From assembly GCA_003576695.1 (NCBI GenBank), contig QOZQ01000010.1, positions 124,001-188,000 of the forward strand: DNA of 64,000 nucleotides, written 5' to 3'. The DNA comes from Taklimakanibacter lacteus. GTDB taxonomy: Bacteria; Pseudomonadota; Alphaproteobacteria; Rhizobiales; Aestuariivirgaceae. Both the position numbers and the translations under genes were made by a program. This document shows positions 1 to 64,000 of this stretch, piece by piece (the first letter of the stretch is position 1; every line of letters starts with the position of its first letter). A model generated the notes under the pieces. It had not been told where the DNA came from. It saw only the letters and a program-made list of their open reading frames with translations, and made no database searches.

Positions 1-1656
1 GACGCGGTGGGCCATGCCCTGGCGGCGGGCGACAAGGACCTGGCGGCCCGCCTCGTCGAGGAATGCGCTCTGCCGATCATCATGCAGGGCCATATGCCGA
101 TGGTGACGGAGTGGCTCAATCGCCTGCCGCCCGAGCTGATAGCGATGCGCCCGCGACTGCTGCTGACGCGCGTCTGGGCCCATTTTCATATGGGGCGATC
201 GCGCGATGCGGTCAGGGATCTGCGCCGGGCCAAGCTCCTGGTGGTCAGGCAGGCCGGGCAGGGCAGGATCGATGCCGCGACGACCCGCTCGCTGCAGGCG
301 GAGCTGCAGACCCTGACGGCAGGCGTCATCAGCGCCGCCGACTGGCCGCGCATGGCGACGAGGCTGGCGGCCCGCTGGCTTGCCGATTATCCCGAAAGCG
401 AGCCTTTCGCGCGCGGCACCTTGTGCAATATCCGCTCTTTCGCCCATTTCTCGCTGGGCGAGCTCGATGCGTCGCGGCTCTCAGCTCTCAAGGGGCGCGA
501 CCACCATACACTGGCGAATTCGATCTTCGGCATTGTCTATTCCGATCTCCTTCTGGGGCTCGTCGAGCTTGCCGCCGGCAATCTGCACCAGGCGCATGAC
601 CTGCTTGCCCGCGCCATGCGCCTGTCGCGCGTAGGTCTCGGCGCCAATTCCTATTCGGAAGCCATGTCGGCGATCATCCAGGTCGAGCTCCTTTACGAAT
701 GGAACGACCTGCACAATGCCGAAAGGCTGTTGCACCAACATCGCGGCGTTATCGAGGAATGCGGCCTCGTCGTGCATGAGATGGCCTGCAAGCTGCATCT
801 GGCGCGGCTTGCGGCGGCACAGGGCCGCCATGACGAGGCGATCATCTATCTCGAACGTGCCGAGCAGCTCGGCATCGAGAAGCGCTACCGGCGCCTGACC
901 GCGAGCGCGCTCAATGACCGCGTACGCCTGCTGCTGTCACGCGGCGATGTCGCCGCCGCCCGCATGGCGCTGCAACTGCGCGGCATCACCACCGCCATGA
1001 GCGAGCGGGCGGAGCATGTCCACCCGCTCGATGAGTATGCCCATATCGGCGCCGCCCGGCTTCTGATCGCCGAGGGCCAGCCGAAGCGCGCCATCGTTGT
1101 CCTGGAGCGCATCGCCGAGCGCCAGCGCAAGGACGAGCGTTTGCGCGCGCTGCTGCAGGTTCGGGCCCTCGTGGCGATTGCCGCGCATGCGGCAGGCGAG
1201 ACCTTGCAGGCGCTCGCCGCCACCGTCGATCTCATGGCGCTCGCCGTGCCGCAGAATGCGGTGCGCTCCCTGGTCGATGAAGGCCAGCCTTTGAAGGCGG
1301 CGCTCGATTTCGCGCGCGGACGCATTCCCGCCTGGTCGCGCTCGTCCGAGACCGCGGTCTTCGTCGACCGCATCCTGGCCGAGCTCGGGCGTGGCGGCAG
1401 CGAGCGGATACGCCCCATGGCAGGCACGCCGCTCGCGGGAAAGCGCCAGCTCAGCAGCAAGGAAATGGAAGTCGCGTCCTATCTGGTGCGCGCCTATAGC
1501 AACCGTGAGCTCGCCCGATCCCTGTCGATGGCGCCCGACACGGTGAAGTGGCATCTCAAGAATATCTTCGGCAAGCTCGGCGTCTCCAACCGCACCGAAG
1601 CGGCGCTGAAGCTGCGCGAGATCGGCTTATCCGATTTCGACGCTACGATGCGCTAG
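1..1656 (+). CDS. LuxR-family (MalT-like) transcriptional regulator, 5' partial
   Basis: C-terminal part of a large LuxR-family regulator. The frame is open from base 1, so the gene begins upstream; the GTG at 7 is probably internal. The visible part is an all-alpha, TPR-like region of repeated helix pairs rich in Ala, Leu and Arg, as in the central domain of MalT-type ATP-dependent regulators. It ends in a LuxR helix-turn-helix at about 1450-1640 (LSSKEMEVASYLV, then SNRELARSL and DTVKWHLKNIFGKLGV). The expected N-terminal NTPase lies outside the window. It acts as a DNA-binding regulator in the cytoplasm; the ligand and targets are unknown. It converges with, and overlaps by 14 bp, the LysE-type gene on the other strand. 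Confidence 0.85.
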   Translation, partial: DAVGHALAAGDKDLAARLVEECALPIIMQGHMPMVTEWLNRLPPELIAMRPRLLLTRVWAHFHMGRSRDAVRDLRRAKLLVVRQAGQGRIDAATTRSLQAELQTLTAGVISAADWPRMATRLAARWLADYPESEPFARGTLCNIRSFAHFSLGELDASRLSALKGRDHHTLANSIFGIVYSDLLLGLVELAAGNLHQAHDLLARAMRLSRVGLGANSYSEAMSAIIQVELLYEWNDLHNAERLLHQHRGVIEECGLVVHEMACKLHLARLAAAQGRHDEAIIYLERAEQLGIEKRYRRLTASALNDRVRLLLSRGDVAAARMALQLRGITTAMSERAEHVHPLDEYAHIGAARLLIAEGQPKRAIVVLERIAERQRKDERLRALLQVRALVAIAAHAAGETLQALAATVDLMALAVPQNAVRSLVDEGQPLKAALDFARGRIPAWSRSSETAVFVDRILAELGRGGSERIRPMAGTPLAGKRQLSSKEMEVASYLVRAYSNRELARSLSMAPDTVKWHLKNIFGKLGVSNRTEAALKLREIGLSDFDATMR

Positions 1657-2275
1657 ACCGGCGCGCGAAGAGCAGCAACGCTCCCAGGCCACACATCGCC
1701 GCTCCCGATGTCTGCCGCATCCGGACGATGAGCGTCGGCCGTTGGGCAAGGCCGGATCTCACTTTGGCTGCCCAGAAGGTCACGACGACGTCCACGGCCG
1801 TGTTGAGCATGACGGACAGGACGCCGAGGAAAATGAACTGCTGGGCCACATTGGCGGCGGGGTCGACGAACTGGGGAATGAAGGCGAGGAAGAACGCCGC
1901 CGTTTTCGGATTCAGCGCCTCGACCAGGATGCCCTCCCGAAACGCCGAAGCGGGTCCGCTCGTTTTCAATGTGCCTTGCTCGTTGAAGCCTGCGGCGCGC
2001 CAGGTTCTGACGCCAAGCCAGATGAGATAGAGAGCGCCGGCAATTTTCAGAACGGTGAAGGCTTCGGCGCTGGCCATGACGAGCGCCGATATGCCCACGG
2101 CCCCAGCGAAAACATGGACGAGGCCGCCGACACCCGTGCCGAAGCTCGACGCCAGGCCGTCGGGACGGCCGCCGGCGAGCGTTCTTGCCGCGACGTAGAA
2201 AATGCCGGGTCCCGGCGTGATGGCGAGCAGCGTTGCCGCCGCCAGGAACAAGATGAAACTATGAAGCTCGGGCAC
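1643..2275 (-). CDS. LysE/RhtB-family amino-acid exporter
   Basis: 210-residue inner-membrane protein of the LysE/RhtB translocator family. These proteins export amino acids or related small molecules using the proton gradient. The N-terminus has the family pattern (LLAITPGPGIFYVAART), followed by the conserved region IAGALYLIWLGVRTWR and the LNPKTAAFFLAFIPQF segment; about six hydrophobic segments are present and the length is typical. The start is GTG at 2275, 8 bp after the stop of the PaiB-like gene, so the two probably form an operon. The 3' end overlaps the convergent LuxR gene by 14 bp, leaving no room for a separate terminator. The substrate cannot be read from sequence. Confidence 0.88.
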   Translation of the reverse strand: MPELHSFILFLAAATLLAITPGPGIFYVAARTLAGGRPDGLASSFGTGVGGLVHVFAGAVGISALVMASAEAFTVLKIAGALYLIWLGVRTWRAAGFNEQGTLKTSGPASAFREGILVEALNPKTAAFFLAFIPQFVDPAANVAQQFIFLGVLSVMLNTAVDVVVTFWAAKVRSGLAQRPTLIVRMRQTSGAAMCGLGALLLFARRSSAS

Positions 2276-2283
2276 CGCTCACC

Positions 2284-2913
2284 TCACGATCCGCTGGGGA
2301 CCAGAGCCGCGACCTCACGATCCTCGTTACGGTCGCTGGCTGACAATCCTTCGATGACGCCGGCACGATCGGCAGCGCTGCGGTTCTGACTCATCTTCCT
2401 TTTGCCATCCAGCCGCGAGATCGGCAGGCGCAGGCCGACGATTCCCCGAAGCTGCGACTTGATGAAATCGGCCGGCGCGTCCGTAACTGCCCAAGGCTGC
2501 TTTCGCGACCCTTCATGCAGCTTCGTCAGTCTCGTTATGATATCGAGAAGCCGGTCGGCGTCGTCAAAGAACTCGACGGGTCCATAGGCATGGATGGCGA
2601 TATAGTTCCAGGTCGGAACGACCTTGTGCGTTTCCTGCTTGGTTGCGTACCATGACGGCGTGACATAGGCCTCGGGCCCGTTGAATATGGCCATCGCCTC
2701 GCAGGTCGGCGCCAGTTTCCACTGCTGATTGGCGCGCGCCAGGTGAGCATAAAGCGTGCCGCAAGGGCCTTCGCTCTCATCGAGAAGGATGGGCAATGTC
2801 GTCCCGATGAGTCCCTCTTCGGTCGCGGTGACGAGCGTTGCCGAGCGCGCCTCGCGCATGCCCCGGTGAATATCGGGAACGTCCTCGACACGGAAAGCTG
2901 GCGGGACATACAT
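2284..2913 (-). CDS. PaiB-family FMN-binding protein / putative regulator
   Basis: 209 residues matching the PaiB (FMN-binding negative transcriptional regulator) family, a split-barrel flavin fold. Recognisable parts are the start MYVPPAFRVED, a GTTLPILLDE strand, AHLARANQQW, a VTPSWYATK motif, VPTWNYIAIHAYG, and the typical KMSQNRSAADRAGVIEGL segment. About 20 extra polar residues follow that segment. In Bacillus, paiB sits with the polyamine acetyltransferase gene paiA. Here it lies divergent from a gene of the acetylpolyamine-deacetylase class, so a shared amine theme is possible but inferred. The start is ATG at 2913, and the LysE-type exporter follows after 8 bp. Confidence 0.87.
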   Translation of the reverse strand: MYVPPAFRVEDVPDIHRGMREARSATLVTATEEGLIGTTLPILLDESEGPCGTLYAHLARANQQWKLAPTCEAMAIFNGPEAYVTPSWYATKQETHKVVPTWNYIAIHAYGPVEFFDDADRLLDIITRLTKLHEGSRKQPWAVTDAPADFIKSQLRGIVGLRLPISRLDGKRKMSQNRSAADRAGVIEGLSASDRNEDREVAALVPSGS

Positions 2914-3040
2914 TGGCGAACGATCCTTATGCGGTCTCGGTACGGTCCATTAAGGCTCAAAGTGGTTTGCCTGAAGCGCCAGTTTTAAGAAATAACGGCA
3001 GACCAGTTGAGAGGGGTTAAGAGGGATGGATTGTTGCCCT

Positions 3041-3056
3041 CCACCCGATCGGGTGG
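3041..3056. promoter_or_regulatory. 16-bp perfect palindrome between divergent genes
   Basis: CCACCCGATCGGGTGG is a perfect 16-bp palindrome in the 236-bp space between the divergent PaiB-like gene and the deacetylase gene, about 95 bp before the deacetylase start. It is placed as an operator would be for a dimeric regulator serving either gene. No binding protein can be assigned from sequence. Confidence 0.45.
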
Positions 3057-3149
3057 GTCAAAAAACACCACCCCTTACCCGTAAGTGTCGGGACTCCCTG
3101 GGGCAGCCGCGCCATCATTGCCTCAATCAATAATGAACAGGGAGCCGCG

Positions 3150-4250
3150 ATGGCGACGGGTTTCGTCTTCCACGAACTTTATCTGTGGCACAATACCTGG
3201 AACTGGGCCCAGGTCTTCCCGCCAGGTCTCACGGTGCAGCCCGGCACCCATGCCGAGAATCCCGAAACCAAGCGGCGCATTCGCAACCTGCTCGAAGTGA
3301 GCGGTCTCCTCGACAAGCTCGTCGCCATCAAGCCGCGCGAGGCGACCGTCGAGGAAGTCGCCCGTGTCCACACGCAGGCCCATATCAGGCACATCAGGGA
3401 GATCAGCGACAAGGGCTATGGCGATGCCAGCCAGCTGACCCCTTTGGGCTCGGGGAGCTACGAGATCGCACTCCTCGCCGCGGGCGGCGCCATCGAAGCG
3501 GTGGACGCCGTGGTCAAGGGCAAGGTCGCCAATGCCTATGCGCTCATCCGCCCGCCGGGTCATCACGCGACCAAGGATGTCGGCATGGGCTTCTGTCTTT
3601 TCGCCAATGCGGCCATCGCGGTGCGCCACGCGCAGAAGGTTCTGGGCCTCGACCGTGTCGCCACCGTCGACTGGGATGTCCATCACGGCAACGGCACCCA
3701 GGCGATCTTCTATGACGACCCGAGCGTGCTGACGATCTCGCTGCACCAGGATAATCTCTTCCCGGCCGCGTCCGGCGGCATTGCCGAGAATGGCGAGGGC
3801 AAGGGCAGGGGCTACAATATCAATGTGCCCTTGCCGCCGGGCTCCGGCCCCGGCGCCTATGTCGCCGCCTTCGAGCGCGTGGTGCTGCCGGCATTGGCGC
3901 GCTACAAGCCCGAACTCATCATCGTGCCGTCAGGCTTCGATGCGGGCGGTGTCGATCCTCTGGGCCGCATGATGATGAGCGCCGAGGGTTATCGCTCGCT
4001 CACCCGGATGCTCAAGGAAGCCGCGGCCGATCTCTGCAACGGCAGGATCGCGATGACCCATGAGGGCGGCTATTCCGAGATGTATGCGCCCTATTGCGGT
4101 CTCGCCGTGCTCGAGGAACTGTCGGGCCGCAAGACCAGGATCGATGATCCCTGGGGCCCGATGATGGCCCAATGGGGCGGGATGGATGCCCAGCCGCATC
4201 AGCTCGCCGTGATCGATGAAGCAGCCCAACTTGTCCAGAGAATGAGCTAA
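3150..4250 (+). CDS. Zinc-dependent deacetylase, class II HDAC / acetylpolyamine amidohydrolase type
   Basis: 366-residue cytoplasmic amidohydrolase of the arginase/deacetylase fold. It should remove acetyl (or similar acyl) groups from amines, with zinc in the active site. The hallmark motifs occur in order: RPPGHHA (catalytic histidine pair), DWDVHHGNGTQ (zinc ligands Asp and His), SGFDAGGVDPLG (third zinc ligand Asp) and HEGGYSE. The ATG at 3150 follows a good ribosome site (GGGAG). The next gene starts only 23 bp downstream and encodes the binding protein of an importer, so the likely job is to deacetylate what that importer brings in. A bacterial acetylamine or acetamide substrate is more likely than a protein one, but this is inference. 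Confidence 0.88.
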   Translation: MATGFVFHELYLWHNTWNWAQVFPPGLTVQPGTHAENPETKRRIRNLLEVSGLLDKLVAIKPREATVEEVARVHTQAHIRHIREISDKGYGDASQLTPLGSGSYEIALLAAGGAIEAVDAVVKGKVANAYALIRPPGHHATKDVGMGFCLFANAAIAVRHAQKVLGLDRVATVDWDVHHGNGTQAIFYDDPSVLTISLHQDNLFPAASGGIAENGEGKGRGYNINVPLPPGSGPGAYVAAFERVVLPALARYKPELIIVPSGFDAGGVDPLGRMMMSAEGYRSLTRMLKEAAADLCNGRIAMTHEGGYSEMYAPYCGLAVLEELSGRKTRIDDPWGPMMAQWGGMDAQPHQLAVIDEAAQLVQRMS

Positions 4251-4273
4251 GATAGAAGGAAAGGGGAAACACC

Positions 4274-5623
4274 ATGAAGCGTAAGTCTGATCTTTCCAAA
4301 CCGAACGTGATCGCAGGCTCGCGCCGCAACTTCCTGATCAGGGGCAGTGCGGCGACGGCAGCGACCTTGACCGGCCTCCCGGCGATGCTCTTCGCCATGA
4401 ATAAGGAAGCGCGCGCCGAAGGCGACCCCATCCCGGTCGGCCAATGCGGCCCGACCACCGATTTCGCCGCTCCCGACGGCATCGAGTTCAAGAACGGCCT
4501 GACGCTGGCCTGCGAGGAGATCAATGCGCTGGGCGGCATATTGGGCCGGCCGCTCGAACCCTCCTTCGAGGACACGGCGCAAATGGGCGATGCCACCAAT
4601 GTGCAGGCGGCGCAGCGCCTCATCGATCGCTATGGCGTCCACGCCATCATCAATGGCTACAATATCGGCTCGGGCGCCGCGATCCAGGAAGTCGTCGCCG
4701 ACAATGGCATCATCTATGTCCATTACGACACCACCATCGGCCACAACAATCTCGTGAAGTCGAATCCCGAGCGTTACTGGGGTTCCTTCATGGGCGATCC
4801 GGCCGAGACCTTCTACGGCTCGGGCTTCCTCAAATTCCTGCAGGGCCTCGAGACCAATGGCGAGTGGAAGCGCGCCAACAACAAGATGGCGGTGATCCTC
4901 TCGGCCGGCGTCTATGCCTCCAACATCGCCAATGCGGTGAAGGAGCAGGCGGCGCAGTTCGGCTGGGAGATCAGCCTGTTCGAGACGGTGAGCGTGCCGG
5001 CCTCCGAATGGGGCCCAACGCTCGCCAAGATCCGCCAGGATCCGCCGGCGGTGATCTGCATCACCCACTTCCTGCCCGCCGACCTCGCCCAGTTCTGCCT
5101 GCAATTCGGACCCAACCCGACGCAGAGCCTGGTCTATATGCAATATGGCCCATCGATCCCGGCCTTTCGCGACATCGGCAAGGAGACCACCAACGGCATC
5201 CTCTATGCGACGCTGGTCGGCGCCTTGCAGGATGAGATCGGCACGGCCTTCGAGAAGCGCTACAAGGAGAAGTTCGGCGCCAATGCCGGGCATAATTCCG
5301 GGGCCCAGCCCTATGACGGCGCCTATGTGTGGGCGACTTCGGCCGCACTTGCCGGCGGCAGCGGCGAGCCCGGCAATAACGACCAGAACAAGAAGGTGGC
5401 GGCGCGCATGAGCTCGATGATCTGGCGCGGTGTCACCGGAACGACGCGGTTCGTACCGATCGAGAATGCGGCCTATTCCTACCCGACCCAGGTCAATGAC
5501 TCATCGCTCGGCATGCCGCATCAGTTCCTGCAGATCCAGGACTATACCAAGGGACCGGCGCTCATCGCGCCCGCACCCTATGGTACGGCGAAATTCGTGA
5601 TGCCGCCCTGGATCAAGGCGTAA
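4274..5623 (+). CDS. ABC transporter substrate-binding protein, urea/amide type, Tat-exported
   Basis: 449-residue periplasmic binding protein of the branched-chain amino acid/urea/amide class (type I periplasmic fold). The N-terminus carries a twin-arginine signal (SRRNFLIRG, Arg17-Arg18) followed by a hydrophobic stretch and an Ala-rich cleavage region (KEARAEG), so the folded protein is probably exported by Tat. The mature part begins IPVGQCGPTTDFA and contains a UrtA-like layout (LACEEINALGGILGR; NGYNIGSG; SFMGDPAETFYG). It is the first transport gene of an apparent five-gene importer operon and follows the deacetylase by 23 bp. The ligand is unknown; an acetylated amine or amide fits the neighbour. 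Confidence 0.85.
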   Translation: MKRKSDLSKPNVIAGSRRNFLIRGSAATAATLTGLPAMLFAMNKEARAEGDPIPVGQCGPTTDFAAPDGIEFKNGLTLACEEINALGGILGRPLEPSFEDTAQMGDATNVQAAQRLIDRYGVHAIINGYNIGSGAAIQEVVADNGIIYVHYDTTIGHNNLVKSNPERYWGSFMGDPAETFYGSGFLKFLQGLETNGEWKRANNKMAVILSAGVYASNIANAVKEQAAQFGWEISLFETVSVPASEWGPTLAKIRQDPPAVICITHFLPADLAQFCLQFGPNPTQSLVYMQYGPSIPAFRDIGKETTNGILYATLVGALQDEIGTAFEKRYKEKFGANAGHNSGAQPYDGAYVWATSAALAGGSGEPGNNDQNKKVAARMSSMIWRGVTGTTRFVPIENAAYSYPTQVNDSSLGMPHQFLQIQDYTKGPALIAPAPYGTAKFVMPPWIKA

Positions 5624-5630
5624 CGCACTG

Positions 5631-6434
5631 ATGACCGCCGCCGTGCCGCCGCTTCTGTCCTGCCGCAATGTCGGCAAGTCGTTCGGTGCGCTGGCGGCGG
5701 TCAACAACCTCTCCTTCGATCTGACGGCGGGCGAGGTGCTCGGCATCGGCGGACCGAACGGCGCCGGCAAGACGACCTTGTTCGAGGTCATCTCCGGCCT
5801 CAATCCGGCGACCAGCGGCAGCATCCTGCTGTCCGGCCGCGACATCACGCGGCTGGCGCCGGAAGAGATCTGTCATGCCGGCGTGGCGCGCACCTTCCAG
5901 CTCAATGCCGGCTTCGACAGCCTCACCGCCCGCGAGAATGTCCTGGTCGGCGCTTATTTCGGCCGCGCCAATCGCCGCATGCCGAGTTTCCGCGTCGGCC
6001 GTGAGGCCAACGCGGCCGCAGATGAAGCCATGGCGCTGGTCGGCATCACGGCGAGCGCTCATCGCATCACCGGCAAGCTCCCGGTGCTCGAGCGCAAGCT
6101 CCTGATGATGGCATCGGCGCTTGCGACCAAGCCGAGGCTCCTGTTGATGGACGAGCCGGTTGGTGGCCTCACCGCCAAGGAGATCGACCGGGTGATGCAG
6201 GCGGTGCGCGCCATCAAGGCGGCCGGCATCACCATCATCCTCATCGAGCATGTGATGCGCTTCCTGGTGCAGCTCTCCGACCGGGTGATGATCATGCATC
6301 ATGGCGAGAAGATATTCGAAGGCCTGCCCGGCAACCTGGTCAACGACAAGACGGTGGTCGATGTCTATCTGGGGCAGGGCGCTTCCGAGCGCTTGCGCCA
6401 CTTCATGCGCGAAGGGGCCACTGCCCATGGCTGA
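5631..6434 (+). CDS. LivG-type ABC transporter ATP-binding protein with atypical signature motif
   Basis: 267-residue ATPase of the LivG/UrtD class. Walker A is GPNGAGKTT and Walker B is PRLLLMDEPVGGL; the Q-loop region is RTFQLNAGF and the H-loop sits in IILIEHVMRF. The ABC signature expected as LSGGQ (or a Liv-type variant) reads LPVLERK, an unusual substitution in the loop that contacts ATP across the dimer. The C-terminal tail (VNDKTVVDVYLGQG) is typical for LivG. It starts 7 bp after the binding-protein gene and overlaps the LivF-type gene by 8 bp. It should pair with that second ATPase, which has a normal signature. Confidence 0.88.
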   Translation: MTAAVPPLLSCRNVGKSFGALAAVNNLSFDLTAGEVLGIGGPNGAGKTTLFEVISGLNPATSGSILLSGRDITRLAPEEICHAGVARTFQLNAGFDSLTARENVLVGAYFGRANRRMPSFRVGREANAAADEAMALVGITASAHRITGKLPVLERKLLMMASALATKPRLLLMDEPVGGLTAKEIDRVMQAVRAIKAAGITIILIEHVMRFLVQLSDRVMIMHHGEKIFEGLPGNLVNDKTVVDVYLGQGASERLRHFMREGATAHG

Positions 6435-7143
6435 GCCGGCGCTCGCGCTCAAAGCTGTCAGATCGGGCTATGCCGACCGCATCGTCCTCCAATCCGTCGA
6501 TCTCACGGTCGGCAAGGGGGAACTGACCGCGATCATCGGCCCCAATGGCCATGGCAAGTCGACGCTGCTCAAGACCATCTCCGGACTCCTGCGTGTGCGC
6601 GAGGGCGAGATCGCCCTTGCGGGTGAGCGCATAGACGGTCTCAGGCCCGATGAGATCGTCGAGCGGGGCGTCATCCATGTGCCGCAGGGCGATCTCCTGT
6701 TTCCGGCGATGAGCATAAACGAGAACCTGATGATGGGCGCCTATCGGACGCGCGAGGCGGCCGCGATCGCCGAACGGCTCGAAAAGGTCTTTGCCCTTCT
6801 GCCCAAGCTCAAGGACCGGCGCAACCAGCTTGCCGGCACGCTGTCGGGCGGCGAGCGGCGCATGTGCGGCATCGGCCGCGGGCTGATGGCGGGCGGTGAT
6901 CTCCTGATGCTGGACGAGCCGTCGCTCGGCCTCGCCCCCATCGTCATCGATCAGATCTATGAGGTGATCCTCGACCTGCGCCGCGCCGGCTCGACCATCC
7001 TCGTGGTGGAGGAGAATGCCGAGCGGATCATGGACGCGGCCGACCGCATCCATCTCCTCGACAATGGCCGTTTCGCATGGGCCGGCAAGGGGCCTGAGCT
7101 GATGGCGAGTCCTCAGATCATCGAAGCCTATCTGGGAGCCTGA
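6427..7143 (+). CDS. LivF-type ABC transporter ATP-binding protein
   Basis: 238-residue ATPase of the LivF/UrtE class. Walker A is GPNGHGKST, the signature is LSGGERR, and Walker B is LLMLDEPSLGLAP. The start chosen is the ATG at 6427 (MAEPALALK), because it gives the usual LivF length and overlaps the preceding LivG-type stop by 8 bp, as expected for coupled translation. An in-frame upstream extension to 6301 would lie wholly inside the LivG gene and was not accepted. It forms the ATP-hydrolysing pair with LivG on the cytoplasmic face of the importer. Confidence 0.9.
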   Translation: MAEPALALKAVRSGYADRIVLQSVDLTVGKGELTAIIGPNGHGKSTLLKTISGLLRVREGEIALAGERIDGLRPDEIVERGVIHVPQGDLLFPAMSINENLMMGAYRTREAAAIAERLEKVFALLPKLKDRRNQLAGTLSGGERRMCGIGRGLMAGGDLLMLDEPSLGLAPIVIDQIYEVILDLRRAGSTILVVEENAERIMDAADRIHLLDNGRFAWAGKGPELMASPQIIEAYLGA

Positions 7144-7146
7144 CCG

Positions 7147-8025
7147 GTGGACGTCCTCATCCAGATCATCGCCTCCGGCCTCACTCTCGGCGCCATGTAT
7201 GCGGTGGCGACCATCGGGCTCTCGCTGGTCTATGGCTCGCTCAACATGCTGAACATGGCGCATGGCGCGCTCCTGACGCTCGGTGGCTATATCTGCTACG
7301 CAACCATCACCCATCTGGGCTTCCATCCGGCACTGGCGCTCATCGCCGCGGCACTCGTTTGCGCGGCGGCCGGTCTCGTCATCTATGCCTTCGCCACGCT
7401 GCCGCTGCTGCGGGCCGAGAATTTCGAGACCAATATCTTCATCGCCACCATCGGCATAGGCTCCATCATCGAAAACCTGATGCTGAAGAGCTTCGGTCCC
7501 TATCCGATCCCCCAGCCGCTCGGCATTTCGGGGCAGGTGGTGATCGGCAATGTCCACATCCCGGTGCAGAACATCCTGATCCTGGTGACGGCGCTCACCC
7601 TGATGGCTGCGGTGGCCTTTCTCCTGCAGAAGACCCGCACCGGCCGCGCCATCCGCGCCACCTCGATGAACCGGGAGGCGGCCCAGCTGATGGGTGTGCG
7701 CGTCGGCCAGGTCTATGCGCAGGTGCTGGCGCTGTCGGGCGCGCTGGCCGCAGTGTCCGGCATCATGATCTCCTCGATCGCGACGCTGACCCCAGTGATG
7801 GGCGGCGATCCGATGCTGAAGGCCTTCATCGTCTGCGTCGTCGCGGGCCTCGGCAATGTCTATGGCGCCGTCATCGCGGCGATCGTGCTGGGCCTGCTCG
7901 AGGCCGCGACGCAATATGTCTTCGGCGTGCGCTGGAGCTTCGCCACCTTGCTTCTCCTTGTCATCCTGGTGCTGATCTGGCGCCCCTATGGCCTGTTCGG
8001 CCGTGGCCAGGTGGTGCGCCTGTGA
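7147..8025 (+). CDS. LivH-type ABC transporter permease
   Basis: 292-residue inner-membrane permease of the LivH/UrtB class, with about eight hydrophobic segments. Typical family stretches are the N-terminal SGLTLGAMYAVATIGLSLVY and the later RAIRATSMNREAAQLMGV and AFIVCVVAGLGNVYGA regions. The start is GTG at 7147, only 3 bp after the LivF-type stop. It forms the membrane channel together with the LivM-type partner, whose start codon overlaps this gene's stop. Confidence 0.9.
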   Translation: MDVLIQIIASGLTLGAMYAVATIGLSLVYGSLNMLNMAHGALLTLGGYICYATITHLGFHPALALIAAALVCAAAGLVIYAFATLPLLRAENFETNIFIATIGIGSIIENLMLKSFGPYPIPQPLGISGQVVIGNVHIPVQNILILVTALTLMAAVAFLLQKTRTGRAIRATSMNREAAQLMGVRVGQVYAQVLALSGALAAVSGIMISSIATLTPVMGGDPMLKAFIVCVVAGLGNVYGAVIAAIVLGLLEAATQYVFGVRWSFATLLLLVILVLIWRPYGLFGRGQVVRL

Positions 8026-9017
8026 CCGGAATCCGCCGCGACATCCTCATCGGTCTCGCCTGCCTGCTGGTGGCGGTGCTCGTGCCCATCCTGCTCGGTG
8101 GCCGCTACATCGTCACCCAGGCGACGGTGTTCTTCATCTGGGCGATCGTCGTCGTGCAATGGAACCTTGTGCTGGGCATCGGCGGCATCTTCTCGCTCGC
8201 CCAGATGGCGCTCTTCGCGACGGGCGCCTATGCGACGGCGATGCTGGGCTTCTATCTCAAGGTGCCGATGCTGATCGCCATTCCGCTCGGCGGCCTCGTC
8301 ACCGTGGCAGCGAGCATGATCATCGGGCTGGCGTGCCTCAGACTGCGCGGCCCCTATGTGGCGCTGCTGACGCTCGCCATCGCACAGGTGATGTTCGTGC
8401 TGATCGTCAACGACACCGCCTGCTTCACCAACAGCTCGGGCTGCATGCCGCTCTTCGGCGGCGTGCGCGGCATCGGCCAGTTCGGCGATCTCGGCCTGCG
8501 CGCGCTGTTCCCGACCAAATGGTATGTGGCGCATTACTACGTCGCGTTGTCACTGCTCGCGATTGCGGTCGTTTTTTCGATCACCGTCATCCGCGGGCCC
8601 CTGGGGCTTGCCTTCAAGGCGCTGCGCGACAGCCCGGGCTATGCGCTGTCGCGCGGCATCAGCCGCTTCAAATACCAGCTGTGGATCTTCGCCGTGTCGG
8701 CCTTCTTCACCGGCATCGCCGGCGGCTTCTATGCCGTGCATTTCCGCGTGATCGGCCCGACGGTGTTTTCTTTCCCGCTGCTGCTGTTCCTCATCGCCAT
8801 GATCGTGGTCGGCGGCATGGGCTCGATCTGGGGACCGATCATCGGCGCTGCTCTGCTGATGCTGGCGGATGAAGGGATGAAGGAGTTCTCCGACTACCGC
8901 AATATCGGGCTCGGGCTTCTGGTGACGCTCTTCGTCATTCTGTGGCCACGCGGTCTTGCCGGATGGTTCGAGCGGCTGTCGTTGTTGCGGATAAGCGACA
9001 GTCAAAAGAATACCTAG
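8022..9017 (+). CDS. LivM-type ABC transporter permease
   Basis: 331-residue inner-membrane permease of the LivM/UrtC class with eight to ten hydrophobic segments. The start chosen is the GTG at 8022, overlapping the LivH stop (GTGA). The in-frame sequence upstream of it is arginine-rich shadow of livH. Conserved features are the central VVQWNLVLGIGGIFSLAQMA, then LRGPYVALLTLAIAQ, and the C-terminal IVVGGMGSIWGPIIGAALL. It is the last gene of the importer, and about 150 bp of non-coding DNA follows before any regulator signal. Confidence 0.9.
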   Translation: MTGIRRDILIGLACLLVAVLVPILLGGRYIVTQATVFFIWAIVVVQWNLVLGIGGIFSLAQMALFATGAYATAMLGFYLKVPMLIAIPLGGLVTVAASMIIGLACLRLRGPYVALLTLAIAQVMFVLIVNDTACFTNSSGCMPLFGGVRGIGQFGDLGLRALFPTKWYVAHYYVALSLLAIAVVFSITVIRGPLGLAFKALRDSPGYALSRGISRFKYQLWIFAVSAFFTGIAGGFYAVHFRVIGPTVFSFPLLLFLIAMIVVGGMGSIWGPIIGAALLMLADEGMKEFSDYRNIGLGLLVTLFVILWPRGLAGWFERLSLLRISDSQKNT

Positions 9018-9074
9018 GGTAATTTGGGGGCGCTGTGCTGTGGCGAGTCTTTGAGCAATAAGCCATCGTATTGG

Positions 9075-9096
9075 GCAATCCGCCATCGTGGATTGC
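9075..9096. other. Inverted repeat downstream of the importer operon
   Basis: GCAATCC and GGATTGC form a perfect 7-bp stem around an 8-base loop, 58 bp after the LivM-type stop. There is no T-run, so it is a weak candidate for the end of the importer transcript or a Rho-associated 3' stem. The surrounding gap (9018-9306) shows no convincing gene. Confidence 0.35.
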
Positions 9097-9163
9097 AAGG
9101 CGACCAAACGGAAGCTCCATTTCCGATTAGTTGTGTAAATGCGGCCGTAACTTAATTTCATTG

Positions 9164-9175
9164 CCACATATGTGG
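9164..9175. promoter_or_regulatory. 12-bp palindrome upstream of AraC-type gene
   Basis: CCACATATGTGG is a perfect 12-bp palindrome about 130 bp before the proposed AraC-type start and just after an AT-rich patch. It could be an operator or part of the promoter region for the regulator; no direct assignment is possible. Confidence 0.35.
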
Positions 9176-9306
9176 CGGGACGGGGGCGTTTCTACGGCAT
9201 CGCTATGGCGAGCGGGGACTTTGCGCATTCACTGGCGCGAAGCAGCTCTCTTATGCGGTCTACCCAGAACATGCCTTGCCTGCACAGGCACAGGAGGCAT
9301 GGGGCG

Positions 9307-10224
9307 ATGCGGGGGACGGCCGGTGTCGCGGAAGAAGAGCCAAGCAGGCGAGAACGCAGTCGGCAGAGAGTCGAGCCGCATATTCTCGATGTCATTCCCT
9401 CAAGCGCGGGTCCCAGGCTGGCGACAGCCGGGGGTGGGGTGATCTATTCGCTCCGCCAGCCCGGATCGCAGTCATTATTGGCTGAAAACCATTTCGTAGC
9501 CGTGATGCTCGCCCCGGCGCCGGGAAACCGGGCAGCACTGGCAAGCGACAGGTTGACGCGATACGATGCGCCGATCGGGGCGCTTGTCGTCCAACCAGCG
9601 ACGGTTGAAGGCCGCGCTATCTGGTCATGCACCAGAGAATCCGTGATCATAGCCATGAAGCCCGAGAGCCTTGCCGATGTGGCGGCGAGCGCGCTCGATG
9701 CCGGCCATGTGGCTCTCAGGCCGCCGGCCTTCGGAACCGTCGACCCGATAGCGCTGCGCATCGCGGAAATGATGAAGATCGAGCTGACGCAGGGCGGAAC
9801 GGCAAGCGAGCTCTTCATGGACACGCTGATCACACTGTTCAGCATTCATTTGCTACGGACCTATTCGGGCGTGAGCGCGCAGCCGGCAAAGGCGAGGGGA
9901 GGCCTTTCGGTATCGAGTGCGCGCCGGGTGCACGAATTCCTGAATGAAAACTTCTCGCAAAAGCTGTCTGTAGCCGAGCTTGCCGGAATCTGCGGCCTCT
10001 CGCCCTATCATTTCATCGGCGCGTTCACCAAGACCTTCGGACAATCGCCTTACCAGTATCTCCTCGCCCTGCGACTGGCGTTTGCCGAGAAGCTGCTGGT
10101 CGAGGGAGGCCTGCCGATTGCGGAGATCGCTTATCTGAGCGGGTTTTCGAGCCAGAGCCATCTGACCGCGACCATGAAGAAGCACCGCAACAGGACCCCG
10201 GCCGAGATCCGACCCGGTGCATAA
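9307..10224 (+). CDS. AraC-family transcriptional regulator
   Basis: 305-residue regulator with a variable N-terminal sensing half and a C-terminal AraC double helix-turn-helix. The first helix pair is seen in KLSVAELAGICGLSPYHF, the second in LPIAEIAYLSGFSSQSHLT, ending in the usual HRNRTPAEIR. The ATG at 9307 is chosen over a GTG at 9172 because AGGAGG at 9292-9297 stands 9 bp before it and the upstream residues look random. It follows the importer operon on the same strand after 289 bp and may regulate it, but the separate promoter region means this is only inference. The inducer is unknown. Confidence 0.85.
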   Translation: MRGTAGVAEEEPSRRERSRQRVEPHILDVIPSSAGPRLATAGGGVIYSLRQPGSQSLLAENHFVAVMLAPAPGNRAALASDRLTRYDAPIGALVVQPATVEGRAIWSCTRESVIIAMKPESLADVAASALDAGHVALRPPAFGTVDPIALRIAEMMKIELTQGGTASELFMDTLITLFSIHLLRTYSGVSAQPAKARGGLSVSSARRVHEFLNENFSQKLSVAELAGICGLSPYHFIGAFTKTFGQSPYQYLLALRLAFAEKLLVEGGLPIAEIAYLSGFSSQSHLTATMKKHRNRTPAEIRPGA

Positions 10225-10413
10225 AAATTGCGTGGAATTTTAACGACTGGCGGCTGACAGGTTCCGATGTCATCTGCTCGGTTAGATGTGGCGTAAGTAC
10301 AACATCCGCCCGGTAAAGTGACATGTTCCGCAATTTGCTGACAGGAAGCGAAGGTTCTTGAAATACTGCATGCCGTGATTCTGATCTCCTGACCGCGGCG
10401 GGGCCGTCCGATG

Positions 10414-10440
10414 TTCGAATCTGTTTCACGCCGATTCGAA
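10414..10440. promoter_or_regulatory. Inverted repeat TTCGAATC/GATTCGAA upstream of the giant surface-protein gene
   Basis: TTCGAATC (10414-10421) and GATTCGAA (10433-10440) are perfect 8-base inverted arms whose centres are 19 bp apart, about two helical turns. A partial third arm, GATTCGAC, follows at 10443-10450. They lie 40-67 bp before the start of the 2539-residue protein. The layout suits an operator for a dimeric regulator; the regulator is unknown. Confidence 0.42.
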
Positions 10441-10480
10441 GTGATTCGACCATCGGCGGCAATAAAGTCGGGGGCACTTC

Positions 10481-13400
10481 ATGCAGGGTTTCGTTCAGTC
10501 GTCAGCGGCAGCACGCCTGTTCTTGTCGAGGGACCTGCTGCTCGCGGGGCGCGACATTGGGCGCAGCGTGCTAGCCGCTCTGGTGATGATCAGCGCAGTC
10601 TTCTTCTCGAGCGCTACCGCTCATGCTCAGGCCGGCGGCGCATGCAATCTCGCCGTCAACGGTTCATTCGAATCTCCGAACATTCAAACAGAGCCACAAC
10701 GGCCGGGTGAGAATACGTCCATTATTAATGGCTATGCGATCTGGCGGACGACGACATATCCCCTCGACGGCTGGCAGACCGTCAGCGGCACGGTGGACCT
10801 GCTCCGTTACCACAGCAATGCCAGCGACGGGATGCAAAGCATCGATCTGTGGGGCACCGCGCCGGCAACACTCCGGCAGACCTTCACCGGCCTGCTTCCC
10901 GGACAGCAATATACTTTTTCGATCGACTATGCCGGACAGTCGGCTTCGCAATCGATCGCTTCGGTTCGGTTGGGGAATGGAAACGGGGTAGCACCCGTCA
11001 CCATCGCGACACTTCAGCCTGTTGCCAATTCCATCCTCAACGGGGGCAGTGGTCTTCCTACAACGCCGTATTATACGCAAACCTGGGCCACCTATCAGCA
11101 TACTTTCGTGGCGGCGGGTACCGCGGCAACGATTCAGTTCGTTAACAATGCCGCCCCCGGTCCCGGAAACACGGGTCTCTTCATAGACAATTTCACCTTC
11201 GCCAGCGCCGAGCCGTGCACAGATCTTTCGATCACCAAGGACGATGGCGCAACGACGTTCACACGCGGCTCCAATGTCACCTACACCATCGTCGTCAGCA
11301 ATAATGGCTCCGTCGATGCGCCGAGCGTCCAGGTCAGCGATCCGTTGCCGACAGGCATCACGACGGCGACCTGGACCTGCGGCAGCGCCACGGGCGGTGC
11401 CGCTTGCGGCGTAGCGAGCGGCACGGGTGCAATCAATACGACGGCCGATATGCCGGCGGGTTCTTCGGTCACCTATACCCTCACGCTGACGGTGCCGCCG
11501 AGCTATTCCGGCGTCATCCTGACCAACACGGCCACCGTCACCGCGCCGGACGGCATCACCGATCCCGACACGAGCAACAACACGGCGACCGATTCAAACG
11601 CGGTGTCGCCAGCGCAGCCGGGCTTTGGCTCGTGCGATGCCAGCTTGTATCTGGCGCAGAACGTTCCGACAGGGCTTTTCGAGTTCAATACCTCCTCGAA
11701 CCCATTCATCGTCAATCCGGTCGGGCCGGCCTCGTCGGTTCAGTACAACGCAATCGCGATGCACCCCACCAATGGCTACATCTATGGGCTGCAAGGGCCG
11801 GCCGGCACACTCGTGCGCATCGGCAGCGACGGCAGCGTAGTGAATCTTGGCGCGATCTCAGGTCTCTCGACCAACAGCGTCTCCGGTGAGATCGGCCCAG
11901 ACGGCACGTACTATGTGGCGGCAGGCGGCTTGCTCTATCGCATCAATCTGGAAACAAAGTCGGCCACTTCAGTCGTGCTGAGCCAGAACATCGGCACCCT
12001 GGATATGGCCTGGCACAATGGGCTGCTCTACACGGCGGTCGACAGCAGCAATCTCTACGCGATCAATCCGGCGAACGGAAGCGTCACCACGATCGGTCTC
12101 ACAGGGACCACCGGCCCCTTCGGCGGCATGTTCGGCGCCACCAATGGCGTCTTCGGCAGCAACAATAATGGCGGTTTCTATCGGTTCGACCTGACGACAG
12201 GTGCGGCCACGCTGATCTCGGCTCTGCAGGGGTCCGGCAGCAACGACGGCGCGAAGTGTGTCACGACGCCGATGAATTTCCCGGCCGATCTGGCGATCAC
12301 CAAAAACAACGGCACTGACATCTACGCCACGGGCGTGGACACCACCTATACGATTGTTGTCACCAATGACGGCCCCTTCGGCGCGCAGGGCGCGTTGGTC
12401 AGCGATCCGCTGCCCACGGGCATCACGGAAGCGACCTGGACTTGCGGCGCTCCGACGAACGGGGGTGTTTGCAGTGTGCCGAGCGGCACCGGTCCGATCG
12501 AGAATGTGCCGGTGAACCTGCCTGTCGGCGCCTCCGTTACCTTTGAGCTGACCATCAGCATACCAGATACCCAAAGCGGTTCCTTGAGCAACACGGCAAC
12601 GGTCACGCCACCCGGGGGCACCACTGATCCTGACCTCGCCAACAATGAGGCCAACGACACCGACCTGCACGAGCCGGCGCTGGAACTCCAGAAGACCGGC
12701 ATGCTCAACGACCTGAACGGCAACGATCTTATCGATCCGGGCGAAACGATCACTTACTCGTTCCTTGTCCGCAATACCGGTAGCGTCACCCTCACCAATG
12801 TCACGGTAAGCGACCCGCTGGTGACGGTCGATCAAGGACCGCAGACGCTGGCACCCAATGCTACTTTCACCTTCACGGCGACCTACGCTCCCACACAGGC
12901 TGATATCGATGCGGGGGCGGTGACCAACACCGCCACTACTTCCGGCACCACGCCAAGTGGCGAGACCGCCGAAAGCCCGCCCGACAGCGTCACGGTTCCA
13001 CCCGCGCAGACGCCGGGCATGACGGTCGACAAGACCGGCACGCTCAACGATCTGGATGGCGACGGGCTTCTCGATCTCGGCGAGACGATCAGCTATTCCT
13101 TCCTCGTCCGCAACACAGGTGCGGTCACGCTGACCAATGTCACGGTGAACGACCCGCTGGTGACGGTCAATCAGGGCCCGCAGACCCTGGCGCCCAACGC
13201 CACCTTCACCTTCACGGCGACCTACACGCCGACACAGGCCGATATCGATGCCGGCTCGGTGACCAACACCGCCACTACTTCGGGCACCACGCCAAGTGGC
13301 GAGACCACCGAAAGCCCACCGGACAGCGTCACGGTTCCACCCGAACAGACACCGGGCATGACGGTCGACAAGACCGGCACACTCAATGACCTGGATGGTG

Positions 13401-16400
13401 ACGGGCTTCTCGATCTCGGCGAGACGATCAGCTACTCATTCCTCGTCCGCAACACGGGCGCGGTCACGCTGACCAATGTCACGGTGAACGACCCGCTGGT
13501 GACGGTCAATCAGGGCCCGCAGACCCTGGCGCCCAACGCCACCTTCACCTTCACGGCGACCTATACGCCCACCCAGGCCGATATCGATGCCGGCTCGGTG
13601 ACCAACACCGCGACAGCCACCGGCACCACGCCGGACGGCGAGACGACCGAAAGTCCGCCCGACAGCGTGACGGTGCCGCCGGAACAGACACCGGGAATGA
13701 CGGTCGACAAGACTGGCACGCTCAATGATCTGGATGGCGACGGCTTGCTCGATCTCGGCGAGACGATCAGCTACTCCTTCCTCGTCCGCAACACCGGAAA
13801 CGTGACGCTGACCAATGTCACGGTGAACGACCCGCTGGTGACGATCGATCAGGGTCCGCAGACCCTGGCGCCCAACGCCACCTTCACCTTCACCGCGACC
13901 TACACCCCGACGCAGGCCGATATCGATGCCGGCACGGTGACCAACACGGCGACCGCCACCGGCACAACGCCGGGCGGTGAGACGACCGAAAGTCCGCCCG
14001 ACAGCGTCACGGTTCCACCCGAACAGACGCCCGGCATGACGGTCGACAAGACCGGCACACTCAATGACCTGGACGGCGACGGCTTGCTCGATCTCGGCGA
14101 GACCATCAGCTACTCCTTTCTCGTCCGCAACACCGGCGCGGTCACCCTCACCAATGTCACGGTCTCCGATCCGCTGGTGACGGTCGACCAGGGTCCGCAG
14201 ACCCTGGCGCCCAACGCCACCTTCACCTTCACCGCGACCTACACACCGACGCAAGCCGACATCGATGCCGGCTCGGTGACCAACACCGCGACCGCCACCG
14301 GCACCACGCCGGGTGGGGAGACAACCGAAAGTCCGCCCGACAGCGTGACAGTGCCGCCCGAGCAGACGCCGGGCATGACCATCGACAAGACCGGCACGCT
14401 CAACGATCTCGATGGCGACGGGCTGCTCGATCTCGGCGAGACCATCAGCTACTCCTTCCTGGTCGGCAATACCGGCGCGGTGACCCTCACCAATGTCACG
14501 GTCAGCGATCCGCTGGTCTCGGTGAATGAGGGGCCGCAGACCCTGGCGCCCGGCGCCACCTTCACCTTCACCGCGACCTACACCCCGACCCAGGCCGATA
14601 TCGACAACGGCTCGGTGACCAACACGGCCACTGCCTCTGGCACCACGCCGAGCGGCGAGACGACGGAGAGCCCGCCCGACAGCGTCACGGTGCCGCCGCA
14701 GCAGACGCCGGGCATGACAGTCGACAAGACCGGCACGCTCAATGATCTCGACGGCGATGGCTTGCTCGATCTTGGCGAGACGATCAGCTATTCCTTCCTC
14801 GTCCGCAACACCGGCAATGTGACCCTCAGCAATGTCACGGTGAGCGACCCGCTGGTGACGGTCAATCAGGGGGCGCAGACGCTGGCGCCCAACGCGACCT
14901 TCACCTTCACCGCGACCTATACGCCGACCCAGGCCGATATCGACGCCGGCTCGGTGACCAACACCGCGACCGCCACCGGCACCACGCCGGGCGGTGAGAC
15001 CACGGAGAGTCCGCCCGACAGCGTGACGGTGCCGCCGGAGCAGACACCGGGCATGACAGTCGACAAGACCGGCACGCTCAACGACCTCGATGGCGACGGG
15101 CTTCTCGATCTCGGCGAGACGATCAGCTATTCCTTCCTCGTCCGCAACACCGGCAGCGTCACCCTCACCAATGTGACGGTGAGCGACCCGCTGGTGACGG
15201 TCAATCAGGGTCCGCAGACCCTGGCGCCCAACGCGACCTTCACCTTCACCGCGACCTATACGCCGACCCAGGCCGATATCGATGCCGGCTCGGTGACCAA
15301 CACCGCAACCGCCACCGGCACCACGCCGGACGGCGAGACGACGGAGAGTCCGCCTGACAGCGTGACAGTGCCGCCGGAGCAGACACCGGGCATGACGGTG
15401 GACAAGACCGGCACGCTCAACGACCTCGATGGCGACGGGCTTCTCGATCTTGGCGAGACCATCAGCTACTCCTTCCTCGTCCGCAACACGGGCACGGTCA
15501 CGCTGACCAATGTCGCGGTCAATGACCCGCTGGTGACGATCGACCAGGGGGCGCAGACTCTGGCGCCCAACGCCACCTTCACTTTCACCGCGACCTATAC
15601 GCCGACCCAGGCCGATATCGATGCCGGCTCGGTGACCAATACCGCAACCGCCACCGGCACCACGCCGGACGGCGAGACGACGGAGAGTCCGCCTGACAGC
15701 GTGACGGTGCCACCGGAGCAGACACCGGGCATGACGGTGGACAAGACCGGCACACTCAACGACCTCGATGGCGACGGGCTTCTCGATCTTGGCGAGACGA
15801 TCAGCTACTCCTTCCTCGTCCGCAACACGGGCACGGTCACGCTGACCAATGTCACGGTCAATGACCCGCTGGTGACGATCGACCAGGGGCCGCAGACTTT
15901 GGCGCCCAATGCCACCTTCACCTTCACCGCGACCTACACCCCGACCCAGGCCGATATTGATGCCGGCTCGGTGACCAATACCGCGACCGCCGGCGGCACC
16001 ACGCCGGGCGGTGAAACCACTGAGAGCCCACCTGACAGCGTGACGGTGCCACCGGAGCAGACGCCGGGTATGACGGTCGAGAAGACCGGCATTCTCAATG
16101 ATCTTGACGGCGACGGCTTGCTCGATCTCGGCGAAACGATCAGCTATTCCTTCCTGGTCCGCAACACCGGCAGCGTGACCCTCACCAATGTCACGGTGAA
16201 CGACCCGCTGGTGACAGTGAATGAAGGGCCGCAGACCCTGGCGCCCGGTGGCAACTTTACGTTCCACGCGAGCTACACGCCGACACAGGCCGATATCGAT
16301 GCCGGCTCGGTGACCAATACGGCGACTGCCAGTGGCACCACGCCGGGCGGTGAAACCACCGAAAGTCCGCCTGACAGCGTGACGGTGCCGCCACAGCAGA

Positions 16401-18100
16401 CGCCCGGCATGACCATCGACAAAACCGGCGCGCTCAATGACCTGGACGGCGATGGCGTGGCCGATCTCGGTGAGACCATCGGCTACTCGTTCCTGGTCAC
16501 CAATACCGGCACAGTGACCCTCACCAATGTGATGATCAACGATCCGCTGGTAGCGGTCGATCAGGGTCCGCAGACCCTGGCGCCCGGCGCCACCTTCACC
16601 TTCACCGCGACCTATGCCCCGACCCAGGCCGACATCGATGCGGGTGGGGTGACCAACACCGCGACCGCCACCGGCACCATACCGGGCGGCGGCGCCATCG
16701 AAAGCCCGCCCGACAGCGTGACCATAACCATACCGCCGCCCGCCAGCCTGACGATCCAGAAGACTGGCGCGTTCAACGACGTCGATGGCAATGGCTATGC
16801 CAGTGTCGGCGACACGATCACCTATTCCTTTGCCGTGACGAATACCGGCGGGCAGACGGCCACCGGGGTCTCGCCGCAAGATGCCGGCCCGACCTTCAAC
16901 GGGCAGCCCGCCAGCAACAGCCTTTCCGCCTTCGAGCCGACGGAAGTGACGCTGGCGCCCGGCGCCTCCCAGACCTTCACGGCAACCTATGTGCTGTCAC
17001 AGCAGGACATCGACAACGCCGCCGGGGTCACGGACGGCATCAGGAATTCGGCGACGGCGCGCGGCACGTCTAACGGCTCAACCGTGCCGTCGAACACGTC
17101 TACATCCGACGAATCGATGCCCGCCGTGGCCGCATCGGACATCACCATCGTCAAGCAGGCCGGGTTGCGGCAGATCCGCCGCGGCGAGAAGGCACCCTTC
17201 ATCATCAGGGTGACGAATAATTCGAGCAGCAATGTCGCCGGCATAACGGTGACGGATGTCATGCCGTCGGGCTTCCGCTATGTCGACGGCTCGGCGACCG
17301 TGGACGGCATTGCCGCCACCCCGGTGGTCAACGGCCTGCGGGTACGTTTCGATAACATCTCGATAGGTCCGAACGCCGAAGTGGTGATCCGCCTCCAGAT
17401 GCTCGCTTTGAGCTCGGCCGGCCCGGGTGAGCATACCAACCGGGCGATTGCCACCGGTCCGGACGGCCGCGTGCTGGCGGAAGCCAAGGCCTCGGTCGAG
17501 ATCGTGATCGAGGCGGTATTCGATTGCGGCGACATCATCGGAAAGGTGTTCGATGACCTCAACCGCAATGGCTACCAGGACGACGGCGAACCCGGCCTGC
17601 CGGGGGTACGGGTCGCCACCGCCAAGGGCTGGCTGATCACCACCGACAAATTCGGCCGCTTCCACGTGCCTTGCGCTGCCCTTCCGGACCAGCGCATCGG
17701 CTCGAACTTCATCATGAAGCTCGACACGCGCACGCTGCCCCTGGGCTATCGCCTGACGACGGAGAACCCGCGCGTGATCCGCCTGACGGCGGGCAAGATG
17801 AGCAAGCTCAATTTCGGCGCATCGATCGGCCGCGTGGTCCGCGTCGACCTGAGGGGTGAAGCCTTCGAGGCCGGCAGTGCCGAGCTCAGGCCGCGCTGGG
17901 CCCGAAGAATCGACAAGCTGATCGAAGTGCTGAGCGCGGAACAATCCGTGCTGCGCCTCAGCTACATCGATGCGCGGTCCAATGAAGCCATCGCCAGAAA
18001 ACGCCTGGATCACTTCAGCGAGCTGATCCGCGAGCGGTGGCGAGAAAGGGGAGGACGGTATCGGCTGGAAATCGAGACACGGGTGGAGGTGGGCCAATGA
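10481..18100 (+). CDS. Giant exported DUF11-type repeat protein with SdrD-B-like and OmpA-like C-terminus
   Basis: 2539-residue predicted surface or outer-envelope protein. Order seen: signal peptide (1-49, cleavage near AHA/QA); a DUF642-like beta domain (about 55-245, NGSFESPN, GMQSIDLWG); a DUF11 domain (about 247-375); a beta-propeller-like segment (about 382-598); a second DUF11 (about 601-730); twelve 113-residue repeats (731-2086); a variant repeat (about 2087-2215); a third DUF11; an SdrD-B-like domain from about 2348 (VFDDLNRNGYQDDGEPG); and a C-terminal OmpA-like segment (FEAGSAELRPRW) that may touch peptidoglycan but lacks some usual motifs. Each repeat holds a DxDGDGxxDxGE calcium-loop-like motif. 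The stop overlaps the barrel gene's start by 4 bp. Adhesin or structural fibre is plausible; function is unproven. Confidence 0.85.
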   Translation: MQGFVQSSAAARLFLSRDLLLAGRDIGRSVLAALVMISAVFFSSATAHAQAGGACNLAVNGSFESPNIQTEPQRPGENTSIINGYAIWRTTTYPLDGWQTVSGTVDLLRYHSNASDGMQSIDLWGTAPATLRQTFTGLLPGQQYTFSIDYAGQSASQSIASVRLGNGNGVAPVTIATLQPVANSILNGGSGLPTTPYYTQTWATYQHTFVAAGTAATIQFVNNAAPGPGNTGLFIDNFTFASAEPCTDLSITKDDGATTFTRGSNVTYTIVVSNNGSVDAPSVQVSDPLPTGITTATWTCGSATGGAACGVASGTGAINTTADMPAGSSVTYTLTLTVPPSYSGVILTNTATVTAPDGITDPDTSNNTATDSNAVSPAQPGFGSCDASLYLAQNVPTGLFEFNTSSNPFIVNPVGPASSVQYNAIAMHPTNGYIYGLQGPAGTLVRIGSDGSVVNLGAISGLSTNSVSGEIGPDGTYYVAAGGLLYRINLETKSATSVVLSQNIGTLDMAWHNGLLYTAVDSSNLYAINPANGSVTTIGLTGTTGPFGGMFGATNGVFGSNNNGGFYRFDLTTGAATLISALQGSGSNDGAKCVTTPMNFPADLAITKNNGTDIYATGVDTTYTIVVTNDGPFGAQGALVSDPLPTGITEATWTCGAPTNGGVCSVPSGTGPIENVPVNLPVGASVTFELTISIPDTQSGSLSNTATVTPPGGTTDPDLANNEANDTDLHEPALELQKTGMLNDLNGNDLIDPGETITYSFLVRNTGSVTLTNVTVSDPLVTVDQGPQTLAPNATFTFTATYAPTQADIDAGAVTNTATTSGTTPSGETAESPPDSVTVPPAQTPGMTVDKTGTLNDLDGDGLLDLGETISYSFLVRNTGAVTLTNVTVNDPLVTVNQGPQTLAPNATFTFTATYTPTQADIDAGSVTNTATTSGTTPSGETTESPPDSVTVPPEQTPGMTVDKTGTLNDLDGDGLLDLGETISYSFLVRNTGAVTLTNVTVNDPLVTVNQGPQTLAPNATFTFTATYTPTQADIDAGSVTNTATATGTTPDGETTESPPDSVTVPPEQTPGMTVDKTGTLNDLDGDGLLDLGETISYSFLVRNTGNVTLTNVTVNDPLVTIDQGPQTLAPNATFTFTATYTPTQADIDAGTVTNTATATGTTPGGETTESPPDSVTVPPEQTPGMTVDKTGTLNDLDGDGLLDLGETISYSFLVRNTGAVTLTNVTVSDPLVTVDQGPQTLAPNATFTFTATYTPTQADIDAGSVTNTATATGTTPGGETTESPPDSVTVPPEQTPGMTIDKTGTLNDLDGDGLLDLGETISYSFLVGNTGAVTLTNVTVSDPLVSVNEGPQTLAPGATFTFTATYTPTQADIDNGSVTNTATASGTTPSGETTESPPDSVTVPPQQTPGMTVDKTGTLNDLDGDGLLDLGETISYSFLVRNTGNVTLSNVTVSDPLVTVNQGAQTLAPNATFTFTATYTPTQADIDAGSVTNTATATGTTPGGETTESPPDSVTVPPEQTPGMTVDKTGTLNDLDGDGLLDLGETISYSFLVRNTGSVTLTNVTVSDPLVTVNQGPQTLAPNATFTFTATYTPTQADIDAGSVTNTATATGTTPDGETTESPPDSVTVPPEQTPGMTVDKTGTLNDLDGDGLLDLGETISYSFLVRNTGTVTLTNVAVNDPLVTIDQGAQTLAPNATFTFTATYTPTQADIDAGSVTNTATATGTTPDGETTESPPDSVTVPPEQTPGMTVDKTGTLNDLDGDGLLDLGETISYSFLVRNTGTVTLTNVTVNDPLVTIDQGPQTLAPNATFTFTATYTPTQADIDAGSVTNTATAGGTTPGGETTESPPDSVTVPPEQTPGMTVEKTGILNDLDGDGLLDLGETISYSFLVRNTGSVTLTNVTVNDPLVTVNEGPQTLAPGGNFTFHASYTPTQADIDAGSVTNTATASGTTPGGETTESPPDSVTVPPQQTPGMTIDKTGALNDLDGDGVADLGETIGYSFLVTNTGTVTLTNVMINDPLVAVDQGPQTLAPGATFTFTATYAPTQADIDAGGVTNTATATGTIPGGGAIESPPDSVTITIPPPASLTIQKTGAFNDVDGNGYASVGDTITYSFAVTNTGGQTATGVSPQDAGPTFNGQPASNSLSAFEPTEVTLAPGASQTFTATYVLSQQDIDNAAGVTDGIRNSATARGTSNGSTVPSNTSTSDESMPAVAASDITIVKQAGLRQIRRGEKAPFIIRVTNNSSSNVAGITVTDVMPSGFRYVDGSATVDGIAATPVVNGLRVRFDNISIGPNAEVVIRLQMLALSSAGPGEHTNRAIATGPDGRVLAEAKASVEIVIEAVFDCGDIIGKVFDDLNRNGYQDDGEPGLPGVRVATAKGWLITTDKFGRFHVPCAALPDQRIGSNFIMKLDTRTLPLGYRLTTENPRVIRLTAGKMSKLNFGASIGRVVRVDLRGEAFEAGSAELRPRWARRIDKLIEVLSAEQSVLRLSYIDARSNEAIARKRLDHFSELIRERWRERGGRYRLEIETRVEVGQ
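12671..16738 (+). repeat. Twelve tandem 339-bp coding repeats
   Basis: The boundaries fall exactly every 339 bp (12671, 13010, 13349, 13688, 14027, 14366, 14705, 15044, 15383, 15722, 16061, 16400), so every unit is 113 codons with no indel. Most units begin TPGMTVDKTGTLNDLDGDG and end in PPDSVTVPPEQ. The first unit is the most diverged; the last two also differ (EKTGILND, DKTGALND). A thirteenth, more divergent relative begins at 16739. Differences are mostly synonymous, which points to recent amplification or continuing gene conversion under selection for the protein fold. Confidence 0.93.
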
Positions 18101-21100
18101 GAACGATCGTCGGCAACCCCGTGACCAATGGATCCTGGGCCATGAACACCTCGCGACGTCAGAAGCTTTTCCTGGGCACGGCGCTGTCCTTCCTCATGCT
18201 GGTGAGCGGCGAAACCTTCGCGCAGAGTCCCGGCGACTGCGGGGACGATGACTGCATGCCGCAGGTCCGCGGCAAGGTGCTCGACGACAGTTCGTCAGGC
18301 CATATCCCCATCGGCAAGAACACCGAGCGCGAGACCCCGGCCGATGAGGGCGATATCCCGTTCTCGATCAGCGTCGATGGGAAAGCCATCGATGGAAGCG
18401 CTTCGAAGGCGGAGGCCAAGCCGGTCGACAGGCAGAGAAGGATAGACACGGCACTGAGCTCGGTCGACATCCAGATCAAGTATGACGGCCTGGAGAAGGG
18501 AACGCTGCTCAACATATCGACCGTGCCGGTCAGACGGGTCTACAAGGCGGGCGAGCCGGTCCATTTCCTCGCCACCGCCAACTATCCGGCCTTTATCGAG
18601 CGCTCGGAGATCCGCATCTACGAGCGGAAGAAGGAACGGAGCGAAGGGCCGTTCGAGATCATTCCCGTCACCATCAATGGCGAGGCCGAATGGACCATGC
18701 CCTCGGACGAGGACGAGGTGAGGGAGTTCTACTATGTCCTGCGCGTATATGATGCCGAGGGCCGCTATGACGAGACCGCGGCCCTGACAATCGCGCGCAC
18801 CGAGAAGGATCTGCCTCCCGCGGCGGACAAGGCTTCCTTCGCGCCGGGGATGAGCGAGGACCGCACGGCGCTGCGCAACATTCCGGTGAATGGCGGCGCC
18901 GTCACGATCTATGGGCGCAACGTGCCGGAAGGCTATTCGGTCGAAGGCTTCGGCGAAGCGATACCGCTCGATCGCAACCAGGCCTTCGTCGTGCAGCGCA
19001 TCCTCCCGCCCGGCGATCATGTGGTTGGTATCGCCGTCAATGGGCCGTCAAGGAAGAGCGGGTTGCGCTTCAACCGGGACATCAACATCCCTGATAATGA
19101 CTGGTTCTATGTCGCTTTGGCCGATCTGACCGTCGGCATGCGCACCGGCGATTCCAGGATCGAGACCGTTCGCCCCGGCGAATATGACAAGGTCTATGCC
19201 AAAGGCCGCACCGCCTTCTATCTGAAAGGCAAGATCAAGGGCGAATATCTGCTCACCGCTTCGGCCGACACGACCGAGGACGATCTCGACAAGCTGTTCA
19301 GCAATCTCGACGGCAAGGATGCGAAGCAATTGCTGCGCCGCCTCGATCCGGACGACTACTACCCGGTCTATGGCGATGATTCGACCTTCACCGAGGACGC
19401 ACCGACCAAGGGCAAGTTCTATGTGCGCCTCGAACGGGGCGACAGCCATGTGATGTGGGGCACCTACAAGACGCGGATCACCGGGCCTGAATTCATGCGC
19501 TCCGAGCGTGAGCTTTATGGCGCCAATGCCGTATACCGATCGCAGGAGGCGACGTCCTTCGGCGAACGCAAGACCGAGGTGACCCTCTACGCCTCGCAGC
19601 CGGACACGCTGCCGCAGCGCGAGGAGTTCCTGGCAACAGGCGGTTCCGCCTACTTCATGAAGCATCAGGATATCACGGCGGGCTCCGAGACGATCACCAT
19701 CGAAATCCGCGATGAGGTGACGGGACGCGTCATGGAGCGCCGCACCCTGAGCTATGGTGATGATTACAGTTTTGATTATTTGCAGGGCGTTCTGATCCTG
19801 AAGCGCTCGCTCTCATCGACGCTGGGTACCGACGAGCCGGTGCGCAATGGAGCTTTGGGCGGCAACAGGGTCTACCTGATCGCCCAGTACGAGTTCACCC
19901 CCGTCCTGGAGGATGTGGACGGCTATAACTATGGCGGCCGGGCCCAGCAATGGCTGGGCGAGAAAGTCCGCGTCGGCGTGACCGGAATGAACGAGACCAC
20001 GGGGGCCGACGACCAGCAGGCGCTTGGCGCCGATATCCAGCTGCGCCACTCGGAGAGGACCTTTGTTGAAGGCGAGTTCGCCCACTCCGAGGGGCCGGGC
20101 TTCGGCCTTTCGCGCTCGACCGACGGCGGACTGAGCTGGGGCGATACCACCGGCAGCAATCGCAACCGCAAGGGCGATGCCTGGCGAGTGCGCGGCCAAA
20201 TGGCTCTCGAGGAGCTGAACGACAGCGGCCTGTCCGGCGTCGTGGGCGGCTACTATGAGGAGAAGCGGGCGGGTTTCTCAACGCTCGCGCAGGAAATCGA
20301 CTATGACCGCACCATCTGGGGCGTGCATGGCGATGTCGATGTGAGCGAGAGTGTCCGCGTCGCGATCACCTATGATGACTTCGCAGACGACGAAGGGCAG
20401 GAGAAGCGGGACGGAAAGGCCAGCGTTACCTGGGAACTGGATGACGAGTGGAAGGTCTCCTTCGGTCTCGGCTATACGGAGATCATGTCGCCGCTGGCGA
20501 TTGCATCGGGCAAATCCGGATATGACGGCTCGCGCGTCGATGCAGGCGTCAGGGTAAGCTACCGGTGGGACGATGATCACAAGGTTTACGTGTTCGGTCA
20601 GGGCACTCTCGACCGTTCGGGCAACATCGACCGCAACGACCGCATCGGCATCGGCAGCGCCATCCGGCTGACGGAGAAGATCGGCCTCGAGAGCGAGCTT
20701 TCCTACGGCACGCATGGCATAGGCGCGCTGGCGGCGCTGACCTATGATCCGACCGCCGACGACCACTACTATCTCGGCTATAAGCTCGACCCGGACCGCG
20801 GCTATGACCTGGACCGGGTCTACGATCTCTTCGGCACCGACCTGGGTGCCATCGTGGCGGGCGTCAGAAGCAAGATCAGGGAGGATATCTCGGCCTATTC
20901 CGAGAGTACTTACGACATGTTCGGCGACCGGCATTCGCTCGCCCAGACCTATGGCGTGGTCTATACGCCGGCTGCGGCATGGACCATAGATGGCGGGCTC
21001 GAGGTCGGGCGGATCCGGGACGAGACCGTCGATGCAGGCACGGGCTTCCAGCGCGAGGATTTCGATCGCTACGCACCGTCTCTGCTGATCGCCTACAAGG

Positions 21101-21837
21101 ACGAAGAGGCCGGAATCAGCGGCCGTGTGCGAGGCGAGGTGCGCATAGAGCGCTCCGATGACGATACGCGCGATCAGAACAGCTATCTCTTCGCGGCCGG
21201 CGTCGCCTGGAAGACGAGCGACAATTGGCGGCTGCTCACCAATGTGGACGCCGTCCTGTCGGACTCGACCTCATCGGCGACGACGTTCCAGGATACCAAT
21301 TATGTCGAGGCATCGATCGGCTATGCTTACCGGCCAGTGGACAATGATCGCCTCAACGCGCTGTTCAAATATACCTGGCTCTACGATATGCCGGGCAACG
21401 ATCAGCTCGACAGCGAGGACACCTTCGCGCCCGCTCAGCGCAGTCATATCCTCTCCGCCGACGTCATCTATGACTTGACGCCCTGGCTGTCGCTCGGCGC
21501 CAAATATGGCATGCGCTTCGGTGAGGTCCGCAACAGGACCGATGACGGGCAGGGCACCGATTTCGAGGATGACTGGGAAAGCTCGACGGCGCATCTCGGC
21601 ATCATCCGTTCCGATCTTCATATCGTGAAGAACTGGGACGTGATGCTCGAAAACCGGGTGCTGCACATGCCCGAGGCCGATACGACCGACTACGGCCTTC
21701 TCGCCGCCTTGTACCGGCATGTCGGCGACAACTTCAAGGTCGGCGTCGGCTACAATTTCGGGGTGTTCTCGGACGATCTGAGAGACCTTACGCTCGACGA
21801 CGAAGGCGTTTTCGTGAACATCATCGGCAGTCTCTGA
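18097..21837 (+). CDS. Predicted outer-membrane beta-barrel partner of the giant repeat protein
   Basis: 1246 residues from the ATG at 18097, which overlaps the upstream stop (ATGA) behind GGTGGAGGTGGG. An alternative ATG at 18142 (MNTSRRQKLF) would give a cleaner signal peptide ending FAQS. After the signal come a short Cys-containing, acidic linker (CGDDDC), two Ig-like beta domains (about 150-350; VRRVYKAGEPVHF, RNIPVNGGAVTIYG), and a conserved block near 420-455 (YPVYGDDSTF, GKFYVRLERGDSH). From about residue 610 there are many alternating aromatic and acidic strands typical of a large barrel. The last residues are FVNIIGSL, without the usual terminal Phe. Coupling to the giant protein suggests a role in its display or anchoring; this is inference. 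Confidence 0.8.
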   Translation: MRTIVGNPVTNGSWAMNTSRRQKLFLGTALSFLMLVSGETFAQSPGDCGDDDCMPQVRGKVLDDSSSGHIPIGKNTERETPADEGDIPFSISVDGKAIDGSASKAEAKPVDRQRRIDTALSSVDIQIKYDGLEKGTLLNISTVPVRRVYKAGEPVHFLATANYPAFIERSEIRIYERKKERSEGPFEIIPVTINGEAEWTMPSDEDEVREFYYVLRVYDAEGRYDETAALTIARTEKDLPPAADKASFAPGMSEDRTALRNIPVNGGAVTIYGRNVPEGYSVEGFGEAIPLDRNQAFVVQRILPPGDHVVGIAVNGPSRKSGLRFNRDINIPDNDWFYVALADLTVGMRTGDSRIETVRPGEYDKVYAKGRTAFYLKGKIKGEYLLTASADTTEDDLDKLFSNLDGKDAKQLLRRLDPDDYYPVYGDDSTFTEDAPTKGKFYVRLERGDSHVMWGTYKTRITGPEFMRSERELYGANAVYRSQEATSFGERKTEVTLYASQPDTLPQREEFLATGGSAYFMKHQDITAGSETITIEIRDEVTGRVMERRTLSYGDDYSFDYLQGVLILKRSLSSTLGTDEPVRNGALGGNRVYLIAQYEFTPVLEDVDGYNYGGRAQQWLGEKVRVGVTGMNETTGADDQQALGADIQLRHSERTFVEGEFAHSEGPGFGLSRSTDGGLSWGDTTGSNRNRKGDAWRVRGQMALEELNDSGLSGVVGGYYEEKRAGFSTLAQEIDYDRTIWGVHGDVDVSESVRVAITYDDFADDEGQEKRDGKASVTWELDDEWKVSFGLGYTEIMSPLAIASGKSGYDGSRVDAGVRVSYRWDDDHKVYVFGQGTLDRSGNIDRNDRIGIGSAIRLTEKIGLESELSYGTHGIGALAALTYDPTADDHYYLGYKLDPDRGYDLDRVYDLFGTDLGAIVAGVRSKIREDISAYSESTYDMFGDRHSLAQTYGVVYTPAAAWTIDGGLEVGRIRDETVDAGTGFQREDFDRYAPSLLIAYKDEEAGISGRVRGEVRIERSDDDTRDQNSYLFAAGVAWKTSDNWRLLTNVDAVLSDSTSSATTFQDTNYVEASIGYAYRPVDNDRLNALFKYTWLYDMPGNDQLDSEDTFAPAQRSHILSADVIYDLTPWLSLGAKYGMRFGEVRNRTDDGQGTDFEDDWESSTAHLGIIRSDLHIVKNWDVMLENRVLHMPEADTTDYGLLAALYRHVGDNFKVGVGYNFGVFSDDLRDLTLDDEGVFVNIIGSL

Positions 21838-22378
21838 GATGATTGTCTTGCATTCGCTTCGACACGCTTCCTCCTTCGAAAGCCGTGTCACTCAATTAGC
21901 CTGTCTCACCCGCGGGGTGCAGTCCAGTCCAGTCCACAGTCCACCAGGGTCGGATACAGGGAATTACAGGGAATTACAGGGAATTTTCGCAAAAAGAATC
22001 TCGCCTCAGCTATTTCAATGACTTAGCAAATCGAGCAGGGAATTTCGGTATCCTCGTCAAATCCTGCCTCAAAGCTGTCCAATCCGAGGGGTGCGCTCGA
22101 AAGTCCGGGTAAGCGCGCACCGCTCGCGATCCTCCTATTTCCCAATTCCACGGTCCTGACCGCAATTTCAAGCAGGATCGACGCATAGGGGAAAGAGGAC
22201 GAACGATCCCGGCGCAGAGCCGGTCCCGGTCGAAATCTCCCGCTTTGCCCCAAGGCTCGGACGGCATACGATCGATATGCCGCGCGAGCCCGGCCTGTCG
22301 CTTGGGCGGATCGCGAAGCTTCCGCAACGGGGCATCGCCACCGCAGCCACTGTTTGACAAGACGAGATTGCGCCATAG
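21838..22378. other. 541-bp gap with short GGGAATT repeats, no convincing gene
   Basis: No reading frame here looks like a protein. The left part is AT-richer than its neighbours and holds the short tandem repeats described separately; the right part is GC-rich and leads into the M20 gene without a clear ribosome site. A minus-strand frame crosses the region but is antisense to the M20 gene and low in complexity. Repeats of the GGGAATT type are often seen in old mobile-element remnants of rhizobia, so the gap may be such a scar. Confidence 0.5.
21951..21984. repeat. Tandem 10-bp repeats (GAATTACAGG) with CAGGGAATT core
   Basis: Three consecutive near-copies of a 10-bp unit ending in ACAGG are followed by GAATTTT. 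A further CAGGGAATTT lies at 22036-22045, and a separate AGTCC-type repetition lies just upstream at about 21921-21943. Function unknown. Confidence 0.7.
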
Positions 22379-23557
22379 ATGACGAACCAATTGTCTTTCC
22401 CTCTGCCGACCGAAGCTGACCTTCGCGAGCTGACGGCTTTCCGCCATGAGCTGCACCGTAACCCTGAGCTCTCGGGTGAGGAGCGGGAGACTGCGCGCCG
22501 TGTCTGCAACATGCTGGGACCGACACGGCCCGACAAGGTCCTGACCGGACTTGGCGGTCATGGGGTCGCGGCAATCTATGACAGCGGTGCCCCCGGACCG
22601 TCGATCCTGTTCCGCTCGGAGCTCGATGCGCTGCCCATCCAGGAATTGGGCCGCATCGACCACCGTTCGACCGTTCCAGGCAAGGCGCATCTGTGCGGGC
22701 ATGATGGCCACACCACGATCCTGCTCGGCCTGGGGCGCATCCTGGCGCGGGCGCGCCCGACCAGCGGGCGTGTCATCCTGATGTTCCAGCCTGCCGAGGA
22801 GGATGGCGCCGGCGCCGCGGCCGTGATTGCCGATCCGCGCTACCGCGAGATCAAGCCGGATTGGGCCTTCTCGCTGCACAACATGCCCGATGTGGATTTC
22901 GGCTCGGCCAAGCTCGGCGCCGGCGCCACCAACTGCGCCTCGCGCGGAATCTGGATCCGCCTGACGGGCAGCACCGCCCACGCCGCACACCCCGCCGACG
23001 GCCGCTCGCCCATGCAGGCGATCTCGGAGCTGATGCCGGCCCTGGCTGCCTGCGGCAGCGGCAAGCCCTTGGGACCGGGCTTCGCGATGGTCACCGTCAC
23101 GCATGCCTCGATGGGGGCGGAGTCCTATGGCGTGGCGCCGGGCGAGGCGAAAATCCTCGCAACGTTGCGCACCTTCGCGGATGGGGAGATGGATGCGCTG
23201 GTCGCGCAGGTCGAAGTCCTGGTGCGCGGCGCAGCCGAGCGCCATGGGCTCGACTGTGAATGGGGCTATGATGACGTGTTCCTGGCCTGCACCAACGATG
23301 CCGACGCGACCGCCCTTCTGCAGAGCGGGGTCGAGCGGGCAGGCCTTCGGCATCAGATCCAGACTCTGCCGTCGCTTGGCTCTGAGGATTTCGGCCGGTT
23401 CGGGCTGAGCGGGGCGAGATCGGCGATGGTGTATCTCGGCGCCGGTCCCGATCGGCCAGGCGTGCATACGCCGGAATATGATTTCAGGGACGAGCTGATC
23501 CCGATCGGCATCCGCATTTTCTCGGAAACCCTGGCGGCCTGCCTGGAAAATCACTGA
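22379..23557 (+). CDS. M20-family amidohydrolase / metallopeptidase
   Basis: 392-residue cytoplasmic dizinc hydrolase of the M20D (IAA-amino-acid/hippurate hydrolase-like) group, cleaving N-acyl amino acids or similar amides. Visible motifs: FRHELHRNPELSGEE near the N-terminus, LCGHDGHTTILLGLG with metal-binding His, QPAEEDGAGAAA with the catalytic Glu pair, a dimerisation domain containing GSTAHAAHP, and a closing GVHTPEYDF metal site. Length is normal. The ATG at 22379 has no strong ribosome site. A VOC-family gene follows after 18 bp, probably co-transcribed. The substrate cannot be stated. Confidence 0.88.
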   Translation: MTNQLSFPLPTEADLRELTAFRHELHRNPELSGEERETARRVCNMLGPTRPDKVLTGLGGHGVAAIYDSGAPGPSILFRSELDALPIQELGRIDHRSTVPGKAHLCGHDGHTTILLGLGRILARARPTSGRVILMFQPAEEDGAGAAAVIADPRYREIKPDWAFSLHNMPDVDFGSAKLGAGATNCASRGIWIRLTGSTAHAAHPADGRSPMQAISELMPALAACGSGKPLGPGFAMVTVTHASMGAESYGVAPGEAKILATLRTFADGEMDALVAQVEVLVRGAAERHGLDCEWGYDDVFLACTNDADATALLQSGVERAGLRHQIQTLPSLGSEDFGRFGLSGARSAMVYLGAGPDRPGVHTPEYDFRDELIPIGIRIFSETLAACLENH

Positions 23558-23575
23558 AGCATCGAGAGGCTGTTC

Positions 23576-23995
23576 ATGCTGACTTACGTCTATTTCGGCA
23601 CCAATGATCTTGCCCGCGCGATCTCTTTTTACGGACCTGTGTTGACGCCGCTCGGCATGCAGCGCTGCGTGACGGGCGATCCCGCATGGGACCGCACATC
23701 GGCGGGCTGGGGGACTTATGAGCAAGACGGCCTCAACGAGCTGGCCTTCTGGGTCGGCCTGCCTTTCGACCAGCGGCCCGCAACCGTCGGCAATGGCAGC
23801 ATGGTCGCCTTCAAGGCGCGGTCATGGGCTGCGGTCGACGATTTCCATGCCGCGGCTTTGAAGCATGGCGGCACATGCGACGGCCCGCCGGGGCTGCGCT
23901 TGCACTACAACCCGGATTTCTACGTCGCTTATGTCCGCGATCCCGACGGCAACAAGATTGCCGCGGTCTGCCGTGGCTTCACGGCACGTCAATAA
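23576..23995 (+). CDS. VOC-family (glyoxalase/dioxygenase fold) protein
   Basis: 139-residue cytoplasmic protein of the vicinal oxygen chelate superfamily. The N-terminal beta-alpha module reads YVYFGTNDLARAISFYGPVL, and the second half ends with YVRDPDGNKIAAVCRG, the usual metal-site strand. These small proteins can be lyases, dioxygenases or resistance proteins; nothing here picks one. GAGAGG stands 7 bp before the ATG at 23576. It probably shares a transcript with the M20 hydrolase gene. Confidence 0.82.
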   Translation: MLTYVYFGTNDLARAISFYGPVLTPLGMQRCVTGDPAWDRTSAGWGTYEQDGLNELAFWVGLPFDQRPATVGNGSMVAFKARSWAAVDDFHAAALKHGGTCDGPPGLRLHYNPDFYVAYVRDPDGNKIAAVCRGFTARQ

Positions 23996-24008
23996 CTTGC
24001 AGCATTTA

Positions 24009-24030
24009 CAATATTGCTGTATATTTCAGC
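24009..24030. promoter_or_regulatory. AT-rich promoter/operator of the toxin-antitoxin pair
   Basis: The 53 bp between the VOC stop and the antitoxin start are strikingly AT-rich and contain TACA-N7-TGTA, a short inverted repeat, in ACAATATTGCTGTATATT. Phd-type antitoxins normally bind such a site over their own promoter. The core ATATTGCTGTAT recurs, inverted, in the ispDF/dusB intergenic region at 49595-49606. Confidence 0.45.
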
Positions 24031-24048
24031 TAACGAAGGTATTTGACG

Positions 24049-24300
24049 ATGACCAGTTTCACCACAAGCGACCTCAGCCGAAAGTCAGGCGATATCATCG
24101 CCGAGGCACTACGTCGGCCCGTGACGATCACCCAGCGCAACAAGCCGCGGCTCGTTGTTCTGAGCATCGAAGACTATCGCCGGCTGGTTGCTCACGGCGA
24201 TACGCGCAAAAGCGGTACCATCGATAAGATTTCGAATGAACGCCTTGCCGAGATCGATGCCGCTGTAGCGGAGTATGAGAATGACGGAACAGAGCGTTGA
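24049..24300 (+). CDS. Phd/YefM-family antitoxin
   Basis: 83-residue antitoxin. The N-terminal Phd/YefM DNA-binding module is clear: TTSDLSRKSGDIIAEALRRPVTIT, then the strand PRLVVLSIEDYRRL. The acidic C-terminal tail (ERLAEIDAAVAEYEND) is where such proteins wrap around their toxin. The ATG at 24049 is chosen over a TTG at 24043 because GAAGG at 24035-24039 is well spaced for it. The stop overlaps the start of the downstream toxin candidate (TTGA), giving coupled synthesis. The antitoxin is expected to repress its own promoter. Confidence 0.85.
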   Translation: MTSFTTSDLSRKSGDIIAEALRRPVTITQRNKPRLVVLSIEDYRRLVAHGDTRKSGTIDKISNERLAEIDAAVAEYENDGTER

Positions 24301-24707
24301 GCTTTGGCGATCTCAAGACTGGTGTTGTCATTGAGTATCCATTTCTGTGGTCAATCGAGGCTCAGCGCGGCGAGACCGAAGGACGAAAGCCTCGTCCCGC
24401 TGCCGTAGGTGTACGCATACCGAGAGCATCGGGCGACATCCTGCTTCTGTTTCCGATCACGACCAAGCAGCCTGAAATGGATCGCTTTGCTGTCGAAGTG
24501 CCTGACATCGAGAAGCGGCGAGCAGGCCTTGATCCGCAGGCACGGTCATGGCTGATACTCGACGAATACAACGAAGACATTATCGGCCAATCTTTCTATT
24601 TGGAGCCGACGCCACCTTTAGGGCAATTCAGTCGGGCGTTTTTCCTGCCCGTGATCAGAGAATTCGTTGCACGCGCGAGGTACGCCAAGCGAATCTCACG
24701 CCGCTGA
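24297..24707 (+). CDS. Putative type II toxin (PemK-like plasmid-maintenance type)
   Basis: 136-residue protein directly coupled to a Phd-type antitoxin. The sequence (KTGVVIEYPFLW near the start, RKPRPAAVGVRI, ILLLFPITTKQP, WLILDEYNEDI) resembles the CcdB/PemK-like beta-barrel fold in its order of a KPRPAVV-type strand and a later polar helix, but I cannot identify a catalytic set. The only available start in frame is TTG at 24297, overlapping the antitoxin stop, because a stop codon lies in frame just upstream at 24282. Low toxin translation through TTG and coupling would suit a toxin. An RNA-cleaving role is inference. Confidence 0.65.
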   Translation: MSFGDLKTGVVIEYPFLWSIEAQRGETEGRKPRPAAVGVRIPRASGDILLLFPITTKQPEMDRFAVEVPDIEKRRAGLDPQARSWLILDEYNEDIIGQSFYLEPTPPLGQFSRAFFLPVIREFVARARYAKRISRR

Positions 24708-24721
24708 ATCGACGGGCTCAC

Positions 24722-25138
24722 TTAAGCGATCTGGTTGGCGATGTCGTCGAGGGTGGTGGTGGCGAGCGCCCGCTCCAGTGCCTGTTCGGCCGAGCGCAGG
24801 GGCTCGGCGACGATCTTGACGATGGCCGCACCCACCGGGCACTTGCCCTTGGGATCGGTCTTGTGCATGCGGAAGATGTTTTCGTCTTCCACCGCCTTGT
24901 AGATGTCGGCGAGGGTGATGCGCCCGGCATGGCGTCCGAGGATGAAGCCGCCGGCGCGCCCGGTGACTGAAGCGACCAGGGCCGCCTTTTCCAGATCGCG
25001 CATCAGCCTGCGAATCACCACCGGATTGGTGTTGACGCTTTCCGCCACGATGGTCGAGCAGACGGGGCGGCCATCGCTCATCCGGGCGATGACGCTCAGC
25101 GCGTGAACCGCGACCATGAATCGGCTGCTCGACAGCAT
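24722..25138 (-). CDS. Rrf2-family transcriptional regulator
   Basis: 138-residue Rrf2 winged-helix regulator. The start MLSSSRFMVAVHALSVIA is typical, followed by the recognition helix region NPVVIRRLMRDLEKAALV, the wing GRAGGFILGR, and the segment ITLADIYKAVEDE. Only one cysteine sits in the usual sensor region (KGKCPVG), whereas iron-sulfur members such as IscR and NsrR have three, so an FeS cluster is unlikely. It resembles the YwnA-like/redox Rrf2 group. It ends 15 bp from the convergent toxin gene. Target unknown. Confidence 0.87.
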   Translation of the reverse strand: MLSSSRFMVAVHALSVIARMSDGRPVCSTIVAESVNTNPVVIRRLMRDLEKAALVASVTGRAGGFILGRHAGRITLADIYKAVEDENIFRMHKTDPKGKCPVGAAIVKIVAEPLRSAEQALERALATTTLDDIANQIA

Positions 25139-25222
25139 AATGCAACTCCGTCCATTACATATTTAAGGTGCCGGCCCCCGACAAGCAACGCAATGTTAAC
25201 CGTAGGGCTGCAGTTTCAGCCT

Positions 25223-25519
25223 ATGGTGAAGCGCAAATTCGACCTCATCGTCATGACTGTCTGCCTGGGCCTGCTCGGTTATTTCGGCTGGCACGGCTTC
25301 TACGGTCCGCGCAGCTTCGATGCCCGCGATGCGCTGGCCGCCAAGGCGGAAGCTCTCGAGGCCAGGCTCGCCACCATCCGCGACGAGCGCCGGGCATTGG
25401 AAAGCAAGGTGGCGCTGATGCGCCCGCAATCGATCGATCCCGACATGCTGGACGAGCTGGCGCGCGAGAGCCTCAACTACGGCAAATCCTCCGAGCTCAT
25501 CGTCAAACTGCCGAACTGA
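25223..25519 (+). CDS. ftsB: FtsB/DivIC-like septum formation protein
   Basis: 98-residue single-pass inner-membrane protein. A short cytoplasmic tail (MVKRKFD) precedes one membrane helix (about 7-25), then a coiled coil (about 35-70, ALAAKAEALEARLATIRDER) and a C-terminal segment with DELARESLNYGKSSELIV, typical of FtsB in alphaproteobacteria. FtsB works with FtsL and FtsQ in the divisome. An in-frame ATG at 25193 would add ten residues; neither start has a strong ribosome site. Its place just upstream of pdhA is the usual one in related genomes. Confidence 0.82.
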   Translation: MVKRKFDLIVMTVCLGLLGYFGWHGFYGPRSFDARDALAAKAEALEARLATIRDERRALESKVALMRPQSIDPDMLDELARESLNYGKSSELIVKLPN

Positions 25520-25635
25520 AATCCGCCTTAAGATTCCAGTCGATAAACCATATTCCGGTTAATCGCAGATTTCCGTGTTGAACCAAGCATTTACTGCTAT
25601 AGTCTGCACCAAGAAATCGAACGGAAGGCGGATCC

Positions 25636-26688
25636 ATGGCAGTCAAATCGGCCTATATCGCGAAGAAATCCCACAAAAATCAGCCGAAGGGAGAGGCCAA
25701 GGCCGGAGAGGCCAGGGACCTTTTCGACAAGGACGAGGAGCTTCAGGCCTATCACGACATGCTGCTGATCCGCCGCTTCGAGGAGAAGGCCGGCCAGCTT
25801 TACGGCATGGGCTTCATCGGCGGCTTCTGCCACCTCTATATCGGCCAGGAGGCGGTCGTCGTCGGCATGCAGATGGCGCTGAAGCCGGGCGACCAGGTCA
25901 TCACCTCCTATCGCGACCACGGCCATATGCTGGCGACCGGCATGGATCCCAAGGGTGTCATGGCCGAACTCACCGGCAGGCGGGGCGGCTATTCCAAGGG
26001 CAAGGGCGGCTCGATGCACATGTTCAGCCGCGAGAAGCAGTTCTTCGGCGGCCACGGCATCGTCGGCGCCCAGGTGCCGCTGGGCGCAGGCCTCGCCTTC
26101 GCCAACAAATATCGCGGCAATGACCACGTCGCGCTGACCTATTTCGGCGAGGGCGCGGCCAATCAGGGCCAGGTCTACGAGACCTTCAACATGGCGGCGC
26201 TGTGGAAGCTGCCGGTGATCTTCATCATCGAGAACAACCGCTATGCCATGGGCACCGCGGTCACCCGCTCGGCCGCCAAGTCGGAGGAGCTGTTCAACCG
26301 CGGCTCCGTCTATGGCATTCCGGGCGAGCAGGTCGACGGCATGGATGTGCGCGCCGTGAAGGTCGCGGGCGAAAAGGCGGTCGCCCACTGCCGCGCCGGC
26401 AACGGCCCCTATATCCTGGAGATGATGACTTATCGCTATCGCGGCCATTCGATGTCGGACCCGGCCAAATACCGCGCCAAGGAAGAAGTGCAGAAGATGC
26501 GCGAGGAGTCCGATCCGATCGAGCAGGTCAAGAAACGCCTGGTCGAGACGAGGGCCGCCACCGAGGACGAGCTCAAGAAGATCGATGCCGAGATCCGCGC
26601 CATCGTGATGGAGGCGGCCGAATTCGCGCAATCCGATCCCGAGCCCGATCCGGCCGAATTGTGGACCGACATCTATGTGAAGGCCTGA
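25636..26688 (+). CDS. pdhA: Pyruvate dehydrogenase E1 component, alpha subunit
   Basis: 350 residues; decarboxylates pyruvate with thiamine diphosphate as part of the E1 alpha2beta2 heterotetramer of the pyruvate dehydrogenase complex. Visible: MLLIRRFEEKAGQLYG, the GFCHLYIGQEA block, YRDHGH, and the thiamine-diphosphate/magnesium motif GEGAANQGQVYE ending in ENNRYAMGT, with the loop RYRGHSMSDP near the regulated serine region of homologues. The N-terminal 30 residues are Lys-rich and probably flexible. It begins the cluster pdhA, a small membrane protein, pdhB, pdhC, an SGNH hydrolase and lpd. ATG at 25636 follows GGAAGGCGG. Confidence 0.95.
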   Translation: MAVKSAYIAKKSHKNQPKGEAKAGEARDLFDKDEELQAYHDMLLIRRFEEKAGQLYGMGFIGGFCHLYIGQEAVVVGMQMALKPGDQVITSYRDHGHMLATGMDPKGVMAELTGRRGGYSKGKGGSMHMFSREKQFFGGHGIVGAQVPLGAGLAFANKYRGNDHVALTYFGEGAANQGQVYETFNMAALWKLPVIFIIENNRYAMGTAVTRSAAKSEELFNRGSVYGIPGEQVDGMDVRAVKVAGEKAVAHCRAGNGPYILEMMTYRYRGHSMSDPAKYRAKEEVQKMREESDPIEQVKKRLVETRAATEDELKKIDAEIRAIVMEAAEFAQSDPEPDPAELWTDIYVKA

Positions 26689-26689
26689 C

Positions 26690-26980
26690 ATGGCGGCGCT
26701 CATCCATGTCGTGCTCTTCGTCGCGGCGCTGATCGCTTTCATCGCCTGGTCGATCGCCGCCCTCAATGCGATGATCGTCACGCGCGTGGCACTGCCGGGC
26801 GAGAAGCTCTCCACCTATTTCAGGCTGGGCTTGTGGAAGTTCGCCCAGCTCGAGGCCCGCCTTGGTCCCGGTATCGCGCCGCATATCGCCCGCTACAAGC
26901 GGGCCTTCCTCATCTTCTTCGCGACGATCGGCGTCATACTTGTCGTTTCGATCTCAAGCCTCTTCGTTAAATCCGCCTGA
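26690..26980 (+). CDS. Small two-helix membrane protein of unknown function between pdhA and pdhB
   Basis: 96 residues starting 1 bp after the pdhA stop, so surely translated with it. There are two hydrophobic helices (about 4-28 and 72-94) separated by a basic loop with an amphipathic look (LGLWKFAQLEARLGPGIAPHIARYKRA). Codon pattern matches its neighbours, so it is unlikely to be spurious. I do not recognise the family. Sitting between the E1 alpha and beta genes, it may be a membrane-associated accessory of the complex or a passenger; nothing in the sequence decides. Confidence 0.75.
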   Translation: MAALIHVVLFVAALIAFIAWSIAALNAMIVTRVALPGEKLSTYFRLGLWKFAQLEARLGPGIAPHIARYKRAFLIFFATIGVILVVSISSLFVKSA

Positions 26981-27004
26981 TTGCCCCCTTCGGAGACGTG
27001 ATCC

Positions 27005-28369
27005 ATGCCGAATATCCTGATGCCCGCGCTTTCTCCGACCATGGAGGAAGGAAAGCTGTCGAAATGGCTCAAGAAGGTGGGAGACAGCGTCAAGTCGGGC
27101 GATGTCCTGGCCGAGATCGAGACCGACAAGGCGACCATGGAGGTCGAGGCGGTCGATGAGGGCAAGCTCACCGAGATTCTGGTGCCGGAAGGTACCGAGA
27201 ATGTGAAGGTCAACACGCCGATCGCGATCATCCTGGGCGAGGGCGAGGCGGCACCGGCACCTGCCGCCCAGAAGCAGGCCCAGGCCGTGGAGGAGAAGCC
27301 GGCGGCGGAAGCCAAGAGTGAAGCCCCGGCCGCTCCGGCAATCGCGTCTTCCTCCCTCAAGGACCCGGAAATCCCCGAAGGCACCGAGATGGTGTCGATG
27401 ACGGTGCGCGAGGCCTTGCGGCTCGCCATGTCGGAGGAGATGCGCCGCGACAAGGACGTGTTCCTGATGGGCGAGGAGGTCGGCCAGTATCAGGGCGCCT
27501 ACAAGATCAGCCAGGGCATGCTGGACGAGTTCGGCCCCGAGCGCGTCATCGACACGCCGATCACCGAGCATGGCTTCACCGGCGTCGCGGTCGGCGCCGG
27601 CTTTGCGGGCTTGAAGCCCATCGTCGAATTCATGACCTTCAATTTCGCCATGCAGGCGATGGACCACATCATCAATTCGGCGGCGAAGACCCTCTATATG
27701 GCAGGCGGCCAGATGGGCTGCCCGATCGTCTTCCGCGGCCCCAATGGTGCCGCCGCCCGCGTCGGCGCCCAGCACAGCCAGGATTATGCCGCCTGGTATT
27801 CGAGCGTGCCCGGCCTCAAGGTGGTGATGCCTTATTCCGCCGCCGATGCGCTGGGCCTGATGAAGTCGGCCATTCGCGACCCCAATCCGGTGATCTTCCT
27901 CGAAAACGAGATCCTCTATGGCAAGAGCTTCGAGGTGCCGAAGGTCGAGGACTGGATCGTTCCGATCGGCAAGGCCAAGGTGACGCGGCCCGGCAAGCAT
28001 GTGACGATCGTCTCCTTCGGCATCGGCATGACCTATGCCCTGAGCGCCGCCGACAAGCTGGCGGCGGAAGGCGTCGAGGCCGAGGTCATCGATCTCAGGA
28101 CCATCAGGCCGATGGATATCGCGACCATCGTCGAGAGCGTGAAGAAGACCAATCGCTGTGTCACCGTCGAGGAAGCCTGGCCGCAATGCTCGGTCTCATC
28201 CGAGATCGCAGCGCAACTGATGACCCATGCCTTCGACTATCTCGACGCCCCGGTGGCGCGCGTCAACGGCAAGGACGTGCCGATGCCCTATGCCGCCAAT
28301 CTCGAAAAGCTGGCGCTGCCCACTGTCGATGACGTCGTCCAGGCGGCGAAGTCCGTCCTCTACGTTTGA
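27005..28369 (+). CDS. pdhB: Pyruvate dehydrogenase E1 component, beta subunit with N-terminal lipoyl domain
   Basis: 454 residues, longer than a bare E1 beta because of an N-terminal lipoyl domain (1-80) with the lipoylated lysine in [11 protein letters not shown]. An Ala/Pro/Lys linker follows (about 82-118) and then the E1 beta body ([55 protein letters not shown]). This fusion is characteristic of alphaproteobacterial complexes. It completes E1 with PdhA. The lipoyl domain is nearly the same as that of PdhC. A 102-bp palindromic repeat, not a gene, separates it from pdhC. Confidence 0.95.
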
Positions 28370-28410
28370 GCTGCGATCGAGTCATGTTTGGAAAAGTCAT
28401 CCCTCTTGAC

Positions 28411-28512
28411 CGTCACCCCGGCGAAAGCCGGGGCCCATTAAACTCTCGCCACGCGAGCAGTGCTGTCCGCGTTGCGCTTATTCAATGGATCCCGGCTTTC
28501 GCCGGGATGACG
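28411..28512. repeat. 102-bp palindromic intergenic repeat, copy 1
   Basis: Outer arms CGTCACCCCGGCGAAAGCCG and its near-complement CGGCTTTCGCCGGGATGACG enclose a middle containing CACGCGAGCAG and TTATTCAATGG. The same element occurs at 36123-36224 and, interrupted, at 32002-32341. It lies between pdhB and pdhC and could form a long hairpin in the operon transcript. Confidence 0.88.
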
Positions 28513-28553
28513 AATGCGGGGAATAGAGAAACAGATTTTAAGGGAGCGCGCTG

Positions 28554-29885
28554 ATGCCCACCAATATCCTCATGCCCGCGCTGTCGCCGACGATGGAGAA
28601 GGGCAAGCTCGCCAAATGGCTCAAGAAGGAAGGCGACAACGTCAAATCCGGCGACATCCTCGCCGAGATCGAGACCGACAAGGCGACGATGGAAGTGGAA
28701 GCCGTCGACGAGGGCATCGTCGGCAAGATCCTCATCGCCGAAGGCACCGATGATGTGGCGGTGAACACGCCGATTGCCGTGCTGCTGGGCGAGGGCGAGA
28801 AGGCCTCCGATATCAAAGCGCCGGCGGCAGCGGCCCCCAAGCCCGCCGCGGCGGCGCCGAAAGCTGAAGCGCCAAAGGCCGAAGCCGCCGTGCCGCAGCC
28901 CAAGGCGGAAGCGCCGAAGCCGCAAGCTCCAGCGCCTGCCGCCAGGACCAATGGCCAGGCGAGCGGACGCGTCTTCGCCTCGCCGCTGGCACGCCGCATC
29001 GCCAGGGAGAAGGGCATCGATCTGGCGGCGCTCAAGGGCTCAGGACCGCATGGCCGCGTCGTCCTCAAGGATGTCGAGACAGCGAAGCCCGGCGCCAAGG
29101 CACCGGCCGCCGGCGCACCGGCTTCCGCCGGTCTTGCCGCCCCCATGGCCGATGATGCGATCGCCAAGCTCTATGAGCCGGGCTCCTATGAGGTCGTGCC
29201 GCATGACGGCATGCGCAAGATCATCGCCGCGCGCTTGCTGCAGGCGAAGCAGACGATCCCGCATTTCTATCTCTCGATCTCCTGCGATCTCGAGAACCTG
29301 CTCAGCGTGCGCGAGCGCCTCAATGCGCATGCGCCGCGCGACAAGGAGAAGAACCCGGCCTGGAAGCTCTCGGTCAATGACTTCATCATCAAGGCGCTGG
29401 CCCTGGCGCTGCAGCGCGTGCCCGACGCCAATGCGACCTGGACCGAAGGCGGCATGCTGAAGCATAAGAATTCCGATGTCGGCGTCGCCGTCGCGGTCGA
29501 GGGCGGCCTGTTCACGCCGATCATCCGCAAGGCCGAGACCAAGACGCTCTCCGCCATCTCGCTCGAGATGAAGGACTTGGCCGGGCGCGCCCGCAAGCGC
29601 CGTCTGGCGCCACAGGAATATCAGGGCGGCACCACGGCGGTCTCCAATCTCGGCATGTTCGGCATCGAGAATTTCTCCGCCGTCATCAACCCGCCGCACG
29701 CGACCATCCTGGCGGTGGGCGCCGGCGAGAAGAAAGCCGTCGTGGTCGGCGACAAGATCGAGATCCGTACCCAGATGATGTGCACGCTCTCGGTCGATCA
29801 CCGTGCCGTCGATGGCGCGCTTGGCGCCCAGCTGCTCCAGGCCTTCAAGACGCTCATCGAAGAACCCGCGCTGATGATGGCGTAA
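28554..29885 (+). CDS. pdhC: Dihydrolipoamide acetyltransferase, E2 of pyruvate dehydrogenase
   Basis: 443 residues. The lipoyl domain (1-80) carries the lipoyl lysine in [11 protein letters not shown]. An Ala/Pro/Lys-rich linker (about 85-130) leads to the E3/E1-binding domain ([18 protein letters not shown], about 140-178), a second linker, and the catalytic core with the active-site motif DHRAVDGA near the C-terminus. It forms the core of the complex and moves the acetyl group to coenzyme A. AGGGAG stands 7 bp before the ATG at 28554. Because a repeat element separates it from pdhB, its expression may differ from that of E1. Confidence 0.96.
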
Positions 29886-29893
29886 GCGCCACC

Positions 29894-30532
29894 ATGAAGC
29901 ACATCCTCGCTTTCGGAGACTCGCTCACCTGGGGCTTTCAGGCCGGCACCTGGATGCGTCACGCTTTCGAGGATCGCTGGCCGAATGTGCTGGCCGCTGG
30001 TCTCGGCGGCAAGGCGCGCGTCATCGAGGAAGGCCAGAATGGCCGCATGACGGTGCATGACGATCCTTATGTCTTCGAGAACCGCAGCGGCGCCGAGGCA
30101 CTGCCCATCTTGCTGTCGACCCACCAGCCGCTCGATCTGATGATCATCATGCTGGGCACCAACGACCTCAAATGGGAGGGCCGCCAGCGCGCGCTCGATG
30201 CCCGCCTCGGCATGGCGCGCCTCGTCGAGATCATCCGCACCTATGTCTACAAGCCGGGCTGCGGCGTCCCTGAGATCCTGCTCATGTCGCCGCCCCATCT
30301 CGGCAAGACCGAGGACGAGGACTTCGCCGGCTATTTCGAGCATGCCATCGCCGAGTCGAAGAACCTCGCCCGTCAATATGCGAAGCTTGCCGGCGAGACG
30401 GAGTGTCATTTCTTCGATGCGGCGAGCATCGCAAAGGCCGACCCGACCGATGGCGTTCATCTCGACGCCGCCAATACGCGCTCAATTGGCACTGCCCTGA
30501 TCCCGGTGGTGAAGCGCATTCTTGATCTGTGA
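29894..30532 (+). CDS. SGNH/GDSL-family hydrolase (arylesterase-like)
   Basis: 212-residue esterase of the SGNH hydrolase fold. Block I is AFGDSLTWG with the nucleophile serine, block III is MLGTNDLKW, and block V is DGVHLDAAN with the Asp-His pair. No signal peptide is seen, so it is cytoplasmic. The ATG at 29894 was chosen because GDSL proteins start just before block I. It lies 8 bp after pdhC and 11 bp before lpd, so it is part of the cluster. Its substrate, and any link to lipoyl or acyl metabolism, is unknown. Confidence 0.88.
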   Translation: MKHILAFGDSLTWGFQAGTWMRHAFEDRWPNVLAAGLGGKARVIEEGQNGRMTVHDDPYVFENRSGAEALPILLSTHQPLDLMIIMLGTNDLKWEGRQRALDARLGMARLVEIIRTYVYKPGCGVPEILLMSPPHLGKTEDEDFAGYFEHAIAESKNLARQYAKLAGETECHFFDAASIAKADPTDGVHLDAANTRSIGTALIPVVKRILDL

Positions 30533-30543
30533 AGGAGTAATCC

Positions 30544-31983
30544 ATGGCCGATACCGAATTTGACGTCATCATCATCGGCTCAGGCCCCGGCGGCTATGTG
30601 ACCGCCATCCGCTCGGCCCAGCTCGGCTTCAAGACGGCGATCGTCGAGCGCGAGCATCTGGGCGGCATCTGCCTCAACTGGGGCTGCATCCCGACCAAGG
30701 CGCTCCTGCGCTCGGCCGAGATCTATCACTATATGCAGCATGCCAAGGACTACGGCCTTGTCGCCGAGAAGATCGGCTTCGACGCCAAGGCCGTGGTGCA
30801 GCGCTCGCGCGCCGTGTCGGGCCGCCTCAATATGGGTGTCGGCGGGCTGCTCAAGAAGAACAAGGTGCAGGTCATCTGGGGCGAGGCCAGGCTCGGCAAG
30901 GCAGGCGAGGTCATCGTCGCCGATCCGTCCAAGGCGCCGATGCAGCCGCAGCATGCGCCGCCCCGGGGCACGCTGGGGGCAGGCACCTATAAGGGCAAGC
31001 ACATCATCATTGCCACCGGAGCGCGTCCGCGTGTGCTGCCGGGCCTCGAGCCCGACGGCAAGCTGGTCTGGACCTATTTCGAGGCCATGGTGCCGCCCGA
31101 GATGCCGAAATCGCTCCTGGTCGTGGGGTCGGGCGCCATCGGCATCGAATTCGCCTCCTTCTATCACGCCATGGGCGTCGATGTGACGGTGGTCGAGATC
31201 GTCGACCAGATCATGCCGGTCGAGGATGCCGAGATCGCCAAGATCGCCCAGAAGCAGCTCGAGAAGCGCGGCCTCAAGATCAAGACCGGCGCCAAGGTCA
31301 GTGCGCTGAAGAAATCGGCCAATTCGGTGACGGCGACGATCGAGCAGGGGGGCAACAAATCGGAGCTCACCGTCGATCGCGTCATCTCGGCCGTCGGCGT
31401 CGTCGGCAATATCGAGAATCTGGGTCTCGAGGCGCTTGGCGTGAAGACCGAGAAGGGTTGCATCGTCATCGACGGCTTCGGGCGCACCAATGTGCCGGGC
31501 CTCTATGCGATCGGCGATGTGGCAGGCCCGCCGATGCTGGCGCACAAGGCCGAGCATGAAGGCGTCATCTGCGTCGAGAAGATCAAGGGCCTCGATGCCC
31601 ATCCGATGGACAAGAACAGGATCCCGGGCTGCACCTATTGCCAGCCGCAGGTCGCCTCCGTCGGCCTGACCGAGGCGAAGGCCAAGGCGGCGGGACGCGA
31701 GATCAAGGTCGGCCGTTTCCCCTTCCTCGCCAATGGCAAGGCGATCGCTCTCGGCGAGGACCAGGGCCTCGTCAAGACGATCTTCGACGCCAGGACCGGC
31801 GAGCTTCTGGGGGCGCATATGGTCGGCGCCGAGGTGACCGAGCTGATCCAGGGTTTCGTCATCGCCATGGGGCTGGAGACCACCGAGGAAGAGCTGATCC
31901 ACACCGTCTTCCCGCATCCGACCTTGTCGGAAATGATGCATGAGAGCGTGCTCGACGCCTATGGCCGCGTGATCCATATGTGA
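30544..31983 (+). CDS. lpd: Dihydrolipoamide dehydrogenase (E3)
   Basis: 479-residue flavoprotein that reoxidises dihydrolipoamide with NAD+. Features in order: FAD-binding GSGPGGYVTAIRSAQLG, the redox disulfide GGICLNWGCIPTKAL, an NAD-binding segment VVGSGAIGIEFASFYHAMG, the second FAD motif YAIGDVAGPPMLAHKA, and the C-terminal PHPTLSEMMHESV with the catalytic His. A good GGAG ribosome site precedes ATG 30544. Residues about 125-155 form a Pro-rich insertion (APMQPQHAPPRGTLG) found in E3s of this group. It ends the pyruvate dehydrogenase cluster, and a long composite repeat follows. Confidence 0.96.
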   Translation: MADTEFDVIIIGSGPGGYVTAIRSAQLGFKTAIVEREHLGGICLNWGCIPTKALLRSAEIYHYMQHAKDYGLVAEKIGFDAKAVVQRSRAVSGRLNMGVGGLLKKNKVQVIWGEARLGKAGEVIVADPSKAPMQPQHAPPRGTLGAGTYKGKHIIIATGARPRVLPGLEPDGKLVWTYFEAMVPPEMPKSLLVVGSGAIGIEFASFYHAMGVDVTVVEIVDQIMPVEDAEIAKIAQKQLEKRGLKIKTGAKVSALKKSANSVTATIEQGGNKSELTVDRVISAVGVVGNIENLGLEALGVKTEKGCIVIDGFGRTNVPGLYAIGDVAGPPMLAHKAEHEGVICVEKIKGLDAHPMDKNRIPGCTYCQPQVASVGLTEAKAKAAGREIKVGRFPFLANGKAIALGEDQGLVKTIFDARTGELLGAHMVGAEVTELIQGFVIAMGLETTEEELIHTVFPHPTLSEMMHESVLDAYGRVIHM

Positions 31984-32001
31984 GGAGATGCTTCTCACTA
32001 C

Positions 32002-32341
32002 CGTCATCCCGGCGCAAGCCGCTATCATATGCGCACAATTCGCGGGCGAGCCTTTCACCCTCGCCCCGCTTCAGCGGGGAGAGGGTAGGGGCCCGCCGCG
32101 CAGCGGCGGGAAGGGTGAGGGGCCTGCGCGCAACGTTATAAAGTCCCCTCACCCTCCCATTGCTTCCGCAATGGGGCCCTCCCTCTCCCCGCTGAAGCGG
32201 GGCGAGGGCAAGGTCGCAATCCCTTCTACGATTTGTGAATCCGATAGCGGCGAAAGCCGAGATCCCCTGAATGCGGGCAATTCAGGCAGCGCTGTGCGCG
32301 TTTCGCAAATTTAATAGGCCCCGACTTTCGTCGGGGTGACG
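32002..32341. repeat. Palindromic intergenic repeat, copy 2, split by another element
   Basis: The left end (CGTCATCCCGGCGCAAGCCG) and right end (CCCCGACTTTCGTCGGGGTGACG) match the outer arms of the 102-bp family, but the copy spans about 340 bp because a different repeat lies inside it. The flanks are degenerate (GATAGCGGCGAAAGCCGAGAT on the right looks like an extra arm), suggesting an older, rearranged copy. With the inner element it fills most of the 499-bp gene-free stretch between lpd and kbl. Confidence 0.75.
32055..32212. repeat. Inserted palindromic element of a second repeat family
   Basis: Starts with ACCCTCGCCCCGCTTCAGCG and ends with the inverse CGCTGAAGCGGGGCGAGGG. Inside are GCCCGCCGCGCAGCGGCGGG, itself a perfect small palindrome, and CATTGCTTCCGCAATG. 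It resembles the CCCTCACCC/CTCTCCCCGC palindromic repeats scattered through many alphaproteobacterial genomes. It lies inside copy 2 of the other repeat family. Confidence 0.7.
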
Positions 32342-32420
32342 ACAAGAGAGTATCACTGTCGGCGCAGTGGGGCATGGCTGCACTGCCCATTTTGCAAAAG
32401 TGGAGCGACATTTGCGTTGA

Positions 32421-32452
32421 ATAACGGTGCTAGTTTGCGCGCTTTCCGTTAT
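32421..32452. promoter_or_regulatory. Inverted repeat in the kbl upstream region
   Basis: ATAACGG (32421-32427) and CCGTTAT (32446-32452) are perfect inverted arms around 18 bases, ending 31 bp before the kbl start. The place suits an operator or promoter site for kbl-tdh; the regulator is unknown. Confidence 0.38.
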
Positions 32453-32482
32453 GGGACATAGTTTGCCGTTCAGGAGTGCCGT

Positions 32483-33673
32483 ATGTTTGTCCTTGCCGAT
32501 ATCTCGACCGAGCTCGAATCCATCCGCGCGCAGTCTTTGTGGAAGACCGAGCGCCCGATCGTGTCGCCGCAGGACGGCCATATCAAGGTCATCCGCGATG
32601 GCGTCCGCCATGAGGTGCTGAATTTTTGCGCCAACAACTATCTGGGCCTTGCCGACCATCCGGCCCTCATCGAGGCGGCGAAGGCCGCCATGGAGAGCCA
32701 TGGGCTGGGCATGGCCTCGGTACGCTTCATCTGCGGCACCACCGACCTCCATCGCGAGCTCGAGGCCAGGATCGCCGACTATGTCGAGCAGGAGGATTGC
32801 ATCCTGTATGCCGCCTGTTTCGATGCCAATGGCGGCGTCTTCGAGCCGCTTTTCGGGGCCGAGGACGCGATCATTTCCGACAGCCTCAACCATGCTTCGA
32901 TCATCGACGGCATCCGGCTCTCCAAGGCCAAGCGCTTCCGCTACCGCAATGGCGACATGAATGACCTCGAAGCGCAGCTCAAAGCCGCCAAGGCCGAGAA
33001 TGCCCGGCGCATGATCATCGTCACCGACGGCGTCTTCTCCATGGACGGCTATCTGGCCAAGCTCGGCCAGATCCGGAAGCTCGCCGACGCGCATGGCGCC
33101 ATGATTATGGTGGATGATTGCCATGCCACCGGTTTCATCGGCCCGCAGGGGCGCGGCACGCCGGCCAGGGCCGGCGTCAGGGTCGACATCATCACCGGCA
33201 CGCTGGGCAAGGCGCTGGGCGGCTCGGCCGGCGGTTTCGTCGCGGCAGCGAAGCCCATTGTCGATCTGCTGCGCCAGCGGTCGAGGCCCTATCTCTTTTC
33301 CAACTCGCTGCCGCCCCCGATCGTCGGCGCGGCGATCCAGGCTATCGACATGGCGAGGCGTGGTGATGAATTGCGCAACGGCCTCTTCGACAATGCCCGG
33401 CGCTTCCGCATCGCCATGAGCAAATCGGGCTTCAACCTCTTGCCGGGCGAGCATCCGATCATCCCGGTCATGCTGGGCGAGGCGAAGGTCGCCCAGGACA
33501 TGGCGGCGAAGCTCTATGAGCGGGGCATCTATGTGACGGGCTTCTTCTACCCCGTGGTGCCGCAGGGGGCGGCCCGCATCCGCACCCAGATGTCGGCCGC
33601 CCACACGCCACAGGATATTGACAAGTGCGCCGCGGCATTTACGGAAGTGGGCCAGGAACTGGGCGTTATCTAG
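32483..33673 (+). CDS. kbl: Glycine C-acetyltransferase (2-amino-3-ketobutyrate CoA ligase)
   Basis: 396-residue pyridoxal-phosphate enzyme of the alpha-oxoamine synthase family; cleaves 2-amino-3-ketobutyrate with coenzyme A to glycine and acetyl-CoA. Family marks: [39 protein letters not shown], the dimer/PLP region [37 protein letters not shown], and the Schiff-base lysine in GTLGKALGG. Length matches the family (about 398). The 499-bp stretch before it is occupied by repeats and probably its promoter. tdh follows after 11 bp, giving the standard two-step threonine degradation operon. Confidence 0.96.
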
Positions 33674-33684
33674 GGAAGGCCCTC

Positions 33685-34713
<1,029 letters not shown>

Positions 34714-34732
34714 ACATGGCACGGGACCGACT

Positions 34733-35734
34733 ATGTTGGTGTCTTATGGAACGGCCAACGGCTGCCTGACCGAGTTTCCGCAAGCGGACAAACCCGTCAT
34801 CCCGCCCGGCACCGTATGGATAGATCTGGTCGAGCCCAGCCACACGGAAGAAACCGCCGTGGAGGAAACGCTCGGCATCGACATTCCGACGCGCGAGGAA
34901 CTGGCCGAGATCGAGGCGTCGAGCCGGCTCTATGCCGAGGACGGCGCCGCCTTCATGACCGCCAATCTCATCCGCCGCGGCGAGAACGACCGCCCCGAAT
35001 CCTCGCCCGTCACCTTCATCATCAAGGACAACACGCTCGTCACCATCCGCTATCATCACCCGCAGGCCTTTCCCGTCTATGTGCGCCGCGCAATGAAGCC
35101 GCAGACCACCTCGATGTCGGGCTGGGGCGTGCTGATCAGCCTGCTCGAAGCCGTGGTCGACCGCGCCGCCGACCATCTCGAGCGGGTCGGCACCATCGTC
35201 GACGACACGTCGCGGCAGATCTTCAATTCCGACCGGCATTCGCATAGCCGCCGCATCCGCAAGAAGGCGCCCAACCTGCAGGAGCTTCTTGAGAAGATCG
35301 GGGAGGAGGGCGACTTCAATTCCAAGATGCGCGAAAGCCTCGTCTCGATCGGCCGGCTCGCCGCCTTCATGTCGGCGGTCATCGAGCCGATGAAGCAGAC
35401 ACGCGAGATGAAGGATCACCGCGCCCGCATCAAGATCCTGCAGCGCGACATCATCTCGCTCACCGACCATGCGAGCTTCCTGTCGGGCAAGATCGCCTTC
35501 CTGCTCGACGCGGTTCTCGGCATGATCTCGATCGAGCAGAACGGTATCATCAAGATATTCTCGGTGGCGGCCGTCGTGTTCCTGCCGCCGACATTGGTGG
35601 CCAGCATCTATGGCATGAATTTCGATGTCATGCCGGAGCTGAAATGGGCGCTGGGCTATCCCTTCGCGCTCGGCTTGATGGTGCTCTCGGCGATCCTTCC
35701 CTATCTCTATTTCAAGCGCAAAGGCTGGCTATGA
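34733..35734 (+). CDS. CorA-family magnesium/divalent-cation transporter
   Basis: 333-residue CorA-type channel. A cytoplasmic alpha/beta N-domain (IDLVEPSHTEETAVEETLGI) and long helices (about 130-270) lead to two C-terminal membrane helices. The signature YGMNF between them is present (ASIYGMNFDVMPELKW), and the C-terminus ends with basic residues (YFKRKGWL). The protein should form pentamers moving magnesium or cobalt/nickel. It starts 19 bp after tdh, and its stop overlaps the start of the cupin gene by 4 bp. Confidence 0.9.
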   Translation: MLVSYGTANGCLTEFPQADKPVIPPGTVWIDLVEPSHTEETAVEETLGIDIPTREELAEIEASSRLYAEDGAAFMTANLIRRGENDRPESSPVTFIIKDNTLVTIRYHHPQAFPVYVRRAMKPQTTSMSGWGVLISLLEAVVDRAADHLERVGTIVDDTSRQIFNSDRHSHSRRIRKKAPNLQELLEKIGEEGDFNSKMRESLVSIGRLAAFMSAVIEPMKQTREMKDHRARIKILQRDIISLTDHASFLSGKIAFLLDAVLGMISIEQNGIIKIFSVAAVVFLPPTLVASIYGMNFDVMPELKWALGYPFALGLMVLSAILPYLYFKRKGWL

Positions 35735-36084
35735 GCAAAGTGACTCTCATCAAGGCTTCGCATGCCCTGGCATCGGCGGAACTGGGCGATGCGGCGAAGG
35801 CGAACGAGCCGCAGGGATCGCCCATCGCCATGATCCGCTCCAAGGACTACCGCGAAGGCCCGGATGCCGGCGTGTGGGAATGCACGCCCGGCAAATGGAA
35901 GCGCGCCGTCAGGAACGCCGAATTCGCCCATTTCGTGAAGGGCCGCTGCGAGTTCCACCACGAGGACGGGACGGTGCTCGAGATCGCCGCCGGCGATGCC
36001 GTCTATTTTCCCGCCAATACGCGCGGGCTCTGGAATGTCATCGAGACGGTGCGCAAGACCTATTTCCTGCTGCCGATGGAGTAG
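35731..36084 (+). CDS. Cupin-domain protein (DUF861/cupin_3 type)
   Basis: 117-residue small cupin. ATG 35731 overlaps the CorA-type stop (ATGA). The two cupin motifs are seen as GVWECTPGKWKRAVRNAEFAH then GRCEFHHEDGTVLEIAAGDA and YFPANTRGLWNVIETVRKTY. The KGRCEFH..DG pattern matches the DUF861 group (ureidoglycolate lyase/(S)-ureidoglycine aminohydrolase-like EutQ relatives), whose members are often uncharacterised. No specific substrate can be given. Confidence 0.82.
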   Translation: MSKVTLIKASHALASAELGDAAKANEPQGSPIAMIRSKDYREGPDAGVWECTPGKWKRAVRNAEFAHFVKGRCEFHHEDGTVLEIAAGDAVYFPANTRGLWNVIETVRKTYFLLPME

Positions 36085-36122
36085 TGCCGCAGGCATGATG
36101 AGTTTTCGTTCATCCCCCTTTC

Positions 36123-36224
36123 CGTCATCCCGGCGAAAGCCGGGACCCACTAAATTCCTTCCACGCGAGCAGCGCCTCCCAAGTTGCTCTTATTCAATGG
36201 GTCCCGGCTTTCGCCGGGATGACG
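36123..36224. repeat. 102-bp palindromic intergenic repeat, copy 3
   Basis: Intact copy with arms CGTCATCCCGGCGAAAGCCG and CGGCTTTCGCCGGGATGACG and the shared middle (CACGCGAGCAG, TTATTCAATGG). It is the same length as copy 1 at 28411-28512. It lies between the cupin gene and crcB and ends 28 bp before the crcB start. Confidence 0.88.
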
Positions 36225-36252
36225 GAATTGGGAAGAGAGTGGGCGCGAAGCC

Positions 36253-36630
36253 ATGGCGCTGACGCTCTGGGTCGGCATCGGCGGCGCCATTGGCGCGATC
36301 CTGCGGCATTTCCTCAACATCGTCATCGCGCGGGTCTCGGGGTCGGACTTCCCCTGGCACACGATGCTCATCAACATATCGGGCTCCTTTGCGATGGGCC
36401 TGCTGATCGCTCTGATGGCGCAGCGCTGGAACGTGTCGAATGAGCTCAGAGCCTTCCTGACCATCGGCATCCTGGGCGGCTATACGACCTTCTCCGCCTT
36501 CTCGCTCGATTTCGCGTTCCTGGTCGAGCGCAAGGCCTATATGCTTGCCGGCGCCTATGCCCTGGGATCCGTCGTCATTTCGCTGGTGGCGATCTTCATC
36601 GGCCTGGCGCTCGGGCGCGCTTTCGCATGA
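36253..36630 (+). CDS. crcB: CrcB/Fluc fluoride ion channel
   Basis: 125-residue four-helix membrane protein that exports fluoride as a dual-topology dimer. Marks: [13 protein letters not shown] at the first helix, [15 protein letters not shown], and the pore motif [12 protein letters not shown]. Length is typical. No fluoride riboswitch could be recognised upstream; the space is filled by the repeat element. The stop overlaps the rluC-type start by 4 bp, so crcB heads a tightly coupled run crcB-rluC-HAD-atp12. This arrangement suggests constitutive expression. Confidence 0.93.
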
Positions 36631-37625
36631 GCGAGGTCACGCACCGGCGCGTGGTGCGCGATGAGGACGGCATGCGGCTCGACCGCTGGTTCCGCATCCA
36701 TTTTCCGCAAGTGACCTTCGCCTATCTCAACAAGCTCGCCCGCACCGGGCAACTGCGCGTGGAGGGCAGGCGGGTGAAACCCAATGCCAGGCTGGCAGAG
36801 GGGCAGGAGATTCGCGTGCCGCCGCTCGCTTTCGAGGCGCGGCCGGCAGACACGCCTTCGGCGGAAGCCAAGCCCCTCAGCAAGGAAGAGAAGAAGCTCT
36901 TCCAGTCGATGATCCTGCATGAGGACAAGGACATCTATGTCCTCAACAAGCCCGCAGGACTCGCCGTGCAGGGCGGAACGAAAACTCACCGTCATATCGA
37001 TGGGCTGCTGATCGGGCTGGGCGCTGAGCTTGGGGAGCGGCCGCGTCTCGTCCATCGTCTCGACCGCGAGACATCGGGTGTCCTCGTGATCGCCAAAAGG
37101 CGCGCGGTCGCGGCGTCCCTCGGCAAGCTCTTCGCCACGCGCACCGTGCGCAAGATCTACTGGGCGGGCGTCAAGGGCGTGCCCAAGCCGGCGCAGGGCA
37201 AGATCGATATCGCGCTCATCAAGGCGGCAGGCCCCGATGGCGACCGGGTGCGCGCCGCCGATGCCGATGAGGAGGAAGCCCAGCGCGCCGTCACCCATTA
37301 CAGCGTGATCGACAAGGCGCCGCCGGTGCTGGCCTGGATGTCGCTCAAGCCTTCGACCGGCCGCCAGCATCAGTTGCGCGCCCATATGGCGCATATCGGC
37401 CATCCGATCCTGGGCGATGACAAATATGAGGGCGACAAGGACCTGCCGGCCGCGATCCCGAACCGATTGCATCTTCATGCACGGCGGATCGTATTCCCCC
37501 ATCCGCGCGGCGGCACGGTCGATGTGACGGCGCCGCTTCCGCCCCATATGCTGGAAACCTGGGCCCTGTTCGGCTTCGATCCCGGGCGCTATGACGAGGG
37601 ACCAGAGGAGAAGAACCGCAAGTGA
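36627..37625 (+). CDS. rluC: RluC/RluD-type 23S rRNA pseudouridine synthase
   Basis: 332-residue RNA-modifying enzyme. An N-terminal S4 RNA-binding domain (about 15-65, [20 protein letters not shown], then [14 protein letters not shown]) is followed by the RluA-family catalytic domain with [12 protein letters not shown], which holds the catalytic Asp, and the later [21 protein letters not shown]. It converts uridines in 23S rRNA to pseudouridine; RluC is the best fit but RluD cannot be excluded. ATG 36627 overlaps crcB by 4 bp, and the stop overlaps the next gene by 4 bp. Confidence 0.88.
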
Positions 37626-38299
37626 AGCTCGCCTTGTTCGACATCGACGGCACGCTGATGGACAGCCAGGCCATGATCCTCGCTTCGATGACGGCCGCTT
37701 TCTCGACCGAAGGCCTGCCTGCGCCGTCACGCCCCGAGATGCTGGGTGTCGTCGGGCTCTCTCTGGTGAAGGCGATGAGTGTGCTGTGTCCGGAGCACGA
37801 GCCCGTCCGGCATGAAAGCCTCGCTCAGGCCTATAAGCAGGCCTTCTGGTCTTATCGTACCGACGGATCCTTTCCTGAAATGCCCTTTGACGGCGCGCTC
37901 GATCTGCTTCGCGCGCTGAAATCCCGCGATGACGTGATGATCGGCATCGCCACCGGCAAGTCGCAGCGCGGCGTGCGCCACATCATCGACCAGTTTGGGC
38001 TTGAAGGCGTCTTCTCGACCATCCAGACATCGGACGATGCACCGTCCAAGCCCCATCCGGGCATGATCCTCCAGGCCATGGACGAATGCGGCGCCACGCC
38101 GCAAGATACGGTCATGATCGGTGATGCCGTCTTCGATATCGACATGGCCCATGCGGCGGGCGTGAAAGCCGTGGCGGTCGCCTGGGGCTTCCAGCCCACG
38201 ACCGTTCTGGCGCGCGCCAACCCTCACGTAATCGTCAATAATTTCAATGAATTGGACGGCGTGCTTACATCCCTATGGCAGGAGCCGGTGCCGGCATGA
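37622..38299 (+). CDS. HAD-superfamily hydrolase, subfamily IA (phosphoglycolate-phosphatase-like)
   Basis: 225-residue phosphatase. Motif I is [11 protein letters not shown] (nucleophile Asp), motif II is IATGKSQRG, the motif III lysine lies in SKPHPGMIL, and motif IV is [12 protein letters not shown]. The alpha-helical cap between motifs I and II marks subfamily IA, as in Gph and PpaX. The start is GTG at 37622, overlapping the rluC stop. It may clear phosphoglycolate or a related metabolite, but the substrate is not fixed by sequence. Its stop overlaps the atp12 start by 4 bp. Confidence 0.88.
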
Positions 38300-39003
38300 C
38301 AGAGGCTCCGGCGCGGCGCTTCTACAAGACGGTGGCCATTGCCGGGACGAGCCCGCCCTATGCGGTCACGCTTGATCAGCGCTCGCTGCGCACACCCCTG
38401 AAGCAGGCCCTCGATCTGCCGACCCGCCCACTCGCCGAGGCGGTCGCCGCCGAATGGGAGGCGCAGGCCGAGAAGATCGATCCCCAGTCCATGCCGTTCA
38501 CCAAGCTCGTCAATACCGCGCTTGACCGCGTGGCGAGCGACCGCGCGCGCATCATCCGCGAGATCGTGCAGTTCGCCGGCTCCGATCTCGTCTGCTATCG
38601 CGCCGAGAAGCCGCAGGAGCTCGTCGAGCGCCAGGCGCGCGGCTGGCAGCCGGTTCTCGATTGGGCGCGCGGCACTTTCGGCGGCGAGTTCGTGGTCACT
38701 GAAGGCATCGTCCATATCGAGCAACCCGAGGCAGCGCTTGCCGCCATGCGGGACTATCTTGACGGCAAGTCGCCCTGGGCGCTGACCGCGCTCCACAATA
38801 TGACGACATTGACCGGCTCGGCGCTGATCTCGGCCATGGCCTGCGATGGCGGGATCCTGCCGGCCGAGGCCTGGCTCGCCGCCCATATCGACGAGGACTG
38901 GCAGATCGAGCAATGGGGGGCCGACGAAGAGGCCAGCCACCGCCGTCAATATCGCAAGCGCGAATTCGACACCTGCCTGCGCTTCAGCGCGCTTTCAAGA
39001 TAA
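38296..39003 (+). CDS. ATP12-family F1-ATPase assembly chaperone
   Basis: 235-residue protein of the Atp12 family, known from mitochondria and alphaproteobacteria, where it helps the F1 alpha subunit assemble. Family parts: RFYKTVAIA near the start, VTLDQRSLRTPLKQAL, AVAAEWEAQAEKIDP, TKLVNTALDRV, and the C-terminal AHIDEDWQIEQWGADEEA. The ATG at 38296 overlaps the preceding stop; a second in-frame ATG at 38275 would add seven Gly/Ala residues. Its presence supports an alphaproteobacterial source. pccB follows after 24 bp. Confidence 0.9.
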   Translation: MTEAPARRFYKTVAIAGTSPPYAVTLDQRSLRTPLKQALDLPTRPLAEAVAAEWEAQAEKIDPQSMPFTKLVNTALDRVASDRARIIREIVQFAGSDLVCYRAEKPQELVERQARGWQPVLDWARGTFGGEFVVTEGIVHIEQPEAALAAMRDYLDGKSPWALTALHNMTTLTGSALISAMACDGGILPAEAWLAAHIDEDWQIEQWGADEEASHRRQYRKREFDTCLRFSALSR

Positions 39004-39027
39004 CACCGAAGGAAGGGGAGGGATCCG

Positions 39028-40560
<1,533 letters not shown>

Positions 40561-40563
40561 GTG

Positions 40564-43794
<3,231 letters not shown>

Positions 43795-43797
43795 TCG

Positions 43798-45135
43798 TCA
43801 GCCGATCTTCTCGCCGATCAGGTCATACTCCTCCGCCTCGACGATCCGTGTACGGATCATATCGCCGGGCTTGAGGCCTGTCTCGCCGGGCAGGAATACA
43901 TTGCCGTCGATCTCGGGCGCATCCCAGGGGGAACGGCCGACCGCTTCCTCATTCTCCTCATCGATCTCATCGATGAGGACGTCGATCTCGCGCCCGACCT
44001 TCCTGGCGAAGATATCGGCGCTGATCTCCTGCTGGGTCTGCATCAGCCGGTGCCAGCGCTCCTCCTTGACTTCATCGGGAACCGGGGCGGCGCCGATGTC
44101 GTTCGCCGTGGCGCCGGCGACCGGCTCATATTTGAAGCAGCCGACACGCTCGAGCCGGGCTTCCTTCATCCAGTCGAGGAGATAGGCAAAATCCGCTTCC
44201 GTTTCGCCCGGGAAACCGACGATGAAGCTCGAGCGGATAGCGATGTCGGGGCAGATCTTGCGCCAGGCCTTGAGCCGGTCGAGCACCTTTTCCTGGTTCG
44301 CGGGGCGGCGCATGGCTTTCAGCACATTGGGGGCTGCATGCTGGAAGGGGATATCGAGATAGGGAAGGATCTTTCCCTCCGCCATCAGCGGGATCACCTC
44401 ATCCACATGCGGATAGGGATAGACATAGTGCAGCCTGACCCAGGCATCGAACTGGCCGAGTTCCTTGACGAGATCGGCGAATTTCGCCCGAACCTCGCGG
44501 CCGCGATACTTGCTCTCGGCGAATTTAAGATCGATGCCATAAGCGCTCGTGTCCTGCGAGATGACGAGCAGTTCCTTGACGCCGGCTTTGACCAGCCGCT
44601 CCGCCTCATAGAGGATCGAAGCGGCGGGCCGGCTGACGAGATCACCACGCAGCGAGGGAATGATGCAGAAGGTGCAGCGGTTGTTGCAGCCTTCCGAAAT
44701 CTTGACATAAGCGTAGTGACGCGGCGTCAGCCGCAAGCCTTGCGGCGGGATGAGATCGAATTTGGCGTCATGCGCCGGGGGCACGGCGTCATGCACGGCG
44801 GACACGACCGCCTCATACTGATGGGGCCCGGTGACGGCGAGGACGGCGGGGTGGGCGGCGCGGATCGTATCGGCCTCGACCCCCATGCAGCCGGTGACGA
44901 TGACCCGGCCATTCTCGCTCACCGCCTCGCCAATGGCGGCCAGCGATTCGGCCTTGGCGGAATCAAGGAATCCGCAGGTATTTACGATAACCACGTCGGC
45001 GGCGTCGTAGCCCGGCGAGATCATATAGCCCTCGGCCCGCAGCTGGGTGAGGATGCGTTCGGAATCGACCAGGGCCTTGGGGCAGCCGAGGCTGACCAGG
45101 CCCACTTTCGGTATATGTCGTGCGGCAATTGTCAT
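43798..45135 (-). CDS. rimO: Ribosomal protein S12 methylthiotransferase
   Basis: 445-residue radical SAM enzyme that methylthiolates an aspartate of ribosomal protein S12. The N-terminal MTTase domain holds three Cys for the auxiliary cluster ([29 protein letters not shown]). The radical SAM motif is [11 protein letters not shown], and a C-terminal TRAM domain follows (about 375-440, [11 protein letters not shown]). The ATG at 45135 gives the usual start ([18 protein letters not shown]); a TTG at 45174 would add 13 unlikely residues. The DUF2459 gene follows after 3 bp. Confidence 0.95.
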
Positions 45136-45243
45136 GTTGGCGGGGTCAATAGACCAGCCTGTCGTTTGCCGCAAATGGTCTTGATGCTAGACTGGGCTTA
45201 AGCCATATGTTGGGAAAGCCCAGCCGCTGATGGGGATAAAATC

Positions 45244-45492
45244 ATGGATGCCCGAAATATCGTCATTGCCCTGGTGATCGGCCTGGTGGCCGGCTGGCTT
45301 GCCAGTTTCGTGGTCGGGGGCTCGGGCCTGGTCCGCTACCTGATCAGCGGCGTGATCGGCTCCTTCGTCGGCAGCTTTCTCTTGAGCAAGGCGGGCATCA
45401 ATCTCGGCATCGGCAATGAGATCGTGCGCGATATCGTGACCGCCACGATCGGCGCCATCATCGTGGTCTTGCTGGCGCGTTTCATCGCATAG
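45244..45492 (+). CDS. GlsB/YeaQ/YmgE-family small membrane protein
   Basis: 82-residue three-helix membrane protein of the transglycosylase-associated (GlsB/YeaQ/YmgE) family, often linked with envelope stress. Glycine-rich helices (VIGLVAGWLASFVVGG; ISGVIGSFVGSFLL; TATIGAIIVVLLARFIA) fill the protein. It is followed 24 bp later by a second family member, suggesting a duplicated pair. Molecular function is not known for the family. Confidence 0.87.
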   Translation: MDARNIVIALVIGLVAGWLASFVVGGSGLVRYLISGVIGSFVGSFLLSKAGINLGIGNEIVRDIVTATIGAIIVVLLARFIA

Positions 45493-45516
45493 TTCAGAAA
45501 GCAGGAGGCAGCTATT

Positions 45517-45813
45517 ATGGAACCGCAAACTCTCATGGATCTTGGTGGTGGCGTCGGCTGGATCGGCACCTTGCTGATCGGCGGCATCGCCGGGTGGATC
45601 GCCGAAAAGGTGACGAAGAGCGACATGGGCGTTCTGATGAACATCATTGTCGGCATCATCGGCGCCTATATCGGTGCCTTCCTGGCCAATGCGCTCGGCA
45701 TCCATCTGGGCGAGATCTTCCAGGGCTGGTTCTGGGGCAATCTGCTGGTCGCGGTGGTGGGCGCGGTGCTTCTCCTTGCCGTCCTCAAGATGTTCCGTGG
45801 TCGGAGCGCCTGA
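45517..45813 (+). CDS. Second GlsB/YeaQ/YmgE-family small membrane protein
   Basis: 98 residues, three helices, with the family core WIGTLLIGGIAGWIAEKVT, NIIVGIIGAYIGAFLANALG and NLLVAVVGAVLLLAVLKMF. It is related to, but clearly distinct from, the preceding gene; GGAGG precedes its ATG. lipA follows after 12 bp, so the transcript may continue into lipoate synthesis, though these genes have no known shared function. Confidence 0.88.
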   Translation: MEPQTLMDLGGGVGWIGTLLIGGIAGWIAEKVTKSDMGVLMNIIVGIIGAYIGAFLANALGIHLGEIFQGWFWGNLLVAVVGAVLLLAVLKMFRGRSA

Positions 45814-45825
45814 TTTAGAGTTCCC

Positions 45826-46782
45826 ATGGTTACCGTTCTCGACACGCTGAAAGCCCGGCCGCGCCATCCTGAGAAGGCGCACAAGCCTGACACGCCGATC
45901 CTGCGCAAGCCGGACTGGATCAGGGTCAAGGCGCCGGGCTCGGCGGTCTATAACGAAACCAGGGCGATCGTACGCGAGAACCGCCTCGTCACCGTATGTG
46001 AGGAGGCGGGCTGCCCCAATATCGGGGAATGCTGGTCGAAGAAGCACGCGACCTTCATGATCATGGGCGACACCTGCACGCGCGCCTGTGCTTTCTGCAA
46101 TGTGAAGACCGGGTTGCCCGAGGCGCTCGACAGGGCCGAGCCCGAAAAGGTTGCCGACGCGATCGCCCGCATGGGCCTGTCCCATGCGGTCATCACCTCG
46201 GTCGACCGTGACGACCTTGCCGATGGCGGCGCCGATCATTTTGCCCAGGTCATCCGCGCGGTCAGGCAGCAGTCGCCGTCGACCACCATCGAGGTCCTCA
46301 CCCCCGATTTCCTGCGCAAGGAAGGCGCGCTCGAGCAGGTCGTCGAGGCCCGTCCCGATGTCTTCAATCACAATCTGGAGACGGTGCCCTCGCTCTATCT
46401 GCGCATCCGCCCGGGTGCCCGCTATTTCCATTCGCTGCGGCTGCTGCAGCGGGTGAAGGAGCTGGACCCGCAGATGTTCACCAAATCGGGCATCATGGTG
46501 GGGCTGGGCGAGACCCGCGACCAGGTGCTGCAGGTCATGGACGACATGCGCTCGGCCGATATCGATTTCATTACCATCGGCCAGTATCTGCAGCCCTCGC
46601 GCAAGCATGCCGCGATCGACCGCTTCGTGCCGCCCGACGAGTTCAAGTCCTATGAGACCATCGCCTATGCCAAGGGCTTCCTGATGGTGGCCGCGAGCCC
46701 GCTGACGCGCTCCTCGCACCATGCCGGCGATGATTTCGCGAGATTGCGCGCCGCCAGGGCGGCCAAGGCCAAGCCCGAATAA
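45826..46782 (+). CDS. lipA: Lipoyl synthase
   Basis: 318-residue radical SAM enzyme that inserts two sulfurs into octanoyl chains on lipoyl domains, and so is needed for PdhB and PdhC encoded in this window. The auxiliary-cluster cysteines are in [13 protein letters not shown], and the radical SAM motif is [32 protein letters not shown] and the C-terminal SSHHAGDD complete the family pattern. Translation of the next gene begins directly after the lipA stop. Confidence 0.96.
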
Positions 46783-47262
46783 ATGCCGAAATTCAACGTC
46801 ACCCGCGAGATGCCCTACAAGGCCGCGGAACTGTTCGCCATTGCGGCGGATGTTGACACTTACAAGGATTTCCTGCCGCTGGTCGAAAGCTCCCGCACAT
46901 TCGACCGCGAGCGCGTGAGCGAGGGAACAGAGCGTTTCAAGGGCGAATTGCGGGTGCGCTACAAGAAGCTCCATATCGACGAGACTTTCGTGAGCGATGT
47001 CCTTGCCGACCAGCCGAAGCTCACCGTGTCGTCACGCTCTGAAGGCGGCCTGTTCGAGCATGTCAATGCCGAATGGCGCTTCAGTGACCGCAAGTCCGGC
47101 GGTGCTACGGTCGAGTTCCAGGTCGACTACAAGGCGAAGAGCCGCTCGTTGCAGTTCTTCATGTCCGGCATGTTCGATTACATGGTGCGCAAGATCAACA
47201 ACGCCTTCGAAGAGCGGGCGAGGGAGCTCCATGGGCGAACTCGATTGCCGGCTCATGGCTGA
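46783..47262 (+). CDS. Coq10/RatA-like START-domain protein
   Basis: 159-residue SRPBCC (START) protein of the Coq10/RatA type: MPYKAAELFAIAADVDTYKDFLPLVE, then VRYKKLHIDETF, and a C-terminal amphipathic helix (YMVRKINNAFEERA). In alphaproteobacteria and mitochondria these proteins bind ubiquinone and support respiration; the E. coli name RatA reflects an unrelated toxin proposal. It starts with no gap after lipA. Its last 10 bp overlap the convergent lipoprotein gene. Confidence 0.9.
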   Translation: MPKFNVTREMPYKAAELFAIAADVDTYKDFLPLVESSRTFDRERVSEGTERFKGELRVRYKKLHIDETFVSDVLADQPKLTVSSRSEGGLFEHVNAEWRFSDRKSGGATVEFQVDYKAKSRSLQFFMSGMFDYMVRKINNAFEERARELHGRTRLPAHG

Positions 47263-47711
47263 AGAACTGTCGCGTCTTTCGTTAGTTTCTCGAATCTGAA
47301 GCAGACCGACTTTCCAGCAATCGGTTCGTTCCAGCTATCGCCGGGCTTCAGACCCACGCCGCTACCAAAGAGCATGAACAGCAACCAGTTCCTCTGCTCG
47401 AAGCGAACGGGGTGCTTGACCCATGTGACGGTGAGAACGTAGCAACTGGCTTCCAATTTGAGGGTCGGTAGCGCATCCGTCCCGTCAAGCCAAATAATGG
47501 ATCGGCCGACATTGGGCTTGGCAGGTTGATTGCTGTCGGCCACTTCGAGAAAGTAGCCCGCCGGATCGAGCATGCTTTCTGAATAGCGCCACAAGCGCAA
47601 GGAAGACCCGGTCGCGTCGTCTCTGATTTCGCTGGTCAGGCTATAGATCGTCGGGTCAGGGGCGGGGAAGCCACAAGCCGTCAACAAACAAAGCACTATC
47701 GCAACAAGCAT
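47253..47711 (-). CDS. Small predicted lipoprotein of unknown function
   Basis: 152 residues from the ATG at 47711, chosen because it gives a lipoprotein signal (MLVAIVLCLLTACGFPAPD, lipobox LTAC). The longer frame to 47831 adds an implausible Ser/Pro-rich leader. The mature part looks like a beta-rich domain with two further Cys residues (LEASCYVL, GKSVCFRF). I do not recognise a family. Base composition is visibly less GC-rich than the neighbours, and the gene separates a coq10-like gene from cinA, so it may have been acquired. It overlaps the convergent coq10-like gene by 10 bp. Confidence 0.6.
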   Translation of the reverse strand: MLVAIVLCLLTACGFPAPDPTIYSLTSEIRDDATGSSLRLWRYSESMLDPAGYFLEVADSNQPAKPNVGRSIIWLDGTDALPTLKLEASCYVLTVTWVKHPVRFEQRNWLLFMLFGSGVGLKPGDSWNEPIAGKSVCFRFEKLTKDATVLQP

Positions 47712-47827
47712 CAAGTGGTGGCCTTGTCCAGATTTCACGGGTGGGGATCCGGATGTTGTTGGTGCACTCAGCGTGCCAAACGCGCGTGGCAAAGGTGAGG
47801 CCAACGAGGGGAGCGAATTCGACGAAC

Positions 47828-48337
47828 TCAAGCCAGCCGTGAGGCCGTGCCAAGTTGAGATTCGATGAAATCCAGTGCCGCTGCGACCGAGCGCAGGCGA
47901 ACTTCACTGCGATCTGCCTTCACAAAAATGAATCGGCGATGATTGGTTTCGCCGCCGGTTGAGGCGCAGCTCAAATGCACGAGTCCTACCGGCTTCTCGG
48001 GCGATCCACCGCCGGGGCCGGCAATGCCGGTGACCGAGACCGCGATATCGGCATTGGAGTGCTTGAGCGCGCCTTCGGCCATGGCCCTGGCGCAAGCCTC
48101 GCTCACCGCGCCATGCAGCTCGATGACGCTGGCTGGTACGCGGAGCAGGCTGATCTTGGCCTCGTTCGAGTAGACGACGAACCCGCGTTCGACGACGTCG
48201 GATGAGCCGGCGATTTCGGTGAGGAGGCCGGCGATAAGCCCGCCGGTGCAGCTTTCCGCCGTGGCGAGCTTGAGGCCGCGGCGGCGCAGCAGGGCCAGCA
48301 GCTGTTCGGCACGATGGAGGAGGGCGGCATCGAACAT
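47828..48337 (-). CDS. CinA C-terminal-domain protein (nicotinamide-nucleotide amidase type)
   Basis: 169-residue single-domain CinA protein (PncC-like), which deamidates nicotinamide mononucleotide in homologues. Core motifs: KLATAESCTGGLIAGLLTEI, VVYSNEAKISLL, and VSVTGIAGPGGGSPEKPVG. The ATG at 48337 is directly after ispDF (5 bp), so the two are co-transcribed; the longer frame upstream is a shadow of ispDF. No N-terminal molybdopterin-like domain is present, as usual for this short form. Confidence 0.92.
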   Translation of the reverse strand: MFDAALLHRAEQLLALLRRRGLKLATAESCTGGLIAGLLTEIAGSSDVVERGFVVYSNEAKISLLRVPASVIELHGAVSEACARAMAEGALKHSNADIAVSVTGIAGPGGGSPEKPVGLVHLSCASTGGETNHRRFIFVKADRSEVRLRSVAAALDFIESQLGTASRLA

Positions 48338-48342
48338 GAGGT

Positions 48343-49512
48343 CTATCCCGGCAGCCTGACGATCACAGTGGCGAAAGCGGTGATGCCTTCGCCGCGCCCG
48401 ACAAAGCCCAGTTTCTCGGTCGTCGTCGCCTTGATGGCGATCCTGTCTTCGCCGATGCCAAGCAGCGCGCTGAGCTTCGCCTTCATGGCGGGCAGATGCG
48501 GCGCGATGCGCGGCGCTTCGGCGAGGATGGCGATATCGGCATTTCCGACCTTGCCGCCACGCTCGGCGACCAGCGATACGGCCTTGGCCAGGAAAATCGA
48601 CGAGGCGGCGCCTTTCCATTGGGGATCGTTGGGCGGGAAGAAAGTGCCGATGTCGCCTTCGCCCAAGGCGCCCAGTATCGCATCGGTCAGGGCATGAAGG
48701 GCGGCATCCGCGTCGGAATGGCCGGCAAGCCTGTGCGTATGCGCGATCTCAACACCGCACAGCATGACATGATTGCCTTCCGCAAAGGGATGGATGTCGA
48801 CGCCCATGCCGGTGCGGATGTCGGCAAGCGCGTTGAGCGACTTGCTGAAAGAGCGATTCGCTTCGGCAAGATCGTCGAAGGTGGTCATCTTGCGATTCTC
48901 AGGCCCGCCCGGAACCACGGCCACCGTAACCCCGGCGAGCTCTGCGACGGCGGCATCATCAGTGAGATTGGCCTGGCCCGACTGGCGCGCCTGCTCATGG
49001 GCAGCGCGAATCGCGGCAAAGGCGAAGCCCTGCGGCGTCTGCACCACCCACAGGCCGCTCCTGTCGATGGTGCGCTCGATCGTGCCTTGCGGGGCTTTCT
49101 TGATCGTGTCGGCGACGGCGATGCCCGGCACGACGCCCTGGTGCTCTTTCAGCCCCGCAATCACACGACTGATAAGATCGGCCGATATGAAGGGGCGGGC
49201 GGCGTCATGGATGAGAACATGGGTAAGATCATGCTTCGCCAGCGCTTCAAGGCCCAGACGGCAGGATTCCTGGCGGGTGGCGCCCCCGGTGATGGGCGGT
49301 TCGACCGCCAGTCCGGCCGCGGCCTGCGCGAACAGAGTTTCCTGGCTTGCCCCGATGACCGGCTGTATATGTGAGACGAGTGGATGGTCGCAAAAGGACT
49401 TGAGCGCCCACCAGACCACCGGGCGACCACCAATAGATTGATATTGTTTTGGTTTTTCGCCCCCGGCCCGGCTGCCGGTCCCGGCGGCTACGACCACTGC
49501 GCCAATCTTCAT
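48343..49512 (-). CDS. ispDF: Bifunctional IspD-IspF (MEP cytidylyltransferase / MECDP synthase)
   Basis: 389-residue fused enzyme for two steps of the non-mevalonate isoprenoid pathway. The IspD part (1 to about 225) has AVVVAAGTGSRAGGEKPKQY and HDAARPFISADL; the IspF part (from about 232) has GMGVDIHPFAEG and the metal site GHSDADAALHALTDAILGA, ending in GLVGRGEGITAFATV-like residues. ATG 49512 has GAGG 8 bp upstream; another ATG at 49518 sits too close to it. The IspDF fusion is typical of alphaproteobacteria. The promoter region is shared with the divergent dusB. Confidence 0.95.
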   Translation of the reverse strand: MKIGAVVVAAGTGSRAGGEKPKQYQSIGGRPVVWWALKSFCDHPLVSHIQPVIGASQETLFAQAAAGLAVEPPITGGATRQESCRLGLEALAKHDLTHVLIHDAARPFISADLISRVIAGLKEHQGVVPGIAVADTIKKAPQGTIERTIDRSGLWVVQTPQGFAFAAIRAAHEQARQSGQANLTDDAAVAELAGVTVAVVPGGPENRKMTTFDDLAEANRSFSKSLNALADIRTGMGVDIHPFAEGNHVMLCGVEIAHTHRLAGHSDADAALHALTDAILGALGEGDIGTFFPPNDPQWKGAASSIFLAKAVSLVAERGGKVGNADIAILAEAPRIAPHLPAMKAKLSALLGIGEDRIAIKATTTEKLGFVGRGEGITAFATVIVRLPG

Positions 49513-49594
49513 GGGCATGCCCTCTAACAGCGGCAATTGGTCTGAGCAAGTCGTCTTGACGCGGCTATCCAGCTCACTAAACTGCATAAAAAAC

Positions 49595-49606
49595 ATACAG
49601 CAATAT
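49595..49606. promoter_or_regulatory. ATACAGCAATAT motif between ispDF and dusB
   Basis: This 12-mer in the AT-rich divergent promoter region (49513-49620) is the exact reverse complement of ATATTGCTGTAT at 24011-24022, in the toxin-antitoxin promoter. It lies 15 bp before the dusB start. It may be a shared operator or a chance match in AT-rich promoter DNA. Confidence 0.3.
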
Positions 49607-49620
49607 AACATGCCTAATTA

Positions 49621-50640
49621 ATGAGCATATCGATTGGCCATATCAGATTGCGCAACAGGGTTCTCCTGGCGCCCATGTCGGGGGTGAGCGACCGCCCGTT
49701 CCGAGAGATTGCCGATTCATGCCATGCGGGCCTTGTGGTCACCGAGATGGTGGCGAGCCGGGAACTTGTTGAGGACCGCGCCGACATGGTCCGCCGTGCC
49801 GAGCGCCCACTCAAGGGCTCGCTCTTCGCCGTGCAACTGGCCGGACGCGAGGCGCGATGGATGGCGGAAGGGGCGCGCATGGCGGAAAGCCTCGGCGCCG
49901 ACATCATCGACATCAATATGGGCTGCCCCGCGCGCCAGGTGACGGGCGGTTACTCGGGCTCGGCACTGATGCGCGACCTCGATCACGCTTTGACGCTCAT
50001 CGACGCGACGGTCACGGCGTGCAACGTGCCGGTCACGCTCAAGATGCGGCTCGGCTGGGACGACCGCATGATGAACGCGCCGGAGTTGGCGCGCCGCGCC
50101 GAAGAGGCCGGCGTCCGCATGGTGACCGTGCATGGACGCACCCGCTGCCAGTTCTACAAGGGAAAGGCGAACTGGAACGCCATTGCCGCGGTGAAGAAAG
50201 CGCTCAAGACGATACCGCTGATCGCCAATGGCGATGTGACGACGAGTGCCGACATCAAGGGCATACTGGCTGACTCGGGCGCCGATGGCGTCATGGTCGG
50301 ACGCGGCAGCTATGGCAGGCCCTGGTGGCCGGGCGTGCTTGCCGAACGGCTCGATCCGGGCAGCGGCATGACGGCACCTGACCTCGCGGGCGAAGCCGAG
50401 CTCATCGATCGGCAGCACCAGTCGATCCTCTCGCTCTATGGCCATGACCATGGCAATCGCATCGCCCGCAAGCATCTGGGCTGGGTGATCGACCGCAAGC
50501 TGGAAGAGAACCGTCTCACGCCCGAAGCTGCCGCATCGTGGCGGCGTAAGCTCCTGGGCGAGAGCGACAACGACAATGTGCGCCTCACCTTGCGCGATCT
50601 CTATGCGACGCTGCAGGACGCAGAGAAGAGGGCCGCGTGA
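49621..50640 (+). CDS. dusB: tRNA-dihydrouridine synthase
   Basis: 339-residue FMN enzyme that reduces uridines in the tRNA D-loop. Features: [16 protein letters not shown], the active-site region [35 protein letters not shown], and [22 protein letters not shown] with [12 protein letters not shown], followed by the all-helical C-terminal domain. It precedes ntrB with a 4-bp overlap (GTGA), the same arrangement as nifR3-ntrB-ntrC in rhizobia and Rhodobacter. The operon promoter is probably in the ispDF-dusB gap. Confidence 0.94.
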
Positions 50641-51769
50641 ATTTCGCACGTGCCAACGAGACCGGGACGTCACCCGACATGGGTGTCCTGATCGACGCGT
50701 TGCCCAATCCGCTGCTGGTGCTCGACGACAAGGACCATATCCATCTCGCCAATTCGGCGGCCGAGGATTTCTTCCAGGCCGGCAAGGCGACCCTCCTGCG
50801 CTCGAGCTTCGCCGATCTCATGCCGCTGGCGAGTCCGGCCCTCAACGCCATTGCCGAGGCGCGTCATTCGGGCGGCGTGGTCAACGAATATTCGATCAGC
50901 GCCGGCACGCCCCGTTTCGGCAGCGAGCGCAATGTCGATCTGCAGGCCGCTCTCGTGCATGAGCAGCCGCATTTCGTGATCGTGATGCTGCTCGAGCGCT
51001 CGATGGCGCACAAGATCGACCGCCAGCTCACCCACCGCAATGCGGCGCGCTCGGTCTCAGGCATGGCCGCGATGCTGGCGCACGAGATCAAGAACCCGCT
51101 CGCCGGCATCAGGGGCGCCGCCCAGCTCATCGAACCGACCCTGTCGGGCGAGGACCGTCCCCTGGCCCGCCTCATCTGCGAGGAAACCGACCGCATCCGC
51201 GATCTCGTCGATCGCATGGAAGTATTCTCCGACGAGCGCCCGCCGGAGCGTGAGCCGGTCAATATCCATGCGGTGCTGGAGCGGGTGAAGGCGCTCGCCA
51301 TTGCCGGCATGGCGCAGCCGATCCCGATCCGCGAGGAATATGACCCGTCCTTGCCGCCGGTGATGGGCAGCCGCAACCAGCTCATCCAGGTCTTCATCAA
51401 TCTGGTGAAGAACGCCGTCGAGGCGATCGAAGCCGACGGCTCGGGCGGCGAGATCCAGCTCACCACCGCTTTCCGCCCGGGCGTCAGACTGTCGATCGCG
51501 GCGTCAGGCGAACGCGTGACCTTGCCGCTCGAAGTATGCGTGAGGGATACGGGGCCGGGCGTTCCGGCCGATCTCAGGCCGCATCTTTTCGATCCCTTCA
51601 TCACCACCAAGCCCGGCGGGCGCGGTCTGGGTCTCGCTCTGGTGGCCAAGATCGTGCGCGACCATGGCGGGATCATCGAATGTGAGCCGCTCGAGCGCGG
51701 CACCGCCTTTCGCGTGCTGCTGCCAATGCTGCGCGTCCCTCAACAGCCTGCAATGGAAGAAGTGAAGTC

Positions 51770-51773
<4 letters not shown>
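50637..51773 (+). CDS. ntrB: Nitrogen regulation sensor kinase NtrB
   Basis: 378-residue cytoplasmic histidine kinase/phosphatase controlling NtrC in response to PII. An N-terminal PAS domain (about 15-125, [20 protein letters not shown]) precedes the H-box with His149 ([12 protein letters not shown]), the N-box ([15 protein letters not shown]), and the ATP-binding G-boxes ([18 protein letters not shown]). The start is GTG 50637, overlapping dusB; the stop overlaps ntrC by 4 bp. No membrane segment is seen, consistent with the family. Confidence 0.94.
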
Positions 51774-53206
<1,433 letters not shown>

Positions 53207-53353
53207 AGGCGCCAAATACCGGCATCAGCTGCCTCTGGATGATCGGTCCAGGGGGTTAATAAATTGAAATATAACGATATTTTTCTACTGTCGCAAATTG
53301 GCCACGATAGTTGTTGATTCCTTGCCACAGTGCTTTTAAGGCGCCGGGAGATC

Positions 53354-55591
53354 ATGGCCCTGACCGACGTCAATCCAGACCATCATTCACGTCTTTCCCG
53401 CCTTCCCGGAATTGTCGGGATTGTCGTTGTCTGCCTGTCCATCCTGGCCGGCCTTGCGACCTATACGATCCTGACCGGCCTGTCGCCGATCAAGCCCACC
53501 CCCGACATCATCACCTGGCTCCTGGGCGGCAATCTCGTTCTGGTCCTGCTGATGGTCGGAATGATCCTGTGGCAGTTCTGGGCGCTCATTGCCTCCAAGC
53601 GTCGGGGCACGGCGGGCGCCGGCCTCCATATCAGGCTGGTGTCGCTGTTCAGCCTGATCGCCGCCCTGCCGGCCCTGATCGTCGCCGCCTTTGCCGCCGT
53701 CACCCTCAATCGCGGTCTCGACGCCTGGTTCTCCGAGCGCACGCGCTCGATCGTCGATTCCGCCGTGACCGTTGCCGAGGCCTATATGCGCGATCACGGC
53801 GAGACGGCGCGCGGCGACATCGCGTCGATCGCCGCCGACCTCAACAACCAGAGGCTTCTCTTCGACACCGACCGGCCGGATTTCGTGCGCCGCGTCGCCC
53901 GCCACGCCGCCTTGCGCGGCCTCGTCGGCGCTTTCGTGTTCGACACCAACGCCAAGCGGATCGACGCCAACATCACCCTGAACAACAAGATCGTCTTCCG
54001 CGCCCCGACGCCCGAGGCGATCGAGCGCGCCGACAAGGGCGAGCTCGTGGTCATACCGCCGGGCGAGGGTGGAAATATCATCCGTGCCCTGATCAAGCTG
54101 ACCAACTATCCTTCCGAATATCTCTATGTCTATCGCGCGATCAATCCATCGGTCATCGATCAGCTCGACGAGACGCGTGCCGCCAAGGCCGAATACGACC
54201 AGCTGCTCGAGCAGCGCTCGGGCGTGCAGATCACCTTCGCCCTCATGTATGCCGGCGTGTCGCTGATCTTCCTGCTCGCCGCCATCTGGCTCGGCCTGTG
54301 GTTCGCCGACCGCATCGTGGCGCCGGTGGTAAGCCTGCTCAATGCGGCGCGGCGGGTTTCCGCCGGCGACCTCGATGCCAAGGTCACCGAAGTCCAGGGA
54401 CCGGGTGACCTGCAGACCCTGGCGCGCGCCTTCAACCGAATGACCTATCAGCTGAAAGAGCAGCGCAACGAGCTGATGACCGCCAATCACCAGCTCGACG
54501 AGCGCCGCCGCTTCACCGAGGCGATGCTGTCGGGCGTGACCGCGGGCGTCATCGGCGTCGAGCCGGACGGGATCATCTCGCTCGTCAACCCGTCCGCTTT
54601 CACGCTCACCGGCATGTCGGAGCAGGAGCTTCTCGGCCGCAGCCTTGCCGAAGTGCTGCCCGCCTTCTCCGTCGTCTTCGAGCAGGCGGCCTCGCGCGTT
54701 TCCGGCTGGGCCGAAGGCCAGGTGAATATGCGGGTCGGCACCCAGGAGCGCAATTTCGTCGTCCGGGTCACCACCGAGGCCGCCGACAGCGACGATCATG
54801 GCTATGTCGTCACCTTCGACGATATCTCCGAGCTGGTGACGGCGCAGCGCAATTCGGCCTGGGCCGACATTGCGCGGCGCATCGCGCATGAGATCAAGAA
54901 TCCGCTGACCCCGATCCAGCTCTCGGCCGAGCGCCTGAAGCGCAAATATGGCCGCGAGATCCAGACCGACAAGCAGGTCTTCGAGCAGTGCACCGACACG
55001 ATCATCCGCCAGGTCGGTGACATCGGCCGCATGGTCGATGAGTTCTCCGCTTTCGCCCGCATGCCGAGCGCCAGCCTCGAAATGCAGGACCTGGCGGCGG
55101 TGGTGCGCGAGGCGACGATCCTGCAGCGGGTGAGCGCCGGCGAGCTCGAGATCGAGGTACGTGTCTCCGACGAGCGCATGGCCTTCCCCTTCGACCGCCG
55201 CCTGATCACCCAGGCCGTCACCAACCTCGTCAAGAATGCCCGCGAGGCGATCGAGGCGCGCCAGCACGAGGACCAGGCTGTGAAAGGGCACATCCTGGTC
55301 GAGGCCGGCCTCGATCACCAGGCCCCCTTCGTCAGCGTGACCGACAACGGCATCGGCCTGCCGAAGGAAAACCGGCATCGCCTGACCGAGCCCTATATGA
55401 CCACCAGGGCCAAGGGAACCGGTCTCGGTCTCGCCATCGTCAAGCGCATCATGGAGGAGCATCAGGGCCGTGTCGTCCTCGATGACGCGCCGGCGGACTT
55501 CGACGGCGGGCGCGGCGCCCGCGTTACGCTGAGCTTCATGCCGCTGCCCGAAGAGCAGGTGGCGGTAGCCGATCCGGAATTTGTCAATTGA
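53354..55591 (+). CDS. ntrY: Membrane sensor kinase NtrY
   Basis: 745-residue sensor of the NtrY family. Two N-terminal membrane helices (about 19-41, 55-78), a third near 95-115, a periplasmic domain (about 116-288), a fourth helix (about 290-315), a HAMP segment, a PAS domain (about 385-490), the H-box with His512 ([20 protein letters not shown]), N-box (TNLVKNAREAIEA) and G-boxes (TDNGIGLP; GTGLGLAIV). ATG 53354 follows GGGAG; a GTG at 53330 would add eight residues. NtrY and NtrX sense nitrogen or redox/envelope signals in alphaproteobacteria. ntrX follows after 60 bp. Confidence 0.94.
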   Translation: MALTDVNPDHHSRLSRLPGIVGIVVVCLSILAGLATYTILTGLSPIKPTPDIITWLLGGNLVLVLLMVGMILWQFWALIASKRRGTAGAGLHIRLVSLFSLIAALPALIVAAFAAVTLNRGLDAWFSERTRSIVDSAVTVAEAYMRDHGETARGDIASIAADLNNQRLLFDTDRPDFVRRVARHAALRGLVGAFVFDTNAKRIDANITLNNKIVFRAPTPEAIERADKGELVVIPPGEGGNIIRALIKLTNYPSEYLYVYRAINPSVIDQLDETRAAKAEYDQLLEQRSGVQITFALMYAGVSLIFLLAAIWLGLWFADRIVAPVVSLLNAARRVSAGDLDAKVTEVQGPGDLQTLARAFNRMTYQLKEQRNELMTANHQLDERRRFTEAMLSGVTAGVIGVEPDGIISLVNPSAFTLTGMSEQELLGRSLAEVLPAFSVVFEQAASRVSGWAEGQVNMRVGTQERNFVVRVTTEAADSDDHGYVVTFDDISELVTAQRNSAWADIARRIAHEIKNPLTPIQLSAERLKRKYGREIQTDKQVFEQCTDTIIRQVGDIGRMVDEFSAFARMPSASLEMQDLAAVVREATILQRVSAGELEIEVRVSDERMAFPFDRRLITQAVTNLVKNAREAIEARQHEDQAVKGHILVEAGLDHQAPFVSVTDNGIGLPKENRHRLTEPYMTTRAKGTGLGLAIVKRIMEEHQGRVVLDDAPADFDGGRGARVTLSFMPLPEEQVAVADPEFVN

Positions 55592-55651
55592 GTCTTGGCC
55601 CGCGTGGATCGGCAGCGATCCGGGTGGGCCGTCGAATGGGGTAGTTTTGAT

Positions 55652-57058
55652 ATGGCAGCCGATATTCTCATCGTCGATGATGAAGCCGACATCCGTGAGC
55701 TCATTTCGGGCATCCTCCAGGACGAGGGCTATGAGACGCGGCTGGCGCGCAACAGCGATGCGGCTCTTGCCGCAATGGCCGACCGGCGGCCGTCGCTCAT
55801 CGTGCTTGATATCTGGCTGCAGGATTCGAAGCTCGACGGGCTCGACCTGATGACCGTCATCCGCGAGCGTCATCCGGAACTGCCGGTCGTCATCATTTCC
55901 GGCCACGGCAATATCGAGACGGCCGTGTCGGCCATCAAGCGCGGCGCCTATGACTATATCGAGAAACCGTTCAATGCCGACCGGCTCATCCTCGTCGTCG
56001 GCCGCGCCCTCGAAGCTTCGCGCCTCAGGCGCGAGAACGAAGCGCTGAAGGGCCGCGCCGGCGCCGATGTCGAATTGCTGGGCTCGTCCATGGCGATCAG
56101 GCAGCTGCGCCAGACGCTGAAGAAGATAGCACCTTCCAACAGCCGCATCCTCATCACCGGACAGATGGGAGCGGGCAAGGAACTGGCGGCCCGGACACTC
56201 CACGAGATGTCGCAGCGCAATAACGGCCCCTTCGTGATCCTGAGCGCCGCGACGATGGCGCCAGAGCGCATGGAGGAGGAACTCTTCGGCATCGAGGACG
56301 GATCGGGCGCGACGCAGCGCGTCGGCGCCCTCGAAGAGGCCCATGGCGGCACGCTCTATCTCGACGAGATTGCCGACATGCCCATGGAGACCCAGGGCAA
56401 GGTGCTGCGCGTCCTGGTCGAGCAGACCTTCCAGCGGGTAGGGGGGGGCAAGAAGGTCAAGGTCGATGTGCGCATCGTCTCTTCGACCGCGCGCGATCTG
56501 GCGACGCTCATCGGCGAGGGACGCTTCCGCGAGGATCTCTATCATCGCCTGAGCGTCGTGCCGGTGCGCGTGCCCTCGCTGGCCGAGCGCCGCGAGGATA
56601 TCCCGGAGCTCATCGAATATTTCGGCAGGCTCTATTCGCTGAGCTCTGGTCAGCCGCAACGCAAGCTCGCAACCGACGCGGTCGCCACGTTGCAGACCCA
56701 GGACTGGCCCGGCAATGTGCGGCAATTGCGCAACAATGTTGAACGGGTGATGATCCTGGCCGGCGGTGAACCGGGCAGCGAAATTACCGCCGCCATGCTC
56801 CCGGCGGAGGTGGGCGCCGGCCTGTCGCCCGCCGCTTCAGGGTTCGGCGGCGAGCATCTTCTGGCCCTGCCGTTGCGCGAAGCCCGCGAGGCCTTCGAGC
56901 GCGATTATGTTGCGGCTCAGCTTTCGCGCTTTGGCGGCAATATCTCCCGCACGGCTCAATTTGTGGGCATGGAGCGGTCGGCCCTGCACCGCAAGATCAA
57001 GCTTCTCGGGCTGGCTGTCAGAGGAGAGGGAGAGGAAATACCCGCAGGCGTTGAGTGA
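55652..57058 (+). CDS. ntrX: Response regulator NtrX (AAA+ type without GAFTGA)
   Basis: 468-residue partner of NtrY. Receiver domain with Asp53 (LIVLDIWLQDS), an AAA+ domain with Walker A GQMGAGKE and Walker B GGTLYLDEIADMP, and a C-terminal Fis-like DNA-binding helix-turn-helix (ISRTAQFVGMERSALHRKIK). Where sigma-54 activators carry GAFTGA this protein has LFGIEDGSGATQRVG, so it probably does not open sigma-54 promoters and works as a classical regulator, as known for alphaproteobacterial NtrX. The start at ATG 55652 gives the typical MAADILIVDDEADIREL. A strong hairpin follows its stop. Confidence 0.94.
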   Translation: MAADILIVDDEADIRELISGILQDEGYETRLARNSDAALAAMADRRPSLIVLDIWLQDSKLDGLDLMTVIRERHPELPVVIISGHGNIETAVSAIKRGAYDYIEKPFNADRLILVVGRALEASRLRRENEALKGRAGADVELLGSSMAIRQLRQTLKKIAPSNSRILITGQMGAGKELAARTLHEMSQRNNGPFVILSAATMAPERMEEELFGIEDGSGATQRVGALEEAHGGTLYLDEIADMPMETQGKVLRVLVEQTFQRVGGGKKVKVDVRIVSSTARDLATLIGEGRFREDLYHRLSVVPVRVPSLAERREDIPELIEYFGRLYSLSSGQPQRKLATDAVATLQTQDWPGNVRQLRNNVERVMILAGGEPGSEITAAMLPAEVGAGLSPAASGFGGEHLLALPLREAREAFERDYVAAQLSRFGGNISRTAQFVGMERSALHRKIKLLGLAVRGEGEEIPAGVE

Positions 57059-57061
57059 CGC

Positions 57062-57086
57062 AAGGTAAAGGCGTGCTCTTTACCTT
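57062..57086 (+). terminator. Hairpin after ntrX
   Basis: AAGGTAAAG and CTTTACCTT form a perfect 9-bp stem around a 7-base loop, 3 bp after the ntrX stop. The downstream sequence lacks a long T-run, so termination efficiency is uncertain. The rest of the 293-bp gap up to the aldehyde dehydrogenase gene (57087-57351) shows another small GCCCG/CGGGC hairpin at 57124-57136 but no gene. Confidence 0.55.
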
Positions 57087-57351
57087 AACCATTTACTAAT
57101 TGTAACAATTCTGCACAGGTTAGGCCCGGTTCGGGCTTCCCCTGAAGCCTGAAATTCAATTAAAACTTGATGCGATTTCGGTGCGCCATATGAAGACGCA
57201 CCAGCTGCACATATAAGGGCCGCAAGGCCAGGAACGCCCCGCGGGTCAGGTCCGCCGCATCTCCTGAAACAAGGGGCTACAGCCGGTCCGGAAGCGCATC
57301 GAGTGGCCTCCTCGATCTTACGCATCCGGGCCGGCGCCCTATCCAGCCAGA

Positions 57352-58839
57352 CTAGAGCTGGATGAAAGTGTGCTTGATCTGCTGATATTTTTCCAAGGCA
57401 TGCAGCGACTTGTCGCGCCCCATGCCCGACTGCTTATAACCGCCGAAGGGAGCGGTGATGTCGCCGCCATCGGTCGCATTGATGTTCACCGTGCCGGCAC
57501 GCAGGCTGCGCGCCACCTTGTGGGCACGCGTGATGTCGCGCGTCCACAGGCTTGCCTGCAGGCCGTAGATCGTGTCATTGGCGATCTTCACGGCATCCTC
57601 GTCGTCCTTGAAGGTGATGGTGGCGACCACCGGCCCGAAGATCTCCTCCTGGGCGATGCGCATTGAGTTCTTCACGTCATCGAAGATGGTCGGCTCAACA
57701 TAGAAGCCGCCGGTATTGCGCCGGGCCCGCTCGCCGCCGAACGCCACCTTGGCGCCTTCCTTGCGGCCGATGTCGATATAGCCGAGCACGCGCTCCATCT
57801 GGCCCTCGTCGACCATCGACCCCATCGACGTCTTGGGATCGAGCGGATCCTTGGGCCGCCATTTGTCGGCATGCTTGGCGACGAGCTCGATGAACTGGTC
57901 CTTGATCTTCTCCTGGACGATGATGCGCGTCGCCGCGGTGCAGACCTGGCCTGCATTATAGAACACCCCGGCAGCAGCGGCGGCGGCGGCGTGGTTGATG
58001 TCGGCGACATCGCCGAACACGATATTGGGCGACTTGCCGCCGGTCTCCAGCGCCACATGCTTCATATTGCTCTCGCCCGCATAGCGCAGGAAGAACTTGC
58101 CGACCTCGGTCGAGCCGGTGAAGGCTATCATGTCGACATCCATGTGACGGCCGAGCGCCTGGCCGGCGGTCTCGCCAAAGCCTGGCAGCACGTTGAGGAC
58201 ACCGGCGGGGAGGCCCGCTTCGGCGGCGAGCTCGGCGACGCGGATAGCGGTCAGTGGCGACTGCTCGGCCGGCTTGAGGATGACCGAATTGCCGGTGGCC
58301 AGAGCCGGTCCGAGTTTCCATGACGCCATCAGCAGGGGGAAGTTCCACGGCACCACGCAGCCTACGACGCCGATCGGCTCGCGGGTGATCATCGAAATCG
58401 AATCGGGCCGCGCCGGCGCCAGCTCGTCATAGACCTTGTCGGCGGTCTCGGCATACCACTGCAGGCATTTGATCGTGGAAGAGAGATCGACGGCTTGCGC
58501 CTGGGTGATCGGCTTGCCGACATCGAGCGTCTCGAGCAGGGCGAGTTCCTGGGCGTGCTTCTCGACAAGGGCCACCCATTTGAGCAGGATTCGCTTGCGC
58601 TGCATCGGCGCCATCTGCGACCAGCTGCCCTTTTCGAAAACCGCGCGCGCCGCCTTCACCGCAAGGTCGACATCTTCCTTGTCGCATTCGGCGACCTTGG
58701 TCAGCACCTTGCCGTCGATCGGCGAAATGCAGTCGAAGGTCTTGCCCGAGGCCGCGGCGGTGAACTTGCCGTTGATGAAGGCCTGATGGCGATAGGAAAC
58801 CTGGGAAGTCTGGGTGCGATAGTCTTCAGCGGCAGCCAT
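57352..58839 (-). CDS. NAD(P)-dependent aldehyde dehydrogenase (PuuC/betaine-aldehyde type)
   Basis: 495-residue aldehyde dehydrogenase. Catalytic Cys300 in GQVCTAATR, general base Glu in LETGGKSPN, cofactor region PWNFPLLMASWKLGPALATGN with KPAEQSPL, and FTGSTEVGK. Close in layout to gamma-glutamyl-gamma-aminobutyraldehyde/aminoaldehyde dehydrogenases (FINGKFTAAASG start; EEIFGPV). Natural substrate uncertain, probably an aminoaldehyde or simple aldehyde. It is the only gene of its strand in this block, followed upstream by rpmG. No regulator is adjacent. Confidence 0.9.
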   Translation of the reverse strand: MAAAEDYRTQTSQVSYRHQAFINGKFTAAASGKTFDCISPIDGKVLTKVAECDKEDVDLAVKAARAVFEKGSWSQMAPMQRKRILLKWVALVEKHAQELALLETLDVGKPITQAQAVDLSSTIKCLQWYAETADKVYDELAPARPDSISMITREPIGVVGCVVPWNFPLLMASWKLGPALATGNSVILKPAEQSPLTAIRVAELAAEAGLPAGVLNVLPGFGETAGQALGRHMDVDMIAFTGSTEVGKFFLRYAGESNMKHVALETGGKSPNIVFGDVADINHAAAAAAAGVFYNAGQVCTAATRIIVQEKIKDQFIELVAKHADKWRPKDPLDPKTSMGSMVDEGQMERVLGYIDIGRKEGAKVAFGGERARRNTGGFYVEPTIFDDVKNSMRIAQEEIFGPVVATITFKDDEDAVKIANDTIYGLQASLWTRDITRAHKVARSLRAGTVNINATDGGDITAPFGGYKQSGMGRDKSLHALEKYQQIKHTFIQL

Positions 58840-58885
58840 GGCGCATCTCCTTCGAGGCGAGGATGGGGAATGGGCGCATCATATC

Positions 58886-58916
58886 AAAAAGGCACCGCCC
58901 GGCGGGCAGTGCCTTT
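58886..58916 (-). terminator. Rho-independent terminator of rpmG
   Basis: Read on the minus strand, AAAGGCAC, a GC-rich loop and GTGCCTTTTT form a perfect 8-bp stem with a T-run, 24 bp after the rpmG stop. It should end the rpmG transcript before the aldehyde dehydrogenase gene. Confidence 0.85.
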
Positions 58917-58939
58917 CATGCAATAACCGAATACCAGGA

Positions 58940-59107
58940 TTACTTGATCTTGGTTTCCTTGAACTCGACGTGCTTGCGCGCCACCGGATCGTACTTCTTG
59001 AAGGTGAATTTGTCGGTCTTGGTGCGCGAGTTCTTCTTGGTGACGTAGAAGTAGCCCGTGTCAGCCGTCGACTGCAGCTTGATCTTGATTACATTGCCTT
59101 TGGCCAT
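58940..59107 (-). CDS. rpmG: 50S ribosomal protein L33
   Basis: 55-residue ribosomal protein L33 found by reading the minus strand; it is too short for usual gene-length cut-offs. The sequence begins [20 protein letters not shown], then [20 protein letters not shown] and ends VEFKETKIK, matching the zinc-free (no CxxC) form of L33. GGAG lies about 6 bp upstream of the ATG at 59107, and a clear terminator follows. The preceding sugar-transporter ATPase gene ends 105 bp before it, so rpmG probably has its own promoter in that gap. Confidence 0.96.
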
Positions 59108-59212
59108 AATAAATCTCCTCGAGCCCCAGGGCCCGGCTTTGGTTGGCGTGGGGTATGGCCGAAGGCCGGTTGAAAGTCAAGAAACCACCCGAACCGGGAC
59201 AATGGCGCCTGG

Positions 59213-60049
59213 TTACGCATGCCCCATGACCGCGGCCTGAGCCGCGGCAGGGATGTCCTTGATGGCCCCCGGGCCCGGTATGGCGCCCGGCGGGCATTTG
59301 CCCAGGATGATCATGCCCAATACCTCGTCCTTGGTGACATCCCTCACATGCGCGGTGCCGACCACGCGGCCGTTCTTCATGACAGTGACACGGTCGGCAA
59401 GGTCGAAGACGTCGTGGATATCGTGGCTGATCAGGAAAATGCCGATGCCTTCTGCCTTGAGCTGCTTGATGAGTTCGCCCACCTGGGCGGTTTCCTGCGG
59501 TCCCAGGGCCGCGGTCGGCTCATCCATGATGAGGATGCGGGCGTTGAAATGGATGGCGCGCGCGATCGCCACCGATTGGCGCTGTCCGCCCGACAGCGAT
59601 TTTACCGGCTCCTTGAAGCGCCGGAAATTCGGATTGAGCCGCCCCATCACCTGCCGGCATTGCGATTCCATCGCGATGTCGTCAAGCGTGCCCCACCTGG
59701 TTCTAAGCTCGCGTCCGAGATAGAGGTTGGCGGCCGCATCGACATTGTCGGCGAGCGCCAGCGTCTGATAGATCGTCTCGATGCCGAGCGCCTTGGCGTC
59801 GCGCGGATTGTCGATCTTGACCGGTTCGCCATTGATGAGGATGTCGCCGGCATCGCGTTTATAGGCGCCCGACAGGATCTTGATGAGCGTCGACTTGCCG
59901 GCGCCGTTATGGCCGAGGAGGCCCACCACCTCGCCCTGGAAGAGATCGATCGAGGCGTGATTGACCGCCTTGACGCCGCCGAAGGCGATTGACATGTCGC
60001 GCATCTCGACGAGCGGCGTCGGCCCGCTTGAACCTGTGTTGTCGCTCAT
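59213..60049 (-). CDS. Sugar ABC transporter ATP-binding protein (single ATPase domain)
   Basis: 278-residue ATPase of the carbohydrate CUT2 family. Walker [10 protein letters not shown], signature [14 protein letters not shown], Walker [15 protein letters not shown]-loop [13 protein letters not shown]2 ATPases are usually double-domain (XylG, RbsA); this is the single-domain type seen in FrcA-like systems. It ends with about 25 extra residues (Pro/Gly/Ala). The start is 7 bp after the permease stop. Last gene of the importer operon. Confidence 0.9.
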
Positions 60050-60056
60050 CTTTCCC

Positions 60057-61457
60057 TCACTTCATGCGTGCCCGGTAGACCTGGTCGAGCCAGACGGCCG
60101 TCACCAGCACGGCGCCCACCACCATGTCCTTGTAGGCGGATTCGAAATTGAGCAGCGTCATGCCCGATTGCAGCGACTGCATGAGGAGCGCGCCGAGCAG
60201 GGCGCCGTAGATCGTGCCGATGCCGCCGGCAAGCGATGTCCCGCCGATGACGGCAGCAGCGATGACGTAGAGCTCGTTGAATTGTCCCAGCGAGTTGGTG
60301 GCGGAGTCGAGACGGGCGGTGGAGATGAGGGCAGAGACGGCGACCAGCACGCCCATGAGCGTGAAGATCATCACCGTCAGCCGTTTGGTGTTCACGCCGG
60401 CAAGCTCGGCGGCTTCCGGATTGCCGCCGGTCGCATAGACATAGCGGCCGAAGCGCGTGCGCATGGCGAGGAATGTCATGAGAAAGCCGACGGAAATGGC
60501 GATCAGCACCGGAATGGCATAACCGGTCTCGAAGCTGAGGCCGTTCACGCAGCGTACGATCTTGTCTCCTTCCCGGCAGATGGCGTCGCCTGAAGCGTCG
60601 AGCGCGCCGTCGGGAATGGGGATGTTGTGCTCGAGCGCGTATTTCTCGATGACCTTGGGCGCCCAGGGATAGGAGTTCACGAGCCAGGTGGCCCCGAGCG
60701 CGACGAGGCTGCCCACCACGCCGATAACGGTCTCGGCCCAGATCGGTCGCAGCGGAAATTTGAACCGTCGCCGCTGCTGACGTCCGGTGATGATCGCCGC
60801 CACGATGCCGCCGCAGGCCAGGAAAGCCAGGATCCAGCTCCAGAAAGGCCCGATCGAGGCGAGGGGGCCATTGCCGCCGATCAGCTTGTAGGTCTGGTCC
60901 ATCGGCGCCACGGTCTCACCCCGGATGACCCACCAGGCGAGGCCGCTATAGGCGATGAGGCCGCCGAGGGTCACGATGAAGGACGGAATTCGCAGATAGG
61001 CGATGAGGACGCCGTTGAGGCAGCCGACCAGCGCGCCCATGACGAGGGCGAACAGAACTGCGATGATCCAGATCGCAGGATGACCGACGCCAAGCGCCGG
61101 ACCCAGGCCATAGACCTGCAGGTAGCCCACCGAGACGGCGATGAAGCTCAGCATCGACCCCACCGACAGGTCGATCTGGCGCATCACGATGATGAGCACC
61201 ATGCCGGTCGCCATGACAGCGATCGAGGATGTCTGCACCATCAGGATCCACAGATTGCGCGGGGTCAGGAAGGATCCGCCGAAAAGCCCATCACCGGGCC
61301 TGAGGATGCCGCTGTAGATGTCGAAGCCCGCCCAGATGACGAGGAGCGCGCCGACCATGCCCAGCATGCGCGTGTCGAGTTCTGTGGCGTTGAGGAAACG
61401 CCGGATCAGGCCTTCCTCGCTGGCGGGATCATGCGATCCGATCGCCGGTGCTGACAT
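60057..61457 (-). CDS. XylH-type sugar ABC transporter permease
   Basis: 466-residue inner-membrane permease of the CUT2 family, close to XylH. Helices are interrupted by a long hydrophilic insert (about residues 270-330) with an acidic, Cys-containing segment ([20 protein letters not shown]) probably on the periplasmic side. Family parts: [38 protein letters not shown], and [20 protein letters not shown]. The ATG at 61457 is preceded by GGAGGAGAC; the frame further upstream lies in the intercistronic hairpin. It pairs with the following ATPase. Confidence 0.9.
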
Positions 61458-61492
61458 TATCCCAGTCTCCTCCCCGAAGCCGGCACAGATAT

Positions 61493-61522
61493 GATTGCGC
61501 CGCCTTTCAGGGCGGCGCAATC
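61493..61522. promoter_or_regulatory. Intercistronic hairpin between binding-protein and permease genes
   Basis: GATTGCGCCGCC and GGCGGCGCAATC form a perfect 12-bp stem with a 6-base loop in the 105 bp between the two genes. There is no T-run after it on the minus strand. Such stems typically protect the binding-protein mRNA and partly stop transcription, giving more binding protein than permease. Confidence 0.75.
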
Positions 61523-61562
61523 CGAGCGCCCGATTTTTATCAGTGCGATCCCGTGATCGTGA

Positions 61563-62606
61563 TCAGTCGCAGGCCTTCACCGCGCCAGCTTTGACGCCGG
61601 CACAGGCTTCCGCCTTGCTGATCCAGCCAGCATCGATCACCTCGTTCAGTGTGTCCTTGGTGATCGCATTGGGGGTGAGCAGGATGGCGTTGACCTCGAC
61701 ACCCTTCTTGCCGCTGTTGAACTTGGTCACGCCCGCCAGCGAAGCGGGATCGGCGCCGCCGGCAATGGCGACGGCAGCCTCACCTGCCGCCTTGCCCAAA
61801 GCGCGCGAGTCCTTCCACACGGAGACGGTCTGCGTGCCGAGCGCGACACGGTTGAGCGCCGCCTTGTCGCCGTCCTGACCGGAGACGGGAACCGAGCCCG
61901 CGAGCCCTTGAGCATCGAGGGCCGCGACCACGCCCGAGGCCATACCGTCATTTTCAGACACCACGGCATCGACCTTGTTGCCGGTCGAGGTCAGGCACTG
62001 CTCCATGTTCTTCTGGGCATTGTCCGGCTTCCAGCCATCCGTGAAGGTCTCGCACACATTCTTGATCTTCCCGGAATCCAGAGCAGCCTTGAGAACTTCC
62101 GTGATGCCCTGGAAGAGGAAGGTGGCGTTCGGATCGCCCTTGTCGCCCTTGATGAAGGCATAGTTGCCTTCGGGCTTGGCGTCCTGGATCACTTTGGCCA
62201 TCAGCCGCCCGACGCCCACATTGTCGAAGGTGACATAGAGGGCGTTCGGATCCTCGACCAGCACGTCATAGGAGAGCATTTTCACGCCCGCATCGCTTGC
62301 GGCCTTGAAGGACGGCAGGATCGCGTCTGAATCGAAGGCGACGACGAGAATGACATCGACTTTCTGGGTGATGAGCCCCTCGATATCAGCAGCCTGTTTC
62401 TGGGCTGAACCCTGGGCGTCGGTGGAGACGAACTTGTCGCCGGCCGCCTCGACGACCGCCTTGATCGCAGCCTCGTCGGTCTTCCACCGCTCTTCCTGGA
62501 AGGTCTTCCAGGAAACGGCTATGGTCTTGCCGGCGGCCATGGCCGGAAGCGGCGACAGGCCGAGCAGCAAAGCGCCGACTGCAGCGGCCAGAAATCTGGT
62601 CTTCAT
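61563..62606 (-). CDS. XylF-like sugar ABC transporter substrate-binding protein
   Basis: 347-residue periplasmic binding protein of the CUT2 type. Signal peptide 1-23 (cleavage near AMA/AG). The body matches the D-xylose-binding protein pattern: QEERWKTDEAAIKAVVEAAG, QGSAQKQAADIEGLITQKVD, MLSYDVLVEDPNALYVTFDN, and SENDGMASGVVAALDAQGLAG followed by VSGQDGDKAALNRVALGTQT. The ATG at 62606 follows GGGAGGATAAT. Xylose or a related pentose is the best guess; no sugar isomerase or kinase is present in this window to confirm it. Confidence 0.88.
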   Translation of the reverse strand: MKTRFLAAAVGALLLGLSPLPAMAAGKTIAVSWKTFQEERWKTDEAAIKAVVEAAGDKFVSTDAQGSAQKQAADIEGLITQKVDVILVVAFDSDAILPSFKAASDAGVKMLSYDVLVEDPNALYVTFDNVGVGRLMAKVIQDAKPEGNYAFIKGDKGDPNATFLFQGITEVLKAALDSGKIKNVCETFTDGWKPDNAQKNMEQCLTSTGNKVDAVVSENDGMASGVVAALDAQGLAGSVPVSGQDGDKAALNRVALGTQTVSVWKDSRALGKAAGEAAVAIAGGADPASLAGVTKFNSGKKGVEVNAILLTPNAITKDTLNEVIDAGWISKAEACAGVKAGAVKACD

Positions 62607-62853
62607 ATTATCCTCCCTGTGCTCCGTAGCGCGCCTCACTCTTCCGGTGCTTAAGCCGGATTACGGATCCATTGCATGGACTGTATCGACTTCAATCGGC
62701 GGCAAAAAAATGTTGCGACAATCGCGCATTCAAGTCAACTGAACGCTCCCGACTTTCCCGCGACCAGGTATTGTGTCCAGGAAGCGCCGCCGGGCTTGAT
62801 CCCGAAGGCCTATGGTTACTATCCTGTCCGGGCAGGCAACACGGACACCATCC

Positions 62854-64000
62854 ATGGGCGCGCTCCACAGGCTTACTTTGCTTGTCTTTCTGGTTCTGTT
62901 CGCCGTCGGGGCGCCGGCGGGTGCGGCCGCTGCGGAGCCGGAGGCTCGACGCGCCGAACAGGCGCTGACCGCCTGGTACAGGCTTTCTCTTGCTCTGGTG
63001 CGGCACACGCCGACCTATTCGCCGCCGGTGGCCAGCCGGACTTTGGCCTATATGGGGGTGGCGTCTTTTGAAAGTGTGGCGAGCGGTGACGAGAATATGC
63101 AGTCGCTGGCCGGCCAGTTGAACGGCCTGCGCCCGCTGCCGGAGCGCAATGCGGGGGGGACCTATGACGGCGCGGTGGTGATCAATGCCGCATTGTCATC
63201 GGTAGTGCGCGATCTGTTTCAGAATACCGGTCCGACTGGTCAACGTGTCATCGCGCTTCAGGACGCCAAGTTGCACAAGCTGGTCGCGGAGGGCTTGCCC
63301 CGCGATGTCGTCGCGCGCAGCGAGGACTATGGACGGCAGATTGCAACGCATGTGCTCTCCTGGTCGCGTGACGATGGCGGTGCCGTCGTCGAGAACATGG
63401 GATTTCCCTATGAATACGAGCTCGCAGCGGGCCCGGCGCGCTGGGTGCCGACCAGTCTGATCTCACAGCAGCAGTTGCCACTGCTGCCGAAATGGGGAGC
63501 CAATCGCACCTTCGCGATGCCCACCGGCAAGTCTTGCGGCCTAGCCGCACCGCCGGAATACAGCGAGGACAAGGCGTCGCCCTTTTATGCCGAGGCGTTG
63601 GAGGTCTATCAGACCGGCAAAACCCTGAGCCCGGAGCAGCGCGCTGTTGCACGCTTCTGGTCGGACGACCCGATGCTGTCGCCCACTCCTCCCGGTCACT
63701 GGATTTCGATCGCGCTTCAGATCATCGACCAGGACAAGCCCGATCTTGCGAAAAGCGTCGATGTGCTGGCGCGTCTCGGCATCGTGCTGGCCGACGCTTT
63801 CATCGGGTGCTGGGAGACCAAGTTCCACTACGATTTGCTGCGGCCGGTGACCTATATTCACCGGATGATTGATCCGAAATGGGAAACGCTGCTCATCACG
63901 CCACCTTTTCCCGAATATCCGAGCGGCCACAGCACCCAATCGGCTGCTGCCGCCGCCGTTCTGACCGATATCTTCGGCGAGGATTTCGCCTTCGAAGACA
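62854..64000 (+). CDS. Exported PAP2/vanadium-dependent haloperoxidase-like protein, 3' partial
   Basis: The frame opens with ATG at 62854 and stays open to the window end (over 380 residues), so the 3' end is missing. An N-terminal signal (LTLLVFLVLFAVGAPAGAAAA) is followed by a helical domain and, near the end, FPEYPSGHSTQSAAAA, the active-site motif of the PAP2/vanadium-haloperoxidase superfamily with its catalytic His. RPVTYIHRMID just before it is also typical. Such bacterial proteins may act as periplasmic phosphatases or haloperoxidases; which cannot be decided without the remaining residues. It is divergent from the sugar-importer operon. Confidence 0.85.
   Translation, partial: MGALHRLTLLVFLVLFAVGAPAGAAAAEPEARRAEQALTAWYRLSLALVRHTPTYSPPVASRTLAYMGVASFESVASGDENMQSLAGQLNGLRPLPERNAGGTYDGAVVINAALSSVVRDLFQNTGPTGQRVIALQDAKLHKLVAEGLPRDVVARSEDYGRQIATHVLSWSRDDGGAVVENMGFPYEYELAAGPARWVPTSLISQQQLPLLPKWGANRTFAMPTGKSCGLAAPPEYSEDKASPFYAEALEVYQTGKTLSPEQRAVARFWSDDPMLSPTPPGHWISIALQIIDQDKPDLAKSVDVLARLGIVLADAFIGCWETKFHYDLLRPVTYIHRMIDPKWETLLITPPFPEYPSGHSTQSAAAAAVLTDIFGEDFAFED

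Follow-up and report, generated by a model that had tools for sequence, protein, structure and literature searches.

A pair of overlapping genes in the window, the 64,000-nucleotide stretch of Taklimakanibacter lacteus DNA analysed here, probably encodes a two-gene fibrillar-adhesin system in which a large outer-membrane barrel anchors a giant fibre protein and most likely also exports it. The partnership of giant and barrel is strongly supported by sequence comparison. In a sample of 397 Pseudomonadota genomes, the barrel was matched in 53 and the C-terminal module of the giant in 50, and all 50 are shared, which is the co-occurrence that an earlier note on this DNA had named as a check. The cut-off was 1e-3 for the barrel search and 1e-15 for the module search, and the three genomes with a barrel match alone show a 91-aa fragment or E values of 3-5e-4. 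Each search gave 73 rows, of which 11 for the barrel and 8 for the module were set aside as further pieces of a frame already counted. Of the 62 barrels that this left, 28 share one frame with the module, 29 are its same-strand neighbours, and 5 are arranged otherwise. For the question of how Gram-negative bacteria export and hold giant CLIPPER fibres, a barrel family that accompanies the module in every sampled genome holding it provides a specific, testable partner. PF03895, the autotransporter domain, and LapG/RTX are listed among the most prevalent anchors in a portion of PMC8286594, and many anchor motifs or domains may remain unknown according to part of a survey (PMC9210967).

The giant is encoded at 10481..18100 (2539 aa) and the barrel protein at 18097..21837 (1246 aa counted from the overlapping ATG), both on the forward strand, as are the features given below apart from one minus-strand frame. 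The ATG of the barrel gene overlaps the TGA stop of the giant in an ATGA (18097..18100), and the junction consists of GGAGG, seven bases, and then ATGA; both frames and their overlap are as the earlier note had described them. The barrel frame has an alternative, longer GTG start at 18037. Third-position G+C is 0.81 in the giant and 0.80 in the barrel, inside the range of the listed neighbouring frames. An upstream AraC-family regulator (9172..10224; Pfam HTH_18, 5.4e-19) may control the pair; its homologue was found in 9 of 98 loci scanned, many of which end before passing the giant. A long minus-strand frame at 13436-16879 is discounted as a probable shadow of the repeats. Promoter and terminator scans gave 3 and 4 hits against 2.9 and 7.9 expected, respectively.

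The same arrangement recurs in named genomes. Among the best 80 of 575 relatives, the window locus (L001) excluded, 66 are paired, one is fused, seven are orphans, and six are not assessable; one pair was scored on a weak match (L048; E 4e-8, SdrD_B part uncovered) and another though its module spans two frames (L032). All seven plasmid loci examined, from 24 matching records, are paired, and 52 of 80 pairs have an in-frame start codon at -4. In L029 and L060, 948 and 747 bases, respectively, separate the module from the first candidate start of the barrel downstream of it, and in L015 the SdrD_B/OmpA-like end stands directly upstream of the barrel, with IS110 and IS5 transposases before that end. 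Seven orphan barrels occur in Nitratireductor/Chelativorans, in addition to L142 and L143. The barrel is dispensable and patchy in distribution, because none of four same-genus genomes searched has it.

In its domain layout, the giant looks like a CLIPPER fibrillar adhesin, with head-like domains, a DUF11/DUF7507 stalk, an SdrD_B domain, and a degenerate OmpA-like end. A signal-peptide-like N-terminus, assigned by eye (10481..10627), is followed by two candidate tip domains with a Pfam-matched DUF11 (CLIPPER) domain between them (11222..11593). The first is a DUF642 or choice-of-anchor C-like region (10646..11194) that falls under both cut-offs (Pfam DUF642, 6e-5; NCBIfam TIGR04362, 48 bits against a cut-off of 120), and the second is a strong match to the domain-of-unknown-function family DUF6923 (11648..12265; Pfam 1.4e-49). 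The stalk contains 12 DUF7507 (CLIPPER_2) repeats in tandem, every one 113 aa long (12692..16759); TRF reports one array (12692-16722) with a period of 339 bp and 11.9 copies. Across the giant, DUF7507 scores 1104 bits, SdrD_B like DUF642 stays under its Pfam cut-off, and 15 DUF7507 and 14 partly overlapping DUF11 stretches give the pattern of a tandem CLIPPER stalk. An isopeptide-type Lys/Asp/Asn triad is present in all 12 exact repeats by motif match rather than by Isopeptor, and 11 of them, all except the first, carry an EF-hand-like loop; a longer 13th unit lacks the Asp motif of the triad. Each stalk domain probably carries a locking Lys-Asn isopeptide bond, and Ca2+ probably stiffens these domains.

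At the opposite end, the last DUF11 (CLIPPER) domain (17135..17512) is modelled with a fold matching the solved CLIPPER domain 9ifr (TMt 0.78, E 3e-7). It is followed by an SdrD_B domain (17525..17812), placed by its under-cut-off Pfam match, alignment, and model, which has a conserved EF-hand-like loop and a Cys pair (residues 2349 and 2398 of the window giant, P0001) that is invariant across 63 aligned sequences. The OmpA-like segment that the earlier note had placed on the giant (17813..18091) stands as a predicted fold, since residues 2445-2537 form a beta-alpha-beta-alpha-beta domain in the structure model and a profile comparison pairs it with OmpA domains from relatives at a probability of 66% (E 5.7e-5), but not as a Pfam family member, since neither the window giant nor its end matches PF00691 at E<=1. 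The domain also lacks the GHTD motif, so the peptidoglycan-holding role suggested for it earlier is doubtful in the window protein.

The second protein, which had been called a barrel from its letters, is predicted as one by AlphaFold2 (mean pLDDT 75.6, pTM 0.72), and its fold matches are outer-membrane barrels. The transmembrane part (19060..21831) is predicted to have about 36 strands, an estimate from DSSP of the model, which is of low confidence around fragment residues 801-884. A C-terminal Phe ends 75 of the 94 barrel frames counted, and the window barrel ends in Leu. The region that was first described as Ig-like N-terminal domains (18349..19059) is beta-rich in the model. About six strands into the barrel, DSSP shows a further small, beta-rich insert (19573..19812), which occupies a plug-like position and may act as a plug. 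Sequence searches matched the protein to no family in Pfam, NCBIfam, or the PDB; against the PDB, a profile built on the aligned barrels reached E 0.14 only.

In some relatives, the parts of this system are fused or rearranged. The fusions keep the order of stalk, SdrD_B, OmpA where present, and barrel. The OmpA part itself varies in place: it is found at the end of the giant, at the N-terminus of the barrel (Pfam matches in L014 and L092, a motif in L091), or, in Vibrio relatives, in a separate lipoprotein-like double-OmpA protein beside the barrel (P0003), and PF00691 is matched by P0003, L014, and L092. In L072 and L141, fusions with 28% identity between their barrels, SdrD_B leads directly into the barrel, and both the OmpA-like domain and the N-terminal region of the barrel are absent. 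This joint absence is as expected if the two regions form a docking pair. The argument is weakened by L131, which is fused and yet retains both regions; L131 and L141 belong to one clade.

A model that accommodates these features is as follows. The giant would form the fibre, with a head of DUF642-like, CLIPPER, DUF6923, and CLIPPER domains at its N-terminus, a stalk of variable repeat number built from isopeptide-locked, Ca2+-stiffened domains, and a membrane-proximal end of CLIPPER, SdrD_B, and OmpA-like domains. The co-translated barrel, of about SprA size, would be its dedicated outer-membrane partner and would keep the SdrD_B/OmpA-like end on its periplasmic face. Most likely it also serves as the pore by which the N-terminal fibre exits to a presumed surface location and role in adhesion. 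Canonical OmpA domains probably link the fibre base to peptidoglycan in relatives, and in the window genome the motif-less domain may mainly dock onto the N-terminal domains of the barrel. A wider reading can be put forward tentatively, namely that the barrel is a self-sufficient, SprA-sized translocon for one substrate whose SdrD_B/OmpA-like end is kept as plug and wall anchor. The fused relatives would then represent a novel class of autotransporter whose barrel is unusually large, and the whole an unrecognised type of outer-membrane secretion across alpha-, beta-, and gammaproteobacteria.

The first Foldseek match of the barrel is chain A of the T9SS complex 8gl6, presumably SprA, with a probability of 1.00 but TM-scores of only 0.14 (query) and 0.08 (target). 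FimD-type ushers have the highest structural Z (15.3), tied with porins, at an rmsd of 14 A over 355 residues. Ushers are 24-strand barrels with a plug between strands 6 and 7, and the modelled insert of the window barrel after about strand six is similarly placed; in contrast to ushers, it has no Usher Pfam match, and no chaperone or pilin was found among the ten flanking reading frames scanned. The estimated strand number is similar to that of the type IX translocon SprA/Sov, which has 36 strands and measures about 7 nm as given in part of PMC7463736.

The alternative with the strongest case, although an unlikely one, is that the barrel only holds the C-terminal end of the fibre and that the giant is exported otherwise, by type II secretion or an unlinked exporter. 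OmpA domains travel with the giant/barrel system, a peptidoglycan-binding helper is known for the giant fibre of AtaA-TpgA (described in part of PMC13082670), and one of six annotated plasmid neighbourhoods, that of Eleftheria (L014), contains type II secretion-like genes, among them a secretin and GspE/PulE, a few kb further downstream. However, in the other five no exporter for such proteins stands out, and a barrel of about 36 strands would be bigger than an anchor needs. An anchor-only role fits the same co-occurrence counts as anchoring with export. An unrelated autotransporter gene lies downstream in L012.

A periplasmic or S-layer-like structure, with the repeats retained in the periplasm or arranged as a lattice of the envelope and no protruding fibre, is very improbable: Deinococcus SlpA is the second Foldseek match and archaeal porins with DUF11 repeats are proposed S-layer members in passages of PMC12617251, but giants ranging from 666 aa (L076) to >3963 aa (L016), in a survey of lengths and positions that excluded the partial L010, would hardly be tolerable in a periplasm of fixed width. 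A TonB-dependent uptake receptor, with the giant as its substrate-capturing surface partner, is very improbable, since neither Plug nor TonB_dep_Rec is matched in Pfam at E<=1 and the giant shows a stalk architecture, even though such receptors are among the Foldseek matches and 7 of the 20 plasmid matches listed carry the annotation 'TonB-dependent receptor', a label that assignment to the barrel family would correct. By family, the pair is likewise separated at E<=1 from two-partner secretion (type Vb; no POTRA, TpsB, or TPS-domain Pfam match in either protein), chaperone-usher ushers (no Usher), type XI secretion (DUF560/Slam; no DUF560), and classical autotransporters (no PF03797, and a one-chain order only in fused relatives). 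Together with the co-occurrence and the natural fusions, the first of these results upholds the proposal of a two-part system distinct from two-partner secretion. Two conditions that the earlier note had set for its refutation, rare co-occurrence of the families and a second protein not predicted as a barrel, do not hold.

The claim that this surface system is undescribed can hold only for the barrel and the pairing; no description of the barrel partner was found in the open-access literature searched. The claim does not hold for the stalk chemistry or for an OmpA-anchored CLIPPER adhesin. Portions of PMC12617251 already present DUF11/DUF7507 stalks as CLIPPER/CLIPPER_2 domains with isopeptide bonds and describe an Acinetobacter CLIPPER adhesin whose anchoring domain is OmpA-like. 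That protein, A. silvestris B9T28_05395, shares the head, tandem CLIPPER stalk, OmpA-like end, Lys/Asp/Asn triad, and 9ifr fold; by its description there, the present system differs in the overlapping or fused barrel gene, the SdrD_B domain before the OmpA-like domain, and the degeneracy of the latter. A term search of the main text of PMC12617251 found no word starting 'barrel' and no 'outer membrane'. DUF11 is absent as a whole word from the Asaia paper and is named once in the T11SS paper (PMC12282271, in the portion available). The trimeric autotransporter AtaA-TpgA, likened here by its description in part of PMC13082670, also combines a giant fibre, an outer-membrane barrel, and a periplasmic peptidoglycan-binding helper, which resembles the separate double-OmpA protein of the Vibrio relatives; in contrast to it, the window giant and barrel are separate chains, and a single large barrel takes the place of the trimeric one. 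A further match to the DUF11 part of the profile is the Aureispira grappling hook protein GhpA (PDB 9flp), with 5898 residues and an hmmsearch E of 5e-8.

The giant, a 2539-aa, probably exported repeat protein resembling CLIPPER fibrillar adhesins, is encoded by an open reading frame (ORF) on the forward strand (10481-18100) whose TGA stop overlaps the start ATG of the forward-strand ORF (18097-21837) for the barrel, a predicted outer-membrane barrel protein of 1246 aa. A GGAGG motif sits just 5' of this ATG. In a scan of ten flanking ORFs, an AraC-family regulator (9172-10224, forward strand) was located upstream of the pair with ABC-transporter genes beyond it, and an M20 peptidase and a glyoxalase were located downstream. 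Of the 98 loci scanned, nine have a homologue of this AraC-type regulator on one side or the other of the pair (three of the nine downstream of the barrel), which is a lower bound because many loci end before passing the giant.

Judged from their genomic occurrence, the giant and barrel families belong together. Profiles of the barrel and of the giant's C-terminal SdrD_B/OmpA-like module matched 53 and 50 of 397 Pseudomonadota genomes, respectively, and the co-occurrence that the earlier note had proposed to survey was borne out in 50/50 module-bearing genomes (Fisher p 2e-60, a value that overstates the evidence because the sampled genomes are related). The three genomes with a barrel alone have either a fragment of 91 aa or matches at E 3-5e-4. 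Among 62 barrels, 28 lie in the module's frame, 29 lie next to it on the same strand, and the other five fit neither class, two of them apparently split by contig ends. The module is upstream in 28 of the 29 adjacent cases; in one genome (G221) the order is reversed, with the genes 46 bp apart. The barrel is patchily distributed, occurring in 10/60 relatives and in 10/289 alphaproteobacterial genomes at E<=1e-30 (own genome included in both counts), and in none of four same-genus genomes searched.

In loci from named genomes (the best 80 of 575 relatives), 66 are paired, one is fused, seven have an orphan barrel, and six are not judgeable; an in-frame start codon at -4 is present in 52/80 pairs. 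All seven orphans (L036, L038, L039, L041, L042, L055, and L094) are from Nitratireductor/Chelativorans, and the SdrD_B/OmpA-like module was not found within their fetched loci. These barrels may serve a giant encoded elsewhere; the strain of L036 additionally carries a paired locus (L047), and L020, from the same species as L094, is a cut locus left unjudged. On a Paracoccus alcaliphilus plasmid (L015:8997-15546), IS110 and IS5 transposase genes lie directly 5' of a short ORF with the giant's C-terminal end, beside which is the barrel gene. Sulfitobacter guttiformis plasmid pSG53 (53 kb; L016:1-11894) devotes 18.6 kb to one DUF11 giant annotated at about 6195 aa.

Pfam assigns DUF642 (below cut-off), DUF11, DUF6923, DUF7507 repeats, and SdrD_B (below cut-off) to the giant. 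The stalk contains 12 units of exactly 113 aa, and adjacent units are 76-93% identical in DNA; therefore, growth by duplication seems likely. The EF-hand-type loop pattern D-x-[DN]-x-[DN]-G-x-x-[DNST]-x-x-[ED] occurs 13 times (in 11/12 units, in a longer 13th one, and in SdrD_B) against a mean of 0.006 and a maximum of 1 in 1000 shuffles, the 13 not being independent because 11 are near-identical repeat copies. At least one loop is present in 64/68 other giants of at least 600 aa, and eight or more in just 8/68; across 63 aligned sequences, the SdrD_B loop hardly varies and two cysteines do not vary at all. According to PMC12617251, DUF11 and DUF7507 are now named CLIPPER and CLIPPER_2, and in crystal structure 9IFR the Lys and Asn of a CLIPPER domain are joined by an isopeptide bond, with an Asp as the presumed catalyst; some DUF11 domains lack the bond. 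The corresponding Lys, Asp, and Asn are matched by motif in 12/12 of the giant's repeats, which may form the bond, and the last DUF11 matches 9ifr in sequence (E 3e-7) and fold (TMt 0.78). The giant's fibre is a member of this published CLIPPER kind.

AlphaFold2 modeled the giant's C-terminal end as DUF11, SdrD_B, and a beta-alpha-beta-alpha-beta domain (mean pLDDT 92.7), their mutual placing being less sure because pTM is 0.62. The last domain resembles OmpA in profile comparison (66% probability, E 5.7e-5) and lies outside the fold-search matches (residues 2-241); it has neither a Pfam match to PF00691 nor the GHTD motif of canonical peptidoglycan-binding OmpA domains, and among 20 relatives PF00691 reaches two, with E 0.045 at best. 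Judged from domain content, the OmpA part is mobile among relatives of the system. Pfam places it at the barrel protein's N-terminus in Eleftheria (L014) and in L092, a Syntrophaceae MAG; the GHTD motif places it there in L091, a Methylotenera MAG, and in several further genomes. The giants in these cases retain a degenerate copy. The Croceibacterium giant ends in a degenerate copy followed by a GHTD copy, and the fused L130 protein matches PF00691 with the motif GHTN. In Vibrio campbellii, SdrD_B is the giant's last domain, and a separate 301-aa protein with two OmpA domains and a lipoprotein-like start is encoded 3' of the barrel.

Fused forms hint that the OmpA-like domain and the barrel N-terminal region join the chains when giant and barrel are separate, because L072 (1728 aa) and L141 (4545 aa) lack both and have a short linker between SdrD_B and barrel. 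L131 (genome G059) does not fit this simple joining view because its single frame of at least 2079 aa, ending at the contig edge, carries stalk, SdrD_B, and barrel and keeps both segments. A distant, lower-scoring group has 27 barrels in module-containing frames of 1661-2422 aa; distant barrels in G368 and a second copy in G148 are adjacent to the module, not fused. In a FastTree phylogeny built from 49 selected barrels, L072 clusters with a Phyllobacterium protein of the split type (0.89), L131 and L141 cluster together (0.95), and the fused barrels of the distant group stand apart, which implies at least two changes of the joined state. Near distant fused genes, an extra ORF with a weak DUF11-part profile match (12-24 bits; L129:2-901, L130:202-1434, and L140:564-3248) is perhaps another fibre subunit. 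The N-terminal region of one barrel protein (L134:3443-7741) matches the barrel profile twice, which suggests a duplicated domain.

The overlap, constant domain order, co-occurrence, and fusions are established at the sequence level. In the proposed mechanism, the giant's head would point outward, the stalk would act as an extender, SdrD_B would lie at the membrane, and the barrel would be the anchor and probably the exit pore too. Fused members share the autotransporter order of N-terminal passenger and C-terminal barrel. The barrel is predicted to be near SprA in size, for which PMC7463736 gives 36 strands, about 7 nm, and room for folded cargo; a barrel of that size could in principle pass the giant's chain. 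The open-access literature searched contained no description of the barrel or the pairing, and we consider an unrecognised secretion route rather unlikely. In Eleftheria terrae, type II secretion-like genes (pseudopilins, secretin, and GspE/PulE) follow the pair at a distance of a few kb (L014:16266-23465), which leaves room for another route. AtaA-TpgA (PMC13082670), in which a peptidoglycan-binding helper holds the barrel of a giant fibre, is the best precedent.
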